Of a DNA stretch of 64,000 nucleotides, positions 1 through 64,000 are shown one piece after another. Numbering within the stretch: the first letter of the stretch is position 1; the number at the start of each line of letters is the position of its first letter. The notes beneath the pieces are model-generated. The model had not been told where the DNA came from. It did not search any database and worked only from the letters and a program-made list of their open reading frames with translations. Where the stretch lies: positions 1 to 64,000 of the forward strand of contig NZ_JACXAA010000004.1 of NCBI RefSeq assembly GCF_014699035.1. The letters are read 5' to 3'. The position numbers and the translations under genes are program-made. The stretch comes from Spirosoma validum. GTDB lineage: Bacteria; Bacteroidota; Bacteroidia; Cytophagales; Spirosomataceae.

Positions 1-314
1 GTGGAGGGTTGGCTGGTCCGCATATCGACCACCAGCAGGCGGTTGTTGGCTGCATCCAGGACCAGCGGTCCGGCCGTTTGCACAAAGTTGTCTTTGATAA
101 GTGCATCGCCCGTACCATTGAGGTTGATGAGTCGAAGCTGATCGACCTGGGTGGTTGGGGTGCCGTCGTAGAGGGTGTAATAAACCTGTGCTTGGCTGAG
201 TGATAATACGCCCAGAAAAAACCAGATCAGCAGTAAACTTGCCTTGATATAATATCGGTTATTAGGTAACCATGTAACGTTGATCGAGCGAGTAGCTAAG
301 AATAAGTTTTTCAT
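1..314 (-). CDS. Secreted protein, N-terminal part (cut by window edge)
   Basis: The minus strand opens with ATG at 314 and stays open to base 1, so only about 104 N-terminal residues are visible. After a basic start there is a hydrophobic stretch (about residues 27-42) ending in SQAQ, a typical Sec signal peptide. The mature part begins VYYTLYDGTP and contains a segment, LVLDAANNRLLVVDM, of the kind found in blades of NHL or other beta-propeller repeat proteins. It lies downstream of the tail-collar gene on the same strand, separated by a strong hairpin, so co-transcription is doubtful. Secretion is well supported; the propeller assignment is a guess from one repeat-like segment. Confidence 0.6.
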   Translation of the reverse strand, partial: MKNLFLATRSINVTWLPNNRYYIKASLLLIWFFLGVLSLSQAQVYYTLYDGTPTTQVDQLRLINLNGTGDALIKDNFVQTAGPLVLDAANNRLLVVDMRTSQPS

Positions 315-471
315 AATTTGAGGATTTTTAAACTGGTAAAAAGAGGATAAAACGGATCGTGTCAGCCATAGAGCAAGGCTAACCAAGAGAAGGGCTCCAA
401 AAGAGCTGAGCAGGCGTTGTTACCGTACGTAAAAAGCTGGTTTTCGTATCGGCTGCGTCGGCTATAATTAG

Positions 472-515
472 ACCAATAAGTTGCTTGCTACGACTGAGAT
501 AAGCAACTTATTGGT
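472..515. terminator. Perfect 15-bp hairpin after collar gene
   Basis: Arms at 472-486 (ACCAATAAGTTGCTT) and 501-515 are exact reverse complements around a 14-base loop. It lies between the end of the collar gene and the start of the truncated secreted-protein gene. No clear T-run follows on either strand, so it may be a terminator or an RNA-stabilising structure. Confidence 0.5.
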
Positions 516-584
516 ATCCACATGTTTTATCTTTATCCCTGTTTCCTGCGAAAAATGGGATGTATACGAAAGAATATCAGTCCC

Positions 585-1130
585 CTAGTTGCGGCTTGGG
601 AAAATACCTTCCAGCGCAATGCAATAGTTCAGACAAAGGTATGGCTGCATGTTGTCGTGGCCCTGGTTACCACCGGCTGCGCCAATTGCGTTTGGGTTGG
701 CGGGAACCAGATTGTTAGCGGCAGCATAAGCGTTCACTGTAACAGGCGTTTCACTTCCTTCAGTAGACCCGTTCGATGTAGCTGGCACGTTGTTGCTGAT
801 AGTGCTTGCAGTTGCCGCGTCAGTTGAGCCCATGAGCGCGTGGCTGTGCGACGGCATCTGGTTGGAGTTGAGTGTAACATTCTCTGTACCGGCTACTTGT
901 CCTAACGAATACGAACCCAGACCTGGTCCCTGCCCCGAACTGATGGCTACCCGACCGCGCAAATCAGGTAGGCCAAAGGTGGTTTGACCGTTGCCCCCAT
1001 ACGTAGTACCTAATAATGAAAATAATGCCGTGTACTGATTGATTTGGAGCAACTGTCCTTGGCAAAAAGCCCAGCCACGGGGTGCGTAATTGTAAGGGAA
1101 TAGGCAAATTTGACCGATAAATGGTTCCAT
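585..1130 (-). CDS. Phage tail-collar domain protein (microcystin-dependent protein-like)
   Basis: 181 residues. The N-terminus EPFIGQICLFPYNYAPRGWA is the classical start of the tail Collar domain seen in MdpB-type proteins, followed by FCQGQLL, YGGNGQTTFGLPDLRGRV and GTENVTLNSNQMPSHSHAL, whose paired histidines match the conserved SHSH metal site. A low-complexity Ser/Thr/Asn middle (about 105-150) leads to a C-terminal MQPYLCLNYCIALEG motif, also canonical. In Bacteroidota such genes usually occur outside prophages as small secreted or surface-associated proteins of unknown role. There is no signal peptide. Start chosen at the conserved MEPFIG. Identity is confident; biological function is unknown. 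Confidence 0.9.
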   Translation of the reverse strand: MEPFIGQICLFPYNYAPRGWAFCQGQLLQINQYTALFSLLGTTYGGNGQTTFGLPDLRGRVAISSGQGPGLGSYSLGQVAGTENVTLNSNQMPSHSHALMGSTDAATASTISNNVPATSNGSTEGSETPVTVNAYAAANNLVPANPNAIGAAGGNQGHDNMQPYLCLNYCIALEGIFPSRN

Positions 1131-1984
1131 GGAATTGATTGATTAGGAGTAAATTGATTGTAAAAAAGAGTTGATCAATATGCAGGGTGATGGATGTGCC
1201 AGATCAAAATCTGGTAATCACTGCGCAAGTTGTTAACTAAATAGTCATTCCCCATACTCTCTACTTAAAAAATAACTAAAAATCGACCGACATTTCGTAA
1301 ACGGTAGTGGAATAGCTCTTTTTGTAACTATTAGTCTGTATTAATTTACAATATCCAATTTTTGATTTAGTTAGTTGGCCGTCACGTAGACTCAGTGTAG
1401 GCCACATAAATTAACTACTGTTGTAATTTATTGAGAATAATTTATTTTATTTCTAGTATATACTAACCATTAATCTGGATACAAGTAATTTATTTGTTTA
1501 CTATAAAATTTAAGTAGATACTTTTTATATACCATTTAATTTATAAAGCTACCATTTAATATATCTATCATTCATTGGCAAAGGTTGAGATTACATTTGC
1601 TCAAATTCACGACGGGTTTGTATACGTCAGGCCATTGTACCTGCTGAACGCCCGAAGCTGAATGAAACGACCTCCTCCCTTAACCATGAAAAAATCAAAC
1701 CTACCCAACATCCGGGCGGAAACTTGCCCGGAGCCAGTACTTCGTCATTTGCGACCAGACGACCGGCCATTTTATCGTACCGTTACCTGATTTCCCGACC
1801 AACTTTTCCAGCTGATCTGAAGCCATCTTTAGTTTGTATCGAATCCTGTAGGTCGGAGCCGAATAGCCCCGCGTTTGATCAGCTGGTTCCGTCATTCCCG
1901 AAGCTGAACGTATATCGGACTAAACAAGGCGTTCGCTGAAAAGCCTTCAATAGAGTAAGCAATCTCCCTAAACCCAATACGACT
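1131..1984. other. Intergenic stretch without a convincing gene
   Basis: About 850 bases. The left half (1250-1570) is strongly AT-rich and carries no open frame of note. The right half is GC-richer and includes a 34-codon frame at 1686-1790 on the plus strand (starts MKKSNLPNIR) without a clear ribosome site. Frames on both strands at 1700-1940 are short and mutually overlapping. It may be remnant coding sequence upstream of the 1985 gene, but I cannot name a source. Confidence 0.4.
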
Positions 1985-2419
1985 GTGGCTACTCCACTCA
2001 CTATGTACGTGCCAATTAAACAGGATGCGGCTTCGCAGGCTGCCGCTCAGGCTATTTACGCCAACTTTGCTACGACAACGCATGCTGGTCTCGATGCGTC
2101 CGGTATTCTGCATTATGCCCGCGTTGCGCTTATTCCCAATGCGTCGGGAACCGAAGGGGCTCTGGGGTTGCTACTGGTAACGACGTTCGATGGGGCTATG
2201 AACCCGTATCTAAGCTATTTCTGGAATAAAGACCCGGCCATCAAAGGTGCCTTTCAGGCAATTATGGACATTGCCCTCGATCCACCAAGTCCGCCGGTTA
2301 CAGACCTGAACGGCTTCCAGAATTTCATTAATGCGTGTAATCTGAACCAACCTGCCGACCTGTATCAGGCGTATCCGCAAACGGTGGCTCAAATCGAGTC
2401 GGCTTTCTCCTCGAACTAA
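1985..2419 (+). CDS. Small protein paired with DyP peroxidase, function unknown
   Basis: 144 residues from a GTG at 1985; an in-frame ATG at 2003 (MYVPIKQD) is an equally good start. The protein has no signal peptide or membrane segment. It is rich in Ala and small residues and contains YPQTVAQIESAF at the C-terminus and an IMDIALDPP segment in the middle. It sits 90 bases ahead of the DyP peroxidase on the same strand, so a two-gene unit is likely. I do not recognise the family. The upstream frame stays open to 1940 but has no ATG. A role as accessory to or substrate partner of the peroxidase is inferred only from position. Confidence 0.7.
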   Translation: MATPLTMYVPIKQDAASQAAAQAIYANFATTTHAGLDASGILHYARVALIPNASGTEGALGLLLVTTFDGAMNPYLSYFWNKDPAIKGAFQAIMDIALDPPSPPVTDLNGFQNFINACNLNQPADLYQAYPQTVAQIESAFSSN

Positions 2420-2443
2420 TTGCTGTATTCTTCAGAGCACAGA

Positions 2444-2487
2444 CTGATGGTCTGCTGATCGTCTGCGGATTATCAACAGACCATCAG
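2444..2487 (+). promoter_or_regulatory. 16-bp hairpin between the two genes of the DyP unit
   Basis: Arms 2444-2459 and 2472-2487 pair over 16 bases with one G-U, around a 12-base loop. No T-run follows, so read-through into the peroxidase gene is plausible. It may stabilise the upstream message end or attenuate transcription. Confidence 0.45.
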
Positions 2488-2509
2488 CCAGTACTAACTT
2501 TCTCTATTC

Positions 2510-3943
2510 ATGACAACCTCAACCAATACCCCGGATAAGTCAGCGATTCAGGGATTGATTCTACGTGGCTATACGCACCCGTACTCCTGTCATTTTCTGT
2601 TTAATTTCCCGGATAAGTCCGATACCCAGGCGTTTTTCAAAACCCTCTTTCCGCTGGTACAGAACGCGGAAGACTGGGGTGTAAACAAACCGACGCAACT
2701 GTTGAATATTGGTCTGACCTATACGGGCATTGATCAGCTGAACGTATTGAATACGAGCGACCTGGCGCAGTTTCCTTCCGATTTTGTGACGGGCCCCTGG
2801 AGTGGTCAGTCGCAGGCCTCCCTGCTGGATTATGATGAAAGTGCGCCATCTACGTGGTGGGGGCAGAACTTTCAGAATCAGGATCTTCACTGCGTTGTCC
2901 ATGCCTACGCCCTGACATCATCCGACATGGATACGCTCACGACCTTCGTCACGACCTCAGCCGCTACGAACGGCATAAAGGAATTATTCCCGCGGGCGGG
3001 GAACCAGTCCCGGCTAAGTCAGTGCCAGCTGCCGGACGATGAAATTCATTTTGGTTATCGGGACGGTATTTCCGAGCCTGGGCTTGGTATCAGCGGAGCC
3101 AGTACGGATGAGAGTGCGCTGGGTAATTTTCTGATCGGTTACGATACGTCGTCCATTATTCAACCGGGGCCAACAACCGGAAACGCCGGTACGTTTGCCC
3201 AGAACGGTTGTTACAACGCGTTTCGGGTTCTTTACCAGGACGTAGCTGCTTTTAATTCGTTGCTCGAAGAGCAGGCGGCCCTTGCCGCACCGGTTATTGG
3301 CCAGACGCCCGAGCAGGTGCAGGAATGGGTAGCGGCTAAATTGATCGGTCGGTGGCGTAACGGATCGCCGTTGATGCTTAGCCCCGATGCGCCAGACCCG
3401 GCTACGCAGGATAGCGAAGATTTCGGCTATGTTGAGCCGAATGACACCAGCAAGTATAAGGACGTAGTCAGTACAGCCAAATGCCCATTTTCGGCGCATA
3501 CGCGGGTAGCTAATCCGCGTGATGAACACCTGACCCCTATTGAGGGTGATACGGCCCCGCGTATTCTTCGGCGGGGCGTTCCCTACGGAACAACCTTGAC
3601 CGGCACAACGGATGATGGGGTCGACAGGGGGCTGGTAGGCTTGTTTCTGTGTGGGAGCTTTTCCCGGCAGTTTGAGAAGATTTATGGCTGGATGAACAGC
3701 AATGATTTCGCGTCTGATTTCAACGCGTATCCGACCCCACAGGATGCTGTTATGGGGAATCGAAACCCGACGAAGCAAAAAAACATAGGCACGAATTTCG
3801 TTATTCCGGTCCCGACGGCTCAGGAGCCCAAACGAACCTTTACCATGACGTCAATGCCGTTGCTGATTGTTACGCGGGGTACGGCCTATTGTCTGCTCCC
3901 GAGTCTTCCTTCCCTTCGTTTGCTCGCAGGTCTCACCGGTTAG
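2510..3943 (+). CDS. DyP-type heme peroxidase
   Basis: 477 residues. The distal motif of the dye-decolourising peroxidase family appears as GYRDGISEP (about 182-190), with Asp185 as the distal acid. The likely proximal heme ligand is His330 in SAHTRVANPRD, and a conserved ILRRGVPYG follows at about 352-360 together with GLVGLFLCGSFSRQFE. DyP enzymes oxidise dyes, phenolics and other bulky substrates with hydrogen peroxide. There is no Sec or Tat signal, so it is probably cytoplasmic, and no encapsulin gene or targeting tail is visible nearby. It follows a 144-residue gene on the same strand. The family call is firm; the physiological substrate is unknown. Confidence 0.93.
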   Translation: MTTSTNTPDKSAIQGLILRGYTHPYSCHFLFNFPDKSDTQAFFKTLFPLVQNAEDWGVNKPTQLLNIGLTYTGIDQLNVLNTSDLAQFPSDFVTGPWSGQSQASLLDYDESAPSTWWGQNFQNQDLHCVVHAYALTSSDMDTLTTFVTTSAATNGIKELFPRAGNQSRLSQCQLPDDEIHFGYRDGISEPGLGISGASTDESALGNFLIGYDTSSIIQPGPTTGNAGTFAQNGCYNAFRVLYQDVAAFNSLLEEQAALAAPVIGQTPEQVQEWVAAKLIGRWRNGSPLMLSPDAPDPATQDSEDFGYVEPNDTSKYKDVVSTAKCPFSAHTRVANPRDEHLTPIEGDTAPRILRRGVPYGTTLTGTTDDGVDRGLVGLFLCGSFSRQFEKIYGWMNSNDFASDFNAYPTPQDAVMGNRNPTKQKNIGTNFVIPVPTAQEPKRTFTMTSMPLLIVTRGTAYCLLPSLPSLRLLAGLTG

Positions 3944-3962
3944 TGAATTTCAGGTCGTTTCT

Positions 3963-3992
3963 GTTCGGTCGGGTACTTAAACCTGACCGAAC
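3963..3992. terminator. Hairpin downstream of DyP gene
   Basis: Arms 3963-3974 and 3981-3992 (GTTCGGTCGGGT) pair over 12 bases with one G-U and a 6-base loop, starting 20 bases after the peroxidase stop. There is no T-run, so it is a probable but not canonical terminator. Confidence 0.5.
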
Positions 3993-4400
3993 TAAGGTAC
4001 AAATTCGTTATTCGTAAGTGGGCGTAACTGGTTAAGTCAGCTATCGTCGTTGGCACTTCCCAGACCCGTATTCCTAATTCTAATCGTATCTGCTCAGACC
4101 CGCTTGTCGCCCGAAATGAACGGGAAGGGGGCATCCAGCGAGAATGGGACCAACACCCGCCCGCTGGGTAGACCCTGTTGCAAGCCAACATAGCCACTGA
4201 GCTGTATCATCTTCCGGTACGTAGCTGCCTTCGATATGGAGCGCTACGTACCAAAGCAATGGTACGGCATGACCAGAAAGATCAGCACATGACAAACGCT
4301 GACTAACAACAGATCAACACCTGCTGACACAGGCTTATATTGCATTGACCCAGGCTGTTAGCGAGTAAGAATAGCCAGTTTACGACATTATCGCAGACGC
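3993..4400. other. Intergenic region with one inverted repeat
   Basis: No credible gene. An inverted repeat GGTACGTAGC (4216-4225) and its complement (4243-4252) forms a 10-bp stem. It lies downstream of the minus-strand ArsR gene and could end that transcript. Confidence 0.35.
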
Positions 4401-4784
4401 TTAGGCAACATTTCCAGCTAACAACAACAACATGATTTCGCTCGGCATTGTATTCGTTAACGAGTAATGAATCTCTTGGCCCTGACGAACACTAGTTAAC
4501 AGACCCCGATCCCGCATTTTGGTCAATTGATACGACAGGATAGCCTGATCAACCTTTAACTGGCGCTGTAAAGCTGATACGTTCATCGACCGCTTTTGGG
4601 CCAGAGTCAGAACAATTCGTATGCGAAGCGGATGCGCCAGTGTTTTCAATAATTCAGCTGCCTGATTAAACGTTTGATACTCGGCCGCACTTAACGGAGG
4701 AGTAGAAGATGTGGATGAAGACGTTTGGCGGCCGGATGTTTGAGGAGCGAGATTATTAGCGGCATCAATTGCGTTGTTTTGCAT
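4401..4784 (-). CDS. ArsR-family winged-helix transcriptional regulator
   Basis: 127 residues. After a Ser/Thr-rich N-terminal tail (about 1-30) comes a classic ArsR winged helix: AELLKTLAHPLRIRIVLTLA, then MNVSALQRQLKVDQAILSYQLTKMRDRGLLTSVRQGQEIHYSL. ArsR proteins are dimeric repressors released by metals or other signals. The usual metal-binding cysteine motif (ELCVC) is absent; the matching place reads MNVSAL, so this is probably a non-metal member. The upstream region (4785-4950) is AT-rich, as expected for its promoter. No adjacent efflux or target gene reveals its regulon. Confidence 0.88.
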   Translation of the reverse strand: MQNNAIDAANNLAPQTSGRQTSSSTSSTPPLSAAEYQTFNQAAELLKTLAHPLRIRIVLTLAQKRSMNVSALQRQLKVDQAILSYQLTKMRDRGLLTSVRQGQEIHYSLTNTMPSEIMLLLLAGNVA

Positions 4785-4958
4785 AGGAGTAATTTAAAAC
4801 GGCGTTATTATTCCGATAGGTTAGGTGTATGCGTACAATGATCATGTATAACTATGATACTAGCACATTTAATGTATATACGTATAAATAGGTATATTAG
4901 GTTTTAGCTTTCTAAAAAAAATTAATAACTCGTTCGATTCGCTCAGCAATTGATTGAA

Positions 4959-6788
4959 TTATTGCCTGTTAGGTTCCTGTACTGAATTAACTTTTAAGTC
5001 GGTTTGAAGGGCTTCCAGGGCAGCGGCCAGGTAAACCAGCGGAGCGTTCCAGTTGATGGCAATTTCATTCGACGCATACGAGCAGTCGGCATCGATATAC
5101 ACTTCATCAGCGTTGGTGGTTGTGTAGCCTGGACATTTGTCTTGTCGGGCAGCATTGGCGTTCGTGCCGCCCGAAAGCAAACCCGGTACGGGCGCTTCGA
5201 TACCATCTGCCACCGATGGACGATGATGAGGGTGCATAGGGGTTTTGTCGCCGAAACCCGTCAGGAACGAATACCCAACGGCGTTACGTCCCAATAAATA
5301 ATCAAGGTTACCGAGGGCGTAATGAAGGTAACGACTACGGTTGGGTGAATTCGTAAGCCGATACGCCTGGAGAAGTGCTATTCCCTGGTTAGCGGCTTCG
5401 GCGCTGCTTCCCCAGATAAAATCCCTGGCTGACTTACCCATCACCGTATGAAACGCCTGATGGTCAGCTCCCTTGATCAGTGAATCGGCCATTGTTGTCA
5501 GACGCTGCTTAACCTGCGGCAGGTCTTTTTTACCGACAGCCGTTAAGGTATTGCCCGAGCGGGCCAATGTGTAGTAAGCCAGTGTCCGAACCTGCGCCCA
5601 CGAAGGCAATGGGATGCGGGCATCGGGGAATAGATTAACGGCGGTGTAGTACGCATCGTCTTTGGTCGTGACGTAAAGTTCAGCCGCGGCCCAGATCCAT
5701 TCGTCACTGGCGTCGCGATCTTCGTAACCACCCGTCGTTACGTCAGGGTCAAATTTGCCGTTCATTTCCCGCTGGTTGTAGAGCATGGTCGGGTTGGCCT
5801 TTGCCCAGTTCCAGGCTTTCACGGCGGCCGATACGCAGGAATCTGCCAGACCGGGCACCGCTCGGTTGTAGGGTGTCAAAACACGACTCGCCTGCGCCAT
5901 AACGGCGGCAAAATCGAGCGTGGCCGTAATGCTTTTCTGGACGACGTAACGATCTTTTACCGCCTTGTCGGGCATAACCATGCCGTCGAAACCGGCATTG
6001 GTCAGTTTATGATATACGCCACCATCACTCGGGTCCTGCATGGTGAGCATCCAGCGCAGGTTCCAAAGAGCTTCGTCCAGTACGTCCGGTACGTTGTTGG
6101 TACTTTCTGGAATACTGGTGTTCAGCGTTTTAACGTAGCCAGGGAAATCTTCACAGAGCGACAGGAGCGTACCCATCGTAATGCCGGAATTGACAATGTA
6201 TTTGTTGTAATCACCTGCGTCGTACCAGCCTCGTGACGACGATATGACCGTACCCGCCGGGCGACTGGCCGAAGCCGCTGATGGATGAATCAGTACGCGC
6301 GTGTCGGGATGACCTGCCGGGCGTGCCCACTGACCCGCGAACTTGGCCGGTAAGTCGATAGCTGTCCGTTGATAATAAAATCCTTTAGCCGCTCCAATCG
6401 CTACGTCCCGATGGCTATTTGGCCGAATGTCAAATGAGTAGGAATGCCCCAGGCCAGGCACAACGACCACATACGTACCGGTTTTCGTAAAGCGTGAAAA
6501 ATCTGCCGTGCGAGTGGTTTTTCCGGAAATAGCATTCTGACGAGGGCCACTTAACGAACCGGTAAATACGGCTTTTTTAAGATCCGGCGTCATCAACTGA
6601 AACGTACCCTGCGCATCGCCAATCATCACAGCGATTTTAGTTGCATTGGGATAGTAGCCAATTTGATTAAGCCGGATTGCCTCAGAAAGTGGTTGCGCCT
6701 GAACCAGCGTGCTACCCAGACTGGAAATAAGAAAGAAAAAGCTTGCGAGCGATGAAATAAGTCTATTGGGTAGTAAAAGGAGCGACAT
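4959..6788 (-). CDS. Glycoside hydrolase family 9 (endoglucanase-type), secreted
   Basis: 609 residues from ATG at 6788; a longer frame to 6929 exists but this start places a clean signal peptide (LISSLASFFFLISSLGS, cleavage near VQAQ). Residues about 36-125 form the immunoglobulin-like CelD N-terminal domain (IRLNQIGYYPNATKIAVM). The (alpha/alpha)6 barrel follows. GWYDAGDYNKY supplies the catalytic-base aspartates (D190, D193), and the C-terminal DCSYASNEIAINWNAPL supplies the acid Glu575, both diagnostic of GH9. The enzyme should cleave beta-1,4-glucan or related beta-glucans outside the cytoplasm. It is monocistronic, with no SusCD pair beside it. The 295 bases upstream are AT-rich and divergently shared with the SGNH gene. 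Confidence 0.93.
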   Translation of the reverse strand: MSLLLLPNRLISSLASFFFLISSLGSTLVQAQPLSEAIRLNQIGYYPNATKIAVMIGDAQGTFQLMTPDLKKAVFTGSLSGPRQNAISGKTTRTADFSRFTKTGTYVVVVPGLGHSYSFDIRPNSHRDVAIGAAKGFYYQRTAIDLPAKFAGQWARPAGHPDTRVLIHPSAASASRPAGTVISSSRGWYDAGDYNKYIVNSGITMGTLLSLCEDFPGYVKTLNTSIPESTNNVPDVLDEALWNLRWMLTMQDPSDGGVYHKLTNAGFDGMVMPDKAVKDRYVVQKSITATLDFAAVMAQASRVLTPYNRAVPGLADSCVSAAVKAWNWAKANPTMLYNQREMNGKFDPDVTTGGYEDRDASDEWIWAAAELYVTTKDDAYYTAVNLFPDARIPLPSWAQVRTLAYYTLARSGNTLTAVGKKDLPQVKQRLTTMADSLIKGADHQAFHTVMGKSARDFIWGSSAEAANQGIALLQAYRLTNSPNRSRYLHYALGNLDYLLGRNAVGYSFLTGFGDKTPMHPHHRPSVADGIEAPVPGLLSGGTNANAARQDKCPGYTTTNADEVYIDADCSYASNEIAINWNAPLVYLAAALEALQTDLKVNSVQEPNRQ

Positions 6789-7083
6789 GATCAATTCAGG
6801 TTGTCTGTTTTTAGCATGTAACAAAGCGCAGGCCTTAACGTACCTACTCTGAACCGAAAATGAACGAGTACCAGGGAATAGCTCCCATATGATTTTCCTC
6901 TTTAATCGCATACCATACAATAAAACCAAATTGAATAATATAGATATTTTTTTGTACTTGAAGGCATTACTGGCACTATTGAGCTGTGTGTTTTTACCTA
7001 AATGAATTGCGAATACTTTATATGTTCATTCTATTAAAATCGAAAACTATTTAGTGTATTCTTTATAATTTATCAATGATCGT

Positions 7084-8490
7084 ATGAGGCATGACTTCAG
7101 TCAGGCGAACACATCTGTGCGAGGGAAGGTAATTCGTTTCTGGGCTTTACTGACCTGCGTGCTCTTTGTTTCGTTAGCTTTCTGTTACGTTTATGATCAG
7201 GTGTGGGGTAACGCCGATCGACTAATCTCTGGGGTTGCCTATCAAAATGTTTTCAGTACGCTATTCTGGCTTGATATACTTAGTTTGGGATTTGGCATCG
7301 GATTCACATCCCGGAAAAATAGTGTTCAGAATGGTAGTTTAGCCCTGTTGTCTGGGATGGTTTGTTTGCTGGTCCTTGAAGGCGTAGGGTACCTTATTCT
7401 TATTGTCAAACACATACAAACCCCGCCGATCACGTTCCGACGCTTTTATATCCCATCCGGCGTTGCCTCGATCAGACCGTTTCCGGCAGGGGATTTGGAT
7501 CCAGTTGCGGGCCGGTTACATGTTCCGAATGGCTACGATACATTTGTGACCTGTCAGGACGATACAATTCATTGGTCATACAATGCCGCTGGGGCACATG
7601 ACAGGCAACGTCAGCTCATCAACCCCGATTTAACAAAGAAACGAATTGCCATTGTGGGCGATTCGTTTCTGGAAGGCTATATGGTGAATACAAGTGATCG
7701 CTGTTCCTCTATTCTGGAGCGAAAAACAGGTCTTGAACACCTCAACTTCGCCGTTAATGGCTCTAATCCCGTACACTATTATCTCATGTACAAGCGTGTT
7801 GCCAAAGCCTACGCAGCGGACGTGCTGATCATTGGTTTTCTGCCAGCGAATGATTTCGAGATTCTGGACGAACGAATTGCGTATAGACGTGTCGAACACC
7901 CTCAGTATAACCCTTACTGGCAAGGGGTTTATCCAAATTATACCCTGCATTACAGCCTGGCGAACGTAAGTCAATCCATTTTTCATGGGAACACTACCCA
8001 GGCTTCCTTATTAAACGTAGTTGACTCCGTTTATGCTACGCTGTCGCTGGGCGATAAGTTTAAAGCCGATGTGCTGGCCCACTCCAGTCTGTTTCGGCTG
8101 GCTGATGCCTTAACTGTAAAGCGATACCGTAACGGCCAGTTTACCAAATATGAGCAGTTCTCGGAAGAAGAATGGCATTACGTAAGTTACTCGTTAACAA
8201 AATTGATAGCGGAAGCAAAAGGGAAAAAAGTGCTGATCGTATCCATTCCTACGTTGGCTGATCTTACAGCTCTGAAAAAGGGAACGCCTAACCGGATTGA
8301 TCCGTTGCTGGCCAACTTCTGTCAGGAGAAGGGTGTTAACTTTATTCCGTTAGCCCCTTCCTTTCTAGCCTACAAAGGAAATCTGGGCAATCTGTATATT
8401 GAGTGCGACGGGCACTGGTCAGCCAAAGGAGAGTCGTTTGCCGCAGACGCACTGCTTCGTCATCCCATTTATTGTTCGTTGATCAGGTAA
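7084..8490 (+). CDS. Membrane-anchored SGNH/GDSL-type hydrolase
   Basis: 468 residues. Three hydrophobic segments lie at about 18-36, 55-75 and 84-108, followed by an extracytoplasmic domain. The nucleophile motif is GDSFLEGY (Ser194). A second block, NFAVNGSNPVHYYLMYKR, contains the Gly/Asn oxyanion residues, and the C-terminal ECDGHWSAKG carries the Asp-His pair (about D442, H444). This arrangement resembles SGNH domains that act on acylated cell-surface polysaccharides. It faces an acyltransferase-3 gene across a short hairpin. In OafA-type proteins the two activities are fused, so a joint role in surface-glycan O-acetylation is a reasonable inference. The ATG at 7084 has no strong ribosome site. 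Confidence 0.82.
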   Translation: MRHDFSQANTSVRGKVIRFWALLTCVLFVSLAFCYVYDQVWGNADRLISGVAYQNVFSTLFWLDILSLGFGIGFTSRKNSVQNGSLALLSGMVCLLVLEGVGYLILIVKHIQTPPITFRRFYIPSGVASIRPFPAGDLDPVAGRLHVPNGYDTFVTCQDDTIHWSYNAAGAHDRQRQLINPDLTKKRIAIVGDSFLEGYMVNTSDRCSSILERKTGLEHLNFAVNGSNPVHYYLMYKRVAKAYAADVLIIGFLPANDFEILDERIAYRRVEHPQYNPYWQGVYPNYTLHYSLANVSQSIFHGNTTQASLLNVVDSVYATLSLGDKFKADVLAHSSLFRLADALTVKRYRNGQFTKYEQFSEEEWHYVSYSLTKLIAEAKGKKVLIVSIPTLADLTALKKGTPNRIDPLLANFCQEKGVNFIPLAPSFLAYKGNLGNLYIECDGHWSAKGESFAADALLRHPIYCSLIR

Positions 8491-8523
8491 AGAGCCAATA
8501 GGCCTGTACAAGATGTAAAAAAG

Positions 8524-8547
8524 AATGCTTCGGTTCGCCTAAGCATT
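8524..8547. terminator. Small hairpin between convergent genes
   Basis: AATGCTT (8524-8530) and AAGCATT (8541-8547) pair across a 10-base loop, preceded by an A-rich run on the plus strand, which gives T-residues to minus-strand transcripts. It may serve both converging genes. Confidence 0.45.
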
Positions 8548-8580
8548 TAATAGAAATTCCCGGTGGTTATCGCTGGAGAT

Positions 8581-9726
8581 TTAATAAGAACTAGTTTTTA
8601 CTCGTAAAAGACGCTTCGTCAAAAATTTGCGTACAGGCTCATCATATATTTTCAGGCATACATAAGCCAACAGTATAGAACCGATAACAAGCGCTAAAGC
8701 ACCGGGCAACGATTGTTCAAATGTGAGGTTTTCATTTTTAACCCAGGCGTAATACCAATAGATAAAGGGATAATGTACCATATACAGCGGGTAAGAAATA
8801 TCGCCTAAAAATTTGCATAGTTTGGTAGTTGTTTTGTCGGTTGTCTTTCCTGAAGCGCCAACATAAACCAGTAAAGGAAAGATAATAGCCACACAGATTG
8901 TGTCATATAGACCGTTCATCCATAGATGTTCACTACCGCCGATTCGTGGTATTGCTGATAAACTGACAATAGATAGGCTACCTATCCAAAAAGCCCCCTT
9001 TACATGGATAGGTTTGACTATGCGGGATAGTAGCAATCCTGCCGGGAATGAAAATAACAGACGCAGAGAACCGCCAAGTATATTGTCTTCCGTTAGGGAA
9101 AATCCGACGCATATATCGCCGTATGGTCCCCAAATAGCGAAGACTGCCAATCCGAAACCGGCAAGTAATACAACTAGAGAAAGAGCTTTGGTCGGAAGCT
9201 TACACAGGAAAATGGCATATAGGATATTCCCAATGTATTCATAAAATAAAGACCAACTCGGACCATTTAGCGGGTACATTTCACCAACTCCCCGAATTTC
9301 AAAACCGGGGGTTGCCGGAATCAGACAGGCATTTATACATGTCGCAATCAATAGCCTGCTTACAGATACTTTTGACACGTCCCAGGCAGCGCAACCCTGA
9401 AAATAGAATATACTAGCGCCGATAATAGCCCCGATAACAACCATAGGATGCAAGCGAATGAATCTACGTTTGATAAAGTCTACCACTGTCATCGTTTTCC
9501 ATCGGTCGTCGTAAGCATAGCCCATCACAAAGCCGGACAGGATAAAGAAGAAATCGACAGCTAAATAGCCATGATTGATTTTTTGGTCTAAATGACTGGT
9601 TGCATAGGCTTCAAATACGTGAAAACATACAACTGTTAATGCCGCTACTCCACGTAATCCGTCAAGTATGTTGTAATGCGGTTTTGTGTCCGCAAAGGCA
9701 GTAGCAGAGATTTGGTTTTTTGACAT
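8581..9726 (-). CDS. Acyltransferase family 3 membrane protein
   Basis: 381 residues with about ten hydrophobic helices. The N-terminal block NILDGLRGVAALTVVCFHVFE contains the conserved Arg and the catalytic His of the acyltransferase-3 family, and HGYLAVDFFFILSGFVMGY is the second family block. RRFIRLHPMVVIGA is the third. Members move acetyl or other acyl groups across the membrane onto sugars of O-antigen, exopolysaccharide or macrolides. The usual C-terminal SGNH domain is absent, but a separate SGNH membrane protein lies immediately convergent. Family is certain; acceptor is unknown. Confidence 0.92.
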   Translation of the reverse strand: MSKNQISATAFADTKPHYNILDGLRGVAALTVVCFHVFEAYATSHLDQKINHGYLAVDFFFILSGFVMGYAYDDRWKTMTVVDFIKRRFIRLHPMVVIGAIIGASIFYFQGCAAWDVSKVSVSRLLIATCINACLIPATPGFEIRGVGEMYPLNGPSWSLFYEYIGNILYAIFLCKLPTKALSLVVLLAGFGLAVFAIWGPYGDICVGFSLTEDNILGGSLRLLFSFPAGLLLSRIVKPIHVKGAFWIGSLSIVSLSAIPRIGGSEHLWMNGLYDTICVAIIFPLLVYVGASGKTTDKTTTKLCKFLGDISYPLYMVHYPFIYWYYAWVKNENLTFEQSLPGALALVIGSILLAYVCLKIYDEPVRKFLTKRLLRVKTSSY

Positions 9727-10215
9727 TGATAGTAGATTTGGTACAGGCCAGTCGTAGAACGTATCGGGGAATTGAGAATGACTGAGCGCCGTGTCATCTT
9801 TGAGTTAACCGCCCGGCAAGACATTTCGCAATGACCGCAGCAACGTACCGTAGAACAGGGTAAACCAATCACACCACAGGCCGCCCCGTAATGCTCAGTG
9901 GGACGCAATTACGCCTTTTTTAGCCATCCGACGCAAGCGTAAAGCAACCTGCAACGTATCGTGAACACCATTTTATGGCTCCTGCGAACGGGTCGCTAAG
10001 TCAGATCGCCGATGCGGGAGAGAGAGCTGTCTTTCAATAACCTGCCCTGGCTAGCGGTGTATTAGTAACGCACCAGCGGTTTGCCTACGTATCGTCGGAC
10101 TCGCGTAAGCTACAGTTCATGATAGGATTCTGCCATTTCAGTCAAATTGGTACTTCGGTAACTCTATCGGACTATTACTTTTGTTTCAACAACACACCAC
10201 TAAACAACAAAGACA
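9727..10215. other. Intergenic region, no gene seen
   Basis: About 490 bases between divergent genes. Frames on both strands are broken every few dozen codons, and I see no conserved motif. Its right end holds the promoter for the 10216 gene. Confidence 0.4.
10154..10183 (+). promoter_or_regulatory. Bacteroidota-type promoter for the 79-residue gene
   Basis: TTCG (10154-10157, one change from TTTG), 18 bases, then an exact TAnnTTTG box, TACTTTTG (10176-10183). A transcript starting near 10190 would have a leader of about 26 bases before the ATG at 10216. Confidence 0.6.
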
Positions 10216-10455
10216 ATGAAAACTGTACTTGCCGCAACGATTATTCTGCCCGTGGCTACTCTCTGGATGGTATCGCATTCCACTCAGAGAGAAGCTGATC
10301 CGAACATCGCCATCAAAAAACGACTGCGTGATTTTATTGCTCTGACCGATTCTATGGATTTCGATGGGAAGACAGAAAACCAGCATGATATGGGCCATGA
10401 GGAGGTCCTGGCTGCGCGGGAGGAAGCTCGTACGTTGCTGAGCAAATTGGCCTGA
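10216..10455 (+). CDS. Small exported protein, unknown function
   Basis: 79 residues. The N-terminus MKTVLAATIILPVATLWMV is a single hydrophobic helix that could be a signal peptide or anchor. The rest is charged and helical (AIKKRLRDFIALTDSMDF, EEVLAAREEARTLLSKL) with an Asp/Glu/His patch in the middle. It has its own promoter box and lies 105 bases before a LytS-type kinase gene on the same strand. No family is recognised. Confidence 0.65.
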   Translation: MKTVLAATIILPVATLWMVSHSTQREADPNIAIKKRLRDFIALTDSMDFDGKTENQHDMGHEEVLAAREEARTLLSKLA

Positions 10456-10560
10456 TACGTCAATCACTCTGCAACGCACAGCGCCAGTTAAGGGTTTGAG
10501 TTATTTTTTCCAGTTTACCGTCAAACGTCTTTTTCGCTTACTTAACGAATAACGAGACGC

Positions 10561-11613
10561 ATGAAACAGTGGTTTACGTTCGAGCGCCACGAATTTCTCG
10601 TTCTTTTGGTGTTCTACCCGGTCGTGTTCTTTGCGAACTACCTGATTCTGGGGCAGCCGTATTTCGACAATATGCGTTTGTTTATACCCGTGACAGGCCT
10701 TGTTACGGGTTTATACGTATTGTTCGTCTGGCTGATGGATTCCTGGATGAAGTACATGCGCCATCGGTATACAGAACTTGATCAGACACCCCGGCGTATT
10801 GCTTACTGCCTGCTCTTCTACGTAGTGGCGGCAGCTGTTTTAGTGGGGTTGATCTTCTGGCTGTTCGGTTTACTAAAGGTGCCTGGCTACCGATTCGATC
10901 CCGTCATTTTTCGCTGGACGTTGCTAATCGGCTTTATATCGAACCTTCTCTGCGTCGGTATTTTTGAATCCATTCACTCCTACCGAATGTGGAAAGAGAG
11001 CGTTGAACGGGAGTACGCGCTGAAACAGCTTCACATGCAGCGGCAGTTAGACGTACTGAAACAGCAGGTCAATCCGCATTTTCTGTTCAACAGCCTCAAC
11101 TCGCTGATTTCACTTATTGGCGAAAATCCACAACAGGCAGAAGTTTTTGCGGAAGAACTGAGTTCTGTGTATCGCTACGTACTGCAGGCCAACCGTAACG
11201 ACGGACCGGAACATAACCTGACCGATCTGGATACGGAACTGGCTTTCGTTAATTCCTATTATCATTTGCTTAAGACTCGCTATGGAACGGGATTGGCCCT
11301 GATGGTGGCGGTTGATAAGCAGTTTAGTGAGTACAAGCTTCCACCCCTGACACTGCAGCTCCTGATCGAAAATGCCGTTAAGCACAACGTAGTGATGGTC
11401 GAACAACCGCTGTTGATCGAGATCAAAACCGATCAAGGGGCGGGTTTGTGTGTACGTAATACATTACAGAAAAAGCCCTCCCGCGTACTTTCCAATGGAG
11501 TAGGGCTAACGAATATTCTGACGAAATATCAGATGCTGGGCCAGCCTGTGCCTACGATAGAGGAAATTGACGGTCAGTTTGTGGTAACCTTACCGCTCAT
11601 TAAGGCCAGTTAA
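10561..11613 (+). CDS. LytS/YehU-type sensor histidine kinase
   Basis: 350 residues. Four transmembrane helices lie in about residues 12-137, followed by a short coiled linker (145-168). The His_kinase domain begins QQVNPHFLFNSLNSL with the phospho-acceptor His173. LLIENAVKHN is the N-box, and SNGVGLTNILTKYQML corresponds to the G-box. These kinases usually signal to LytTR response regulators. None is adjacent, so it is an orphan. It shares strong local similarity with the 13597 gene, including near-identical DNA around the PHFLFNSLNSL motif. A hairpin terminator with T-run follows. Confidence 0.93.
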   Translation: MKQWFTFERHEFLVLLVFYPVVFFANYLILGQPYFDNMRLFIPVTGLVTGLYVLFVWLMDSWMKYMRHRYTELDQTPRRIAYCLLFYVVAAAVLVGLIFWLFGLLKVPGYRFDPVIFRWTLLIGFISNLLCVGIFESIHSYRMWKESVEREYALKQLHMQRQLDVLKQQVNPHFLFNSLNSLISLIGENPQQAEVFAEELSSVYRYVLQANRNDGPEHNLTDLDTELAFVNSYYHLLKTRYGTGLALMVAVDKQFSEYKLPPLTLQLLIENAVKHNVVMVEQPLLIEIKTDQGAGLCVRNTLQKKPSRVLSNGVGLTNILTKYQMLGQPVPTIEEIDGQFVVTLPLIKAS

Positions 11614-11648
11614 TAGGGGTCATTTTTTAGCGATTTATGCCCAGTTAG

Positions 11649-11671
11649 AACCGCTTCAGCAGCGGTTTTTT
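11649..11671 (+). terminator. Rho-independent terminator
   Basis: AACCGCT (11649-11655), loop TCAGC, AGCGGTT (11661-11667), then Ts to 11671. It ends the first LytS-type kinase gene. Confidence 0.85.
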
Positions 11672-11692
11672 ACGTTTCGTCGACTTTGCTCT

Positions 11693-11722
11693 TCTGGACG
11701 AAAATCCGGGCTGATACTTTTG
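11693..11722 (+). promoter_or_regulatory. Promoter of the beta-helix lipoprotein gene
   Basis: TCTG (11693-11696), 18 bases, TACTTTTG (11715-11722), an exact TAnnTTTG box. The box overlaps the TTG at 11720, which therefore cannot be the start codon; this supports the ATG at 11756. Confidence 0.6.
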
Positions 11723-11755
11723 AGGCAGTTAAACAACTATCTCACACACTTTTTT

Positions 11756-13285
11756 ATGAACCCAACAGAATATTATATTCCAGGCCTTTCTCGTCAAACA
11801 ACACTTGCCTCAATCGTATCAGTAATTATTCGAGCCCTTACGGTGGTCATGGCCAGCCTGTTACTCTTAACGGGCTGTAAGAAAGATCCCGACGTAGCGC
11901 CCGGTGGTTCGCTAATGGCCAATGCCGGTCCCGATCAATCGGTGCAGGTCGGCCAGGTTGTTACCCTCGACGGTTCAGCCTCAACCGATAACCAGAGTAA
12001 GCCGCTGTCGTATCAATGGACGCTGGTCCGTAAACCTGCCAAAAGCAACGTTACGTTAACAGAGCCAACCACATTTAAGCCAACGTTCAAATCCGACGAA
12101 GTGGGCGAGTACGAACTGGAACTGGCTGTAACGAGTGCCAGCGGAAAAAGTACCGACAAGGTGCTCATCACCGCATCGGCCGCCGAGCCGCTGGCGATCA
12201 GTGCCAACATCACGGTTAAAACGAACCTTATCGATCGCATTTTGAACCCCGATTTACCCGACTACATCGTCACGAAGTCCATCGACGTAAACCATGAACT
12301 GAGTATCGAACCGGGGGTGGTGATTGCCTTCGAGCGGGACGTGCGCATGAACGTGAATGATAACGGTGGGCTAATCATCGCCAAAGGCACTGCTGACAAG
12401 AAAATCAAATTGGTGGGTGTGCAGAAAACGCAGGCGTATTGGGTTGGAATTTCGCTCTACTCAGGTAGCAACGCCAACGTATTTGAACACGTCGAGGTTA
12501 TGAACGCTGGTAGCCGCACGATCTACAGTACAACTAAATCGGCTTTGTTTCTTTCGGGTGGAAACAAAGCCCAGATTGCCCTGAAAAACTGCCTGTTCTC
12601 GCAAAATGAAGGCTATGGAATCTACGTATATGAGGGTGGCATCCTTCGCGAATTTGCTCAAAATACGTTCTCCGGTAACACAGAAGCGGGTATTCTGCTG
12701 GATGCCACGAACGTACCGAAACTGGATGCAGCCTCGACGTTCAAAGGTGGAAACGGACGTAACGTAGTGGAAATAACGTCGTCCAGTATCAAAGGGAACA
12801 ATGAAGTTGTCTGGACCGGTTTTGCCGATAAAACTCCGTACCGGATCAATGGCGAGTTTACGGTAAATGCGGGCTGGAAACTGAACCCCGGCGTTACACT
12901 CGAAATGAACCGCGATGCCGTGATTCGAATCAATACGGATGGCTACCTAATTGCGAAAGGCACGGCTACCGAAAAGATTACGTTTACAGGGGCCGACCGC
13001 ACGCCCGCTTTCTGGAGAGGGATTATCTGCTACTCTCAGGATTCAAAAAATACGCTGGAGAACGCGGAGGTCAGCTATGCCGGTAGTAACTCGATTGTGT
13101 CGGGTAAGAAAGCGAACGTTGCTATCTACGGCACCAAAGCGGCTATGTCGATTAAGAATACGCGTATCAGCGGCAGCGGAGGTTACGGGGTTTTCGTTGC
13201 CTACGGCGCATCCGCCAACACAGACCTGACAACCGCCAATACGTTTGAGGCCAATGCGCAAACCAACGTACTGATCGAAAAATAA
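11756..13285 (+). CDS. PKD-like and right-handed beta-helix lipoprotein
   Basis: 509 residues. The signal region ends in a lipobox, LLLTG-C (Cys41), followed by KKDPD. Next is a PKD-type domain, ANAGPDQSVQVGQVVTLDGS through YELELAVTSASGKSTD (about 55-140). The rest contains two related blocks, each with an L/IIAKGTADKKI or LIAKGTATEKI signature followed by a WVGI or WRGI turn and many short beta repeats, indicating a parallel beta-helix as in cell-surface adhesins or pectate-lyase-like folds. No catalytic residues are identifiable. A surface-exposed binding role is likely. The start follows from promoter placement. Confidence 0.8.
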   Translation: MNPTEYYIPGLSRQTTLASIVSVIIRALTVVMASLLLLTGCKKDPDVAPGGSLMANAGPDQSVQVGQVVTLDGSASTDNQSKPLSYQWTLVRKPAKSNVTLTEPTTFKPTFKSDEVGEYELELAVTSASGKSTDKVLITASAAEPLAISANITVKTNLIDRILNPDLPDYIVTKSIDVNHELSIEPGVVIAFERDVRMNVNDNGGLIIAKGTADKKIKLVGVQKTQAYWVGISLYSGSNANVFEHVEVMNAGSRTIYSTTKSALFLSGGNKAQIALKNCLFSQNEGYGIYVYEGGILREFAQNTFSGNTEAGILLDATNVPKLDAASTFKGGNGRNVVEITSSSIKGNNEVVWTGFADKTPYRINGEFTVNAGWKLNPGVTLEMNRDAVIRINTDGYLIAKGTATEKITFTGADRTPAFWRGIICYSQDSKNTLENAEVSYAGSNSIVSGKKANVAIYGTKAAMSIKNTRISGSGGYGVFVAYGASANTDLTTANTFEANAQTNVLIEK

Positions 13286-13306
13286 TCGGTTTAATCGCCT
13301 TGGTGC

Positions 13307-13328
13307 GGGCAGGTTCTAAAACCTGCCC
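13307..13328 (+). terminator. Perfect 9-bp hairpin
   Basis: GGGCAGGTT (13307-13315), loop CTAA, AACCTGCCC (13320-13328), 22 bases after the lipoprotein stop. It is directly followed by a second hairpin. Confidence 0.6.
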
Positions 13329-13334
13329 TGTGAG

Positions 13335-13380
13335 GTTTCTTAAAACCGAACGGTTCTCAATGGTTCGGTTTTTAAGAAAC
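13335..13380. terminator. Second tandem hairpin
   Basis: Arms 13335-13351 and 13363-13380 pair over 17 bases with a single bulged T; the right arm contains a run of five Ts and the left arm a run of four As. Together with the preceding stem it forms a double terminator. Confidence 0.6.
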
Positions 13381-13534
13381 GCAACGGTGAACCGTCCTTA
13401 GCGATTCAGATTGAAGAACCGAGCGGGCGGCCGACTCCACGGAACGAAGTAACTATTCACAGAAGATGCCTGCTCCTTTACCACTCTGTCGAAACAATTC
13501 ATTCCGTACTTATTCCAGTTCAGCCTGATTGTGC

Positions 13535-13565
13535 TTGAGCGAATCAGACAGGATCAGCAACTTTG
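13535..13565 (+). promoter_or_regulatory. Promoter of the second LytS-type kinase
   Basis: TTG (13535-13537), 20 bases, CAACTTTG (13558-13565), one base from TAnnTTTG. A short leader precedes the ATG at 13597. Confidence 0.55.
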
Positions 13566-13596
13566 ACGACCATACGAATTTACCATCCTGCGACAC

Positions 13597-14934
13597 ATGA
13601 CTTTTCAGATTTGGGGAGCCGTCTTTACCGGTATGGTCCTGTCGATTATGTTGCTGAATGTCGTTCAGTGGATGACCTACCGGGACCGTAGCTACGGACT
13701 GTATACCCTCTATATGCTGGCCTGGCTTTTTTATTTTGGACTGCGGGTATACGCTTTCCGGGACTGGTTTTCAGCAGAAACGAACTCCTTCGTTCGGGCC
13801 GTTGCCCCGATGGGGGCTTACTACGTGTATTTCGACTTTGCTGATGCCATTCTGGACCTGCGTCGTCGATTGCCCCAATTTTATCGAAACCTGCAATTGA
13901 TTAAAGTGGGTATCGTCGGCTACGTAACGATTCATGTGGTGCTGTGCTACGTGCCGTCGATGTGGCATCCGAATGTTTACGAAACTACGTTCATAGCCAT
14001 GCGGTTGGCGATGGCGGTCGTTGGTGTGTACGGGATTCGTCAAATGGCCAGCCTGGGTGATGTCGTGTCAAAAGCGTATGCCCTTGGTACGGCTTTTTTG
14101 CTGACGGGGGGCTTAACGACCATGTTCCTGTCGATGACGTACTGGTGCAGTGAAGATTGGTCAGGGCCTTTCTGGGGTGTATCGCTAACATACATGCAAA
14201 TCGGAATCATTGCTGAGTTGGTATGCTTCACGTTGGGACTGGGTTATAGGCAACGGCAGGCCGCCGTTCGGAGCGCGGTAGTTGAACAGGAGTTGACGCG
14301 CGAACGTGAGAAACATCACCGTGACCAGTTAGAAGCTGAGCTAGCCGTTCAACGTCTTGAACAGGAAAAAACCGAAGTGCATATCCGGGCGCTACAGGCG
14401 CAGGTCAATCCGCATTTTCTGTTCAATAGCCTGAACTCGCTGAGTGCGCTGATCGACGAAGACACGCAGAAAGCCGGCCTTTTTTTGGACGAACTGAGTT
14501 CCGTGTATCGGTATTTGCTACGTGCCAACGATCAGGTGCTGACACCCCTGGCCGCTGAACTGACGTTCATTCGGTCGTATTGTCATTTGTTGCAAACCCG
14601 ACATGGTAGCGCACTACGTATTGTGTGGCAGGTAGAGCCACCACTGCTTAACCGACAACTGCCGCCCCTAACCTTACAGTTGCTAATCGAAAACGCTGTG
14701 AAGCATAATATTGCGTTGCCACAGCGACCTCTGACGATTGCCATAATGACCAATGAAAAGGGCCAGCTTCAGGTACGTAATAATGTGCAGCGAAAGAGTA
14801 TACGTGTGGCATCCAATGGCGTTGGTCTCTCAAATATCTGGTCGAAATATCAGATGCTGAATCAGCCTCTACCAACCCTGCTCGAAAACAATGGACAGTT
14901 CGTGGTATCACTACCGCTGATTTCCGTCGACTGA
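13597..14934 (+). CDS. LytS-type histidine kinase with 7TM-like sensor
   Basis: 445 residues. Six or seven hydrophobic helices occupy about 5-215 and resemble the 7TMR-DISM membrane module rather than the shorter sensor of its neighbour. A coiled coil (about 225-262, many Glu/Arg/Gln) joins to the kinase domain, which starts QAQVNPHFLFNSLNSL with His273. The N-box is LLIENAVKHN and the G-box SNGVGLSNIWSKYQML. It has no adjacent LytTR regulator. Its kinase half is a close paralogue of the 10561 protein, suggesting a past duplication with sensor replacement. Confidence 0.92.
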   Translation: MTFQIWGAVFTGMVLSIMLLNVVQWMTYRDRSYGLYTLYMLAWLFYFGLRVYAFRDWFSAETNSFVRAVAPMGAYYVYFDFADAILDLRRRLPQFYRNLQLIKVGIVGYVTIHVVLCYVPSMWHPNVYETTFIAMRLAMAVVGVYGIRQMASLGDVVSKAYALGTAFLLTGGLTTMFLSMTYWCSEDWSGPFWGVSLTYMQIGIIAELVCFTLGLGYRQRQAAVRSAVVEQELTREREKHHRDQLEAELAVQRLEQEKTEVHIRALQAQVNPHFLFNSLNSLSALIDEDTQKAGLFLDELSSVYRYLLRANDQVLTPLAAELTFIRSYCHLLQTRHGSALRIVWQVEPPLLNRQLPPLTLQLLIENAVKHNIALPQRPLTIAIMTNEKGQLQVRNNVQRKSIRVASNGVGLSNIWSKYQMLNQPLPTLLENNGQFVVSLPLISVD

Positions 14935-15028
14935 GGGTCATTACGTTCTCTTTTGCAGCCTGCTTTGTTGGTTTAGCTTGATCCCGAGGTATCTCATGTT
15001 TGTAGCCGTGAGCCTATGTATTTCACAA

Positions 15029-15088
15029 CTGCATGCCGGAGGTATGCAACCACAATCACAGTCTTTATGGCATACCTCCGGCATGCAG
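15029..15088. repeat. Long palindromic element (19-bp perfect stem)
   Basis: Arms 15029-15047 and 15070-15088 (core GCATGCCGGAGGTATGC) are exact reverse complements around a 22-base loop. It lies within 14935-15238, otherwise without genes, which also contains AAATCCCTCCGGGATT, itself partly palindromic. Such elements resemble dispersed REP or MITE sequences, but no second copy of this one is in the window. It may also end the converging kinase and dehydratase transcripts. Confidence 0.6.
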
Positions 15089-15238
15089 GGCGCTCAGGGA
15101 GTTAACTTTCTCTATAAATATGAAATCCCTCCGGGATTAGCACTGAACAGACCTGCCCGAGAGTTGATCTAAGGGAAAGAAATCATTCGCGGATCGACAG
15201 AAACTATTGAACGTAGTCCGAGAATACACTCAAAAGCT

Positions 15239-16540
15239 TTACCAACGTACGGATTGAAATGTCCAGCCTGGCTGTACTTTCTGCATTTCGACTTCATCGT
15301 CCCGCTTCGTTAAGCCACAATCCAGATAGTTTTGGTGCAGCGTTGCTAAGGCTTGCCGATCTAACTCAACCCCTAATCCGGGTTCCGAAGGAACGACAAC
15401 AGCGCCATCTTCAAACTGGAAGCGCCCTTGGGTGATGATTTCGTCGGATTGCCAGGGGTAGTGTGTATCCAGTGCATAGGGGAGTTGCGGGAGTGCAGCG
15501 CCCAAATGGACCATGGCGGCCAGCGAAATACCCAGATGGCTGTTGGAGTGCATCGATAACCCGCGACCGAATGTCTCGCAGATACCCGCTAACGTCATGG
15601 ACGAACGTAGGCCGCCCCAGAAATGGTGATCACTCAAAATAATGTCTTCCGATCCGATCCGGATGCTGTTCGGAATATCTTCAAATGACGTCGTACACAT
15701 GTTTGTAGCCAGTGGCGTTTTGACGGCTTTGCGAACCTCCGCCATGTTCTCCTGACCGCGGACCGGATCTTCCAGATATTCCAGAATCGGCTCCATTTCC
15801 TTGCCGTACTGGATCGCCGTTTCTACTTTCCAGAGTGCATTGGGGTCGACACGTAGCGGTACGTCAGGACCGAAAGCTTCACGGAGCGCGAACATCGCAT
15901 CAACCTCCTGTCGGGGCTCAAATACACCTCCTTTTAGTTTGATGGATTGAAACCCAAACTCCGCACACATCGCTTTCGCCTGCGCGACAACACCTGCCGG
16001 GTCTAGCGCTGCAGCTTGCCGGGCAGATGCCCAACCTGTTGCGTCAGGATCGATGCCGAAACCCAGTTTACCACCAGCCCCTTCATATTTGTAAAATAAG
16101 TAGGCCGAAAACGGCACCCGATCCCGCATTTTTCCCCCCAGCAAATCAACGACGGGACGCCCAGTAACTTTGCCGATAATGTCCATACAGGCTACTTCGA
16201 TAGCGCTGAAAATATGCACGAGCTTCCGCTGATCCCAGGGCGTTTCACCCCGTTTTATTGTTTCCGTGCCGAACCGAGCAGATAATACCTGCCGAATTTC
16301 GTTCAGGTTAAATACATCAAGGCCGGTGAGCAGGTCCTTCGCGATTGCCAGGGCTTCGTCAATGTCCCGGTTTCCCGGAATCTCACTGATACCCGAAATG
16401 CCGTCGTCGGTAACTAATTCAACAACGGTACGTAGGGCATAGGGCGCGTGTAAACCAGCCGCATTCAGCAGGGGTGGGTCAACAATGGCGATGGGGGTAA
16501 TATGAATTTGGCTGATTCTAGGTCCTGCTTTGGGTTGCAT
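15239..16540 (-). CDS. gudD: Glucarate dehydratase (enolase superfamily)
   Basis: 433 residues from ATG at 16540; the upstream extension to 16603 lacks conserved sequence. It has the mandelate-racemase/enolase layout: capping domain with RTVVELVTDDGISGISEIPG, then the barrel with SIKLKGG (catalytic KxK), RVDPNA, YLEDPV and TNMC as metal ligands, and DHHFWGG and HSNSHLGISL with the catalytic His-Asp region. These are diagnostic of glucarate dehydratases, which convert D-glucarate (or L-idarate) to 5-keto-4-deoxyglucarate in the cytoplasm. It is the last gene of the seven-gene minus-strand locus; the HpcH/HpaI aldolase at 36352 could use its product. Confidence 0.88.
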   Translation of the reverse strand: MQPKAGPRISQIHITPIAIVDPPLLNAAGLHAPYALRTVVELVTDDGISGISEIPGNRDIDEALAIAKDLLTGLDVFNLNEIRQVLSARFGTETIKRGETPWDQRKLVHIFSAIEVACMDIIGKVTGRPVVDLLGGKMRDRVPFSAYLFYKYEGAGGKLGFGIDPDATGWASARQAAALDPAGVVAQAKAMCAEFGFQSIKLKGGVFEPRQEVDAMFALREAFGPDVPLRVDPNALWKVETAIQYGKEMEPILEYLEDPVRGQENMAEVRKAVKTPLATNMCTTSFEDIPNSIRIGSEDIILSDHHFWGGLRSSMTLAGICETFGRGLSMHSNSHLGISLAAMVHLGAALPQLPYALDTHYPWQSDEIITQGRFQFEDGAVVVPSEPGLGVELDRQALATLHQNYLDCGLTKRDDEVEMQKVQPGWTFQSVRW

Positions 16541-16617
16541 ACAAATAAGGTTTCGACGGGATGTACAGAATGAATAAGAGAAAACAACGATAATCCTATC
16601 CATCCTGTCAGAAAAAG

Positions 16618-17748
16618 TTACGATACTTCGTCGGTCACGGTTTGCAGTAAGGCTTTTATATAACCGTAACAGAACGAGAAAGCCTGCAAATCGCTCCCCG
16701 TTGCGGCATGGTGGGGTACGTGATCCGGCATCACCATACCGTTAAAGCCGACATCGCGTAACGCTCTCACTACGTGCAGGAAATTCATATCCCCATTGTC
16801 CGGATACACTTCCTGAAAATTGTTCCAGCCGCCTTTGATGTTACGCAGGTGTACGTTAAAAATCTGATTCCGCTCACCCACCCATTTGATAATTGGCATG
16901 ATGTCGTTTTTTGGATCTTTCAATCCCTCAGCAATAGAGCCAATACAGAAATTAAAGCCGTGATAAGGACTGTCGTAAAGCTTGGCAAATCGTTGAATTC
17001 CTTTAAACACATCCGGGCTGTTCCAGCGAGTGATACCGCGATACCCAACCGGCGTTGGCGGGTCGGCAATGTGGTTGGCCAGCTTCACTTTGTATTCTTT
17101 CGCGACGGGCAGAATGCGGTCGAGAAGGTACGTAATGCGTTCGAACATCTGCTCAATCGATACGTCGCCCGCTATGGTCTTCGGCAGATTCTGCTTTACA
17201 GCTTCGTCGTAATTCCAGGTGCTGTAGATGGCGTTTCCCCGCTTGGCATCGACCGTTTTTTTAGTACGTAACACCGGCAGGATCGTTGTATTGTAATTCA
17301 GAACCTTGATTCCGGTTTTCCCCGCTACCTGAATCATTTGCTGAAGGATTTCGATTTCCCGATCCCGCTCGGGGCTTTTGCCCAGCATGATATTCGGATA
17401 TTCGGCTTTGTCGATGCCCGACGACGCCAGCGGAAAGTGATACGCATCGAGACTAATGCCGTATTTCTCACAGGCTTCTTTCTTCTTCATCGAATCGTCC
17501 AGATCCCAGCCTTTTCCCAGAATGGTTTTCGGCGCACCGCCATCGATATTATACACGCCATGGCGAGCCTTGAATTCCAGATTCTCTATCGTCGTGCCAC
17601 CCGACTGGCAGCCAACTTTCATAAGCACCTTTTTAGGGGCGGCTTTCTTCAGTTCAGCTGGCGAACTAGCCAGGACCGGTTCGAGGCCAACCGTGGCAGC
17701 TCCTACAGAACCTGCCGAAATGAGTTTGATAAAGCTATTCCGTTTCAT
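16618..17748 (-). CDS. Mannonate dehydratase (UxuA-like) TIM-barrel enzyme
   Basis: 376 residues from ATG at 17748 (MKRNSFIKLISAGSVGAATV). The N-terminus looks like a signal or Tat-like leader, unusual for UxuA. The body is a TIM barrel of the xylose-isomerase-like superfamily with LEFKARHGVYNIDGG, VLNYNTTILPVLRT, LANHIADPPTP, NFCIGSIAEGL and VHLRNIKGGWNNFQEVYPDNGDM, which match conserved metal and substrate regions of mannonate dehydratases. Those convert D-mannonate to 2-keto-3-deoxygluconate. The leader suggests a periplasmic variant or related lyase. It lies between the permease and glucarate dehydratase genes on the same strand. The family is fairly certain; the exact substrate is not. 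Confidence 0.72.
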   Translation of the reverse strand: MKRNSFIKLISAGSVGAATVGLEPVLASSPAELKKAAPKKVLMKVGCQSGGTTIENLEFKARHGVYNIDGGAPKTILGKGWDLDDSMKKKEACEKYGISLDAYHFPLASSGIDKAEYPNIMLGKSPERDREIEILQQMIQVAGKTGIKVLNYNTTILPVLRTKKTVDAKRGNAIYSTWNYDEAVKQNLPKTIAGDVSIEQMFERITYLLDRILPVAKEYKVKLANHIADPPTPVGYRGITRWNSPDVFKGIQRFAKLYDSPYHGFNFCIGSIAEGLKDPKNDIMPIIKWVGERNQIFNVHLRNIKGGWNNFQEVYPDNGDMNFLHVVRALRDVGFNGMVMPDHVPHHAATGSDLQAFSFCYGYIKALLQTVTDEVS

Positions 17749-17756
17749 AGTAGTAA

Positions 17757-17826
17757 GTAGCCTGGACGGCCACGTCCGGGTCGATAAGTGATCTATACTA
17801 TACCCGGACGTGGCCGTCCAGGCTAC
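17757..17826. repeat. 25-bp perfect inverted repeat upstream of UxuA-like gene
   Basis: Arms 17757-17781 (begins GTAGCCTGGACGGCCACGTC) and 17802-17826 are exact reverse complements around a 20-base loop. It starts 9 bases upstream of the ATG at 17748 within the operon, so it will form a very stable RNA hairpin just before the start codon. It may be a dispersed palindromic element or a processing and attenuation site between permease and enzyme genes. Confidence 0.75.
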
Positions 17827-17907
17827 TCTAATCAGTTTATTCGGGATTCCCAATTCAATATATTTAACTTTTCCATAGCCTGAGTTAACAAGCTGTGGCA
17901 TGCCTTT

Positions 17908-19338
17908 TTAAACCAGTGGAAATAACTGAGCCGCGATCATAATCACAACGAGCCCCGTTACGCCCATCACGACGAGCAGGGGCGAAATGGTTTTCAGCGC
18001 TTCCTGTTCGGTTAAGTTGCTTAGTTTGCAGACGATCCAGAAACCCGCGTCATTCATCCAGGGAATCAGTTTCGAGCCGCAACCAATCGCTAAGCCCAGA
18101 TATACCGGATGAAAGGCCAGTTGTGAATTAGTGGCCATACCCGACAAAATTCCTGACGCTGTAATCAAGGCAACGGTAGCCGACCCCTGTGCCGTACGGA
18201 CAACGGCGGCAATGATAAACGCCAGCGGAATCAGCGCCATCTGGTAGCCTTTAGTCAGCTCGGCAATCCGGCCACTGATACCCGATTGCTGTAACATACC
18301 CCCAAATGCGCCACCGGCCGCTGTAATCAGGATAATGCCCCCGCCACTCATCAGCGCAGCTTGTACGAAAGGCGTCAATCCTTCTTTTTCACTTTTCTTC
18401 TGACTCAGCAAAATCAGCAAAGCCGCTACGCCCCCCGCAACGATAGCGAGGTTTTTCTCGCCCAGGAAATGCACTACGTTCACGATCGGTTTTATGGATG
18501 ACGTTTGTTCGGCACTCATCGCGCTAAAGGCCGTATCCGCGCAGATCAGCACCAGCGGGATTAGGATGGGGAGTAGCGATATACCCAACGCTGGTAAATG
18601 AGCATCTTCTTTGGCTGCGATGGCTTTGATATCTTCCAGTCGCGCATCCAGCGAATCCCGTAAGGGTATTGGCCATTTTCGATTCGCCCAGAGCGCGAAA
18701 AAGTACCCGGACGTAATGGTAAACAGCCCCACAATGGTCCCCGCAATCATCATGGTCCCGATCGGTATTTTCATTTCACCAATCAGAAACAGCGGTCCCG
18801 GGGCGGGCGGAACCAGTGAGTTAGCCATAGCCGCTCCGGCCATGATGCAGAGCACCAGCAGAAGGTAATTTTTGCCAATGCGTAGAGTCATGGCTTTAGC
18901 TAAAGGCATCATCAGGAAAATGACCGTATCGAAAAAGACGGGGATACCAATGAAAAAACTACTGATTATGAAAGCAATAGGGGCTTTTTCAATACCCGTT
19001 ATCCGTAACATGGACCGGATGATTCGCTCGGCGGCTCCGCTTTCAAGCATGCATTTGCCAATAATCGCGGCCATGGCAATCAGAATGCCGATCTTTCCGC
19101 AGGTAGCCCCGAACTCCGTCGCAATCCGTTCGCCAACGCTTTTTTTCGAGAGCGCCAGCGCGGCTGCCGGAGCGGTGCCTTTCGCGATGGCGTATTGTTC
19201 AATGACCGACGCGGGAGTCATCAGGGCTACAACAAAAGCGCCAAGGAGCAGGGCTAGAAACGGGTGCAGTTTCAAGCCAATGATACCTCCTACAACAATT
19301 AGTACACCTACGGCTAAAATAAAAAGTGGATCGGTCAT
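17908..19338 (-). CDS. GntP-family gluconate/sugar-acid:H+ symporter
   Basis: 476 residues with about twelve hydrophobic helices. Family signatures include LKLHPFLALLLGAFVVALM near the N-terminus, FGATCGKIGILIAMAAIIG, FFIGIPVFFDTVIFLMMPL, LVPPAPGPLFLIGEM and AAVVRTAQGSATVALITASG, all typical of GntP permeases for gluconate, fructuronate or related sugar acids. The neighbouring SusCD pair would deliver substrates to the periplasm, and this permease would move them into the cytoplasm for the dehydratases encoded downstream. The assignment is firm at family level; the ligand is inferred from the locus to be an aldarate or aldonate. Confidence 0.93.
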   Translation of the reverse strand: MTDPLFILAVGVLIVVGGIIGLKLHPFLALLLGAFVVALMTPASVIEQYAIAKGTAPAAALALSKKSVGERIATEFGATCGKIGILIAMAAIIGKCMLESGAAERIIRSMLRITGIEKAPIAFIISSFFIGIPVFFDTVIFLMMPLAKAMTLRIGKNYLLLVLCIMAGAAMANSLVPPAPGPLFLIGEMKIPIGTMMIAGTIVGLFTITSGYFFALWANRKWPIPLRDSLDARLEDIKAIAAKEDAHLPALGISLLPILIPLVLICADTAFSAMSAEQTSSIKPIVNVVHFLGEKNLAIVAGGVAALLILLSQKKSEKEGLTPFVQAALMSGGGIILITAAGGAFGGMLQQSGISGRIAELTKGYQMALIPLAFIIAAVVRTAQGSATVALITASGILSGMATNSQLAFHPVYLGLAIGCGSKLIPWMNDAGFWIVCKLSNLTEQEALKTISPLLVVMGVTGLVVIMIAAQLFPLV

Positions 19339-19461
19339 TCAGGAAAAAGGTTTAGTGATTTGAGGTTCATAATTGGCGGACACGTCACCTCTCTTGCGTC
19401 AGTCCCAGCTGGGAACCGTACCCATAGCCCTCGAACGAATAAACATGAGAACGTGATGACT

Positions 19462-20991
19462 TTACTTCTTATCCCACCAGATTCGCGTATCTAATAAGTT
19501 CGGGCCCTGCCGGCTAATGGCCTGTTGCACATTGGTTTTGTTAACGTTCAGTTCAGCATCCGTGTAGGTGAGCCGCCGGATGAAGGGTTCCGTTTTAAGG
19601 TCACTGCCCGGATACGGATTCGGCGTCAGAACGGGGTAGCCCGATCGGCGGAAGTTGGCCCAGGCTTCGGGACCGATCAGAAACGAAGCGATCCAGTACT
19701 GGGTGTTGATCTGTTCCAGCTCTTTCCCAGCCGTCAGTGGATTCGCCGTTACGTAGGTCGTGATGGCTGCGTCGGCAATGGCCGTGCTGGTGCCGTAGCT
19801 GGCAAGTTGCCGCATGTGCGATCGGATGCCGTTGGTGTAGAGCACAGCCGCATCGCCCGTGGTCCATTTTCGAACGACTGCTTCGGCGAGTAAGAGCTGC
19901 GTTTGCGCGTACGTGACCAGAAAACTGGGCGCTATCAAACTAGCCATTCGGGTTCGGTCGAGCTGACTGTAGTCCCACAGGCTGGCCAGTTTGGACGCAG
20001 TCACGGCTGTGGCGATAGTCGTGTTATCGTAGCCAAGCGGAGCGCCGATCTGAACCGCAGGCGTTCGGTTTGCCCGCGACTCGACCTGTTGCGCACCACT
20101 TGTCGCGCCGACGTAACGGACCGCGATGGATGCCAACCGGGGATCATTCGTTTTATTGAGGAACGTAACAAAATCTTCGGCCAGATAAAAGAACGCCGAC
20201 TGACCGCCATTTAATTGCGAACCAACGGGATTGGTAAAACTAGCCGTATGCCGGATCACGGCATTGTCATCGTTGGATTGCATGACTCCGCCCGCTACTG
20301 CTTTCGCTACGTATTCGGCGGCTTTGGTTGGATTTACTTTGGACAGGCGCATGGCTGCCCGCAGCATAAGCGAATAACCAAGCCGTTTCCATTTTGGTAC
20401 GTCACCATCGTACATGAGATCGCTAGCTACTTTAGTTTTCGTCGCATCCAAAGCCGCCGAAGCCGCATCCAGCTCGGTGAGAATATCTGTATAAACGGCT
20501 TCCTGTGTGTCGTAAACGGGGGCGATGACACCTTCCAGATAGCTCTTGCCCGCTTGCGTGTATGGAATGTCGCCATACGTATCGGTTAGGATCATGAACG
20601 AATACGCCCGCCAGATTCGCGTCATGTTGTAGAGGTTCGTGCGGTTAGGATCGTCTTTGGTTTTGGCGATCGCGTCGGTCAACTCCTTAATCACTGTCTG
20701 GTAGAACGTATTCCAGTTGCCAGCCGCCACACTCCGGTTATCCTGATTGAAATTAGCTGCCGACCCCTGGCCACTGAACGGCGTAATCATCTGTTTAACG
20801 ATGGTTGTTTCGTAGCTGAGATTGCCGTAACCCGGTACGCTGTTGATGATGGCCGTATTTAGCTGAAAGCCGGGGTCAACGGCCGTCAGCGCAACGGGAT
20901 TGACGTTCAGTTCGTCGAAACCTTTATCACATGAAGCGAGGGAAAGACAGGCAATGAGCGAAGCAGACAGGTATGTGTTAAATTTTTTCAT
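19462..20991 (-). CDS. SusD/RagB-like outer-membrane lipoprotein
   Basis: 509 residues. Signal peptide ends in a lipobox, LSLAS-C (Cys about 22), then DKGFDELNVNP, the classical start of SusD-like group 2 proteins. Further family marks are MTRIWRAYSFMILTDTYGDIPYTQA, FLLVTYAQTQLLLAEAVVRKW (a TPR-like helix pair) and a C-terminal RRLTYTDAELNVN. SusD proteins sit on SusC channels and bind the ligand as a lid. The gene is 17 bases downstream of the SusC gene on the same strand. The ligand is likely a sugar acid or a glycan containing one, given the genes that follow. Confidence 0.93.
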   Translation of the reverse strand: MKKFNTYLSASLIACLSLASCDKGFDELNVNPVALTAVDPGFQLNTAIINSVPGYGNLSYETTIVKQMITPFSGQGSAANFNQDNRSVAAGNWNTFYQTVIKELTDAIAKTKDDPNRTNLYNMTRIWRAYSFMILTDTYGDIPYTQAGKSYLEGVIAPVYDTQEAVYTDILTELDAASAALDATKTKVASDLMYDGDVPKWKRLGYSLMLRAAMRLSKVNPTKAAEYVAKAVAGGVMQSNDDNAVIRHTASFTNPVGSQLNGGQSAFFYLAEDFVTFLNKTNDPRLASIAVRYVGATSGAQQVESRANRTPAVQIGAPLGYDNTTIATAVTASKLASLWDYSQLDRTRMASLIAPSFLVTYAQTQLLLAEAVVRKWTTGDAAVLYTNGIRSHMRQLASYGTSTAIADAAITTYVTANPLTAGKELEQINTQYWIASFLIGPEAWANFRRSGYPVLTPNPYPGSDLKTEPFIRRLTYTDAELNVNKTNVQQAISRQGPNLLDTRIWWDKK

Positions 20992-21008
20992 GGTCGTCTG
21001 AGGAGGGA

Positions 21009-24000
21009 TTAGAATCGAACATTCAGATTGAAACCGATACTCCGGGTGATGGGCAATCCAGTCGCTTCGAGGCCAATCAGGTTATCGGAGGGGAAACCGA
21101 ACTGCTCAGGATGGATATTAGGCACCCATTTTTTGATGACCGCTACGTTGTTTGCCACGGCGTTTAACCGGATGCCTTTAATGAACGGAATGGTTGATGG
21201 CAGGAACCGGCTGAAGTCATAGCCAACCGTGATTTGTCGCAACTGCCATAAACCGGCATTGTAAACAAACTCCTCAGCGATATTCTGCGACCGTACCGTT
21301 TCGTAATAGGCCTGTACACCTGACTTGGTTTTGTTGATCTCGCCATTGGGGTTGACGCCATCACCAATGACGAAATTCTCTTCCCGCCCGACCAGCGTCG
21401 CTTTGTGCAGGCCGTGCCGCCAGGCGTTGTGGTTGGTGCCCGAAATCATCTTATGGCCCAATTTGAAATCGATCAGGAACGACAGACTGACTCCTTTGTA
21501 GGTAAAACTGTTGGTGAACCCACCGACCCACAAAGGCAGAGCGCTACCAAAGCTGATCTGCGTAGCAGTACGTAGCGGCCGCCCGTTTCCAGCGTCAAAA
21601 ACCTGTCGGCCCTGCGCGTCGCGTAAGTAGCCGAATCCAAACAATTGCCCGATTGGCTGGCCAACCACCTGCCGGAGTTCGCCGGTAAACTCGCCGGTTC
21701 CAACGGTGATCATGTTGTCGCTCGCACTCGTTCCCAGGTCAAGTACTTTCGTTGTGTTGTAAGCTGCATTGAGATTGACATCCCAGCTGAAACTAGCCAG
21801 TTTAATAGGGGAGAACGTAACGAGCATTTCCAAACCCCGATTCTGGCTTTGTCCCACGTTGATCAATTGCGTCAGATAACCGCCCGCGTCGGATGTTTGA
21901 GCGCGCAGAATCTGATCAGAAGATAATTTGTCGTAATACGTCAGGTCTAACCCCAGCCGGTTATTGAATAGTTTTAACTCCAGACCAACTTCTTTTTCCG
22001 AAACCCGCATCGGCCGCAGATTGGCGTTCGGAACCGTTGAGCCGCTGATGCTGGCCAGGGGTTGGGCGATGCCGCTTGGCGACGGAAATTGCTGAGCGTT
22101 AATGCCATAGAACAGGTTGTTCGCGTAAGGGGCAACGTCGGTGTCGCTGCCCACTTCGGCATAAGCTGCCCGGATTTTGCCAAAGGTGATCCATTTTGGT
22201 AGTACGTTGGCGAAGGCCTGCGAAAACACGAAACTAGCCGTTGCCGACGGATAGAGAATACTGCGATTGGCGGGCGATAAAGTTGAAAACCAGTCATTTC
22301 GAACCGTTCCATTCAGAAACAGAAAGTCTTTAAACGAAACCTCCGCTGACCCATACAGTGAGTTGACTTTCCGTTCAGATAATTCATAGGTCGGGTCCTT
22401 CTGACGACCGTTACCAATGGTATAGAGGCCGCGCGTATAGAAGTCCTGCACAAAAACGTTGTGTCGGCTAATGCGCCGGTACATCTGGTTGCCACCCGCA
22501 TTCACATTCACCCCAAAAACGCCGAATGTCTTGTTCGCACCGATCAGAAAATCGGTGTTTAGTTCGCGCACCATCCGGGAGTCCTGTGTGTACTGGCCAT
22601 TGACAAAACCGGCCGGTGCTGCCGCCTGGCGTTGGCTGCCGGTGGGCAGGTTGTAATCCTGTTCGCGGGAATAATAATCTTGCCCAACCCGAGCTTGTAG
22701 AAACAGCCAGTCCGTCATGTTGTAGCGGGCGGTCAGGTTACCGAACACGCGGTCGTTGCGGATGTTGTCGAAGCGTTTCAGCGCGAAATACGGATTGGTC
22801 CGGTTCGTAAATCGTGACCAGACCACTTCGTTCCCATTCGCATCCGACGCGTATTTTTCGAGCAGTTCAAGCGGCATGGAATTCGCCATACTGAACAGTA
22901 CAACCGGACTATAATCCTGCTCAGCAATGTTCGGTGGATTGGTCCGTCGTTCGTTCGAATAATTAACGTTTCCCGATATGGTCAGTCGTTTCGCCAGCGT
23001 CTGTGTAAACCCAAGGTTAACGGTTTTGCGGTTATAGCCCGAGCCGGGCAGAATGGTTTTGTTATCCAGATTGGATATGGATAGATTGAAACCACCAAAT
23101 TCACCTCCGGACGAGAGGCTTATCGTGTTGGTCCAGGTTTGTCCGGTTCGGTAGTAATCGGTGATCTGGTGGCGCTGCGGTTCGTAAGGGGCTACTACGT
23201 TATCAAACAAAACCTGCGTCATGCCGGGCTGGAATTTCTCACCAAAACTCCATTGCCCCGATGTCGGAAACGGAGCTGTTGGCCGAACGCCGTTTTCGCC
23301 CTGACCGTATTCGTATTGATAATCTGTATAATCTAACGGCGTATCGGTTGTGAAGTTCGTGTTGTATTCTAGGCCTATACCACTGCCGGAGCCACGGGTC
23401 TTGGTCGTAATCATGATGACACCATCTTTCGCGCGAGACCCGTATAACGCCGAAGCAGCCGCCCCTTTCAGAACGGTCATGGTTTCGATATTATCGGGAT
23501 TAATGCTACTCAGCCCATCACCCCCATCGGAGGTACGATTGCTGCCTTTTTCGGAGACGTCACCCCGGGCGCCGTAGTTCGTGTTATCGATGGGTACGCC
23601 GTTGACCACAATCAAGGGGGAGTTGTTGCCGCCGAAAGAGGATTGCCCCCGAATCCGAATCTTACTGGTTCCGGCTGGTCCTGACCCCAGCGACGTAATG
23701 TTAACCCCAGGGATTTTTCCCTGTAAGGTGTTCATGAAGTTAGCCGTTCGGTTGACGGTTATCTGATCCGACGTAACCGTTGACGTAGCGTAGCCAATGC
23801 TTTTAGCGGCTTTCTTGATGCCTAATGCTGTGACGACGACTTCGCCCAATGCTTTGCTTTCCGGCACCAGCGAAACGCTTAAATTTGACTGGTTACCTAC
23901 GCTGATCTCTTTTCCTTCGTAACCCACGAAGCTAAACACCAGCACGGTTGTCCCCGCGTCGGGAATATCCAGTTGAAACGAACCGCCAGCATTCGTAGTT

Positions 24001-24509
24001 GTGCCGCGCTGGGAGCCCTTGATGATGACGCTCACACCGGGTAAGCCCGCGCCTTTCTCATCAATAACCTGTCCTGAAATTGCCCGTTTAGGAGCTAGTT
24101 CAACCACGTTTTCGATAGGCATGATAAGACTACTTTGGTTAGAGACTGACGGATCGGCTGATAAGACAAGTTTTCTGCCCACCAGTTCATACGTAACGTT
24201 GAGAGGCTCGAAATACCTGATCAAAACTTCTTCTAGCGTGGCGTTAGTAGCTTGTATACTAATTCGTTGCCTGGGTTCGATGACCTGCGAACTATATACA
24301 AATTGTACACCAGTCGCTTTTTCAATATCCGTCAGTACTTTTTTAACTTCCTGGTTAACGGCGTGAATGGTCAGGCGTTTCTTCAGGTATTCCTGAGCAT
24401 TGGTCGGGTGCGCATATGATACGCCCATCAGCAGGAGCATAACCAAACTTTGCGCTAGCGAAAATCGCATGAGTTTAGTCCAAAATTGGCTGGTAACGTA
24501 TTTGTTCAT
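21009..24509 (-). CDS. SusC/RagA TonB-dependent transporter with STN signalling domain
   Basis: 1166 residues from ATG at 24509 (MNKYVTSQF), which gives a proper signal region ending near AHPTNAQE. Order: STN domain (about 40-110, VFVY-type secretin/TonB N-terminal fold, LEEVLIRYFEPLNVTYEL); carboxypeptidase-D-like domain (AISGQVIDEKGAGLPGVSVI); TonB box region; plug with GVNITSLGSGPAGTSKIRIR, PLIVVNGVPIDN and the LKGAAASALYGSRAKDGVI motif; then the beta-barrel ending in NLNVRF. The STN domain indicates a transducer that signals through the FecR-type anti-sigma factor encoded just upstream. It imports an oligosaccharide or sugar acid using TonB energy. Confidence 0.96.
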   Translation of the reverse strand: MNKYVTSQFWTKLMRFSLAQSLVMLLLMGVSYAHPTNAQEYLKKRLTIHAVNQEVKKVLTDIEKATGVQFVYSSQVIEPRQRISIQATNATLEEVLIRYFEPLNVTYELVGRKLVLSADPSVSNQSSLIMPIENVVELAPKRAISGQVIDEKGAGLPGVSVIIKGSQRGTTTNAGGSFQLDIPDAGTTVLVFSFVGYEGKEISVGNQSNLSVSLVPESKALGEVVVTALGIKKAAKSIGYATSTVTSDQITVNRTANFMNTLQGKIPGVNITSLGSGPAGTSKIRIRGQSSFGGNNSPLIVVNGVPIDNTNYGARGDVSEKGSNRTSDGGDGLSSINPDNIETMTVLKGAAASALYGSRAKDGVIMITTKTRGSGSGIGLEYNTNFTTDTPLDYTDYQYEYGQGENGVRPTAPFPTSGQWSFGEKFQPGMTQVLFDNVVAPYEPQRHQITDYYRTGQTWTNTISLSSGGEFGGFNLSISNLDNKTILPGSGYNRKTVNLGFTQTLAKRLTISGNVNYSNERRTNPPNIAEQDYSPVVLFSMANSMPLELLEKYASDANGNEVVWSRFTNRTNPYFALKRFDNIRNDRVFGNLTARYNMTDWLFLQARVGQDYYSREQDYNLPTGSQRQAAAPAGFVNGQYTQDSRMVRELNTDFLIGANKTFGVFGVNVNAGGNQMYRRISRHNVFVQDFYTRGLYTIGNGRQKDPTYELSERKVNSLYGSAEVSFKDFLFLNGTVRNDWFSTLSPANRSILYPSATASFVFSQAFANVLPKWITFGKIRAAYAEVGSDTDVAPYANNLFYGINAQQFPSPSGIAQPLASISGSTVPNANLRPMRVSEKEVGLELKLFNNRLGLDLTYYDKLSSDQILRAQTSDAGGYLTQLINVGQSQNRGLEMLVTFSPIKLASFSWDVNLNAAYNTTKVLDLGTSASDNMITVGTGEFTGELRQVVGQPIGQLFGFGYLRDAQGRQVFDAGNGRPLRTATQISFGSALPLWVGGFTNSFTYKGVSLSFLIDFKLGHKMISGTNHNAWRHGLHKATLVGREENFVIGDGVNPNGEINKTKSGVQAYYETVRSQNIAEEFVYNAGLWQLRQITVGYDFSRFLPSTIPFIKGIRLNAVANNVAVIKKWVPNIHPEQFGFPSDNLIGLEATGLPITRSIGFNLNVRF

Positions 24510-24566
24510 CGTTATGTAAGGGTTAGAGGAATTTTGTAGTATCTGTCTTATTCTGCATGTTCTGTA

Positions 24567-24642
24567 TATCACCGGGTTAAAACCCGGTGTAACGCATCTA
24601 TTCTATTCACAATCTCTTGCGCCGGGTTTTAACCCGGTGATA
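24567..24642. repeat. 21-bp inverted repeat made of two nested palindromes
   Basis: Arms 24567-24587 (TATCACCGGGTTAAAACCCG plus G) and 24622-24642 are exact reverse complements. Each arm is itself a palindrome (CACCGGGTT-AA-AACCCGGTG). It lies between FecR and SusC genes, so it may separate the regulatory from the structural part of the locus, or be a mobile REP/MITE-like insert. Confidence 0.7.
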
Positions 24643-24652
24643 CGTAGTATTT

Positions 24653-25774
24653 TTACCTAAAACTCTTCCGGCTAATCACAATCTGACCATCCGTTATTTC
24701 GTATGTAGCTGAGGCTGCTTTGCAGAGTAAGTCCAGCTTTTCGTAGAGCGATTCGTTGGTTAACGTAGCGGTGATTTTACAGGCGGTAAATGTTTGTTCA
24801 TCGAACTGGATTGGAATGCCGTAGCTTACTTCTAATTCGCGTAAAATCTGCGACAAGGCCACTTCATCGTAGATAAACTGGGCTTCTTTCGTGCGACTTT
24901 TCTCTACCAGGGCCGGATTGGAAACCAACGTCTTGGTCAGGTTGCCGTCACTTTTTTCGAAGATGGCGGCCTGGTTTGCGTGCAGGATCAGCCCATTCAC
25001 TTCTTTATTGTCGGGTGTTCGTTCGGATTTTGCTTTGTACACCTGCACTTTCCCCGAGAGTACCTGCACCGTTATGTTTTGGTCGGTGTCAAAGGCGCGC
25101 ACGACAAAGCGGGTACCCAATACTTTCGTCACGGTTTCGCCCGTATAGACCATAAACGGACGATTCTGGTGCTTGACAGAAAACGTACCCTCGCCTTTCA
25201 GATACACGATTCGTGCGTTCCGGGTAAAATGGGCCGGGTATCGTAGCCGACTTTCTGAGCTTAGTATTACTTCTGAGCTATCGTTAAGTATAACCCGGAG
25301 GGGTTGCTGAGTGTGATTAATCGTTTCGACCAACTGATTCGTGGCGGCATCAAGCGGCCGGGCGATTCGTTGCGTAGGCGTCTGATGGTTGATAAAAAAG
25401 TACCAGCCTATCCCAATCAAAGCAATCAGCATGGCAGCAACAGCCAATCCCCAGCGGAACGTAGCATAAAGACGGATGAAGAGGTTCTTTTTTTGATACG
25501 TATCGGTAGCAGGCTGAGATTGAGGAATAAGTAGACTGGCTTGTTCAAGAAAGTGCTCGACCTCACGTCGGATTTCACTGTCATTAATACGTTCCGGCGC
25601 AACTGTAGCCGCCCGGATAAGCTGCCTGGCCTGCTGAAAGGATTCCTGTTTTTCGGGATACTGCTGAAGAAAGGATAACCAGAACGATTCCCGCTTGCTA
25701 TACCCCCGCACCCAGGCCTGGAAGTCATTATCCTGAATAAAATCCGTTACGGTATAGGATTCGTATTGCTTCAT
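24653..25774 (-). CDS. FecR-family anti-sigma factor
   Basis: 373 residues. The cytoplasmic N-terminal part (1-107) binds the sigma factor and starts with a helical segment FIQDNDFQAWVRG. One transmembrane helix lies at about 108-128. The periplasmic FecR domain follows (LNDSSEVILSSESRLRYP, GEGTFSVKHQNRPFMV, TKVLGTRFVVRAF, VTVQVLSGKVQVY), then the C-terminal DUF4974-type domain (VALSQILRELEVSYGIPIQF, ESLYEKLDLLCKAASATYEI). It lies between ECF sigma and SusC genes and should pass the transporter's substrate-bound signal to the sigma factor. Confidence 0.95.
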   Translation of the reverse strand: MKQYESYTVTDFIQDNDFQAWVRGYSKRESFWLSFLQQYPEKQESFQQARQLIRAATVAPERINDSEIRREVEHFLEQASLLIPQSQPATDTYQKKNLFIRLYATFRWGLAVAAMLIALIGIGWYFFINHQTPTQRIARPLDAATNQLVETINHTQQPLRVILNDSSEVILSSESRLRYPAHFTRNARIVYLKGEGTFSVKHQNRPFMVYTGETVTKVLGTRFVVRAFDTDQNITVQVLSGKVQVYKAKSERTPDNKEVNGLILHANQAAIFEKSDGNLTKTLVSNPALVEKSRTKEAQFIYDEVALSQILRELEVSYGIPIQFDEQTFTACKITATLTNESLYEKLDLLCKAASATYEITDGQIVISRKSFR

Positions 25775-25800
25775 TGTAGGTTGTGGGATTGGTTAGGCTT

Positions 25801-25877
25801 GGTATGACCCCGCTGGGATCAGCTATTTACAGCCGTCATGCTTTTCTACAAACAGTTGATCTCAACGGGGTCATACC
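25801..25877. repeat. Imperfect long inverted repeat between sigma and anti-sigma genes
   Basis: GGTATGACCCCG (25801-25812) and its exact complement at 25866-25877 are followed inward by a further 12 or so pairs with three G-U pairs. The stem lies between the ECF sigma stop and the FecR start, in the same kind of place as the other operon hairpins at 24567 and 17757. Confidence 0.65.
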
Positions 25878-25947
25878 GAAGGTTGAATTCAGCATACTTT
25901 TGATTAACTGCCTGTTTCTCTGTGCTCTTTGTGCCTCTGTGGTTAAT

Positions 25948-26547
25948 TTATACTTTATCCAATAAGAGAGTCAAAAGGCCTGCGAGGCTGACTGCCCAGT
26001 GTTTGCGTAGGCTATTCAGGGATTTTTGAAGTAGGTTGTAGACCGACTGGCGACCTAAATGCATGACGTCTTCAATCTGTTCAAAGCTGAGATTCTGGTA
26101 GAAACGCAGGTAAATAAGCTCCTTCTGGCGATCGGGTAAATGATTGATTACCTGTTCCAGTTTGCGAATCTGATAGAGCTCATTTTCCTCGTCGATCAGA
26201 TGAACATCGGCCGCAAATTCGACGGAGAACGAATAATCATCGGAAAGGGTGGATTGATACGTAGTGTGCTTGCTGGACAGCTCCCGCAGAATCCGCGTTT
26301 TCAGCACGACGAGCAAGTACGAACGCACATTATCGACCGGACGAATGGATTGCTGCATTTTCCAGAGATTGACAAACATCTCCTGGATGCAATCTTTAAC
26401 AAACTCACGGTCAGCGTGTAGGCGTAGTCCCCAGTGGAAAAGATCGGCGTAGTAACTCTGCATGAGTTTCGCGAGAGCATACATATCGCCCGCCCGATAC
26501 TCTTCCCAAAGTTGTTGCGCTTCCTGCGGAGGTAGCCGTCTGCTCAT
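25948..26547 (-). CDS. ECF RNA polymerase sigma factor (RpoE-like, FecI/Sus type)
   Basis: 199 residues. Region 2: LAKLMQSYYADLFHWGLRL and FVKDCIQEMFVNLWKMQQSI. Region 4: LEQVINHLPDRQKELIYLRFYQNLSFEQIEDVMHLGRQSVYNLLQKSLNSLRKHW, a standard sigma-70 helix-turn-helix, including the HLGRQSVYNLLQKS recognition helix. Such sigma factors are held by the FecR protein and released when the partner SusC transporter is engaged, activating their own locus. The gene is first in the minus-strand locus. A long inverted repeat separates it from FecR. Confidence 0.95.
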   Translation of the reverse strand: MSRRLPPQEAQQLWEEYRAGDMYALAKLMQSYYADLFHWGLRLHADREFVKDCIQEMFVNLWKMQQSIRPVDNVRSYLLVVLKTRILRELSSKHTTYQSTLSDDYSFSVEFAADVHLIDEENELYQIRKLEQVINHLPDRQKELIYLRFYQNLSFEQIEDVMHLGRQSVYNLLQKSLNSLRKHWAVSLAGLLTLLLDKV

Positions 26548-26862
26548 GTGTTACGGTGCTTTATAGCATGAGCGTTTTTTTTGCAAAACCTAACCTCAGT
26601 TTTTGGGATTATTTTCGAAAAAAATTAGAGAATAGTCATAAACGTCTTTCAGGCGTCGGTAACGCAGATCAGCCTGACTGCTTATACTTTTATTTGTGTC
26701 AGACCTTTAGTTGCGCTGAATCACAGAATGTTACCGTTCGATAGATAGTTTGCCTGGCAGATGAGCGATGTACTTTATTTAGATACACCCACATTAGTCG
26801 TTTTCCACCTGCTCATGAATTACGACTAACGACTTGTGTTAATCCGAAAACAACCCTGAATC
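26548..26862. other. Divergent regulatory region with an 8-bp inverted repeat
   Basis: This 315-base gap lies between the ECF sigma gene and the GH13 gene and must hold both promoters. TTAGTCGT (26794-26801) and ACGACTAA (26822-26829) form an inverted repeat 34 bases upstream of the amylase ATG, a possible operator. A TACTTTAT box lies at about 26771. Confidence 0.4.
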
Positions 26863-28731
26863 ATGCCAACATCCATCAAAAGCTCAGCCGTACGAACGGT
26901 TTTAGATAATGCGTCCATCCAGAAACGCAAAGACGTTACGGTTGGAAACCAGACCATTTCAATTGATACGCCTTTTCATTCTCCGCAGGACTGGCGGGAT
27001 GTCTGGATTTATTTTCTGATGATTGACCGCTTTAATAATCCGCTGAAGCCTCCTCATCATTTGCCTTTCGACGATGAGTTTGGCCGTTTTCAGGGCGGTA
27101 CGTTTACTGGTGTTCGTGAGCAGCTTGATTACCTGAAAGAACTTGGCGTAGGGGCGATCTGGCTATCGCCGGTTACCAAAAACTGCCAGTTCGAGGATAC
27201 TACGTTTCATGGATACGGTTTTCAGGATTTTCTACAGGTCGACCCCCGTTTTGCTTCCGATCCGATCGCAGCTAAAGGCAACCCGAAACTAGCGGAAGAT
27301 GAGTTGCGGGCCCTGGTCGATGCGGCTCACGCCCGGAATATCTACGTGATTTTCGACATTGTGCTCAATCATGCGGGGAACGTGTTCAGCTACGTTGTCA
27401 ACGGCAACAACAATTCGGCGGAGGCTCCGGGACGTAGTACCGTTTACCCGATTAGGTGGCGCAACGAGAACGGCCAGCCCGCTTTCGCAGATTTTGCGGA
27501 TAATCCGGGTCCTATTGCCGATGATGCGGCTATTTGGCCGGTTGAATTACAGCGTAACGTACTGTTTCGGCGCAAGGGGTTGGGGGGCGAAGAAGGGGGA
27601 GATTTCAGTTCGCTGAAAGAGCTGGTTACCGACTTTAAAGAAACAGTAGCGATTACCCAGTCGTCGCCGGTACACGAAGTGCTGATTCTGGCGTATCAGT
27701 ACATGATCGCCAAATACGATGTGGATGGATTCCGTATCGATACGCTGAAGTTTATTGAAGCGGACTTCGCCCGTATTTTTGCCAATTCCATGCGGGAATT
27801 TGCTCTTAGCATTGGCAAACGCAACTTCTTTACCTTCGGTGAAGTCTTCGATGGTGAAGAAAAAATCAATCAGTTTATTGGCCGTAGCACCAACCTGGGC
27901 GATGAGCCGATTGGCGTTGATGCCGCGCTGGATTTTCCACTCTTTTTCAAACTGCCCTCCGTGGCCAAAGGTCTGGCAGCCCCATCGTTAGTAAAGGATA
28001 TGTATCTGCACCGCAAGAATGTGCAGCGTGATATTCTAAGCACCCACGGCGACGCCACCAACTTTTTCGTCACGTTCCTGGACAATCACGATATGCGGCA
28101 ACGCTTCTATTTCCGCGATCCGGTTGCCCCACATCGGTTTGATAATCAGGCTACGCTGGGACTAGCGTGTTTGTTTACGCTACAGGGCATTCCCTGTATG
28201 TATTACGGTACCGAGCAGGGACTGCATGGCAACGGAGGTAGCGACGCGGCTGTACGGGAAGCGCTCTGGGGTAAAAGTGGCAATGCCTTCGACAAAACAC
28301 ACCTGTTTTATAAAGAGATTAGTCAGATCAGTGCGGTACGTAACGCTCAACCCGCCTTACGGTATGGACGTCAATATTTTCGGCCGCTTTCGGGCGATGG
28401 CGTGAACTTTGGCATTTCGCCGTTTAGCCCTGGGGTTCTGGCGTTTTCACGCATTTTAAACGATCAGGAAGTGGTCATTGTGGCCAATACGCAGACAAAC
28501 GGCGGCTTTGTCGGCGACGTTCTTGTCGATGCCATTCTAAACCCGGACGGAGCAACGTATGGTATTCTGTACAGTAATCATCAACAGCCTCAATTGCCGG
28601 GACTGATTACTATAAAAACGGGTGGTAACGTAACAATTACGGAAGAAAGAGGAAGCGTAACACACGGCCCTGCGCGAGTTTTGCCGGTGCGACTCCATCC
28701 TATGGAAGTGCAGATACTGCGCCGGAAGTAA
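26863..28731 (+). CDS. Alpha-amylase family glycosidase (GH13), cytoplasmic
   Basis: 622 residues without signal peptide. The GH13 barrel is clear: DVWIYFLMIDRFNN, VIFDIVLNHAGN (region I with Asn-His), DGFRIDTLKF (nucleophile Asp293), TFGEVFDG (acid Glu327) and FLDNHDMRQRF (transition-state Asp410). The C-terminal beta domain ends with LPVRLHPMEVQILRRK. It probably hydrolyses or rearranges alpha-glucans or a maltose-like sugar inside the cell. It stands alone, transcribed away from the sugar-acid locus, and is closed by a hairpin terminator. Subfamily cannot be assigned by eye. Confidence 0.92.
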   Translation: MPTSIKSSAVRTVLDNASIQKRKDVTVGNQTISIDTPFHSPQDWRDVWIYFLMIDRFNNPLKPPHHLPFDDEFGRFQGGTFTGVREQLDYLKELGVGAIWLSPVTKNCQFEDTTFHGYGFQDFLQVDPRFASDPIAAKGNPKLAEDELRALVDAAHARNIYVIFDIVLNHAGNVFSYVVNGNNNSAEAPGRSTVYPIRWRNENGQPAFADFADNPGPIADDAAIWPVELQRNVLFRRKGLGGEEGGDFSSLKELVTDFKETVAITQSSPVHEVLILAYQYMIAKYDVDGFRIDTLKFIEADFARIFANSMREFALSIGKRNFFTFGEVFDGEEKINQFIGRSTNLGDEPIGVDAALDFPLFFKLPSVAKGLAAPSLVKDMYLHRKNVQRDILSTHGDATNFFVTFLDNHDMRQRFYFRDPVAPHRFDNQATLGLACLFTLQGIPCMYYGTEQGLHGNGGSDAAVREALWGKSGNAFDKTHLFYKEISQISAVRNAQPALRYGRQYFRPLSGDGVNFGISPFSPGVLAFSRILNDQEVVIVANTQTNGGFVGDVLVDAILNPDGATYGILYSNHQQPQLPGLITIKTGGNVTITEERGSVTHGPARVLPVRLHPMEVQILRRK

Positions 28732-28737
28732 TAAACA

Positions 28738-28771
28738 GAACAGCCCAAAAGCCTGAGCTTCTGGGCTGTTC
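28738..28771. terminator. Hairpin after the GH13 gene
   Basis: GAACAGCCCA (28738-28747) pairs exactly with TGGGCTGTTC (28762-28771), with a further AAGC/GCTT inner stem. It sits between converging genes and can serve both. Confidence 0.7.
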
Positions 28772-28844
28772 TGTAAATCCTGTGATGGATTCTATGTATT
28801 TAGTCGGTATAGCCTATAAAAGCAGAAAACGCATGACCATGCAT

Positions 28845-29036
28845 TTACTTATCAGACTCTACCGGTAATTTTCCAAATTGTGGGATCAGGTCCATTCGTT
28901 TGGCCGCTTGCTCAGTGGTTAAGTAAAGAACTGTGCGGGGCATATCCCGGACTAGATAAGGCTTTTTGCTTGCCTCAAGTTGCTGATGGGCGATCCGCTG
29001 GCGTTCCTGAGCGGTTAATTTTGGCGTAGTACTCAT
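28845..29036 (-). CDS. Small hypothetical protein
   Basis: 63 residues: a charged helical N-terminal half (LTAQERQRIAHQQLEASKK) and a C-terminal half YLTTEQAAKRMDLIPQFGKL. No signal peptide, membrane helix or cysteine motif. It is 91 bases downstream of the transglutaminase gene on the same strand. Regular codon use and a clean ATG suggest it is real. No family is recognised. Confidence 0.55.
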   Translation of the reverse strand: MSTTPKLTAQERQRIAHQQLEASKKPYLVRDMPRTVLYLTTEQAAKRMDLIPQFGKLPVESDK

Positions 29037-29127
29037 AAGTTATCGATAGTTGTTTGATTAGATTCTTGCCTAAACAGGCGTTGTTTACAGGCGAAACCAT
29101 CGCCTTCGGCTTCTATATAAATCGATG

Positions 29128-30003
29128 TTAATCCAGCCGAACTAACGTATTGATGTACGTTAATGTCGTTTCACTTTGGTCAGACGTGCCCGTTAAAGGG
29201 GCGGCACCAACCGGGTCGGGTGTACAGGCTAAAGGAATATGTCCTTCTGTCGCCAGCATCCCCGACGTCGGGTCCAGGCCAATCCAGCCAGCACCGGGTA
29301 TATACACCTCCGCCCAGGCATGTAAAGCCAGCGAATTTTCAATCGGGCTTGGATCACTGTCGCTTGTTTCGTCTGGAGCTACCTGCGCCAGATAGCCCGA
29401 CACGAACCGAGCGGCCAGGCCTAAATGGCGCAAGGTTTGCACGAGCAACCAGCCAGAATCCCGGCAGGAGCCAATGGCCCGCTGTAGTGTTTCTTCGGTA
29501 GTCTGTATACCCTCTTCCAACCGTATCGTGTAAGCAATTGTCTGGTACATCTGCTGGTTGAGCTTGATCAGAAAATCGACGGTACCCTGCGTGGACTGAT
29601 CGATCTTAGCTAACCATTGGGTCATATATTGTCCCTCCTCCGTAATCTCTAAATAAGAGACAAGGTCTTTCTTCAACTGAGGCTCGTAAGAAAACGGAAA
29701 CGATTCGGCATACGTATCAATAAAAAAATCGAAGGGATTAACAGGTTCCAGACCCGCCGTAATATCGACTGTTATGGACATTGCCTGCATAGGCTCCCAG
29801 AAATCGATCCGGGCAATAAAATTGCCGAATGGATCTTGCTGCCAGTGTACCGAATGGTTTTTCGGCTCGATTGTGAGCGAATACGACTCGATCGATGCGT
29901 GGGTGTGAGCTGCGGGTTTGAGCCGAATCAACTGAGGTGACAAATAAACCATTCGGTCGTATTGATACTGGGTATGATGATGAATCGCGACACGAATGGC
30001 CAT
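29128..30003 (-). CDS. Transglutaminase-like protein (bacterial N-terminal domain type)
   Basis: 291 residues. The N-terminal domain (about 3-85) starts RVAIHHHTQYQYDRMVYLSP, the conserved opening of the Bact_transglu_N family. The catalytic core has Cys180 in AIGSCRDSGWLLVQTLRHLGL, His228 in LALHAWAEVYIPG and Asp244 in GWIGLDPT, so the cysteine-protease-like triad is complete. Such proteins are cytosolic, often next to alpha-E or ATP-grasp proteins in peptide-modifying clusters, but those partners are absent here. Substrate is unknown. Confidence 0.93.
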   Translation of the reverse strand: MAIRVAIHHHTQYQYDRMVYLSPQLIRLKPAAHTHASIESYSLTIEPKNHSVHWQQDPFGNFIARIDFWEPMQAMSITVDITAGLEPVNPFDFFIDTYAESFPFSYEPQLKKDLVSYLEITEEGQYMTQWLAKIDQSTQGTVDFLIKLNQQMYQTIAYTIRLEEGIQTTEETLQRAIGSCRDSGWLLVQTLRHLGLAARFVSGYLAQVAPDETSDSDPSPIENSLALHAWAEVYIPGAGWIGLDPTSGMLATEGHIPLACTPDPVGAAPLTGTSDQSETTLTYINTLVRLD

Positions 30004-30068
30004 AAGATGAACGTAAATTGGTTAAGTCAGCGCTAAAAGGATGGGTAACGATCTGCCACAGACTGGCT

Positions 30069-30530
30069 TTAAGTTACCACTAATTTTTTAACCTGAACCG
30101 CGTTGGCGCCTTTGGGAGTCATTTCGATTTCAAAAGTCACCTTGTCATTTTCCTGAATGGCATCAATTAAACCATTCATGTGAACAAAAACACTCTGCTG
30201 GTTCTGTAGGTCCCGAATAAAACCGTATCCTTTCGACGTATTGAAGAATGTAACGGCTCCCTGTCTGATAGCGTCTTGTGGCGCTTCCTTCACTTGCTCA
30301 GCGGCACCGAGACGAATGTCCTGTTGCTCAATGACTTTCGCTTTTCGTGGATCGGGTGGTCTGGACGAAATATTGCCGTTTTCATCGACATAAGCCAACA
30401 TTTGATCAAGGCTTTGTCCCCTTGTCAAATTGGCTTTTCGATCGTCTTTCTTTTCCTGCTTGTCCTGTTTCTTTTTTTGTTTTGCTTTTTCTTTTTCTCG
30501 TTTGGAAAATGTTTCGTTTGATGCGCCCAT
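30069..30530 (-). CDS. Cold-shock-domain protein with basic N-terminal extension
   Basis: 153 residues. The C-terminal 65 residues form a cold-shock domain: GAVTFFNTSKGYGFIRDLQN (RNP1 KGYGFI), QQSVFVHMNGL (RNP2 VFVH) and VTFEIEMTPKGANAVQV. Residues 8-35 are almost all Lys/Glu/Gln/Asp (KREKEKAKQKKKQDKQEKK), a disordered extension frequent in Bacteroidota members, and GQSLDQMLAYVDENGNI lies between. It should bind single-stranded RNA or DNA. It is monocistronic. Confidence 0.93.
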   Translation of the reverse strand: MGASNETFSKREKEKAKQKKKQDKQEKKDDRKANLTRGQSLDQMLAYVDENGNISSRPPDPRKAKVIEQQDIRLGAAEQVKEAPQDAIRQGAVTFFNTSKGYGFIRDLQNQQSVFVHMNGLIDAIQENDKVTFEIEMTPKGANAVQVKKLVVT

Positions 30531-30859
30531 ATGTTATGCCGGGTTAGTGATGTATGCAGAGCCTTTCTGCAAAAAAGTGGTATTGATACTCCTCAAGCCG
30601 GAATCAGAGTAGGATTGATTACCTGAATCGGGGCGGGAAAAGCCTGATTTACTTGAACGAAAATTGGTCGTCAGTGCGCCGTAAGAATACCCGTAAAAAA
30701 TGGGTAGGGTACAGATTAAGGAGAAGCTTACCTGATGAGCGATTTAATACGTAACTCAGGAACGAAGTAGTAAGTTCTCTTGTATGTAACGAATCGACTA
30801 TTACGTATTGTTCAGTCTGGGAAAGGCCTTCTATATTGCTTCTGGCTGATAGTCAGTTC
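30531..30859. other. Intergenic region, no gene seen
   Basis: No frame of useful length and no recognised motif. It includes the probable promoter area of the cold-shock gene on its left edge and ends in a strong hairpin. Confidence 0.35.
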
Positions 30860-30903
30860 AAACGCCAAACGGCTACCCTAAATCAGGTAGCCGTTTGGCG
30901 TTT
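30860..30903. terminator. 18-bp perfect hairpin
   Basis: AAACGCCAAACGGCTACC (30860-30877) and its exact complement (30886-30903) surround an 8-base loop. It lies 31 bases beyond the stop of the minus-strand acidic protein gene, and its outer arms are A-rich and T-rich. Confidence 0.8.
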
Positions 30904-30934
30904 TATACGAAGTTGTTTTGCTAATTCTGCTACG

Positions 30935-31210
30935 TTACTCGTCCGACAGTTCCGGATCGGGTTCGGTGCCGTCGTTGTTGCCAAGCGTATCGCCGTTGCC
31001 GTAGTCGGTTAAATTGGGTTCCATCGCAGCGCTGCCCGAAGGATTTCCGATTCCGTCAGGACCACTGTCGACATCACCGGCCAGATCGGTCGGATTGTAG
31101 TCTTCATTGATCATGATGCTTTCATCCGGGGTCTGAGCGGGGCCGTCGGTATCGGGTCGGAATGTCTGCGATCGCTCGTTGAGCATCGCATCCTGATTTA
31201 CGTTTTCCAT
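30935..31210 (-). CDS. Small acidic, probably disordered protein
   Basis: 91 residues with a strong excess of Asp/Glu, Gly, Asn and Pro (for example DLAGDVDSGPDGIGNPSG and NNDGTEPDPELSDE) and almost no basic residues. No signal peptide or membrane part. Similar short acidic proteins are widespread in this group and have no assigned role. The strong terminator downstream supports it being a real gene. It is 66 bases after the SDR stop on the same strand. Confidence 0.6.
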   Translation of the reverse strand: MENVNQDAMLNERSQTFRPDTDGPAQTPDESIMINEDYNPTDLAGDVDSGPDGIGNPSGSAAMEPNLTDYGNGDTLGNNDGTEPDPELSDE

Positions 31211-31276
31211 AAAAAAAGCCTGTATAAGGGAAATTGACTACCCCATAAACTGCTCAGGCCCGAATGATGTTTGGGC

Positions 31277-32026
31277 TTACACGTAAATCATCTTGCGCGT
31301 CATACCGCCATCGACAACAAAATTCTGTCCTGTAATAAAACTATTCTCGGGAGCAATCAAAAAGAGAATCATCCGGGCTATATCGTCCGCCTGACCAACC
31401 CGACCGGCTGGGTGTTGCGCATGGTCTTCGGGGCGTAGTTCGTCGGTTTTCGCCTTTGCTTTTTTCTTCAACGCCGATACGTCGATCCAGCCGGGACTAA
31501 TGGCGTTAACCCGAATATCAGGTCCCAGGCTGATGGCCAGCGAGTGGGTCAACGCTAAAATTCCGCCTTTGCTGGCCGAGTAAGCGAACGTATCGGGTTC
31601 CGACTGAAAAGCGCGCGTAGAGGCCATATTGATGATACTTCCTTTCTGAGCCGCTAAATACGGGGCCGCATGTTTAGAACAAAGGAAGGCGCCCGTCAGG
31701 TTGGTGCCAATCACGCGGTTCCATTCATCGAGCGTGAGTTTGTCAAGCGGCTTTTCGATCATGATGGCTGCGTTATTGATCAACGCGTCGATCTGACCAA
31801 AATGCGAAGCCGTTTGCTCAACCGCCTTCCGGATATTAGCTTCACTCGATACGTCGCAGGAGACGAACTGAATTTGTGCCGACGAAGCTTTGAAGGCTTC
31901 CCGAAGTTCGGCCAGCGCATCGGTATCGGATTCCCAGATGGCCACACGGTAGCCGTGGGTCAGTAAATACTGGGTTGCAACGCGGCCAATACCCTGGCCT
32001 CCGCCGGTGATGATAGCTGTTTTCAT
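31277..32026 (-). CDS. Short-chain dehydrogenase/reductase
   Basis: 249 residues, the usual SDR length. The dinucleotide-binding motif is TGGGQGIG (about 7-14), followed by DVS, NNAA (84-87), Ser136 in IINMAST and the YxxxK pair Tyr149/Lys153 in AYSASKGG. The C-terminus VVDGGMTRKMIYV has the classical VDGG element. Asp33 or Glu32 after beta-2 (IWESDTD) favours NAD over NADP. The substrate is not predictable; sugar or fatty-acid alcohols are common for the family. Confidence 0.93.
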   Translation of the reverse strand: MKTAIITGGGQGIGRVATQYLLTHGYRVAIWESDTDALAELREAFKASSAQIQFVSCDVSSEANIRKAVEQTASHFGQIDALINNAAIMIEKPLDKLTLDEWNRVIGTNLTGAFLCSKHAAPYLAAQKGSIINMASTRAFQSEPDTFAYSASKGGILALTHSLAISLGPDIRVNAISPGWIDVSALKKKAKAKTDELRPEDHAQHPAGRVGQADDIARMILFLIAPENSFITGQNFVVDGGMTRKMIYV

Positions 32027-32228
32027 AGAAGTTGGATAATCGAGTAGGGATTACTCCTACCAACGACCAAAATACTCGGATTGGTAACACAATTAACTAA
32101 AGATCGGTTAACAAATACGTATCCTTATTTAACGGTACAGCGTTACGTTAGGTCTGATTGTGGATTTTTGAGGGTTGATTTATAGGTAGTCAATCAAAAA
32201 CCAGCGAACAGAAATCCAATACCATAGT

Positions 32229-33131
32229 ATGCTTCAGATTGCGTTTTCGCCGGTTTATCGACTCCGGTTGCCCGAAGGTCACCGGTTTCCAATGCTTAAA
32301 TATGAATTGATTCAAGAGCAATTGCTCTATGAAGGCACCTGTACGGACGCGAATTTCTTTGCTCCTTCTCCCGTCGATGATCAGTGGGTGTTGGGCGTTC
32401 ATACAAGTCAGTATGTACACGCGCTCAAAACGGGAACGGTTGATCCGAAAATGATGCGTCGGATTGGTTTTCCGTTAACCCCCGAACTGATCGAGCGCGA
32501 GTGGATCATTACGCAGGGTACAATTGATGGTACACAGATTGCCCAACGCGATGGGGTTGCGATGAACATTGCTGGTGGTACGCATCACGCTTATCCGGAC
32601 CGGGGGGAGGGATTCTGTCTGCTCAACGATGTGGGCGTATCGGCTCATTATCTGCTCGAAACGAAGCAGACAAAGCAGATTCTGGTCGTGGATTTAGACG
32701 TACATCAGGGTAATGGAACCGCCGTGATGTTCCAGCAGGAGCCGCGCGTCTTTACGTTCAGCATGCACGGAAAAGATAACTATCCGCTTAAAAAAGAACA
32801 CTCTGATCTGGATGTCGAACTAGCCACTGGAACCACCGACGAAGTTTATCTGAATACGTTGTATGATACGCTGCCTGCCTTGATTCAGCGCGTACAGCCC
32901 GATTTTCTGTTCTACGTATCAGGCGTTGATATTCTGGCGTCAGATCGGCTGGGTAAATTGAGCGTAAGCCGGGAAGGCTGTCGGCAGCGCGATACGTTTG
33001 TGTTTGAGCAAGCCATTAAAAACGGATTGCCAATTGTTGTTTCGATGGGGGGCGGCTATTCGCCCCGCCTGACCGACATTGTTGAAGCGCACTGCAATAC
33101 GTTTCGAGTAGCGACTTCCCTCTTTTTCTGA
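32229..33131 (+). CDS. Histone deacetylase-family protein (class IV/HDAC11-like)
   Basis: 300 residues. Conserved landmarks: LPEGHRFPMLKYELI at the N-terminus, NIAGGTHHAYPDRGEGFCLLND with the catalytic His pair, VVDLDVHQGNGTAVMFQ with the zinc ligands Asp and His, SGVDILASDRLGKLSVS with the third Asp, and VSMGGGYS near the end. The bacterial members deacetylate small acetylated amines or acyl-lysine. It lies divergent from the SDR gene. Active-site residues look complete, so it is probably a working zinc deacylase; the substrate is unknown. Confidence 0.92.
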   Translation: MLQIAFSPVYRLRLPEGHRFPMLKYELIQEQLLYEGTCTDANFFAPSPVDDQWVLGVHTSQYVHALKTGTVDPKMMRRIGFPLTPELIEREWIITQGTIDGTQIAQRDGVAMNIAGGTHHAYPDRGEGFCLLNDVGVSAHYLLETKQTKQILVVDLDVHQGNGTAVMFQQEPRVFTFSMHGKDNYPLKKEHSDLDVELATGTTDEVYLNTLYDTLPALIQRVQPDFLFYVSGVDILASDRLGKLSVSREGCRQRDTFVFEQAIKNGLPIVVSMGGGYSPRLTDIVEAHCNTFRVATSLFF

Positions 33132-33204
33132 TGGATTTATCCCATCAACATGCGTAGTGAACCAATGCTAGACCGCAGATCAATAAGCAAAGTAACGTGC
33201 GTTT

Positions 33205-34053
33205 CTAAAAGTGATAAATAAAGCCTACACCAATACCCATGTAGGAAAAATACGCCGGATCATAAAGCCTGACACCCGGCCGTGAATCGTCAGCCGGAGC
33301 GTTCGGATCGGACGTAGTTGACCGCTCGTAAACCCACGATTGCTCACTGGTTGATTTAGACGGAAGCACATCTTTACCATTTTCTGTATACTTCGTATAG
33401 TGTCCCTTGGTGAACGGCAAAGCCATAATCTGACCATTCGCTTCGGCAAACACAGAAACACTTTCTGCAATCCGAAAGGATAAACCAAAGCAGGCCGCAA
33501 ACCCGACCTTCACGTTGGCCGTTTCGGTTGATTCACTGATCTGCTGATACGTTTGCCCGTTAAACGTGTAGATAACCTCTTCCTGCTCATATCGACGTCC
33601 GTACGTAGAAATAGCCAATCCAAGTTTGGTATAGATGGCTAAAAGGTCACCACTGTTTCGGATGACAATGAACGGCTTAAGCAGGACACTTCGTACCCGA
33701 TCCGATTGACTTCCTGAAAGATTAAATTCATCCGTTGCGTAGGTTGTTGTAATGGCGTTTCCCAGCATAACCTGCGCATCCAGTTCCACGCCAAAGGTTG
33801 GGTTGAGCATCTTTCCAACCCCCAGACTTAGGTTAATTCCCTGACCATAAGACCCATAAATGCCCTTCGTAAAAGTTTTGTTGTTTACGATGGTTGAAGC
33901 TTCATTGATCTTTTGTGAGCCTGCCGGAAAAGCATAAGTCGTTTTGAAAATTAGGTAGGGGGCTGTCGGTCCGGATTGAGATTGGGCTCTGCTCTGGGTA
34001 GCCACCAAGCCACAAAAGAAAACAGCTAAGAATAATCGGTAGAAAAAGCTCAT
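33205..34053 (-). CDS. Outer-membrane beta-barrel protein
   Basis: 282 residues from ATG at 34053 (a start at 34065 is also possible). The signal peptide FFYRLFLAVFFCGLVATQSRA is clear. The mature part alternates short amphipathic strands (GINLSLGVGKMLNPTFGVEL, VKVGFAACFGLSFRIAESV) and ends YMGIGVGFIYHF, with the terminal Phe of an outer-membrane barrel. It resembles OmpA-like small barrels of Bacteroidota. It is 15 bases downstream of a large metallohydrolase gene and is probably co-transcribed with it. Confidence 0.8.
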   Translation of the reverse strand: MSFFYRLFLAVFFCGLVATQSRAQSQSGPTAPYLIFKTTYAFPAGSQKINEASTIVNNKTFTKGIYGSYGQGINLSLGVGKMLNPTFGVELDAQVMLGNAITTTYATDEFNLSGSQSDRVRSVLLKPFIVIRNSGDLLAIYTKLGLAISTYGRRYEQEEVIYTFNGQTYQQISESTETANVKVGFAACFGLSFRIAESVSVFAEANGQIMALPFTKGHYTKYTENGKDVLPSKSTSEQSWVYERSTTSDPNAPADDSRPGVRLYDPAYFSYMGIGVGFIYHF

Positions 34054-34068
34054 GAGCACAAGCAATAA

Positions 34069-36063
34069 TTAGTTCTGAAAATATTTGAAAACGAAATCCC
34101 GGCCATTTGTATAGAAAAACTTATTCATCGCCACACGCGTCGACAAGCCATACAACAACCGTTGTTTATTATGAATCTCGGTAAACAGTCGGGCGAAAAC
34201 CACCATCTTCTCCTGAAACTTGGGCATGTATTCGGCGCTGGGAGCCAGCTGAATCGGCTGAATGAAACCATCATAGTCCGATCCGATTGCAATATGATTC
34301 CAGGCCGAAGCATCTTCCCGGCCACAGACGTCGATCACGTGAAAAATATTCCGTAGTAAAGGCTCTGATCGATAGTAGTCCTCGAACGTAATGGCTGAAC
34401 CATCCGCCAGTTTGTAGTCGTCGGCGTTATAAACATCATTAAATAAACGGCGTAACGTTTTCTTATACCGCCAGTTGTAATTGGGCATTGTGAAGCCCAG
34501 AATGCGCCGGTCCAGATTCAGACCAATAATGCCGTCGCTGTCGTAAATGGCTTTCACTTCCTCGTCGCAGAAGTTAATGCCCCAGGGATAAAACCAGCCC
34601 AACGTATTGTAATTCGCTGTTCCCTGAAACGGATTGAGCGAGGCTGGCGTGTTTTTAGCCAGGCCACCAAAATACATCACCCGATCCTTGGGTTTGAGTG
34701 CCTGCGTATAAGCGCGCCAGTATAGATCGCGCTCATTGGCCTGAATTTTATAGAACGTAGGCCCGAAGATTAATTCTTCGTAGGAGTCACGTAGTGGATA
34801 CAAGCCCGTCGCCATAGCTACAGGTCGCTTTTTGCCGTTGAGCCCAATATGAGAGGCAATGATAGGGATTAACGATTTGCCCTGTGCTTTTCGGATCGTG
34901 TTGACGCTGTCGATATAGTGATAATACTGAAACCGCGCTTTCAGATCCATGTGCTTGGTATCCATATAGATCGGTGCCTTGAAATCATTCTCAGCATCTA
35001 GCAACCGATGCATTACCTGATAGCCTAAATCCGTATCGTACTGATCGGCGGTGTAGGGTAGCTTAAACCGAATCTTTTGCTTCCCCATCGTCATAACCGT
35101 GTCTTTGTACAAATCTCCGTGTACACAACCAATGATGCCTTCGCCGTATTTGGCAAACAGATTCTTTTTCAAATCGTCCGACAACGTAGCAGCCGTCAGC
35201 AAACCGCGTCGCAAACCGGGTTTGTCCAGGCTTTTGGCGTTGCCAAACATTTTATTCCAGCCAAAATGCGCTACGGTAATGAAAAAGGTGCGATGAGGCA
35301 GGTTTCGCAACTTGGTGATATTGGAAAAGATTTCCTGTCGGCAGGGTTCGCCACAGCCAGCAGCTTTGATGCTGTCGATCTTACTTAATACGTCATTGCC
35401 AAAGAGTACGTGTCCGCCTTCGGCCGTCATGACCATGCCGATGCCGCCACTGTTGACAATTCGTTTCAGATCGGCATTGTTTTTCGCCAATAGAATCTTA
35501 GTACCGTTGTGTACCGAATCCTGATTGATAGCGTAATAATATTCGCCCAGAAACTCTTTGAACGAAGAGTTGTTCTCAGCTGCCAGTACTTCCTGCCGTT
35601 TGATGGGCATGTGCGTGACAAAGTGCAGGTTCAACCAGCGATCGCCTTTGGTGGCTAGCATCACTTTTTCGGGGGGCGTAATGGACATGCACAGTACCGA
35701 ACCACCTAAGCCGGTTAAGTTTGCATAATTGGACTGGTCGTAATTGGCCATATTCGATTCCTTCCCATTACGTTTGTTCTTTTCGCTTTTGGTAAAGGGA
35801 ATCCAGTTGGTTCGACCATACTTTTTGTTCAGGTAGCCCGGCTGGTTGGCGTATTTGATGGTACTGTCGGGACTTTCGACTCGTCGATAGTAGTTTTTGA
35901 AAGAAGTATGAATGTGAAAATCAGAAAAAGGGCCAATTTTTCCTGCTACCGTTGACTGCTGAGCATATGCGGTATTACCAAAACAGCACAGTAAGATGAG
36001 CGAACCATAACTCAATAAACAGTTCTTCCAATTAGATAACCTCAGTAGATATAGCATTCGCAT
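34069..36063 (-). CDS. Secreted TIM-barrel metallohydrolase, dipeptidase-related
   Basis: 664 residues from ATG at 36063; a longer frame begins at 36093. A signal peptide lies near YGSLILLCCFGNTAYAQ. The mature N-terminus has FSDFHIHTSFKNYY, a metal-binding HxH as in amidohydrolases and M19 membrane dipeptidases. Further on come AEGGHVLFGND, ITVAHFGWNKMFGN, IIASHIGLNGKKRP and HIAIGSDYDGFIQP, the last matching the GSDxDG motif of renal-dipeptidase-like enzymes. It is much longer than M19 dipeptidases (about 350-400), with a large insert. Likely a periplasmic or surface metallohydrolase; substrate is unknown. The outer-membrane barrel gene follows directly. Confidence 0.72.
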   Translation of the reverse strand: MRMLYLLRLSNWKNCLLSYGSLILLCCFGNTAYAQQSTVAGKIGPFSDFHIHTSFKNYYRRVESPDSTIKYANQPGYLNKKYGRTNWIPFTKSEKNKRNGKESNMANYDQSNYANLTGLGGSVLCMSITPPEKVMLATKGDRWLNLHFVTHMPIKRQEVLAAENNSSFKEFLGEYYYAINQDSVHNGTKILLAKNNADLKRIVNSGGIGMVMTAEGGHVLFGNDVLSKIDSIKAAGCGEPCRQEIFSNITKLRNLPHRTFFITVAHFGWNKMFGNAKSLDKPGLRRGLLTAATLSDDLKKNLFAKYGEGIIGCVHGDLYKDTVMTMGKQKIRFKLPYTADQYDTDLGYQVMHRLLDAENDFKAPIYMDTKHMDLKARFQYYHYIDSVNTIRKAQGKSLIPIIASHIGLNGKKRPVAMATGLYPLRDSYEELIFGPTFYKIQANERDLYWRAYTQALKPKDRVMYFGGLAKNTPASLNPFQGTANYNTLGWFYPWGINFCDEEVKAIYDSDGIIGLNLDRRILGFTMPNYNWRYKKTLRRLFNDVYNADDYKLADGSAITFEDYYRSEPLLRNIFHVIDVCGREDASAWNHIAIGSDYDGFIQPIQLAPSAEYMPKFQEKMVVFARLFTEIHNKQRLLYGLSTRVAMNKFFYTNGRDFVFKYFQN

Positions 36064-36351
36064 TTCTATCTCTCTAAATAGTAAATAACCCATAAAGTAA
36101 GCCGGTCTATCGAGAAGCTGACCATTCTAAAGTCGGGTCGGCTGGAGCGACTATCCGGCCAGTTCAATACGTTATAGCGCGGCTTTCTTAAGTCAATCGA
36201 CTTCCTAAAACTATAAAAAAATGAATTGTCCTATGTACGAATGTATTTTTATTTTCGTGAGCTACGTAGTAAGCCGTATTGGCTATAGAAATCGCATACG
36301 GTTAGTTTTCGGTACATTTACGCATATGTACTTACTACGTACCTTCGCAGC

Positions 36352-37113
36352 ATGAAGCAAAATATTGTTAAAACCCGCCTTAAAAACAATCAACCCGTAT
36401 TGGGTGTCCTTGCCAATAGCACTGATCCGACTGTCGCTGAGCTTTGTGGATTTTCGGGACTCGATTTTTACATGATCGATGGCGAGCACAGCCCTGTCAC
36501 AACCGTGCAGGTACAGGAAATTGTACGGGCTTGCGAAGTGAGTGGCATTACACCCTTGGCCCGTGTTCGAAGCAATGATCCAAAGCTGATTCTACAGTAC
36601 CTGGATGCGGGTGTCATGGGGATTATGATGCCGGGCGTTAGCACTGTTTCGGAGGCCGAAGCGCTGGTAAGGGCCGTAAAATATCCACCCTACGGGACGC
36701 GCGGATTTGGCTTCGTACGTGCCTGCGATTACCTGCAGGGGACCATGAGTCAGGGCGAATACGTAACGTTTGCGAATGAACAAACACTCGTGCTGCCCCA
36801 GATCGAATCCAAAGAAGCTGTTGAGAATCTGGATGATTTATTAGCGGTCGAAGGGATTGATGGGTTTGTCATTGGCCCACGCGATCTGGCTATGTCCATG
36901 GGGTATTACGACGGCCCTGGTCATGACGAGGTAAAGCGTACGATTGCGGGTGTGGTTGAAAAAATAAAACAGGCAGGCCTGGTAGTCGGTACGGTCGCTA
37001 CGTCTGGCGATCAGGCCAAAGCGCTGATTGATCGTGGGGTTTTATTCTGCCTCAATACGTTCTCAGGGCTGTTGAAATCGGCTGCCAGCGATTTTATGAA
37101 AGGAAGAGGGTAG
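36352..37113 (+). CDS. HpcH/HpaI aldolase family protein (2-keto-3-deoxy-glucarate aldolase-like)
   Basis: 253 residues. Motifs of the class II pyruvate aldolases of the HpcH/HpaI family are plain: LDFYMIDGEHSP (catalytic Glu-His, about 44-46), PLARVRSNDP (pyruvate-binding Arg), DAGVMGIMMPGVSTVSEAEA, YPPYGTRGFG, LPQIESKEAVEN (metal Glu) and FVIGPRDLAMSMG (metal Asp). They split 2-keto-3-deoxy acids to pyruvate and an aldehyde. With glucarate dehydratase present in the window, cleavage of 5-keto-4-deoxyglucarate to pyruvate and tartronate semialdehyde is an attractive role, but it is inferred. A TACCTTCG box ends 7 bases before the ATG. Confidence 0.85.
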   Translation: MKQNIVKTRLKNNQPVLGVLANSTDPTVAELCGFSGLDFYMIDGEHSPVTTVQVQEIVRACEVSGITPLARVRSNDPKLILQYLDAGVMGIMMPGVSTVSEAEALVRAVKYPPYGTRGFGFVRACDYLQGTMSQGEYVTFANEQTLVLPQIESKEAVENLDDLLAVEGIDGFVIGPRDLAMSMGYYDGPGHDEVKRTIAGVVEKIKQAGLVVGTVATSGDQAKALIDRGVLFCLNTFSGLLKSAASDFMKGRG

Positions 37114-37180
37114 GATGAATGATGAATGATATTCCTTGTGTTTAGTTGACTTGTATCTCAAAACAATTCATCATTCATCA

Positions 37181-37211
37181 TTTCTAATTTATCATTTTCT
37201 TCTTACCTTTG
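37181..37211 (+). promoter_or_regulatory. Promoter of rplU-rpmA
   Basis: TTTC (37181-37184), 19 bases, exact TACCTTTG (37204-37211). It matches the Bacteroidota consensus closely and gives a leader of about 23 bases before ATG 37241, excluding the longer frame that begins at 37136. Confidence 0.75.
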
Positions 37212-37240
37212 CACCCTCATTTTCAATTTTATACACAAAC

Positions 37241-37558
37241 ATGTACGCAATCGTAGAGATCGCAGGGCAGCAATTCAAGATCCAGAAGGGTCGCTCCATC
37301 TATACCCACCGGTTAGAGGGCGATGTGGACGCTGCACTTGCCTCCGACAAGGTGAAAGTTCTCCTTGTTGACAACGAAGGGAGCATTAGCATTGGTGCTC
37401 CAACCGTCGCTGGCGCGACGGTATCCGCTAAAATCGTCGAGCATTTGAAAGGCGAAAAAGTTATCGTCTTCAAAAAGAAGCGTCGGAAAGGCTACAAAAA
37501 GAAAAATGGCCATCGTCAGTATCTGACGAAGGTTTTGATCGAAGACATTACTATTTAG
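37241..37558 (+). CDS. rplU: Ribosomal protein bL21
   Basis: 105 residues, starting [17 protein letters not shown], the family's standard opening. The C-terminal part has [29 protein letters not shown], typical for L21's rRNA-binding tail, here written only as its key residues [11 protein letters not shown]. It is a structural protein of the large subunit. rpmA follows after 80 bases, as in most bacteria, so the two form an operon. Confidence 0.98.
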
Positions 37559-37638
37559 TAACCCGTCCGTGATTAGCAGTCGGTAGGAGTTCAAGGACAC
37601 TCACGGCTGTTGGTTTATGACATACGACTTTTAAGAAA

Positions 37639-37995
37639 ATGGCACACAAGAAAGGTGTAGGTAGTTCCAAAAACGGCCGCGATTCGCACAGCAAACGCCT
37701 GGGTGTGAAGTTATTCGGTGGCGAGTCGGCTATTGCCGGCAACATTATCATCCGTCAGCGTGGTACGAAACACCACCCTGGCAAAAACGTTGGTCTGGGC
37801 AAAGACTATACGATATTTGCTTTGGTTGATGGAACCGTAAAATTCCGTCCTGGTCGGAATAGCCGGTCTTACGTAGACATCATTCCAGCCGGTCCATCGG
37901 CTGTTGAAACGGCGCCTATCGCTGAAGCACCAGTGGCTGCAGAAGCTACGCCTGCTCCAGTTGTAGAAGCACCAGCGGCTACGGCTGAAGCTTAA
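37639..37995 (+). CDS. rpmA: Ribosomal protein bL27 with C-terminal extension
   Basis: 118 residues; ordinary bL27 is about 85. Residues 1-87 are canonical ([39 protein letters not shown]). The N-terminus carries no cleavable Firmicutes-type leader. The extra 30 residues are Ala/Pro/Glu-rich ([12 protein letters not shown]) and probably disordered. Second gene of the L21-L27 operon, ended by a T-rich hairpin. Confidence 0.98.
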
Positions 37996-38016
37996 TTCAG
38001 CTAATTTTGAAACATG

Positions 38017-38048
38017 AACCCGTTTGGCTTAGTCAGACGGGTTTTTTT
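38017..38048 (+). terminator. Rho-independent terminator of rplU-rpmA
   Basis: AACCCGT (38017-38023) pairs with ACGGGTT (38037-38043) and is followed by Ts to 38048. Confidence 0.9.
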
Positions 38049-38156
38049 GTGACGAAAAACTAAAAAAACACGGGTGCTGTTAGCATATCAACACTAAGCC
38101 GCGTCAGCGGCCCGGCGGAAACCGCATTGGTAAGTCCGGGATAAACCATTTAATCT

Positions 38157-38759
38157 ATGAATCCTACGCTGAGTCGTCCCGTATCTATTTTTACGGAAGG
38201 AAGCCCTAACCCGAACTCCATGAAGTTCGTTGTCAATTTTGAACTCGTACCTACGGGCCTCTCGTTCGATTACGCTACCCCAGGCGATGCTCTCCTCGAA
38301 GGAAAGGCATCACCATTAGCCGTTGCGCTTTTTGGCTTTGAGTTCGTGCGCCGGGTGTTTATCTCAGGTAATTTCGTGACCGTAACGAAAGATGACGAGA
38401 CAGACTGGGACGACGTCATGTTTGAGGTTAAACTATTTCTGAAAGAATATTTCGGTGAGCAGAAGCCCGTTTTTGCACAGCGGACAATGGACGCCAATAC
38501 CACGAAGCTGGATATGGATTCTGAAACGGTACAGAAAATAAAGGCTGTGCTGGATCAGTATATCAAACCAGCGGTTGAATCAGACGGGGGAGCGATTAGT
38601 TTTTACTCGTTTGATGAACCCAGTGGTACGGTAAAAGTGCTGTTACAGGGCTCGTGCAGCGGTTGCCCATCTTCAACGCTAACGCTCAAAGCAGGCATTG
38701 AAAATTTATTGACTCGTCTGGTGCCGGAAGTTAAAACGGTAGAAGCGGAGGGGGTATAA
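38157..38759 (+). CDS. Nfu-type Fe-S cluster scaffold/carrier protein
   Basis: 200 residues with two domains. The N-terminal Nfu_N domain (about 10-100) includes EGSPNPNSMKFVVNF and a Phe/Gly-rich middle. The C-terminal NifU domain (about 120-195) includes IKPAVESDGGAISFYSF and the cluster-binding LLQGSCSGCPSSTLTLKAGI with Cys167 and Cys170. It transfers Fe-S clusters to target proteins in the cytoplasm. It has its own transcription unit after the ribosomal operon. Confidence 0.94.
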   Translation: MNPTLSRPVSIFTEGSPNPNSMKFVVNFELVPTGLSFDYATPGDALLEGKASPLAVALFGFEFVRRVFISGNFVTVTKDDETDWDDVMFEVKLFLKEYFGEQKPVFAQRTMDANTTKLDMDSETVQKIKAVLDQYIKPAVESDGGAISFYSFDEPSGTVKVLLQGSCSGCPSSTLTLKAGIENLLTRLVPEVKTVEAEGV

Positions 38760-38768
38760 ACGCAGAGG

Positions 38769-38824
38769 GCATGGGGTACGGGGCATGGGGTACGGGGCAA
38801 TACCCTATGCCCCGTACCCCATGC
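38769..38824. repeat. Tandem 14-bp repeat plus 18-bp inverted repeat
   Basis: GCATGGGGTACGGG occurs twice in tandem (about 38769 and 38783), followed by the exact complement of GCATGGGGTACGGGGCAT at 38807-38824. The stem starts just after the Nfu stop. It is probably a palindromic repeat that also acts as a terminator. The remaining bases to 39050 are AT-rich without a gene. Confidence 0.65.
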
Positions 38825-39050
38825 CCAGCGCCACTAAATCAAAAATAAGTCCGTCATTGGTAACCCCGATGGCGGATTTGCGTTTCTATATACAGTACAC
38901 TCGTCCATTCATCTATTCACTGAATAAACAGAGATTGGGTTATTTGCTTGATGGATAAATACTTAGTTATACTATTGTTTCGGCTTACTGAAATATTACT
39001 GATATTTATTTTATATTTAATGCGTTTCATCCTTCGCATTATATACCTCT

Positions 39051-39233
39051 ATGGCTCCGGTCTTAACGCCCAAACAGCAGAAACGCCAGAAACTCTACAG
39101 TAAACTATATTCGCAGTATCAAAAGCTGCTGGCAACCGGTAGCAAAGCCACGGCCATTGAGCACGCGCTCGCCAAACAGTATAAAGTCAGTCAGTCGACC
39201 GTGCAGCGGGTGGTGCAGGCGCAGCGCCAGTAA
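39051..39233 (+). CDS. Small helix-turn-helix protein (first gene of phage-like island)
   Basis: 60 residues, strongly basic. After LTPKQQKRQKLYSKL, the segment KATAIEHALAKQYKVSQSTV with RVVQAQRQ has the shape of a helix-turn-helix (ALAKQYKVSQSTVQRVV). A broken copy with clear similarity lies at 54086-54271, at the other end of the island. It probably binds DNA. The gap upstream is AT-rich. The gene stops 5 bases before the convergent repressor-like gene. Confidence 0.65.
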   Translation: MAPVLTPKQQKRQKLYSKLYSQYQKLLATGSKATAIEHALAKQYKVSQSTVQRVVQAQRQ

Positions 39234-39238
39234 TAGGG

Positions 39239-39595
39239 CTACGTAGATTCTCCCAACTGATCCAGAATGCGACGGGTTGCTTCGTAAGCCGTTCGGGCAT
39301 CATCGGTCAGCATAGCATTGTCAACACTTACCGACAGACGGGGATTTCCCACGCCCGTTAACACAAAATGTAAATTCATGGTTGGGTACACCTTGGCCAA
39401 ACCCGCCAGCAGCTTTGCGCCCATAAAACTTTTACTGTTGGCGTGGCTGTAAACCGTCGTCGGATACTCCATGCCCAATTTCGTTGCGCACTGCTGCAAG
39501 GTGTCCCCCTGCGCTTCAACGGCGAGCCGAAGCCATAATCCTTTTATCTCGGCGTCAATCGCCATAGCAAGTTCATTTGTCATAATAGTAAGCAT
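39239..39595 (-). CDS. Phage repressor-like HTH protein
   Basis: 118 residues from ATG at 39595; ATG 39583 (MTNELAM) is an equal alternative. The longer frame to 39655 would run through the promoter and is rejected. DTLQQCATKLGMEYPTTVYS resembles a degenerate Cro/CI helix-turn-helix, and LLAGLAKVYPTMNLHFVLTGVGNPRL matches the 'L..LA..YP.LNLNWLLTG.G' tail frequent in Bacteroidota phage repressors. It is transcribed away from the long plus-strand operon, with a palindrome between them. It is the likely regulator of that operon. Confidence 0.7.
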   Translation of the reverse strand: MLTIMTNELAMAIDAEIKGLWLRLAVEAQGDTLQQCATKLGMEYPTTVYSHANSKSFMGAKLLAGLAKVYPTMNLHFVLTGVGNPRLSVSVDNAMLTDDARTAYEATRRILDQLGEST

Positions 39596-39620
39596 CGATT
39601 GTTTGTTGAGCAAAAATAAA

Positions 39621-39628
39621 CAAAAATA
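39621..39628 (-). promoter_or_regulatory. -7 box of the repressor-like gene
   Basis: On the minus strand this is TATTTTTG, an exact TAnnTTTG box, giving a transcript start near 39614 and a leader of about 20 bases before ATG 39595. Confidence 0.6.
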
Positions 39629-39629
39629 G

Positions 39630-39655
39630 TTGTTATTATGTATTGATAATAACAA
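39630..39655. promoter_or_regulatory. Palindromic operator between divergent genes
   Basis: TTGTTATTA (39630-39638) and TAATAACAA (39647-39655) form a perfect 9-bp inverted repeat with an 8-base spacer. It overlaps the -33 element of the rightward promoter and lies just behind the -7 box of the leftward one. This is the expected place for a CI/Cro-type operator. Confidence 0.7.
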
Positions 39656-39673
39656 GTTTACTTGCTACATTTG
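39642..39673 (+). promoter_or_regulatory. Rightward promoter of phage-like operon
   Basis: ATTG (39642-39645), 20 bases, exact TACATTTG (39666-39673). The leader before ATG 39708 is about 28 bases. Confidence 0.75.
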
Positions 39674-39707
39674 TTTCAGTAATCAAAATTCAAACCTTAA
39701 GAGTATC

Positions 39708-40382
39708 ATGTCAAATCAATCAACAGCCGCCTTGGTGGCGAAAGCGCTTGCGCCACTGAAACCCTATCAAAAGATTCACGAGTTGACCGGCGAGACGGTC
39801 GATAAATACAAATACCTGGAAGGCCACCCCCGCCAGTACCGATGCGATTTAAAGGAGGGCGTTTTTAACATCAACGGTGATCAGAAACTGGGCCGGGTGT
39901 TTACGTTCCAACCGATTGCCTGGCGCATTTTTACTGACAGCATTCTGGGCATGGGTACCAAGAACTGGGCTGAACTGTTCTTCATGGACGAAAAGAACTG
40001 TGTGTCGGCTATTCTCTTCCACGGCTATTCAGTTGATAACATCTTCCGACTTATCGAACCGCTGTTTTACGATGATCTGACGCTGGCCGATGTCGTGATC
40101 ACGGCCATGACCGAGAGGAAAGAAAACAATAAGCTGGAATCGGGCAAGGCTACGTATTACGTCACTACGTTCACCTATAAGGTAGGCGACCTCGACAAAA
40201 CGGCTGAATTAAAAGCCTATGCGCAGGATCGACGCATTTTCCGTCAGGAAACGCTCACCGACATAGCTAACATAAAAACGTCGATGAATTACTACAATCC
40301 GTTTCTGCACAGCGGTGCGGCTGATCTGGGCTTACCTGCTCCCGATGGCGTTGATCCAGATTCAGGCGAAGTCGAACAATAG
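39708..40382 (+). CDS. Phage-type protein of unknown function, first gene of the early operon
   Basis: 224 residues from ATG at 39708; the frame continues upstream into the promoter, which excludes the earlier start. The protein is soluble and mixed alpha/beta. Residues about 15-50 include KIHELTGETVDKYKYLEG and later LFFMDEKNCVSAILFHGYSVDN, then an acidic C-terminal tail (DPDSGEVEQ). I do not recognise the family; the place directly after the switch promoter is where phage recombination or replication proteins often stand. The next gene follows after 55 bases. Confidence 0.75.
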   Translation: MSNQSTAALVAKALAPLKPYQKIHELTGETVDKYKYLEGHPRQYRCDLKEGVFNINGDQKLGRVFTFQPIAWRIFTDSILGMGTKNWAELFFMDEKNCVSAILFHGYSVDNIFRLIEPLFYDDLTLADVVITAMTERKENNKLESGKATYYVTTFTYKVGDLDKTAELKAYAQDRRIFRQETLTDIANIKTSMNYYNPFLHSGAADLGLPAPDGVDPDSGEVEQ

Positions 40383-40437
40383 ACCTCCCCTTTTGGCCGC
40401 TGGTGTTACAGACTAGCGGCCAATAAATCCCCTACTC

Positions 40438-40671
40438 ATGTGGACGGAACTATTGGATAAGCGCCATGAACCGGGCCGTTACGTACTTATCCGCAGTGAT
40501 GGCCTCGTTGTGTACGCCAACGAAAACGGTACGATCGATCGACAGAAATCCGTCGAGAATCCCTCCGAAACCGTAACCATGCTCAGCCGTGTACCCGGCA
40601 TACGCGTGGTACCACCAGCCAAACAGAAAGACATCATCAAAAAAATCAATTTCTATCTCGAAAGACTATGA
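40438..40671 (+). CDS. Small phage-type protein, unknown function
   Basis: 77 residues, beginning MWTELLDKRHEPGRYVLI. It has a compact beta-strand start (YVLIRSDGLVVYANENG) and a basic helical C-terminus (KQKDIIKKINFYLERL). No known family. Its stop overlaps the next start by four bases (ATGA), so the two are translationally coupled. Confidence 0.65.
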   Translation: MWTELLDKRHEPGRYVLIRSDGLVVYANENGTIDRQKSVENPSETVTMLSRVPGIRVVPPAKQKDIIKKINFYLERL

Positions 40672-40910
40672 CAGACGACGAAATAAAAGCCGCTCTACTG
40701 AGCAGTGGCTATGTGGATCACATAGAAGCCGATTCGATCGTGATTAAACCATACGAAGATAAATCGCTTGGTGTCTTCTATAGCGCAAAAGGCTATCATT
40801 CTCCAGTAAGAGCTCTCAGGCAGCAATATGAAGTAAGCGTTACTTCTGTCAGTGTGCTAATTGAGTCCCGCATATATGTATCTCTCATCCTAACTCCCAA
40901 ATCCAAATGA
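40668..40910 (+). CDS. Small phage-type protein, unknown function
   Basis: 80 residues. It starts TDDEIKAALLSSGYVDHIEA and continues with beta-rich sequence (SLGVFYSAKGYHSPV, SVTSVSVLIESRIYVSLIL). ATGA overlaps join it to both neighbours. No family is recognised. Confidence 0.6.
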   Translation: MTDDEIKAALLSSGYVDHIEADSIVIKPYEDKSLGVFYSAKGYHSPVRALRQQYEVSVTSVSVLIESRIYVSLILTPKSK

Positions 40911-42091
40911 CAACTGACGCGATCGAAACTCAGGAAGAAGTACATAATGCTATCGTGGTATCTGGCCCATCGCAGACACCCATCGCTTTTGATATAACCG
41001 TATCCGCCATTGCTCAAATGCATAACCATGCACTGGATCTGACCATTGCTGGCCCTGACGATAAAGAAGGCTATAAGCAGGTCTACGATTACCGTCAGGT
41101 CGTCAAACGGCAACGGGTAGCCGTTGAGAAGCGTCAGAAAGAGTTGAAGGCTACCCATATTCAATACAATCGGGAAGTCGATGCTGCCGCTAAGCAACTG
41201 ACTGAGCCAATGGATCAGATCGAAGACGGTTTGGCGAAAAAAGAGAAAGCGTATACAGATGAGCGTGACCGCATCGCTCATGAACGGGCCATGGCCGAGC
41301 GTCAACGTTTAGAGGGTCGTGTTAATCAATTACGAGCCTTTGGGTTTGAGTGGAACGCTGGTGCCGAAACCTATGATTTCATTCGTGACGAATACGCCCT
41401 GAACTTACGCATCAATTTCGAAGATGTGAAGGCCTTATCCGACGAAGAGTTCGCGCCTTCGCTCTTGCTGGCCGAAACGACCTATCAGGCCGTCGAAAAG
41501 ATTCTGGCCGACAAACGGGAATCGGATCGAAAAGAAGCTGAACGCCTTGCCGATGAACAGGAAACTGAACGGAAGCGGCTCGCTGCGGAAAATCAGCGGC
41601 TGGCTGAAGAAAAAGCTGAACTGCAACGGAAGGCTGACGCACTGGATGCTCTGACATTGAAAAACCGGGCAACGGCACTGATAAACGTCGGCTTCGTGTT
41701 TGATAGTGGTGTTTATAATAATCCTGACCAGAACTCCTACTGGCGTCCCGCTAAACTCCTGAAATTGACCGATGAGGAATTTGACCAGTTGGTCGAACAA
41801 ACGAGTGTTGCTAATACGAAACGGGAAGAGGATCGTGTTGCAGCTGAAGAAGCGGAGAAGCTACGTATCAAGAATGAGAAACAAGCCATTCTGGCCAAGC
41901 AAAAGGCCGATAAGGTACGCACGGAACGTCTGCGGCCTGAAAAGAAGATACTGGCTAAGTTTCTGAAAGAACACGGTACGCCCAAGGTACCCGCTACGTC
42001 AGAGCCGGAATCAGCCGAGTTTCTGTATAACTACTGCGTGCGTTTGAAGGAGCTAACGACCGAGTTCTCAGCCATGCTGGAGGTGTTATGA
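40907..42091 (+). CDS. Coiled-coil phage protein (DUF1351-like)
   Basis: 394 residues. A short N-terminal globular part is followed by two long coiled-coil stretches, about 60-145 (VVKRQRVAVEKRQKELKATH) and about 205-255 (KEAERLADEQETERKRLAAE), then a small globular insert with FVFDSGVYNNPDQNSYWRP and another charged helix. It recalls phage early-region proteins of the DUF1351 kind found near recombinase and ssDNA-binding genes; this resemblance is by layout only. It is coupled to both neighbours by ATGA overlaps. Confidence 0.65.
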   Translation: MTTDAIETQEEVHNAIVVSGPSQTPIAFDITVSAIAQMHNHALDLTIAGPDDKEGYKQVYDYRQVVKRQRVAVEKRQKELKATHIQYNREVDAAAKQLTEPMDQIEDGLAKKEKAYTDERDRIAHERAMAERQRLEGRVNQLRAFGFEWNAGAETYDFIRDEYALNLRINFEDVKALSDEEFAPSLLLAETTYQAVEKILADKRESDRKEAERLADEQETERKRLAAENQRLAEEKAELQRKADALDALTLKNRATALINVGFVFDSGVYNNPDQNSYWRPAKLLKLTDEEFDQLVEQTSVANTKREEDRVAAEEAEKLRIKNEKQAILAKQKADKVRTERLRPEKKILAKFLKEHGTPKVPATSEPESAEFLYNYCVRLKELTTEFSAMLEVL

Positions 42092-42345
42092 GCGAAGCCA
42101 ACTGGCGGGATCTCTATGAAACCTGCCAATTCATGGAAGATGAACTGACCCAGATCCTTGATGATCTGGAAAGCGGCCAGCGGCATTTGGATGATGAGGC
42201 CGAGCGACTACCACGATCATTAGCCATTCGTGATCTGCTCGGCCTCACACAGCCAATAGAAATAGTAACTGTATGCCCTAAGTGCCTGGCACGTGAACGT
42301 AAGAAGGTCAACCCTGTAGATACTGCACAAACCGCTTTATTCTGA
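42088..42345 (+). CDS. Small protein with a CxxC zinc-ribbon half
   Basis: 85 residues. A helical, acidic N-terminal region (CQFMEDELTQILDDLESGQR) is followed by VTVCPKCLARERKK, one CxxC knuckle. The second pair needed for a full zinc ribbon is missing unless made by dimerisation. The first and last codons overlap the neighbours (ATGA at the start, one base at the end). Confidence 0.6.
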   Translation: MSEANWRDLYETCQFMEDELTQILDDLESGQRHLDDEAERLPRSLAIRDLLGLTQPIEIVTVCPKCLARERKKVNPVDTAQTALF

Positions 42346-42692
42346 TGAACCAGATAGCACTATCCTTTGACGAACCAATCATCGAGGAGCCTAAACCAAA
42401 ACCCGTTGATAGCTTCAATCAGACCGAAACCAGCATGCCTTGGCGGGCCTTTGTTGGCGGACGCTGGACTCCTTACGAAGAACCGAAAGAGCCAACCGAT
42501 ACGGTACGCTTAACGTTTCGATGCCCTCATTGCCGCGCTGGATGTGGTGTTACTGAGCCGCTAGCACACCTCGACCCGGATATGATGTACTGCATTGAGC
42601 TAGGGGATGCATGGTCGCCTAAAGATCAACTCCCATGCTGGACTTGCGCCCGACGAGTTGGCGAGTTTCTAATCAAATTGATTGTACCATGA
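42345..42692 (+). CDS. Zinc-finger phage-type protein
   Basis: 115 residues. Two cysteine knuckles, CPHCRAGCG and CWTCARRVGEF, lie 45 residues apart and could form one zinc site. The N-terminal part is acidic and Pro-rich (EPIIEEPKPKPVD). It overlaps the preceding stop by one base (TGATG) and the next gene by four. No function is known. Confidence 0.6.
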   Translation: MNQIALSFDEPIIEEPKPKPVDSFNQTETSMPWRAFVGGRWTPYEEPKEPTDTVRLTFRCPHCRAGCGVTEPLAHLDPDMMYCIELGDAWSPKDQLPCWTCARRVGEFLIKLIVP

Positions 42693-42859
42693 CACCTCAA
42701 ATCCAATCAATGCTCATCGCCCACGAGCGACGATCGCTGGCCAGGTGCAAAAAGACTCGATGCCAGCAACGTAAACGAAAAGCTCGCTATTTCTGGCACT
42801 GTCTCATCCGCCAATTTCAAACCAACATTAACGAATTAGAGCACTATGGCAACTTTTGA
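42689..42859 (+). CDS. Very small basic protein
   Basis: 56 residues from the ATG at 42689, which forms an ATGA overlap with the previous stop. Composition is highly basic with two cysteines (RSLARCKKTRCQQRKRKARY), suggesting nucleic-acid binding. It overlaps the next gene by 14 bases. Coupling on both sides supports reality despite its length. Confidence 0.5.
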   Translation: MTPQIQSMLIAHERRSLARCKKTRCQQRKRKARYFWHCLIRQFQTNINELEHYGNF

Positions 42860-43421
42860 ATTAGGAGGCACTACGTTTAACGAAGGTGATAAGCTGATCA
42901 TCACAACGCCCGAAATTGGCACCGTTACCGTACACACTACGATTAACGGCCTTACCCGAGGAAAGGAAGCACTCGGCCTTGATCTGGGCTACATAAAGAC
43001 TCCCCTGGACTGTCGATCTGACATCAGGAAAGACAATCTAAATGCCCGGTTAAGCCTCTACTCGAATAATCAGGGACACGTCGGCGTCATGCTGCACTAC
43101 TGCTGTAATTGCCCGTGGCAGGATCATAATCACGCGCTGGAGTATCACGATCTAACGATTCAGGGAAACGCTATCAAGTCAAATTCGATAGGCAAGTTGT
43201 ATCGTGTTCCGCACAATCATCCGCTTGCCGAAGGGTACGAATACCTGCAACCCAAGCCCGTTTCTCCGCTCTCTGCGCCAGCCAGCCCACCACCCCCAAA
43301 AGCGGTTGTAGTCAAAAAAGAAGAGCCAAAACCGGCACCGCCTGCTAAAGTGGTATTCGAGCCAACTAAACCAGCGCCCAAACCCAAACCAGCCCCAGAA
43401 GGTCAAATCTCTTTATTCTAG
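42846..43421 (+). CDS. Phage-type protein with Pro/Lys-rich C-terminus
   Basis: 191 residues. The N-terminal 125 residues are beta-rich and contain LHYCCNCPWQDHNHALEYHD, a Cys/His cluster that could bind metal. The C-terminal 60 residues are a repetitive Pro/Ala/Lys linker (PASPPPPKAVVVKKEEPKPA) ending in EGQISLF. A C-terminal short motif after a flexible linker (QxSLF) resembles beta-clamp-binding peptides of the QLxLF type; this is an inference. Two bases separate it from the HNH gene. Confidence 0.65.
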   Translation: MATFELGGTTFNEGDKLIITTPEIGTVTVHTTINGLTRGKEALGLDLGYIKTPLDCRSDIRKDNLNARLSLYSNNQGHVGVMLHYCCNCPWQDHNHALEYHDLTIQGNAIKSNSIGKLYRVPHNHPLAEGYEYLQPKPVSPLSAPASPPPPKAVVVKKEEPKPAPPAKVVFEPTKPAPKPKPAPEGQISLF

Positions 43422-43423
43422 CT

Positions 43424-44353
43424 ATGAAAATCAGTTTTTTTTCGACCAGGGATAATCAGCCAGCCGCGGAGGCCTTGCCGGTGCCGAAGCCCGTTAAGAA
43501 AAACCAGTTCACGCACTACAGCGACTCCCAAAAGCAATTTATTCGAGATCATTTTCAGTCGATGACCAACGCTGAAATTGGTCAGGCGCTAGGGCGTTCA
43601 AAAGCTAGTGTGGCCAGCATCGCCAGTGATATGGGATTAGTGAAAAATGTCGAAGCAAAATTTCGGGCCGCTTCAATAGGTCAGCGCAATCGGAAGGATG
43701 CGTGGAGCGATGCGGATATTCAGTGTCTACGCGACAACTATCAAACCCACAGTCGAACCGATCTGGCTAAGTTACTCGGACGAAAGTGGGGAGCCGTCAA
43801 ATCGAAAGCCAGGCAACTGCGACTCATTAAAACGACTGAAGCTGTTAGGGCTATTCTTCAACGTCCGAACGCTGGTCAATTTAAAAAAGGCAGCCTACCC
43901 AAAAATACCATCATCAGCGACCAGACAGTCATCCGGACGCGCTACAATTACAAACGTAAGATCGCAACGCAGTACATCCGGCTAGGTCTGGGCAAATGGC
44001 AGGAGCTGAAACACTACGTCTGGGAGCAGGCCAACGGTCCCGTACCGAAAGGGATGATCCTGGCATTCATCGATGGTGACGAATGCCAACTGGATAATCT
44101 GGAACTGATCACAATGGCCGAAAATGCCAGGCGCAATTCCGGAACTATAAACCTGCCGGATAGCTATGTGGCCAGCCTAATGTCTGTCCGAAAACCAGAA
44201 CTAAAACAAGAGCTTCTCAAGCACCCCGAAATCATTGATTTAAAACGTCAGGAATTAAAACTTAAAAAATCCATCAAAGCCCATGACAACGCAAAGCATT
44301 CAAAAACTCGAAGATCGTCTAAAAGACATGGTAGGCAAAACGTATCTCGTTAA
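43424..44353 (+). CDS. HNH endonuclease with two SANT/Myb-like HTH domains
   Basis: 309 residues. Two tandem DNA-binding repeats lie at about 30-70 (SDSQKQFIRDHFQSMTNAEI, LGRSKASVASIASDMGL) and 90-130 (WSDADIQCLRDNYQTHSRTD, LLGRKWGAVKSKARQLRL). The C-terminal HNH_3-type domain reads ELKHYVWEQANGPVPKGMIL then AFIDGDECQLDNLELITMAE. The place usually held by the second His (VHHKDG) reads AFIDGD here, as in several phage HNH variants. It is likely a free-standing phage HNH or homing-type nuclease. It overlaps the next gene by 71 bases. Confidence 0.82.
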   Translation: MKISFFSTRDNQPAAEALPVPKPVKKNQFTHYSDSQKQFIRDHFQSMTNAEIGQALGRSKASVASIASDMGLVKNVEAKFRAASIGQRNRKDAWSDADIQCLRDNYQTHSRTDLAKLLGRKWGAVKSKARQLRLIKTTEAVRAILQRPNAGQFKKGSLPKNTIISDQTVIRTRYNYKRKIATQYIRLGLGKWQELKHYVWEQANGPVPKGMILAFIDGDECQLDNLELITMAENARRNSGTINLPDSYVASLMSVRKPELKQELLKHPEIIDLKRQELKLKKSIKAHDNAKHSKTRRSSKRHGRQNVSR

Positions 44354-44696
44354 AGCCGTTTCGCATAAGATCCTATCTTTCCGGATTGATGATGATAAGC
44401 TACTTATCGTGTCGGATAAAAAGTGGTTTCCAGCCGTCGAAGTGCAGCACAGCCAAAAGCTGCTGGAGCAATTTTTGGAAACCGAACCGGAAGATGAGGT
44501 TCTACCAGCGGCCCCTGTTCAGTCGGCTATTCTGTCGGCCGTTCCAGATCTGAAAGCGATTCTGCTGGACAACATCAAAAAGGTTCAGGAAGACAAAGGG
44601 TATATCCCCCAAGCCAACACTATCGCTAAGCAAGTCAACACGCTGCTGAACATGGTTAACACAGAAATCAATTTCAACAAGTCTAGGGGTAAATAA
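44283..44696 (+). CDS. Phage-type protein, unknown function
   Basis: 137 residues; ATG at 44328 (MVGKTYLVKAVSHK) would reduce the long overlap with the HNH gene and may be the true start. The first half is beta-rich (YLVKAVSHKILSFRIDDDKL), and the second is helical (DLKAILLDNIKKVQEDKGYI, AKQVNTLLNMVNTEINFNK). Similar proteins are common next to early genes in Bacteroidota phages; no function is known. Confidence 0.65.
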   Translation: MTTQSIQKLEDRLKDMVGKTYLVKAVSHKILSFRIDDDKLLIVSDKKWFPAVEVQHSQKLLEQFLETEPEDEVLPAAPVQSAILSAVPDLKAILLDNIKKVQEDKGYIPQANTIAKQVNTLLNMVNTEINFNKSRGK

Positions 44697-44715
44697 ACGC
44701 ACTTGGGCCGAAGCG

Positions 44716-44773
44716 CAGAAGATTGTTTCAGCCCGGGTTGGATATCAGGGAACTCGAGCGAAACAATCTTCTG
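44716..44773. promoter_or_regulatory. 14-bp perfect inverted repeat upstream of 44783 gene
   Basis: CAGAAGATTGTTTC (44716-44729) and its exact complement (44760-44773) flank a 30-base loop. The right arm ends 9 bases before ATG 44783, so the structure could hide or expose that start, terminate the early operon, or serve as an operator. Confidence 0.6.
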
Positions 44774-44782
44774 ATCTAAGTT

Positions 44783-45163
44783 ATGAACGAACATTTCGTA
44801 CCAGCATCCAAGTATAAGGAGATCGACAGCAAATACTCTGCTCACACCATAGCAGAAAACGGATCATGTCGCACGTTCATGTACCAGAACGAAGAGTGGG
44901 TATGCACAGGAGGAAGTAGCAGTCGGGCAACTGGCGGCAAGTCCACCTGTGCGACACGTGTAGTTGAACTATCAACTTATAAAGGTGAACTGCAACCACT
45001 GACATATAGTAAACATTGGAATGATGTTGATGCTGGGAATCGGAAACGTGAGTATACAGGTATGCTGGTAACGAATGGGAAAGAGAAACGCAAACTCGTG
45101 TTCGTTGGTGAGGAGTGCGTGTTTAAAGAGATGCAGGTTGGTATGCAGTTGAAACTGTTTTAA
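44783..45163 (+). CDS. Small protein, unknown function
   Basis: 126 residues. Beta-rich, with four scattered cysteines (GSCRTF, WVCTGG, STCATR, EECVF) and the C-terminus EMQVGMQLKLF. No signal peptide or membrane helix. It is separated from the early operon by a large inverted repeat and may have a different expression time. No family is recognised. Confidence 0.6.
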   Translation: MNEHFVPASKYKEIDSKYSAHTIAENGSCRTFMYQNEEWVCTGGSSSRATGGKSTCATRVVELSTYKGELQPLTYSKHWNDVDAGNRKREYTGMLVTNGKEKRKLVFVGEECVFKEMQVGMQLKLF

Positions 45164-45316
45164 ATGATGGTCATCGAATGAAACAAGGAACACGTAGAGG
45201 TACACTATTTCATAAGCGAAAAACAGATGCTAATGTGCTCAGAAACATCGAATTACGGCACATTTAGTAGGTTTTAGTGGCTTGATTCATAGCCCGTTGG
45301 CAATGAACTTTGGGCT

Positions 45317-45424
45317 ATGAAAACTAAAGCTAACAAACCGAGCACGTTCGAGACATTAGGCTTAATTGTCCTAGTGATTCAGATTATAATTGAGGTTATC
45401 AAATTGGTTCTTAAAATAAACTAA
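45317..45424 (+). CDS. Tiny single-helix membrane protein
   Basis: 35 residues: MKTKANKPSTFETLGL followed by a hydrophobic helix (IVLVIQIIIEVIKLVLKI). Its layout (basic, Pro-Ser/Thr-x-Phe-Glu, then a helix with Ile-Ile-Glu-Val) is repeated in the 37-residue protein at 45544, so the pair are probably paralogues. Candidates are a phage holin-like or toxin peptide. Too short for proof. Confidence 0.45.
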   Translation: MKTKANKPSTFETLGLIVLVIQIIIEVIKLVLKIN

Positions 45425-45543
45425 CCCATTCCTAAACCAGAGCGACTTTCGCTCGCAACCACTGAAGGTATGAAATAACAAAGGTATTGGTGTTTGTTAC
45501 GCTGGGACTTTTAAGCTATTGATCAGGGCGTGTACTTGCCTGC

Positions 45544-45657
45544 ATGAAACAGAACAACACAACCCCCAGCGGCTTTGAAATAGCCAAATTCATTATCGAA
45601 GTGCTTGCGGTTTTACTAACAGCACTTGGTCTTTATCTTCAATATTTTCATAAATGA
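45544..45657 (+). CDS. Tiny single-helix membrane protein, paralogue of 45317
   Basis: 37 residues: MKQNNTTPSGFEIAKF then a helix (IIEVLAVLLTALGLYLQYF) and a basic end (HK). It shares the TPSGFE / KPSTFE and IIEV pattern with the previous tiny protein. Its stop overlaps the next start by four bases (ATGA), supporting translation. Confidence 0.45.
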   Translation: MKQNNTTPSGFEIAKFIIEVLAVLLTALGLYLQYFHK

Positions 45658-45824
45658 ATATAGACGCCACTCCCGTTGGCCTAACGCCTGACTCGCCAGT
45701 ACTGGCCGCTGGCCTCCTTCGCATCGTGATCACGTTAGAACTGATATACGTGTTCAGATCAACAAGAATTTTAAGAGTAAATAACAACTCGACCCTATTT
45801 TTATTTGAGTCGAGTTGTTATTGA
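45654..45824 (+). CDS. Tiny protein coupled to the 45544 membrane peptide
   Basis: 56 residues beginning MNIDATPVGLTPDSPVLAAG, with one amphipathic to hydrophobic helix (LLRIVITLELIYVF). The ATGA overlap with 45544 is the main support. The last 14 codons run through a hairpin, so the gene may originally have been shorter or its end may be fused to the terminator. Confidence 0.35.
   Translation: MNIDATPVGLTPDSPVLAAGLLRIVITLELIYVFRSTRILRVNNNSTLFLFESSCY
45780..45822. terminator. 14-bp perfect hairpin between convergent genes
   Basis: AATAACAACTCGAC (45780-45793) and its exact complement (45809-45822) form a stem with a 15-base T-rich loop. It lies between plus-strand small genes and the minus-strand gene ending at 45832. 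Confidence 0.75.
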
Positions 45825-45831
45825 TACATTA

Positions 45832-46215
45832 TTAATAAGGAAGAGCAATCTCTTGATGAACAAGTTCATGCTTTACATTAATACTGTCAATAGACAGATT
45901 GAGTATGATGGTATGTAATACCATAAGCGCATTTGAGCTGTTTTTCTCCAACTTAACATGTTCCATACCCTTTACAACTGTAATGACATACAACGGGATA
46001 TTATCTAAGTTTTCGGGGCTATTCATAGTGTTAGCGTACTGCTTACGGCCCATTTGCTCAAACTTAAACTCGAAACCAGCGAAGTAAACATATAACTCGG
46101 TTACCTCACCTTCTGTATTGATGGTTTCAATCTGTTTAATGCCGAACCCGTTGATATGTTCATTTGATTTAACTCTTGGTTTCAGATATTTATTTATTCG
46201 ATCAATCTCTCTCAT
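45832..46215 (-). CDS. Hypothetical protein of accessory region
   Basis: 127 residues with an AT-rich coding sequence. Beta-rich centre (TELYVYFAGFEFKFEQMG, LYVITVVKGMEHVKLE) and a helical C-terminal region with NALMVLHTIILNLSIDS. No signal peptide. No family is recognised. It shares orientation with the 46315 gene, about 100 bases upstream in transcription. Confidence 0.6.
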   Translation of the reverse strand: MREIDRINKYLKPRVKSNEHINGFGIKQIETINTEGEVTELYVYFAGFEFKFEQMGRKQYANTMNSPENLDNIPLYVITVVKGMEHVKLEKNSSNALMVLHTIILNLSIDSINVKHELVHQEIALPY

Positions 46216-46314
46216 ATTAAATGTAATTTTAGTATATAAACAATCTAACTAAATTAAAATCAAATGTCAATTAAAGATAGCCCCGGACATTGAGAGTCGG
46301 GGCCTAAAGCGCAG

Positions 46315-46719
46315 TTAAATCTGCATCTCATCTGCATTAATAAGCAACCATCCAATTCTTGCTTTAATAATTTTCACTGCTTCAGTGTATGGCATCGAGC
46401 GTTCTTGAACGTGCAGTGTTCCAAATTGGGCTACGTCCGTATGACGTTGGTCGTCAAACTGAATAAAGAAGGTAACTAATGCTTGATACCTGGAATCGTA
46501 AGTACTGTTAAAGCCAGATCTGACGCTGTCTTCAATTGGGGGAAGTGAGCGCACATGTTCAAATTTATCATGTGTTAACGTTTGGTACCTCAATTCAGAT
46601 AGTTCAATATATTCTCTTAATTCCTTGGCTAACTGATAGGCGGCTTCCCTCATAATTTGACGTATTCCCGGGTCTCGAAACGTGAGCACTGCTGGTTGTG
46701 GTTGATTCTCTGTTTGCAT
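46315..46719 (-). CDS. Conserved accessory protein, paralogue of 60011 gene
   Basis: 134 residues. It shares with the protein encoded at 60011-60418 the segments KFEHVRSLPPIEDSVRSGFN (there QFEHVRSLPPIHDSVRTGFN), DVAQFGTLH (NVAQFGSLH) and EAVKIIKARIGWLLINADE (EAVKIVKARIGWLLINADE), and nearly the same length. Helical, with no signal or membrane helix. Two copies within 14 kb on the same strand point to a mobile or duplicated accessory gene. Function is unknown. Confidence 0.75.
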   Translation of the reverse strand: MQTENQPQPAVLTFRDPGIRQIMREAAYQLAKELREYIELSELRYQTLTHDKFEHVRSLPPIEDSVRSGFNSTYDSRYQALVTFFIQFDDQRHTDVAQFGTLHVQERSMPYTEAVKIIKARIGWLLINADEMQI

Positions 46720-46944
46720 AACAACTTATTATTAAGGTTAGCTTAAATAACAGTAACCTTGACTAATAAATTTGTTGTCTCTTTTTAAGTTTAGTATACG
46801 GTATTTATTTTCCAATAAATTGAATAATTTTGAGTACAGTTTTGGACGATACAATTTATTGTACCAATTAAACTGTTGTCTTCAATCTAGTGGGCTTATC
46901 CCCATCGGCAAGTGCTCATAAGCCGACTTGACTATTTCCTTTAG

Positions 46945-47169
46945 CTCTCGAACTCTTCATTCCGTCCAGTCTTTAATCAGCCCACGCCTACGCCACTGGC
47001 CGAGGTGGTGGCGTTCGTGTTTCGGCGCAATCATCCCCGGTTCGAGTACATAGCCGAGCAAAACGGGGTGAAGGTGATTGAGTATAGAGAGTTTTCCACC
47101 TTCGGCCAGATTATGAGTCAGATCAGCTACACAAAAGAGACTGACGGAACTGTAACCATGCACGTATGA
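46945..47169 (+). pseudogene. Headless gene fragment coupled to the 47166 gene
   Basis: A plus-strand frame is open from 46945 to the stop at 47167-47169. From about 46978 it has coding character (PTPLAEVVAFVFRRNHPRFE, YIAEQNGVKVIEYREFSTFG), ending SYTKETDGTVTMHV. No ATG precedes the conserved-looking part; the first internal Met is near the end. The stop overlaps ATG 47166 in an ATGA coupling, which is typical of intact operons. The gene's 5' part was therefore probably lost at the AT-rich junction near 46950. A GTG or CTG start cannot be excluded. Confidence 0.55.
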
Positions 47170-47435
47170 CAGACATTAACAACGTCCACTGCGAAACGAT
47201 ACTGGACAAAAACCGGCAACCCATCGCCAATAAATGGGAAATGAAATTAACCGAAGTGGTTGCGATTGGATGGCAGGAACATGTATTTCCCTACATCGAA
47301 ATTGAGATCATGCAAGGCCATTCTTGCCCGCTACTGGATGGCAGAACCTTGTTTGTTTTCGAGTTGGATGATGAGAAGTCACAGGCGCTGAAGCAAGCGT
47401 TGTTTAATGTCTGTATGGAACAAAAAATGAACTAG
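47166..47435 (+). CDS. Small phage-type protein, unknown function
   Basis: 89 residues starting MTDINNVHCETILDKNRQPI. A beta-rich core (MKLTEVVAIGWQEHVFPYIE) and C-terminal helix (EKSQALKQALFNVCMEQKMN). It is coupled by ATGA to the fragment upstream. No family is recognised. Confidence 0.6.
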   Translation: MTDINNVHCETILDKNRQPIANKWEMKLTEVVAIGWQEHVFPYIEIEIMQGHSCPLLDGRTLFVFELDDEKSQALKQALFNVCMEQKMN

Positions 47436-47492
47436 CTAAGTATTATGAGTAACATGTTGGCAACTGATTATTGATACATACAAACGTATTTT

Positions 47493-48155
47493 ATGCGTGA
47501 AATAACAAATAAGACAGTATATTTTGAGAACCGAACCGGAGGTACATTTGAATTAGACACCCAATCCATAGGCTATATCCAACTTGGAAACGGTAGAGTT
47601 TCAGGCAGCGCCTTCGTTATTGACACCAAAAGACAAGTAGTTACTTGTGCCCATGTTATTGACCGCAATCAAGACATTTATTTTGTCACTAGTGCTAGTG
47701 AAGGTTCGTCTATATCTACTTATAAATTAAGGCTTATCAAGTATTTATTTGGTCATGATTTAGCACTTTTAGAAAGTGATGAAGATTTATGTGAAATACC
47801 GCTAACTGCTTCCGATGATTTCAATATACAAGTAGGCGAATTTTTCTGTTACGCTGGATTTGATACGTATCTATCTGAACTCCCAAGGAAAGTGGCTTCA
47901 CAGATCCACGGAAATAATGTGCTAAGTGTGGGTAAAACTAAACTCCACGAAGATGGACCTGTTGTGGATTATTTTGAACATTTAGGCAAGCTTAAGCCAG
48001 GTTATTCAGGAGGACCAAATATTAATTTGGATGGCAAAGTAGTAGCTGTTTCGACAAAAGCTTGGCAAGAACATGACTTTGAAGGTAATTTAATAAATTT
48101 CAAAAATTTCGCTGTTTCGATTGCTCCAGTACTAGACATAAGTCCGTTTGACTAG
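47493..48155 (+). CDS. Cytoplasmic trypsin-like serine protease
   Basis: 220 residues. Chymotrypsin-fold signatures are complete: SGSAFVIDTKRQVVTCAHVI (His54), FGHDLALLES (Asp89) and KLKPGYSGGPNINLDGKVVA (Ser172). No signal peptide, PDZ domain or transmembrane helix is present, so it is a single-domain protease likely acting inside the cell. It has AT-rich coding sequence and lies in accessory DNA next to phage genes. Stand-alone trypsin-like domains are known as parts of bacterial conflict and defence systems, which is a plausible but unproven role. A terminator closes it. Confidence 0.85.
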   Translation: MREITNKTVYFENRTGGTFELDTQSIGYIQLGNGRVSGSAFVIDTKRQVVTCAHVIDRNQDIYFVTSASEGSSISTYKLRLIKYLFGHDLALLESDEDLCEIPLTASDDFNIQVGEFFCYAGFDTYLSELPRKVASQIHGNNVLSVGKTKLHEDGPVVDYFEHLGKLKPGYSGGPNINLDGKVVAVSTKAWQEHDFEGNLINFKNFAVSIAPVLDISPFD

Positions 48156-48191
48156 ATATTAAGAATTCGAACTACGAAAATTATCATTATT

Positions 48192-48228
48192 AAAGCCCCC
48201 TTATGCCCTTAACAGCGTGGGGCTTTTT
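48192..48228 (+). terminator. Rho-independent terminator of protease gene
   Basis: AAAGCCCC (48192-48199) pairs with GGGGCTTT (48219-48226), followed by further Ts. Confidence 0.85.
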
Positions 48229-48234
48229 ATATAT

Positions 48235-48537
48235 CTACAGGCTCGTCTCCATTGGTAAACTTTGATAGCTCTGTTTAACCAATTCGCGCAGTCGTTCCTC
48301 TGATCCACCCAACAAGGCCAGCGATTCGGCTTCCTGATCGCCATACTGCTGGATCAGGCGTAACGAATCCATATACGCATAGTGATCGATACCGGTAGCA
48401 GTGACTACCTCCAGCAATGCGTCGCGGTATTCGGTATAATGACGCAGAATGTTGGACTCCGACGTAAAAGCGATATACGCGGCTGTCAGCAGTTCGCGGA
48501 GAGTCGGTATCGGAGAAGTCGGATTATTGCAGGCCAT
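48235..48537 (-). CDS. Hypothetical helical protein
   Basis: 100 residues from ATG at 48537 (MACNNPTSPI); an extension to 48567 is possible. Entirely helical in character (LRELLTAAYIAFTSESNILR, DSLRLIQQYGDQEAESLALL). No known domain. It lies 44 bases downstream of the 48582 gene on the same strand, so the two probably form an operon. Confidence 0.6.
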   Translation of the reverse strand: MACNNPTSPIPTLRELLTAAYIAFTSESNILRHYTEYRDALLEVVTATGIDHYAYMDSLRLIQQYGDQEAESLALLGGSEERLRELVKQSYQSLPMETSL

Positions 48538-48581
48538 GATGAGCCCATAACCGGACGTGCGGGCCAATTGTTAAGGCTTAG

Positions 48582-48851
48582 CTATTTCCCACGCCTGGCC
48601 TCCGCCACGATTTTCTGAGCTAATAACCGGATTTGCTCATCACTGAGACGCTGCACGTGTCGGCCGGGTGGGTGAGGAGGATAGTTGCCCGTCCATCTGG
48701 CTTTGGTCACTTCGTGGTCTGTCGCTTTCATAACCCATTCAGGATCTTCCAGGACTTCAGGACGTTTTTTCTGAAACCAGCCGATGACATCGAGCATAAC
48801 AACGGCTATATCTACGCACCTTAAGAAAATAAAGTTAACTATCTTCTGCAT
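48582..48851 (-). CDS. Small hypothetical protein
   Basis: 89 residues; a start at 48797 (MLDVIGWFQKKRPEVLEDPE) would give 71. The first 20 residues are hydrophobic and may be a membrane helix if the long start is right. The C-terminal half contains RLSDEQIRLLAQKIVAEARR. It is first of a two-gene unit and divergent from umuDC. No family is recognised. Confidence 0.5.
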   Translation of the reverse strand: MQKIVNFIFLRCVDIAVVMLDVIGWFQKKRPEVLEDPEWVMKATDHEVTKARWTGNYPPHPPGRHVQRLSDEQIRLLAQKIVAEARRGK

Positions 48852-48899
48852 GATTCTAGGACGAATTCAAGACCATTAAGTAACGAAAATTTATTTTTA

Positions 48900-48951
48900 A
48901 GTATAATAGATTAGCCTATACTTGTATTGTATATAACATTTGTATTATACT
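48900..48951. promoter_or_regulatory. 9-bp inverted repeat upstream of umuD
   Basis: AGTATAATA (48900-48908) and TATTATACT (48943-48951) are exact complements, ending 31 bases before the umuD ATG and bracketing a TAACATTTG promoter-like box. It is a candidate operator for damage-inducible control; I cannot match it to a known LexA box of this phylum. Confidence 0.45.
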
Positions 48952-48982
48952 AGCGGTTTGATGCTTTATTCACGACACCGCT

Positions 48983-49453
48983 ATGATTGAAACCATCGAC
49001 AAGATACCGCCCGAAAACATTTACCTAGTCGATGCGACCCGGCGGGCAGACCTTCCCTTTTACGATGCGTTAGTACCGGCAGGGTTCTCCAATCCAGCCG
49101 ACAATCACATCCGGGAGCGGCTCAATCTTCAAGATCTGTGCGTGCTACATCCTGACTGTACGTACTTCGTAAAGGCGGTGGGTGAATCGATGATTGGCGA
49201 CTACATCTACGACGGCTCGATTCTGGTGGTCGATGCGACCATACCGGTCGAAACGGGCCGGGTGATCGTGGCCTGGGTCAACGGGGAATGCTGCGTGAAG
49301 CGGTTCGTTCGTCAGGCGAAGATGATCATGCTCGAATCCAGCAACGTTTTGTATCCTCCCCGGTACGTGCATCTGGACCGGGATCAGTTCAGCGTGCTGG
49401 GCGTCGTTACGTACATCGTCTCCAAACCCCCAAAGTATGTACGGCCTCGTTGA
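48983..49453 (+). CDS. umuD: UmuD-like S24 autopeptidase (error-prone repair)
   Basis: 156 residues. The self-cleavage site is Ala33-Gly34 in VPAGFSNP. The catalytic Ser69 is in KAVGESMIGDYIYDGS and the Lys106 in GECCVKRF. Length and layout match UmuD (about 140), with no DNA-binding domain, so it is not LexA. After RecA-stimulated cleavage it should activate UmuC to form translesion polymerase V. Its end overlaps umuC by 17 bases. Confidence 0.94.
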   Translation: MIETIDKIPPENIYLVDATRRADLPFYDALVPAGFSNPADNHIRERLNLQDLCVLHPDCTYFVKAVGESMIGDYIYDGSILVVDATIPVETGRVIVAWVNGECCVKRFVRQAKMIMLESSNVLYPPRYVHLDRDQFSVLGVVTYIVSKPPKYVRPR

Positions 49454-50720
49454 CGCGAATAATTTCTACGCCAGCTGTCACCGGGCGTTCGATCCGACGC
49501 TGGAAGGCAAGCCTATCGTCGTACTGTCGAATCGCGATGGGAATATCGTCGCCCGATCGAACGAGGCCAAAGCCCTGGGCATCGGTATGGGGCAGGCATT
49601 TTTCGAGACCAAAGACCTGCGCGAGCAGCACGACATCCGGGTGTTTTCCTCTAATTATGAACTCTACGGCGACGTATCGGCCCGGCTGATGAGCGTGCTG
49701 ACTCAATTCGTTCCCGATGTGGAGGTGTACAGCATCGACGAAGCCTTTCTGCTGTGTGAAGACTACGTAGGCATCTATCCCAGCTACTCAGGCTTGGGCC
49801 AAGACATTCGGGAAAAGATGAAGCAGTGGTTGCGGCTCCCCGTCTGCGTCGGCTTTGCACCAACAAAAACACTGGCCAAGGTAGCCAACCGTCTGGCGAA
49901 GAAGAATCCCGAACTCAACGGGGTCTGTGTGCTGGATAGTCAGGAGGCAATCGCTGAAGCGCTGGAGCACTTCCCCATTGCCGATCTGTGGGGAGTGGGC
50001 AGAAAATCGGCAGGCAAATTAAAGCGTAACGGGATTGAAACAGCCGCCCAGCTTCGGGACGTAAATGATGACTGGATTCGGCAAACGATGACGGTCAACG
50101 GGCTTCGTTTGGTGCACGAGTTGAGGGGTTTGCCCTGCAAATTACTGGAGGTGAATCCGCCTGCTAAGAAGTCCATCTGTACCGAGCCGGGATTCGGTCA
50201 GGTCATTCCAGACTTGACACAAATCAACGATGCACTGACAGTACATTTATCCCGCGTCTGTGAAAAGCTACGTCGTCAGGAGTCGCTTTGTGGTGCGGTG
50301 ACCGTCTGGCTTCGGACGAACCCGTATCGAAGAACGCCCGGCAATGGCCAACCCGCCAAACAGTATAGTAACAGCGTTACCGTTCGTTTGCCTCACCCGA
50401 CCAGTTCCACTTTAGAGATCGTTAAGTACGCCGAATCAGCCCTGAAAGCCATCTTTCGATTCGGCTATCATTATGCCAAAGTGGGTGTGATGTTGACTGA
50501 CCTAGTGCCGCAGGATTACCGGCAGGCAGGCGTTTTTGTCAGTGGTCCCGATGAACGCCTGATCAAGCTCTCGAAAGCGATGGACAAAGTCAACAAACGA
50601 TACGGGCATGATACGTTACGCATGGCCTCGCAGCTGTATAATCCGGAATGGCCGATGAAGCCGCAGTGGTTGACACCCCGTTACACAACCCGATGGGATG
50701 ATATTTTAGAAGCTAAATGA
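49437..50720 (+). CDS. umuC: UmuC-like Y-family DNA polymerase
   Basis: 427 residues. Y-family landmarks: YGLVDANNFYASCHRAFDP (metal Asp), VARSNEAKALGIGMGQAFFE, and EVYSIDEAFLLCEDY (catalytic SIDE). The thumb helix-hairpin-helix has FPIADLWGVGRKSAGKLKRN, and a little-finger domain of about 110 residues follows. It is the catalytic subunit of translesion polymerase V. It lies inside phage-derived DNA, and plasmid or phage umuDC operons are frequent, so horizontal origin is likely. Confidence 0.95.
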   Translation: MYGLVDANNFYASCHRAFDPTLEGKPIVVLSNRDGNIVARSNEAKALGIGMGQAFFETKDLREQHDIRVFSSNYELYGDVSARLMSVLTQFVPDVEVYSIDEAFLLCEDYVGIYPSYSGLGQDIREKMKQWLRLPVCVGFAPTKTLAKVANRLAKKNPELNGVCVLDSQEAIAEALEHFPIADLWGVGRKSAGKLKRNGIETAAQLRDVNDDWIRQTMTVNGLRLVHELRGLPCKLLEVNPPAKKSICTEPGFGQVIPDLTQINDALTVHLSRVCEKLRRQESLCGAVTVWLRTNPYRRTPGNGQPAKQYSNSVTVRLPHPTSSTLEIVKYAESALKAIFRFGYHYAKVGVMLTDLVPQDYRQAGVFVSGPDERLIKLSKAMDKVNKRYGHDTLRMASQLYNPEWPMKPQWLTPRYTTRWDDILEAK

Positions 50721-50721
50721 T

Positions 50722-51432
50722 TTAATTTTCACGTTCTATTAATTCCCCTAAATGTGTATCACTTGGGTAGCGAAACATGGGTTGAATTTTATTCTCCGGT
50801 ATTAATTTTTCACCCTCTTGTAGAACTATTATTTTTGCGCCCTTACCATGTATAGGATGTTTTACGAGAGCTAAGGATAAGCCGCCGTTTGGTCCTCTGA
50901 ATATACCTTGTAATCTTACTCTGTCTGGTAGCAACTGTATCTGGAGTTCAATTTCACCATTCGATCCGCGAACCTCAAGGGCGTTTTTAGTATAATTTCT
51001 ATCAAGCACACCTTCTTTATTTAGTGTCCACTCGTTATCAACTATTTCTGCCAACAAATCACCAGAAGGTGTGTAAAATTTCATTGATACAAACAACGAA
51101 TCGTTATTTTTATTAATGATAAGTTTACTATCCTCCACATTGAAAAAGTATTCTGCAGTAGGCAATAATTCGAAATTTGTTCCAGAGTCGCCTATTTCAA
51201 TTGTTGGATAAACCTTTTGGTCAATTGAGAATAACACTTTTCTTGAAGAGGCAAGAATGCCCGTCCGGGCTTGTTGTTTTTGCGTCAAAACCTTCTCCGT
51301 GCTTTCTTTTTGTTCTTTTTCCGATGAGAGCATCTTATCGACTTTCCAGGTTCCAAATCCGCCAACTGCTACGGCAATTGCACCCAATAAAATAAGTACT
51401 TGCCAAAATGTTTGCCAACTTTCCAGGTTCAT
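50722..51432 (-). CDS. Membrane-anchored hypothetical protein
   Basis: 236 residues. One transmembrane helix (about 10-28, FWQVLILLGAIAVAVGGFGT) is followed by a charged coiled segment (EKEQKESTEKVLTQKQQA) and a beta-rich domain with LFVSMKFYTPSGDLLAEIVD and ALEVRGSNGEIELQIQL. The domain is probably on the cytoplasmic or periplasmic face depending on insertion; basic residues near the helix do not settle it. Its stop lies next to the convergent umuC stop. No family is recognised. Confidence 0.65.
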   Translation of the reverse strand: MNLESWQTFWQVLILLGAIAVAVGGFGTWKVDKMLSSEKEQKESTEKVLTQKQQARTGILASSRKVLFSIDQKVYPTIEIGDSGTNFELLPTAEYFFNVEDSKLIINKNNDSLFVSMKFYTPSGDLLAEIVDNEWTLNKEGVLDRNYTKNALEVRGSNGEIELQIQLLPDRVRLQGIFRGPNGGLSLALVKHPIHGKGAKIIVLQEGEKLIPENKIQPMFRYPSDTHLGELIEREN

Positions 51433-51496
51433 GGTATAGATACGTAGTATTTACATAACTAAATATCCGTTTTTATTTCTAATTATCTATTTCAGG

Positions 51497-53413
51497 CTAC
51501 ACAATCGGCATAATACTCAGATCAGCCAGCGAACTAACCAGCCGGACGGATATGCTGAGCGTACCGCCCAATGCCCCCGTCGACATCGCCTGCAGGCCCC
51601 AACCGGCCGAACCAGGTAGATATTTCAGCGTAAAATCAAACGGTTGCCCGTTGTAGGTCACGACGTTGCCCGAAATGGCCGCCGTGGGCGCAATTGAGCC
51701 GCTAGAACTGCCTTCGATGGGAACGGTATAGCTCATGGTTGCAATCTGAACTTGAGGTTTGTTGTAGCGCATGCTGATCAGATACACGCTCCCCGCTTCG
51801 AGCAGGTTGGCGGGGACGATCTGGGTGTAGCTGCCCGCGCTCCAGTTGGCGGTGGTGACGGTTTTGGCGAAAACAACCTCCTGGCCATTCTTGCCGGGCT
51901 TTGCCAGGTTGTGAATAGCGGTGAAGTTTTTGCCCCTGACCCGGCTGATCTGATTGCCCGTTACATTGGCCCCCGGAATATCCAGCAGCAGGGGTGAGGT
52001 AATACCCGTCCGGGCGATAATGTCATCGATCGTCGATTCTTCCAGACCGCAGTACTGAATTCGGATCGGCGCATCGACCCAGCCCTGCCCCGCTACACTT
52101 TCGAAGGTGATTTGGCTTAACCGAAGCCCCCGCATGATGCCCCCTCCGTTGACGTAGAGAAAGACCCCGTACAGGTTGGTCAGCACCTGATTGGTGATGT
52201 TCACGTTGGTAGCTGAGGATTCGAGTAGACAGAAGTTCGTCAGACTATCGAACGTAGTGGCTAGTACCTGTAAGTTGTTGACCGTACCCTGCAATCCGTT
52301 GATGAAATTTGAGTTGGGCAACTGGCTCCCCGCTGTGTAGGCTGGGTTCATTGATATGGTGCAGGAACGTACGTTGTACAAACGAATGCAATTTTCCCGG
52401 TTGCCAAAAAACGTGCAGTTGATAATGCGGGCGTTGGCCACGTAACGCCCCCCAAGGGTGCCCAGCCGAATCGCATCATAACTGCTTACATCAAAGCAGC
52501 AATCGGTAAATTTCCAGTCATCGCCCTGCGTTGCCCACACCCCACAGTTCTGCATTGACTGAAACCAGCAGTAGTTAAAATACACACTGTTGGACTGAAT
52601 CGTATTGCTGCTCTTGGTTTTGACGTGCGCAATGTCGGGCGAATACACCTGCCCCTCAGTATGTCCCGGAATCACAATCGATTCCGATTTGAACGCTACA
52701 TAATCAAAATACGTACTTTGCGAAACGCCATCGCTATCCGGCCCCAGCCAGATGCCCGTATGGTTGGCGATCACCACGAAGTAGCTCTGGGCATACGTGC
52801 CGCCCCCTTCGCCCTCAATCTTGATCGAGCCGTTGATCTCGACGTCCTTGATCCGGTATTCCCCTTTGTAGAGAAACAGTGACCCGGGATTGCCATCGTA
52901 GGGCGAGGTCTGCCCCGGATGATTCGCTTTCAATACGTAATTGATGGCAGCCTGCACGGCCGCTGAATCGTCGGTATAGCCGTCACCCTTCGCCCCAAAA
53001 TGCAGGGGTGATACGCGCGGACCGGGCATCCGGTGGTATCGACCCACATTGATGCCCGGTACTTTGATGACCATCGCCCCGTCATCGTCGGCCGTGCTGT
53101 TTGGGTTCCAGAAGAAATCACCACCGCCCCCATCGCCGGGGGTGACTCTACCCAATAATTGCGTACGTTGCGAAGCGCTACCGCCCACACTCCGTAACTG
53201 CGAGAGCGAGCTGGGCGTAAACTGAAACTGATTGATATTGGCCAGGGTGCTTTGCGCCTGGGAGCTAGCCAGTTCAGCCAACTCAGCCGCATTGTCGACG
53301 GTTTCTTTGATGGCCTGAACATCGCTCAAGGCCTCATCCGCTGCCGATTTTACCGCCAGTGCGCTCGCTTTCGCGTCACCCCATAACTCCCCAAGCCCAA
53401 TCAGTATTGCCAC
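51497..53413 (-). CDS. Phage tailspike-like protein with pectate-lyase-type beta-helix
   Basis: 638 residues. The N-terminal 75 residues are helical with Ala/Ser/Asp repeats (KSAADEALSDVQAIKETVDN), like a fibre coiled coil. PLHFGAKGDGYTDDSAAVQA is the hallmark opening of the pectate-lyase-3/tailspike beta-helix, and many short repeats follow, such as VYFNYCWFQSMQNCGVW and CTFFGNRENCIRLYNV. The last 120 residues form a separate beta domain, perhaps for trimerisation. A phage receptor-binding or depolymerase role is probable. No other tail genes surround it except the small gene upstream. Confidence 0.82.
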   Translation of the reverse strand: MAILIGLGELWGDAKASALAVKSAADEALSDVQAIKETVDNAAELAELASSQAQSTLANINQFQFTPSSLSQLRSVGGSASQRTQLLGRVTPGDGGGGDFFWNPNSTADDDGAMVIKVPGINVGRYHRMPGPRVSPLHFGAKGDGYTDDSAAVQAAINYVLKANHPGQTSPYDGNPGSLFLYKGEYRIKDVEINGSIKIEGEGGGTYAQSYFVVIANHTGIWLGPDSDGVSQSTYFDYVAFKSESIVIPGHTEGQVYSPDIAHVKTKSSNTIQSNSVYFNYCWFQSMQNCGVWATQGDDWKFTDCCFDVSSYDAIRLGTLGGRYVANARIINCTFFGNRENCIRLYNVRSCTISMNPAYTAGSQLPNSNFINGLQGTVNNLQVLATTFDSLTNFCLLESSATNVNITNQVLTNLYGVFLYVNGGGIMRGLRLSQITFESVAGQGWVDAPIRIQYCGLEESTIDDIIARTGITSPLLLDIPGANVTGNQISRVRGKNFTAIHNLAKPGKNGQEVVFAKTVTTANWSAGSYTQIVPANLLEAGSVYLISMRYNKPQVQIATMSYTVPIEGSSSGSIAPTAAISGNVVTYNGQPFDFTLKYLPGSAGWGLQAMSTGALGGTLSISVRLVSSLADLSIMPIV

Positions 53414-53425
53414 GTCCCTTTCTAA

Positions 53426-53773
53426 TTACAATTGATCAATCGTTTCGTATAAGTCCAGCATGTCCAGGGTGAGCACCTGCCGCTCGTCCGCTGTCCGCAT
53501 GGCTTCTTTGAGAATATCCACCTGCTCGTCGGTGCATTCGATCCGGATGAGCTGCTCCGCCGTGGGATTAAACAAGACCGTTCCGTTTTCACCATCTCGT
53601 ATTTTATGGGCGCTGATTTCCTCCGTGGTGGGCAGTAGCCGCTCGCGCAGACTCTTGATGAGTCGAAGCTTAATGATGCCGCCTTGCTGGGGCAAATGGG
53701 CTAGTAAGATTAGCCGGTCTTTGATGCCTAATTCTACAATAGTAGTCTGGGGGAGGGGAGTAGTATTTTCCAT
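53426..53773 (-). CDS. Small gene upstream of tailspike
   Basis: 115 residues, 12 bases ahead of the tailspike gene. It contains IVELGIKDRLILLAHLPQQG and later LIRIECTDEQVDILKEAMRT. Soluble, alpha/beta, without signal. The spacing suggests a two-gene operon. It may be a phage assembly or chaperone protein; no family is recognised. Confidence 0.65.
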   Translation of the reverse strand: MENTTPLPQTTIVELGIKDRLILLAHLPQQGGIIKLRLIKSLRERLLPTTEEISAHKIRDGENGTVLFNPTAEQLIRIECTDEQVDILKEAMRTADERQVLTLDMLDLYETIDQL

Positions 53774-53781
53774 AGATCAAA

Positions 53782-53789
53782 CAAAAATA
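53782..53789 (-). promoter_or_regulatory. -7 box of tailspike operon
   Basis: On the minus strand this is TATTTTTG, an exact TAnnTTTG box, 8 bases upstream of ATG 53773. The very short distance gives a nearly leaderless transcript. Confidence 0.5.
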
Positions 53790-53810
53790 CTTAAAATACG
53801 GATATTGATT

Positions 53811-53833
53811 GTTATACTAAAAATTAGTATAAC
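53811..53833. promoter_or_regulatory. 10-bp perfect palindrome in the tailspike promoter
   Basis: GTTATACTAA (53811-53820), AAA, TTAGTATAAC (53824-53833). It lies where the -33 element of the tailspike promoter should be, so it looks like a repressor site. It resembles the island's other AT-rich palindrome (39630-39655) only in type, not in sequence. Confidence 0.55.
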
Positions 53834-54087
53834 AACGATTTTCTAATACCCATCCGCATCGCACCGGTACGGTGACAGGGCTGGGAAGTGATCTGCTCAC
53901 GTTCGTGGACAATGGGGTAGATTTTGATGTTGAAGCAACACGACTACAGGGCATTAGTCCCAAAGTCAGCTTTAAAAGTGGAGCTTTGGCGGGCTACGAG
54001 TTCACGGTTAACCAGTATATAGCCAGCAGTAAAACGTTTGTCATCAACGATATTCAGGATGGGGGGAGATTAAAAAATAATAAATAG
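53833..54087 (+). pseudogene. Fragment of a phage structural (tail) gene
   Basis: An open plus frame runs from 53833 to a stop at 54087. It begins without an ATG (first possible start GTG 53872) and has coding-like sequence HRTGTVTGLGSDLLTFVDNG, then VSFKSGALAGYEFTVNQYIA and SSKTFVINDIQDGG, after which it ends abruptly in a Lys/Asn run. The 'sGalaGyeF' type of segment occurs inside phage tail or baseplate proteins. Both ends look truncated, so this is a decayed piece of a larger gene. Confidence 0.5.
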
Positions 54088-54271
54088 GCCACCTGTAAAA
54101 ACACTTCATCAAAAAAGGCAGGAAAAACGGTGGAGCAAAGTAGCCTCCACTTATTCCAAGCTCCTTGCTACCGGAGCCAAGAAAACGGCTTGCGAACAGG
54201 AAGTCATGCGAAAGTTTAAAATTGGTTCGCGGGCAACGGTTTGGCGGATCGTTAGTAGGGCAACGCAATAA
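54086..54271 (+). pseudogene. Start-less copy of the island's small HTH gene
   Basis: The plus frame ending at the stop 54269-54271 encodes PPVKTLHQKRQEKRWSKV, then STYSKLLATGAKKTACEQEV and FKIGSRATVWRIVSRATQ. It aligns along its full length with the 60-residue protein at 39051 (KLLATGSKATAIEHALAKQY, YKVSQSTVQRVVQAQRQ). At the place of that gene's ATG stands AGG (54086-54088), so one base change could have removed the start. No other start codon is available upstream before a stop at 54071. Confidence 0.65.
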
Positions 54272-54419
54272 GTCTTCTTGAATTAATGACCAATCATTTA
54301 TATTTACGGCTTACGTTATTAGCAAACACTCTATTATGTGCAAAATTTTTACTTTACGTAGTATTAAGTAAATGGAGATGTTACGATGCTTCACAAAATA
54401 ACTGTTGCGAACGGTCAGT

Positions 54420-55361
54420 ATGAATAAAACAAGGCAACTACTTTACCGCACTAAAATTGCAATTGATTCTACATATCACGTTTACTGGACAAGTCTCGAT
54501 CTTAGCATAAAGGGAGCATTAATCGCTGCGTTTGTCAGTCTATTGGTCGTTTATATTCAAAAAGAGCAACAGGATAAAAAAGATAAAGATCAACAAACGC
54601 AAACAGAACAGAATAAACTAAAATATTTAAACTTTTTGATCAATGATTCTTACAAGACACTTGATTATTACAACGAAGGCGTTATAAGTATGGTGAAAAA
54701 TTATAAGGAAAATCCGTTTGTCGTATCAAATCTTCCCACTTATGTGCCCTATGGAATAAATAGCATTGCTACAAAAATAAATCAAGAAGAATATTACTTA
54801 GCTTCTGTAAATCAATTCAAAACAGGCGAGGTGGCGGAATTACTACAATTATATAGTCACCTAAATTTTCAATATACTTTAGCTGTAGACCACTATAAAA
54901 AGGAATTTCCAATTCTAATAAACCTGAGAGATACTTACTATGACAATTTGACGAATCTGACAAAATCGGTTAACCAATTTATATTAAGCGAAAGTAAAAA
55001 AAAATTAACAGGCAATGAGAAAGTTATTTTTGACGAAATTAATGCACTTGCAGGGGAAGTAAATAATAATTTGACTATTCAGACCAATCAAGATATATGG
55101 CTAAAAGACTCTAAGGTGGCCTTCGTTGAAAAATTAGAGCGTATTCTTGATGCAAGGGGCATGGCATTACATCAAAACCTATTAAAAGAATGCAAATCGG
55201 TTAAAATTGAACATGCAAAATATCTTAGCCACTCATTTAACGTTATCGGTGGAATGGAGATAAGTCGTCGGAATCAACAAGATATGCTAAAACGCATCAA
55301 AAAGACTGGGCAGCCTTTATTTGATTACATTGAAAGCTTAAAAAGAAACTCTAAATTATAG
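54420..55361 (+). CDS. Membrane-anchored helical protein, unknown function
   Basis: 313 residues from ATG at 54420. One transmembrane helix (about 29-46, IKGALIAAFVSLLVVYIQ) is followed by a coiled segment rich in Lys/Asp/Gln and about 230 residues of helical sequence (for example LLQLYSHLNFQYTLAVDHYK). Coding sequence is AT-rich, unlike the core genome. It is the first gene of the right-hand accessory region and shares orientation with the 55438 gene. Similar anchored helical proteins occur in defence islands, but no family is recognised. Confidence 0.65.
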   Translation: MNKTRQLLYRTKIAIDSTYHVYWTSLDLSIKGALIAAFVSLLVVYIQKEQQDKKDKDQQTQTEQNKLKYLNFLINDSYKTLDYYNEGVISMVKNYKENPFVVSNLPTYVPYGINSIATKINQEEYYLASVNQFKTGEVAELLQLYSHLNFQYTLAVDHYKKEFPILINLRDTYYDNLTNLTKSVNQFILSESKKKLTGNEKVIFDEINALAGEVNNNLTIQTNQDIWLKDSKVAFVEKLERILDARGMALHQNLLKECKSVKIEHAKYLSHSFNVIGGMEISRRNQQDMLKRIKKTGQPLFDYIESLKRNSKL

Positions 55362-55437
55362 TTACACAACTTGGATACACCCAGTAGTTATAAAGATACC
55401 GAATCACATTAATTTAACTAAAGATTAGTTTACATAC

Positions 55438-56181
55438 ATGAATACTGTTCCACCCAATACACCAAGTAGCAACGCTTGGCAAAAACTCTGGAATTTTATA
55501 AAACCACACATTGGGCCTGTAATAGGAGGATTGATTGCAATTGGCGCTTACTCAAGTGATAGTATATTATGGCAATTGTTTCCTCATGATGAATTTAATG
55601 TAAGCCCAATGTCGGGGCTGTTTGGCACTATCAATGGCATGAATGGCTTAGTACAAAACCCCGGCTCAACTGAGTCTAAAGTATTGGTGCCTAGTAGTTG
55701 TTTAATATATGTAACGATAAAAAATGTAAGCTCAAGTAATCAACGTATAGTAGGAGTAGGTTTGGAGTGCAAAAACCCGGTCAATGAATGGGAAAAACTC
55801 TATTGCCTGCAAACCCACGACGGCTATTATAGACTTATCGAAAACAAGAAATTCCAAAAATTTCAGTTAGAAGGGGGCAATTTAATGGATACATTAGGTA
55901 GGGCTGTACTGCCGCCAAATGCAGAGCTTTCCGGTTGGTTTATTGTTGCCAGTTTAAAAAACGCTCGTCAATCTTATCATATGGATAATTTTAGACTAAC
56001 GATTAACAAAGGTTATGGTAAATATGAGTATAAAGAATTGATAAGTTACAAGCCCGATAACTTTGCTGCTCAATTTGGGGGAATGGCAATGACTGCACTA
56101 CCAGATACCGTCAACCTAGATGCTTGCGCTAGTTGCATAATTGCTCCAGTAGATGAAGTTGCCCCAGTTTACGTAAAATAA
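55438..56181 (+). CDS. Membrane-anchored protein, unknown function
   Basis: 247 residues. A possible transmembrane helix lies at about 25-42 (IGPVIGGLIAIGAYSSDSIL), followed by a beta-rich domain with SCLIYVTIKNVSSSNQRIVG and ELSGWFIVASLKNARQSYHM, which has an immunoglobulin-like look. The C-terminal part has two Cys (DACASCIIAP). AT-rich. It follows the 54420 gene by 76 bases and the two may work together at the membrane. Confidence 0.6.
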   Translation: MNTVPPNTPSSNAWQKLWNFIKPHIGPVIGGLIAIGAYSSDSILWQLFPHDEFNVSPMSGLFGTINGMNGLVQNPGSTESKVLVPSSCLIYVTIKNVSSSNQRIVGVGLECKNPVNEWEKLYCLQTHDGYYRLIENKKFQKFQLEGGNLMDTLGRAVLPPNAELSGWFIVASLKNARQSYHMDNFRLTINKGYGKYEYKELISYKPDNFAAQFGGMAMTALPDTVNLDACASCIIAPVDEVAPVYVK

Positions 56182-56320
56182 TTGTTACGCAACCTTTGCA
56201 GATAGTTGTCTTACTAACAAATGCGCTAGTCAATAAATCTACCGCTTACTCAATTTCGTATTTACTATATGCGCTGGTACTCCGTATTACCCTTGCCAGC
56301 GTGATTGAATAGGGCACCCG

Positions 56321-56356
56321 AAATAGGAACCTCATTGAGTGGGTTCCTATTTTTTT
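56321..56356 (+). terminator. Hairpin module 1
   Basis: AAATAGGAACC (56321-56331) pairs with GGTTCCTATTT (56342-56352), followed by Ts to 56356. Confidence 0.85.
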
Positions 56357-56442
56357 CTAACGTGGACAGTTAGCCAATCCTCCGACCCTCGCTTTACCGT
56401 ATATATTCAGACTGATTCAAAAACTAATAGGGAGCATCATAA

Positions 56443-56483
56443 AAATAGGAACCCCCGCAACATGGTGAGGTTCCTATTTTTTT
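56443..56483 (+). terminator. Hairpin module 2
   Basis: AAATAGGAACC (56443-56453) pairs with GGTTCCTATTT (56469-56479), then Ts to 56483. Its stem is identical to module 1; the loop differs. Confidence 0.85.
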
Positions 56484-56574
56484 CCATCAGGGACCTAGAC
56501 TAGTAGGAAATCCCTTATCTGCGCTTAATCGTGTGTATACTACTATTTCAAAAACTCATAGGGAAGGAGTAAAA

Positions 56575-56609
56575 GCAGGAACCCCGGCGTATGGATGGTT
56601 CCTGTTTTT
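56575..56609 (+). terminator. Hairpin module 3
   Basis: GCAGGAACC (56575-56583) pairs with GGTTCCTGT (56597-56605, one G-U), then Ts to 56609. Confidence 0.75.
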
Positions 56610-56757
56610 ATGTGCCGTTACGCAGTTTGGGCAGATAGTTGTCTGGCTAATAGTTAGCATATCAATTAAGATACCGTACAGGCATATCATCTTAATTATC
56701 AGTCATTCTTTAGTGAAAAAATAGTAGTATTGCAGCCTTTCTGATACAAATGATTAA

Positions 56758-57465
56758 ATGCCAATGAAAAGTCCTTCCATTACAATTATAGACCCATCAT
56801 TTTTATTCAGAAGAGGGCTTGAAACTGTCTTAAAGGGGGTAGAATATGAAAACGTTGAATCATATCAAGACATAGATGAATATTTTAAGAACAAAACTGG
56901 GCAACCGACGGACGATATTATGTTCATGAATTTATCTGTTGACTCCTCTGGCCACAGTATCAGCATGTCTGGGCGAGAAAGTCTTTTCAAAATAAGAGAA
57001 AATTCATTTAGTGGCAGATTGATTATAATGCTAGATCAACTTGACGATCAAATAATTACGGAACTTATACAAAGAAGAATTGATGGAATTATGGTAAAAA
57101 GGTTTGCCCAAGAAGAGGACATCATTACTGCTATAAAGCGCGTTAATGGTGGGTCAAATTACTATAGTCCTGAAATTACAGAGGTCCTCGCAAATATTAT
57201 AAGTCATGGTAACTATAAGACACCTCACATAACCAACGAATTTCTTTCCCAACTAACAAACAGAGAAAAAGAGGTACTTTTGTTAATAGGAGAAGGACTC
57301 AAAAATGAAGAAATAGCTAAAAGGCTATATGTTGACCCTCGCACAATTTCAACACATAAACAAAACATAAAGAATAAATTAGAGCTTGATGATTCCAATG
57401 ACCTTATACGATATATAATGATCAATATAGGTAGCATAAGAAGTATACTTGGTAGTTTTCACTAG
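56758..57465 (+). CDS. NarL/LuxR-type regulator with degenerate receiver domain
   Basis: 235 residues. The N-terminal receiver-like domain opens ITIIDPSFLFRRGLETVLKG with one acidic residue (Asp12) where two are usual. The phospho-acceptor place reads DIMFMNLSVDSS, with Asn58 instead of Asp. The conserved Lys is kept (IDGIMVKRF, Lys124). The C-terminal LuxR domain is intact: LTNREKEVLLLIGEGLKNEE, IAKRLYVDPRTISTHKQNIK. It probably works without classical phosphorylation. No sensor kinase is adjacent. AT-rich coding sequence fits the accessory region. Confidence 0.85.
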   Translation: MPMKSPSITIIDPSFLFRRGLETVLKGVEYENVESYQDIDEYFKNKTGQPTDDIMFMNLSVDSSGHSISMSGRESLFKIRENSFSGRLIIMLDQLDDQIITELIQRRIDGIMVKRFAQEEDIITAIKRVNGGSNYYSPEITEVLANIISHGNYKTPHITNEFLSQLTNREKEVLLLIGEGLKNEEIAKRLYVDPRTISTHKQNIKNKLELDDSNDLIRYIMINIGSIRSILGSFH

Positions 57466-57620
57466 ACTAATGCATTATAAAGTACTAGACATCTTAGAAA
57501 AATCTTACTTTCTATTATTTGAAAATCCATATAATTATTAGATGTTTAGATTTCTAATAAATCAACTTTTGTATTGTTCTGTAATGAGGCAACAAGACAA
57601 TACTAAAATTTCTTCACGTT

Positions 57621-57851
57621 ATGAAAGAGGCCACACTAGAAAGAACAACTAGTTCAAAGATGAGGCATAAGGCACCTAAGCAAAATTCTTTTAAAAGGGT
57701 TGCTAATATTATTAATACTTCTTTGCTTGGGGCTATTGGCGGCGGTGGACTAGGAGCATTCTTAGGCATCACTGGAGCACTCTGGGGGGTTGCAATTGGA
57801 GCCCTAGCCGTAGCTTTGCCAGCCTTAAACAATGATAATTCAACCGAGTAG
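57621..57851 (+). CDS. Glycine-zipper membrane peptide
   Basis: 76 residues. A basic N-terminal half (TSSKMRHKAPKQNSFKRVAN) is followed by a Gly-rich hydrophobic stretch (LGAIGGGGLGAFLGITGALW, GVAIGALAVALP) with GxxxG repeats, and a short polar tail. Such sequences form tightly packed membrane helices, as in class II bacteriocins, pore-forming toxins or glycine-zipper lipoproteins. There is no clear double-glycine leader. A 3-helix membrane protein follows 25 bases downstream and could be an immunity partner. Function is inferred only. Confidence 0.6.
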   Translation: MKEATLERTTSSKMRHKAPKQNSFKRVANIINTSLLGAIGGGGLGAFLGITGALWGVAIGALAVALPALNNDNSTE

Positions 57852-57876
57852 CAACTGCAATCCATGCCATCCTTGA

Positions 57877-58188
57877 ATGAACTTTTACACTTGGGTGTCG
57901 CCTATAATAATAGTTGGGGGCGCACTAATAATTTGCATATCACATCCTGTAGTCTTAATTAGGAGGAAGGAGCACAAGACAATAGCACTCGACAACATTA
58001 CCACATTATTTTTCACAAGTGCCTCTTTTTTTGTTGCCCTAAGAATGCTTATCAAGACGCTTGAAAAGATCATACATACGACCGATCTTGACACAGAGCA
58101 TTTGTATGTAGTTGGTGCTAGTATAGTGGTCATGGTGAATGCAGTAATTGCCTATATAAAAAAGACATGGCCTGACCTTTGGGTCTAA
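57877..58188 (+). CDS. Small membrane protein with three helices
   Basis: 103 residues with hydrophobic segments at about 5-23 (TWVSPIIIVGGALIICISH), 42-58 (NITTLFFTSASFFVALRML) and 76-93 (HLYVVGASIVVMVNAVIAYI). The 25-base gap to the glycine-zipper gene suggests joint expression. Candidates are bacteriocin immunity, holin or small transporter subunit. No family is recognised. Confidence 0.6.
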   Translation: MNFYTWVSPIIIVGGALIICISHPVVLIRRKEHKTIALDNITTLFFTSASFFVALRMLIKTLEKIIHTTDLDTEHLYVVGASIVVMVNAVIAYIKKTWPDLWV

Positions 58189-58210
58189 AAGGATATAAAT
58201 GTATAGTAAG

Positions 58211-58233
58211 CTCCGCTAGTTCGGGGTTTTTTT
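58211..58233 (+). terminator. Terminator-like hairpin
   Basis: CTCCG (58211-58215) pairs with CGGGG (58222-58226, one G-U), followed by a run of seven Ts to 58233. It ends the 57621-58188 unit. Confidence 0.65.
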
Positions 58234-58433
58234 ATTTGATAACAGTCCATTTAAGATAATTGATGTAGCTATACCAGCTAGATTAATTCATGTAGCTACA
58301 CGTAAATAACTAGCGATGCTCAACCTTATGCTGTGCATGTTGTCCCATATCGTCTAACCATAAACATCTAATCATATAGGTAATAGATGGAATGGGGTAG
58401 CTTTTACCGGCTAACACTACTGAGCTAACTCAT

Positions 58434-59351
58434 ATGCCTAATCTGAGCGCAAACACCTTATTTCACTTTACGCCTAGAAAATGGCTACTGAGTATTTTTG
58501 AGAATGGCTTCATTCCTCGCTACAGTGCAGAATTTGCGCCCGAGCAGGACAAGGGGTATTTCAATAATTTTCCAATAGTAAAAGAATTTGCAAAGGGCGA
58601 GGGCGGTAAGTTGATTGAAAAAGATTTAACCGGATCGCACCAAGTAACGCATTACATTCCAATGATATGCTTCTGCGATATACCCCTTACGAGCCTAGTA
58701 AAGCACATGAACGTTTATTCAAGCTTTGGTCTGGGGCTGACCAAAGAGTGGGCTATAGCAAAAAAGTTAAATCCAATAATGTATGTTAATGAAGAGTCGG
58801 ACTATTTTGGAAGAATTGCCGGTATGTTATTCATGTTGGACATGACGTTCAGAATGCTGCAAGAACCATATTCACAAATAGAGAACCATTTTCCAAACTT
58901 ACATAACAATGCAAATTTTGAGAAAATTGGAACTATGAACATATTTCAAGGGCAATTATTTAGTGACTTATATAAGTATATTAAAACACATTTAAAGCCA
59001 TATCAAACCAAAAACGTATACAGAAACCAACCGCCACCATACAGGTATTACGATGAAAAAGAGTGGCGGTATGTCCCCTTTTTGCCGGATAGTGAAAAGT
59101 TACCGTCACTAATTGAGGGCATTCTAGCCGACGACAAGATTGCCGCTTTAAATAAACAAATGGAAAAACACCCTTTGTCTTTCACCCCAAAGGATGTCAA
59201 ATACATTCTCGTAGAAAAGGATAGTGATATTGAATTTGTGGTAGGTATCCTTAATGATATAAGAATTAGAACTAATAAATTTTCGCCTGAAGATATAAAT
59301 CAACTGACAACTAAAATTATGACTCGTACTCAAATAGAAGAGGATTTTTAG
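58434..59351 (+). CDS. AbiGi-family (abortive phage resistance) protein
   Basis: 305 residues. The N-terminus LSANTLFHFTPRKWLLSIFE then NGFIPRYSAEF is the typical AbiGi opening. It is followed by HYIPMICFCDIPLTSLVKHM, YSSFGLGLTKEWAIAKKLNP and IMYVNEE, and later by EKEWRYVPFLPD, all in the order seen in the AbiGi antitoxin family. In lactococcal AbiG the partner AbiGii is encoded beside it; here no nucleotidyltransferase-like partner is visible, and the next gene is a 103-residue unknown. The 'HFT..L..I...GF.PR' beginning also recalls ADP-ribosyltransferase-like folds. An anti-phage role is likely but unproven. Confidence 0.78.
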   Translation: MPNLSANTLFHFTPRKWLLSIFENGFIPRYSAEFAPEQDKGYFNNFPIVKEFAKGEGGKLIEKDLTGSHQVTHYIPMICFCDIPLTSLVKHMNVYSSFGLGLTKEWAIAKKLNPIMYVNEESDYFGRIAGMLFMLDMTFRMLQEPYSQIENHFPNLHNNANFEKIGTMNIFQGQLFSDLYKYIKTHLKPYQTKNVYRNQPPPYRYYDEKEWRYVPFLPDSEKLPSLIEGILADDKIAALNKQMEKHPLSFTPKDVKYILVEKDSDIEFVVGILNDIRIRTNKFSPEDINQLTTKIMTRTQIEEDF

Positions 59352-59465
59352 CATCATTAAAAATGCAGTCGGATTGATTCGCGTAGATATACGTAGTAGG
59401 CAGGTTGTTCAAAGGCTGCGTAACTTATTTAGCTAAGAAGTAGTTACTATGCAAAAAAATAAGCA

Positions 59466-59777
59466 ATGGGTATATACAATGATGGGACAATAAAGCCTTT
59501 TGATACGTGTCCAATAACAGGCGAACCAGCTAGTTACGATTTTTTAACTATCAGAAGAGTCAATGAGGATGGACGAACAATTAATCTAGACGGTTTTGAA
59601 TACCAATTAAAAACCCTTAATCCAAATATTACAATTCTAGTTGATGTGTTTGATTGTCAAGAAGAATTCTATTCTAAACTGCGGCCTTATGCTGACTTAA
59701 TTAAGGCGCTCATAGTAGCCTATCATAAGAATACGGTTTTCGATATGAACCCCCGACTTTTTCCATTTAGAATATAG
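59466..59777 (+). CDS. Hypothetical protein after AbiGi gene
   Basis: 103 residues, beginning MGIYNDGTIKPFDTCPITGE. Contains ITILVDVFDCQEEFYSKLRP and a helical middle. No signal or membrane helix. It lies 114 bases downstream of the AbiGi gene on the same strand and is closed by a T-rich hairpin, so it could be a partner or an independent cassette. No family is recognised. Confidence 0.55.
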   Translation: MGIYNDGTIKPFDTCPITGEPASYDFLTIRRVNEDGRTINLDGFEYQLKTLNPNITILVDVFDCQEEFYSKLRPYADLIKALIVAYHKNTVFDMNPRLFPFRI

Positions 59778-59958
59778 TGGACATGTTTGAGACTAGCAGC
59801 TAATGCTACGCTGGCTGGACTAATTCGTAAATGAATGTACAATAGGGCGCTTGATCAAAGACACTAGGTAGCAGGTAGTTGTAATTGTGTCTAAAGTATT
59901 ATGTTTGCGGTGACTTATAGCTTATAGAGTCGCAATTGACTATGTTAAAATAGAGTCA

Positions 59959-59996
59959 AAAACAGGAGGCCACGTATTGAGACTCCTGTTTTTTTA
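59959..59996. terminator. Bidirectional terminator
   Basis: AACAGGAG (59961-59968) pairs with CTCCTGTT (59983-59990); five As precede and seven Ts follow, so it can act on both converging transcripts. Confidence 0.85.
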
Positions 59997-60010
59997 TGCC
60001 GTCAGCCCAT

Positions 60011-60418
60011 CTAATCCTCTAATTCATCGGCATTGATTAGGAGCCAGCCAATTCTTGCCTTAACAATCTTGACAGCCTCTTCGTGAGACATAGTTCTTGC
60101 CTCCTCATGTAATGATCCAAACTGGGCAACATTAGTGTGTTTGGTATCCGCATAGTGAGCAAAGTAGGTAGCCAATGTTTGATACCAGGGATCGAACGCT
60201 TCATTAAATCCCGTTCTAACGCTATCATGTATTGGCGGCAGAGAGCGGACATGTTCAAATTGAACATCCGTGAATGTCGTGTATACTTGGTACCTGTATT
60301 CGTTATCTCTAAGAAATGCTTCTAACTCCTCTACCAATTGATACGCTGACTCTTTCATGATTTTGCGTATACCTGGGCCCTTTAGATCAATTTCTGATGG
60401 TTTCGATTGTGGATTCAT
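60011..60418 (-). CDS. Conserved accessory protein, paralogue of 46315 gene
   Basis: 135 residues. Shares the central QFEHVRSLPPIHDSVRTGFN and C-terminal EAVKIVKARIGWLLINADEL segments with the protein at 46315-46719. The N-terminal 25 residues differ (MNPQSKPSEIDLKGPGIRKI here, PGIRQI there). Soluble and mostly helical. The function of this family is unknown; its repeated presence in accessory DNA suggests mobility or a role tied to such elements. Confidence 0.75.
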   Translation of the reverse strand: MNPQSKPSEIDLKGPGIRKIMKESAYQLVEELEAFLRDNEYRYQVYTTFTDVQFEHVRSLPPIHDSVRTGFNEAFDPWYQTLATYFAHYADTKHTNVAQFGSLHEEARTMSHEEAVKIVKARIGWLLINADELED

Positions 60419-60626
60419 AAGTAACTATGATTTAGTGTACCAAACATAACTTAATCAAGAATTAATTGATTGAGTATTTCGTGCTTGTTTCGTAAACGGT
60501 AGTAGTGAAGCCGCTTACTCAAAGCGAGAAAGCGAGTTCACGATTTTATTGTAAGGCGGCAGGGCTATTTGTTTTTAACTCGAATGTGCTATCTTATAAT
60601 CATTAAAAATTTTCCCTCATCTCCCT

Positions 60627-60947
60627 ATGCACTACTACCTCCGCCTGCACTGCTACAACGACTCCAGCCGCCAGTCCTTTACTCAGCTTGGCCCCGATGA
60701 ATCCGTTGAGGGGCCTGTTCACTTTGAGTATGGTGAGTTGGTTCGGGTTGGAGAGGAGAAGGACGACCCGGCCACCTGGCTGTTGTATTACGTAGCACAT
60801 AGGACGGGCATGAAGCAAATTGCTGATCCGGCTAGAGAAGGGAAGAAAGCGTTATTGTTTGAGGTTTACTTGGCCAGGAAAGAACAGTGGGCGGAGTTTG
60901 AAATGCCGCAGGAGTTGCGGGATGTAATGGACTCAGACTCGTTTTAA
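60627..60947 (+). CDS. Small hypothetical protein
   Basis: 106 residues, beginning MHYYLRLHCYNDSSRQSFTQ. The middle has LVRVGEEKDDPATWLLYYVA, the end EMPQELRDVMDSDSF. Soluble, acidic, GC-richer than its neighbours. A T-rich hairpin follows. No family is recognised. Confidence 0.6.
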   Translation: MHYYLRLHCYNDSSRQSFTQLGPDESVEGPVHFEYGELVRVGEEKDDPATWLLYYVAHRTGMKQIADPAREGKKALLFEVYLARKEQWAEFEMPQELRDVMDSDSF

Positions 60948-61045
60948 TGGGTTTTAAATGTGAGTGCGCTAGTCCAAATTAAGCGGTTTGGCGTATGTTT
61001 GATAACTCTGTAAGCTTATGCTTACAATGGTGTGGATAAAAGCGG

Positions 61046-61080
61046 AAAGCTAGGCTGCCTTGTGGCCTGGCTTTTTTTTT
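61046..61080 (+). terminator. Rho-independent terminator
   Basis: AAAGCTAGGC (61046-61055) pairs with GCCTGGCTTT (61065-61074, one G-U), in a run of nine Ts ending at 61080. It serves the 60627 gene. Confidence 0.85.
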
Positions 61081-61182
61081 GCTGAAAAGCGAGAATGGCT
61101 ACCGTTAAATTAATAGGCTGCTACTGACTTGGATCTAAGGTGTAATATTGGGTGGGTCTACATTCTCATAAAATGTAACTAG

Positions 61183-61234
61183 TTGGCAACTAAACAGCCA
61201 CCGCCCGTTTGGGAGGCGGCTGTTTAGTTGCCAA
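61183..61234. terminator. 17-bp perfect hairpin after the ATPase gene
   Basis: TTGGCAACTAAACAGCC (61183-61199) and its exact complement (61218-61234), with an inner CCGCC/GGCGG pairing. It lies 45 bases beyond the stop of the minus-strand ATPase gene. The rest of 60948-61278 holds no gene. Confidence 0.75.
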
Positions 61235-61278
61235 TAGATGAGTATAATATTCAGCGTTATTAGGTCAAACGACTACTT

Positions 61279-63123
61279 TTATAAAGGTTTTATGTTGTTT
61301 TTCACTACCTCATTCGGATTTGACTGCTGTGTAAACTTTACGGGAAAACCCTGAACGTTCAAAATAGTACTGTTCTTATCAACAAGAAGAGTATTATTAC
61401 CCTCCAATTGTTCTACTTCAAATTTAAAAAGCGATGCCTTGTCCCCCAGTAGGCGCATCGCCATGTTGGTAATTTCAAGCGTAGCACTAGGCGAAGTTAA
61501 TTTACTAATCGCTGGGGCGGCAAAAGATAATAAGATTTCTGATACAGCCTCTGCTTCGTTTATATCAGGTGATAGAGATGCATATTTTAATGCTTTAATT
61601 ACGTCTGCATACTGGCTATTAATTTGCTCCATAGGGAGTTGATCCATAGACTCGGTTTCTGATGCAGCTGAAGTTATTTTGTCACTAGTCGTTACGTTTG
61701 GTTGAGCAAAGTAATAATCCTCTATTGTACCTTTTCGTAGCAAAAAGCATCCGGCCTCTTCCAAAATTCCTAGCAATCCATCGAATCGCTTGCGAGCCGT
61801 TATTAAATCAGATTTAAAGGGGAGTGAATTTAATTGCTTTATGCCAGAATTTAAAAGGTACTTCAACAGAACCCTCTTCTTTTGAGTGCTATCGGTTATA
61901 GTTTCACTCGTTAAGTGAATTTCAAGTTCAGTCCAGTGATTATCAACAATTTTGGTAAAATCTCCGTAAACTAATTTAGTCATTTCATGAACGGACTTAT
62001 GACCAAAATCCTGAGCTTTCTGCTCTGCTTTATCGTTAATTGATAACGCGTTAATTAAAGATGTTCCATCTGCAATGCTGTCTAAGTCAGTTAAAATTAC
62101 TGGTGTTTTGCCTATAGCCTGAAATAATTTTGTCACTATTGGCATTTGGTCTTTTCCAATCACAGGTAGTATCTGAGATCCAGCGGCATTCAGGTATAGA
62201 TCACACTTCCCTTCTAAGAAAGAGCATATTATCTCATCGCTCGGCCCTTCTACCATTAAAGGGCGCTGGGCGAAAAATGCAGCTTTGTGTATATGTCCCA
62301 TTCTCATAAGCAGCGACCTTATCTTATTATACTTCAACTCCTTAGCATCAAAAGCAAGCTGTTTTGGAGAAGTATCTATAGTTGAAAAAAACACGAAATT
62401 GCATATGTCTTCCGGCCTGCGAATGGTTATAAATTCAGGAGAATGGGTGCTAATAATTATCGCTTTTTTGCCAGGTATTTTAGGATCGCCAGCAACGCGT
62501 TCCATTTCCATTCTCAAGAAAGCTTGCAACTGAGGATGAAGAGAGATTTCTGGTTCGTCTATAAAAAGTATACTAATCTCATCATTATATATAGCAGTCA
62601 AAATCGACACTAAATGTAAAAGCCCACTTGCCTCTTTTGCGGATGTATAAACAGAACCTACCTCGTTAGTACGTTTAAAATTTACTTTCAAACGCCCGCT
62701 ATCCCATTCAAGAATAATATCCCGATGAAAAATTTTTCGTAGTCTTTCTGCAACCTTTATAAGTATATCAACACGATCACTCAATGTAAAAAAATCTCCT
62801 ATAGCTGATTCAGAACTCAACCTATATTGCTTAGTTCCTGAATCACCCATGTACGCATCTTCAGGATTTGTATAACTTCGTCCACCATGGGCATTTGATC
62901 TATACTGCTCATAGAAACCTAGTCTTCCTGCTGAAATGTATCTTGCAGCACAAATAGACGGTATTACATGACTATTAGCTCTTAGGAATTTAAGAAACTG
63001 AGTTTTTCCTGAACCGTTAGGGCCTACAAAAATGGTTAAGCCTGAGTGAATAGTTAAATCAACAGGATTGCCATTAAATAGGTCAGGGACTTTGTCGAAA
63101 GGGATTTTGATTGGAAAAGGCAT
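61279..63123 (-). CDS. OLD-like ATPase with TOPRIM nuclease domain
   Basis: 614 residues from ATG at 63123 (MPFPIKIPFDKV). Walker A GPNGSGKTQF (34-41), ABC-type signature AKEASGLLHLVSILTAIYND, Walker B ILFIDEPEISLHPQLQAFL, and the switch His in IIISTHSPEF make an ABC/SMC-like ATPase. A TOPRIM domain follows: LMVEGPSDEIICSFLEGK (catalytic Glu) and PVILTDLDSIADG (DxD). The C-terminal 200 residues are unassigned. This is the build of OLD-family endonucleases, several of which act against phages, including GajA of Gabija. The gene encoded upstream on the same strand may be its partner. Confidence 0.85.
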   Translation of the reverse strand: MPFPIKIPFDKVPDLFNGNPVDLTIHSGLTIFVGPNGSGKTQFLKFLRANSHVIPSICAARYISAGRLGFYEQYRSNAHGGRSYTNPEDAYMGDSGTKQYRLSSESAIGDFFTLSDRVDILIKVAERLRKIFHRDIILEWDSGRLKVNFKRTNEVGSVYTSAKEASGLLHLVSILTAIYNDEISILFIDEPEISLHPQLQAFLRMEMERVAGDPKIPGKKAIIISTHSPEFITIRRPEDICNFVFFSTIDTSPKQLAFDAKELKYNKIRSLLMRMGHIHKAAFFAQRPLMVEGPSDEIICSFLEGKCDLYLNAAGSQILPVIGKDQMPIVTKLFQAIGKTPVILTDLDSIADGTSLINALSINDKAEQKAQDFGHKSVHEMTKLVYGDFTKIVDNHWTELEIHLTSETITDSTQKKRVLLKYLLNSGIKQLNSLPFKSDLITARKRFDGLLGILEEAGCFLLRKGTIEDYYFAQPNVTTSDKITSAASETESMDQLPMEQINSQYADVIKALKYASLSPDINEAEAVSEILLSFAAPAISKLTSPSATLEITNMAMRLLGDKASLFKFEVEQLEGNNTLLVDKNSTILNVQGFPVKFTQQSNPNEVVKNNIKPL

Positions 63124-63485
63124 TAGATATAAGACTATTAATTTATAGATCAAATAACGATTTTAATGGATTCTATATCAAATCCAAAGTTTTTTGTTTC
63201 AATATTTTGGTACTATCTTAAAATCGCTTCGAGTCTCAAGTAGGGTGATTTTTACTATGCCTACTCAACCGCATTGTCAATCCTCCTCAGCATGAACTTT
63301 AAATCGCCAATCCGAACAATAGGCGGGCCGAAACCGCCCAGGTGTAACGTACCCGTTTCGGGGTAGAGAGTTTAGTTTCGAACGCTTTATAATGGCAATA
63401 GTTATCGAAAGAGGTGTAAAGTCGAGGGAGGGCAGGGCACCAAGGGGGTGAGCATTTTCTAGGTAAAGAAATCGACTAGCCTTTG
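63124..63485. other. Intergenic gap between ATPase and upstream partner gene
   Basis: About 360 bases. The part next to the ATPase gene is AT-rich and probably holds its promoter; 63290-63450 is unexpectedly GC-rich (AATAGGCGGGCCGAAACCGC) compared with both sides, without an open frame. I see no tRNA or known repeat in it. Confidence 0.35.
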
Positions 63486-64000
63486 TTATTGTATTTTTTC
63501 ATATAAAACCTTATTTATATACGCTTGCTCATTGATACCAAAGTGTTGGTATTTTATCCAGTCTAAGGAACTCAATGTACCTGTATAGTCAGACTCCTCT
63601 TTTAATATATGCTGGGTCACTACTCTTTCATTCTTTTTCATACCATCTGTAACTCTTTCTTGTACGGAACTTGTTATCTTATACACCTGTGTATCACGTC
63701 TATGTAGTTCAATATGTGTACCACTAACAAATGCGTTTTTGTACTCTTCCTTGTCCCTTCTAAAGACAGTGCGCTGAAACCACTTTTTCGATCCATCCCC
63801 TACTTCGAAAACGGCCACCAATAAAATTAAATTATTTTCGGGTTTTAATTGAAGCTCTTTTAGGTAAGTTTCTATCCCAGGGCCAATGACTGTAATATTT
63901 GTACCAGGATCAATTTTATTACCATTTATTATGTACATGTACCTGTCCGGGAAGTTATCAAACATTTGATCAGTTGCAAATAGTTTAACATTCAGGTTAT
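63486..64000 (-). CDS. Partial hypothetical protein upstream of the ATPase
   Basis: At least 171 residues; an ATG exists at 63965, but the frame remains open to the window edge (NLNVKLFATDQMFDNFPDRY), so the true start is probably outside. Beta-rich first half (LILLVAVFEVGDGSKKWFQR) and a charged second half (KKNERVVTQHILKEESDYTG). No membrane helix. It is on the same strand as the OLD-like ATPase, 362 bases upstream of it, so joint function is possible but the large gap argues for separate promoters. No family is recognised. Confidence 0.6.
   Translation of the reverse strand, partial: NLNVKLFATDQMFDNFPDRYMYIINGNKIDPGTNITVIGPGIETYLKELQLKPENNLILLVAVFEVGDGSKKWFQRTVFRRDKEEYKNAFVSGTHIELHRRDTQVYKITSSVQERVTDGMKKNERVVTQHILKEESDYTGTLSSLDWIKYQHFGINEQAYINKVLYEKIQ

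Follow-up and report, generated by a model that had tools for sequence, protein, structure and literature searches.

A tandem array of three hairpin modules, lying between a 247-aa gene and a LuxR-type regulator gene, belongs to a family of structured, terminator-ended units which occupies two loci within a prophage and two loci on other contigs of the same genome. We read the array, which lies in the accessory arm of a prophage of a tailed phage, as a series of tandem sibling small-RNA genes, or as one intact gene with reduced siblings behind it, and give this reading a probability of about 0.5. The window, that is the whole stretch of DNA analysed (64,000 nt), covers positions 1-64000 of contig C34 in a genome of 39 contigs and 8.2 Mb, the gene content of which points to a Spirosoma-like Bacteroidota. 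The features of the locus are listed below, DR being the repeat that flanks the array.

54405-55361, plus strand: 318-aa gene, whose 58%-identical paralogue adjoins the second array
55438-56181, plus strand: 247-aa gene directly upstream of the array, without Pfam or PHROGs match
56184-56217, plus strand: DR copy 1, GTTACGC-N-CAGATAGTTGTCTTACTAA, beginning 2 nt past the stop codon of the 247-aa gene
56209-56356, plus strand: module 1, a 148-nt sRNA-like unit (171.9 bits with model R1, which was built from this and three other sequences)
56229-56248, plus strand: conserved 5′ block of module 1, GTCAATAAATCTACCGCTTA
56250-56308, plus strand: outer stem (56250-56255 with 56303-56308) and inner hairpin (56271-56279 with 56294-56302, two-sided changes) of module 1
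56321-56356, plus strand: terminator-like hairpin of module 1 with T-run
56357-56484, plus strand: module 2, with the common block at 56416-56433 and a terminator-like hairpin at about 56441-56484
56485-56612, plus strand: module 3, with the common block at 56547-56564 and a terminator-like hairpin at about 56573-56609
56617-56650, plus strand: DR copy 2, upstream of the LuxR-type gene
56758-57465, plus strand: LuxR-type regulator gene downstream of the array (GerE above cut-off; Response_reg at 27.4 bits, below its cut-off of 30.2)

The earlier note had described three modules with a common AGGAACC/GGTTCCT stem, a further upstream block shared by modules 2 and 3, stems that stay constant while loops differ, and a direct repeat on either side, and each of these observations held. 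By repeat search the 3′ arms (GGTTCCTATTTTTTT type) start at 56342, 56469 and 56597, which corresponds to a module spacing of 127 and 128 nt, and the shared upstream block was found at 56411-56433 and 56542-56564 (87% identity). The constancy of the stems and the variability of the loops were read from the sequence and then folded, and the flanking repeats are identical at 22 of their first 27 nt (counted by eye) and at 79% of positions over 34 nt. This repetition is not due to chance. The reuse of a 7-mer arm by at least two hairpins more than 60 nt apart was seen in 2 of the 254 overlapping 500-nt pieces of the window, both of them being the array, and in none of 500 mononucleotide shuffles of the array. 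Furthermore, the pattern ATAGGARC-N3..25-GYTCCTAT occurs at five places in 8.2 Mb, every one a family unit, with no occurrence in the reversed control; three more family units (module 3 of the array in the window, hereafter A1, module 1 of the second array on C34, hereafter A2, and the C9 unit) differ from this stem pattern by at least one letter.

A hairpin with a T-run folded in all six stretches tested (three in A1, and those of A2, C9 and C20a). Folding z-scores were moderate, with -2.73 for module 1, -1.60 for module 2 (10 of 200 shuffles folding as well) and -2.16 for module 3 (8 of 200). A simple terminator scan returned no site in the window array, probably because it limited loops to 3-8 nt and demanded a T-run after the stem, the stems of the array themselves running into A/T tracts.

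Module 1 is present in four strong copies scoring between 145.8 and 171.9 bits, at C34:56209, C34:95367 (minus strand), C9:7253-7403 and C20:20200-20347 (minus strand), where the scores measure self-consistency, because all four sequences built the model. The prophage holds two of these loci, at 56.2 and 95.4 kb of C34, and the other two occupy gaps between genes on C9 and C20. The second array (C34:95247-95544, minus strand) is 91% identical to the array in the window over 302 nt comprising the DR, module 1 and module 2, the similarity beginning 4 nt ahead of the DR. Module 1 shares 77% identity over 101 nt with the C9 copy and 84% over 45 nt with C20a, and a weak family member lies upstream of the C20 copy, at C20:20890-21064 (minus strand). 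According to the ORF calls, the C9 unit is preceded by a minus-strand ORF (6806-7063), the closest same-strand ORF ending 498 nt earlier, and for about 1.2 kb upstream of the two C20 units there are plus-strand ORFs in between and no minus-strand ORF of at least 80 aa, the exception being an 89-aa ORF that overlaps the C20a unit itself. Since the adjacent upstream protein gene is thus on the other strand, the C9 and C20 copies are unlikely to be mere terminators of a neighbour gene. Judging by its neighbour genes, C9 is probably chromosomal, and C20, a contig of 44 kb, could be a plasmid.

An ORF with a match to the delta-endotoxin N-terminal domain (4.2e-20; 7721-9346 in L030) lies directly downstream of the C9 copy. 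Between the two C20 modules there is a perfect -7 box, TATATTTG (TAnnTTTG), and after it a short hairpin of its own with a T-run, perhaps another small RNA; it falls at about positions 350-440 of the piece (L031) that is the reverse complement of 20000-21100, and the promoter score of the stretch was equalled by 67 of 300 shuffles. The C20 copy is also neighboured by a sigma-factor gene, relatives of which were found in 24 of 36 genomes, the own genome included (41-60% identical in the others), and when 12 of the 30 sigma-factor loci were scanned with the module-1 model, the own genome alone gave a match.

In the alignment of the four copies, conservation is strongest in the 5′ block and is not confined to the hairpin; after this block come an outer stem, an inner hairpin in which three pairs have changed on both sides, and lastly the terminator hairpin. 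With four sequences compared, two-sided changes affect three pairs in helix 2 and one pair in helix 1, and C20a has two broken pairs in helix 1. We compared these values with shuffles of the 3′ letters: the six compensatory cells observed, against a shuffled mean of 2.5, were reached by 4 of 500 shuffles, the covariation score by 21 of 500 and the number of pairs with two-sided changes by 43 of 500, and the number of pair types (424 of 500) was not above the shuffled level. With four sequences, this amounts to moderate covariation support for the predicted structure of module 1, which shows, as bacterial intergenic sRNA genes do, a conserved structure with compensatory changes. High similarity to sibling copies within the genome was likewise found for module 1, and not for modules 2 and 3 relative to module 1. 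A small-RNA family, one of three readings proposed in the earlier note, therefore emerges as the best supported of them, on the basis of the four strong copies, the two copies with an opposite-strand upstream gene and the three two-sided pairs.

Under the small-RNA reading, transcription would start in or near the first DR and pass through the conserved unpaired 5′ block, the hairpin and the intrinsic terminator of module 1, mostly ending at about 56356, which would yield an RNA of about 140-150 nt. Read-through would produce longer transcripts with their ends at modules 2 and 3; these modules may also shield the LuxR-type gene, and the second DR would restart transcription for this gene. By analogy with sibling sRNAs, the conserved 5′ block may contact targets that are common to the C9 and C20 copies. 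The copies, their positions, the predicted structure and the restriction to this genome among those searched come directly from the analysis; transcription, the role of the DR and the targets are inferred. Target prediction with a 42-nt piece of module 1 against the 144 translation starts of the contig gave as best hit the AntA-type antirepressor gene at 69170 (-25.9 kcal/mol), a candidate which was rejected, because 6 of 40 shuffles were equally good and the prediction is thus no evidence.

The main rival, and a strong one, is that the modules are serial intrinsic terminators forming a transcription insulator between the prophage operons and the accessory arm, with no free RNA that matters; we regard this as possible but on the unlikely side. 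It explains modules 2 and 3 equally well. Neither was detected by the module-1 model on its own strand at E≤1, their kinship with module 1 in a MAFFT alignment consists of the stem plus the short motifs AATCYWCCG (module 2) and CGTATWTA, and they retain mainly the terminator and one short block, as an insulator would lead one to expect. In the small-RNA reading they would act as serial terminators or be read-through siblings. The same rival gains from the layout of the locus, where three hairpins of one orientation ending in T-runs follow the 318-aa and 247-aa genes and precede a same-strand LuxR-type gene, from the second array, which likewise comes after the 318-aa paralogue, and from the promoter search, in which no Bacteroidota-type (TTG/TAnnTTTG) or sigma-70-type promoter was found above chance before any module. 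Against it, module 1 keeps its 5′ block and its hairpin 2 at C9 and C20, where no same-strand gene lies closely upstream, the stem letters are retained although any stem would terminate, and the second array abuts a convergent ORF and has nothing downstream on its strand to insulate.

The modules could instead be a dispersed palindromic repeat, REP- or MITE-like or a remnant of recombination, multiplied by the copying of inverted arms and with incidental RNA features, which we consider improbable. Constant stem arms around variable loops in eight aligned units, the mutual complementarity between the arms of neighbouring modules (pairs I1 and I2), the tandem groups at three of the four loci and the seemingly recent origin of the family all agree with such an element. 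Yet the ends of module 1 are not mutual inverted repeats, no target duplication was seen by eye, and neither the conserved 5′ block nor the compensatory hairpin changes would be needed. Still less probable, in our view, is control of the LuxR-type gene by modules acting as tandem attenuators or riboswitches. In its favour, structured units resembling leaders and ending in terminators stand 5′ of a regulator gene, and blocks such as AATAGGGA could, by eye, pair with the 3′ terminator arm. Against it, no same-strand gene lies closely downstream of the second array or of the C20 copies, and the alternative pairing is not preserved in C9 or C20a (by eye). Moreover, none of the 4227 Rfam families matched the array at its gathering score, and a relaxed threshold gave four weak matches, the best with E 0.54 and all far under their gathering scores.

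The array lies within a prophage, which extends from about 39 kb (estimated by eye) to an integrase gene at 128.5-129.8 kb of C34 and contains PHROGs matches to terminase, portal, major head, tape measure and integrase genes. Seven segments of 54.1-70.7 kb recur collinear and inverted at 84.6-96.8 kb, so that, within the region made up of window 54096-64000 and C34:64001-96829, two mirrored arms sit either side of the tail-protein and tape-measure genes. The left arm carries an AbiGi-like gene, a gene for an OLD/GajA-like ATPase with TOPRIM, the AntA antirepressor gene, a GIY-YIG gene and an HTH_3 gene, the right arm a TIR gene; putative HNH-like genes and the right-arm counterparts of the arm genes were recognised from sequence alone. 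Defence-like genes of the arms are located at 58434-59351 and 61279-63153 of the window and at 8491-9384 of L029. In G022, the tape measure gene of a related prophage is likewise flanked by inverted arms, and in G006 the copies are direct.

The short genes at 54-61 kb, which had been likened to a cassette array, turned out to belong to an accessory arm of the prophage, which is mirrored at 84.6-96.8 kb. The idea of gene-less integron cassettes (attC sites), suggested by the nearby short unrelated genes and the folded repeats, is not supported and very improbable, as no integrase above the TIGR02249 cut-off of 265 was found in the whole genome; canonical attC core sites had not been seen in the earlier note. 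The best match was a 332-aa ORF on C34, aligned in two stretches of 79.6 and 55.9 bits, and the 14 control genomes gave matches below the cut-off only.

The DR flanks the array, as had been noted, and it is not a terminal repeat belonging to the array alone, since copies occur far away in the prophage: it is a separate element, dispersed in the accessory parts of this prophage and of two related ones. Allowing up to three mismatches, five copies were found in the genome, all within C34:56.2-95.5 kb (control, none), and 6 of 36 genomes of the genus gave a match. Clear copies beyond the own genome are those in the related prophages of G022 (two) and G006 (one); the single three-mismatch matches in G004, G034, G001 and at G006:3928540 were discarded as chance, because the reversed control gave nine in the same genomes. 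We then built a weight matrix from eight copies, with a threshold of 13.4, the best score among three mononucleotide shuffles of the C34 stretch, and obtained additional sites on C34 (93302, score 21.6; 53843, 16.3), in G022 (3105482, 35.1; 3090674, 31.9) and in G006 (2493937, 18.9). The prophage therefore has seven DR sites between 53.8 and 95.5 kb (53843, 56198, 56631, 71391, 82786, 93302 and 95526), G022 has four (3090674, 3091580, 3096488 and 3105482) and G006 two (2482047 and 2493937).

Most copies contain the blocks TACG and CAGATAGTTGT, 8-9 nt apart, followed by CTTACTAA, a pattern that fits a promoter or an operator. The resemblance comes from two copies about 100 nt upstream of orthologous genes: G022 3090674 and G006 2493937 face the starts of orthologous 196-aa genes (50% identity) from 95 and 109 nt, respectively. 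Other copies precede ORF starts by 70 nt (C34 53843), 127 nt (C34 56631) and 174 nt (G006 2482047), or at a greater distance by 387 nt (G022 3096488) and 435 nt (G022 3105482), and 71391, 82786, 93302 and G022 3091580 face no nearby ORF start. Both in this prophage and in G022, a DR stands at each edge of the tape-measure block. At the modules, a DR or DR-like core lies upstream of three of the four module-1 copies: C20a has a DR-core-like sequence 23 nt upstream of the 5′ block, which scores second highest among the 15,983 positions of this strand at the locus, and the C9 copy has no DR-like core.

The two-block pattern was matched by six stretches of viral contigs, two of which are the G022 prophage itself or one identical to it in sampled 40-mers, and three of the other four were rejected as lying inside ORFs. 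Among 222 genomes of the family four matched; the site in G357, between two genes that are presumably lpxC- and lpxD-like, was treated as chance.

In the portions of the source available, the stoperators of cluster A mycobacteriophages (PMC9283540) are comparable to the DR in being an asymmetric motif with several intergenic or upstream copies in one prophage, and this prophage likewise encodes an HTH protein, for which the DR is a candidate operator. Unlike these 13-mers, the DR is about 45 nt long with two conserved blocks, and its orientation does not always follow transcription, the copy at 82786 opposing both neighbouring ORFs. A more far-reaching proposal, to which we give little credence, is that within one group of Bacteroidota prophages the DR both delimits and controls accessory arms that can be exchanged. 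Arms in a paired, mirrored arrangement, with an antirepressor, homing-type endonucleases and, here, defence-like genes, flank the tape-measure region and meet it at the DR in two species. The array would then be the leader of the arm, giving a small RNA that is driven by the DR and has copies in the host genome, and through which expression of the arm would be coupled to an RNA circuit of the host.

Provided that it represents a small-RNA family, the array is ordinary in kind; the DR and the mirrored arms may eventually prove to be of greater interest. In the available parts of PMC4211561, the first 21 and last 35 nt of OmrA and OmrB are nearly identical between both, and PrrH is formed by read-through of the prrF1 terminator. 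Like OmrA/OmrB and PrrF1/PrrF2, the array has at least two related putative RNA units in tandem, each ending in a terminator; its conserved ends and divergent middle recall OmrA/OmrB, and read-through past the first terminator, as for PrrH, is possible. It differs from both pairs, as far as that source describes them, in that it is carried by a prophage, that other contigs hold single and paired relatives of it, and that it has three units, the later two reduced. For Bacteroides thetaiotaomicron, a 3′-end terminator is named among the criteria for high-confidence intergenic sRNAs in the accessible text (PMC7366714). Phage-encoded small RNAs, in the sections available of a review (PMC12197685), offer a parallel in that an RNA-like unit lies between genes of a prophage and may act on host transcripts, and the array differs from those described there in that several units of one family stand in tandem and have relatives at other places in the host genome. 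If transcribed, it would be the phage-borne branch of a small-RNA family also present elsewhere in the host genome, so that both sets of copies are directly comparable, and the linked DR offers a testable handle on how accessory, defence-like prophage genes are delimited and switched.

The search for the module in related genomes that had been proposed, carried out with the module-1 model, yielded four copies in the own genome and no convincing copy outside it: the best match in the other 35 genomes of the genus had E 0.25, and in the order, for which the search covered 291 genomes with the own one among them, three others reached E 0.015-0.049, none convincing. The model scored part of the first-look candidates, 87 of about 1,600 per genome in the genus search and 10 in the order search, so weak copies could be missed. 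With blastn at E≤1, 37 of 59 genomes (own included) matched the array; the flanks were read for 8 of 19 loci elsewhere, and only G022 and G006 were kept as possibly real, for the DR. The match in G003 was set aside, having about 34 nt in common with the 5′ block and lacking the remainder of the module. The exact 5′ block pattern occurred in two viral contigs, rejected as both lay within ORFs, and in two genome contigs (a Clostridia MAG and Acinetobacter). Allowing up to three mismatches, 55 of 200 family genomes (own included) matched; outside the own genome this made 69 matches, against about 106 in the reversed control (hand counts). By eye, the module was not visible in five of the 5′-block regions (one in the own genome) or in the G003 region. 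The family is thus, as seen so far, restricted to its own genome among the genomes searched. The array DNA had no match in phage or plasmid records, the 318-aa protein had no relatives in viral contigs, and the literature searched, available in part, contained no description of the array. Its sequence relation to known sRNAs was compared through Rfam alone, which elsewhere in the window, at 1926-1961, matched DUF805b RNA (RF02914) with 36.5 bits against a gathering score of 35.6.
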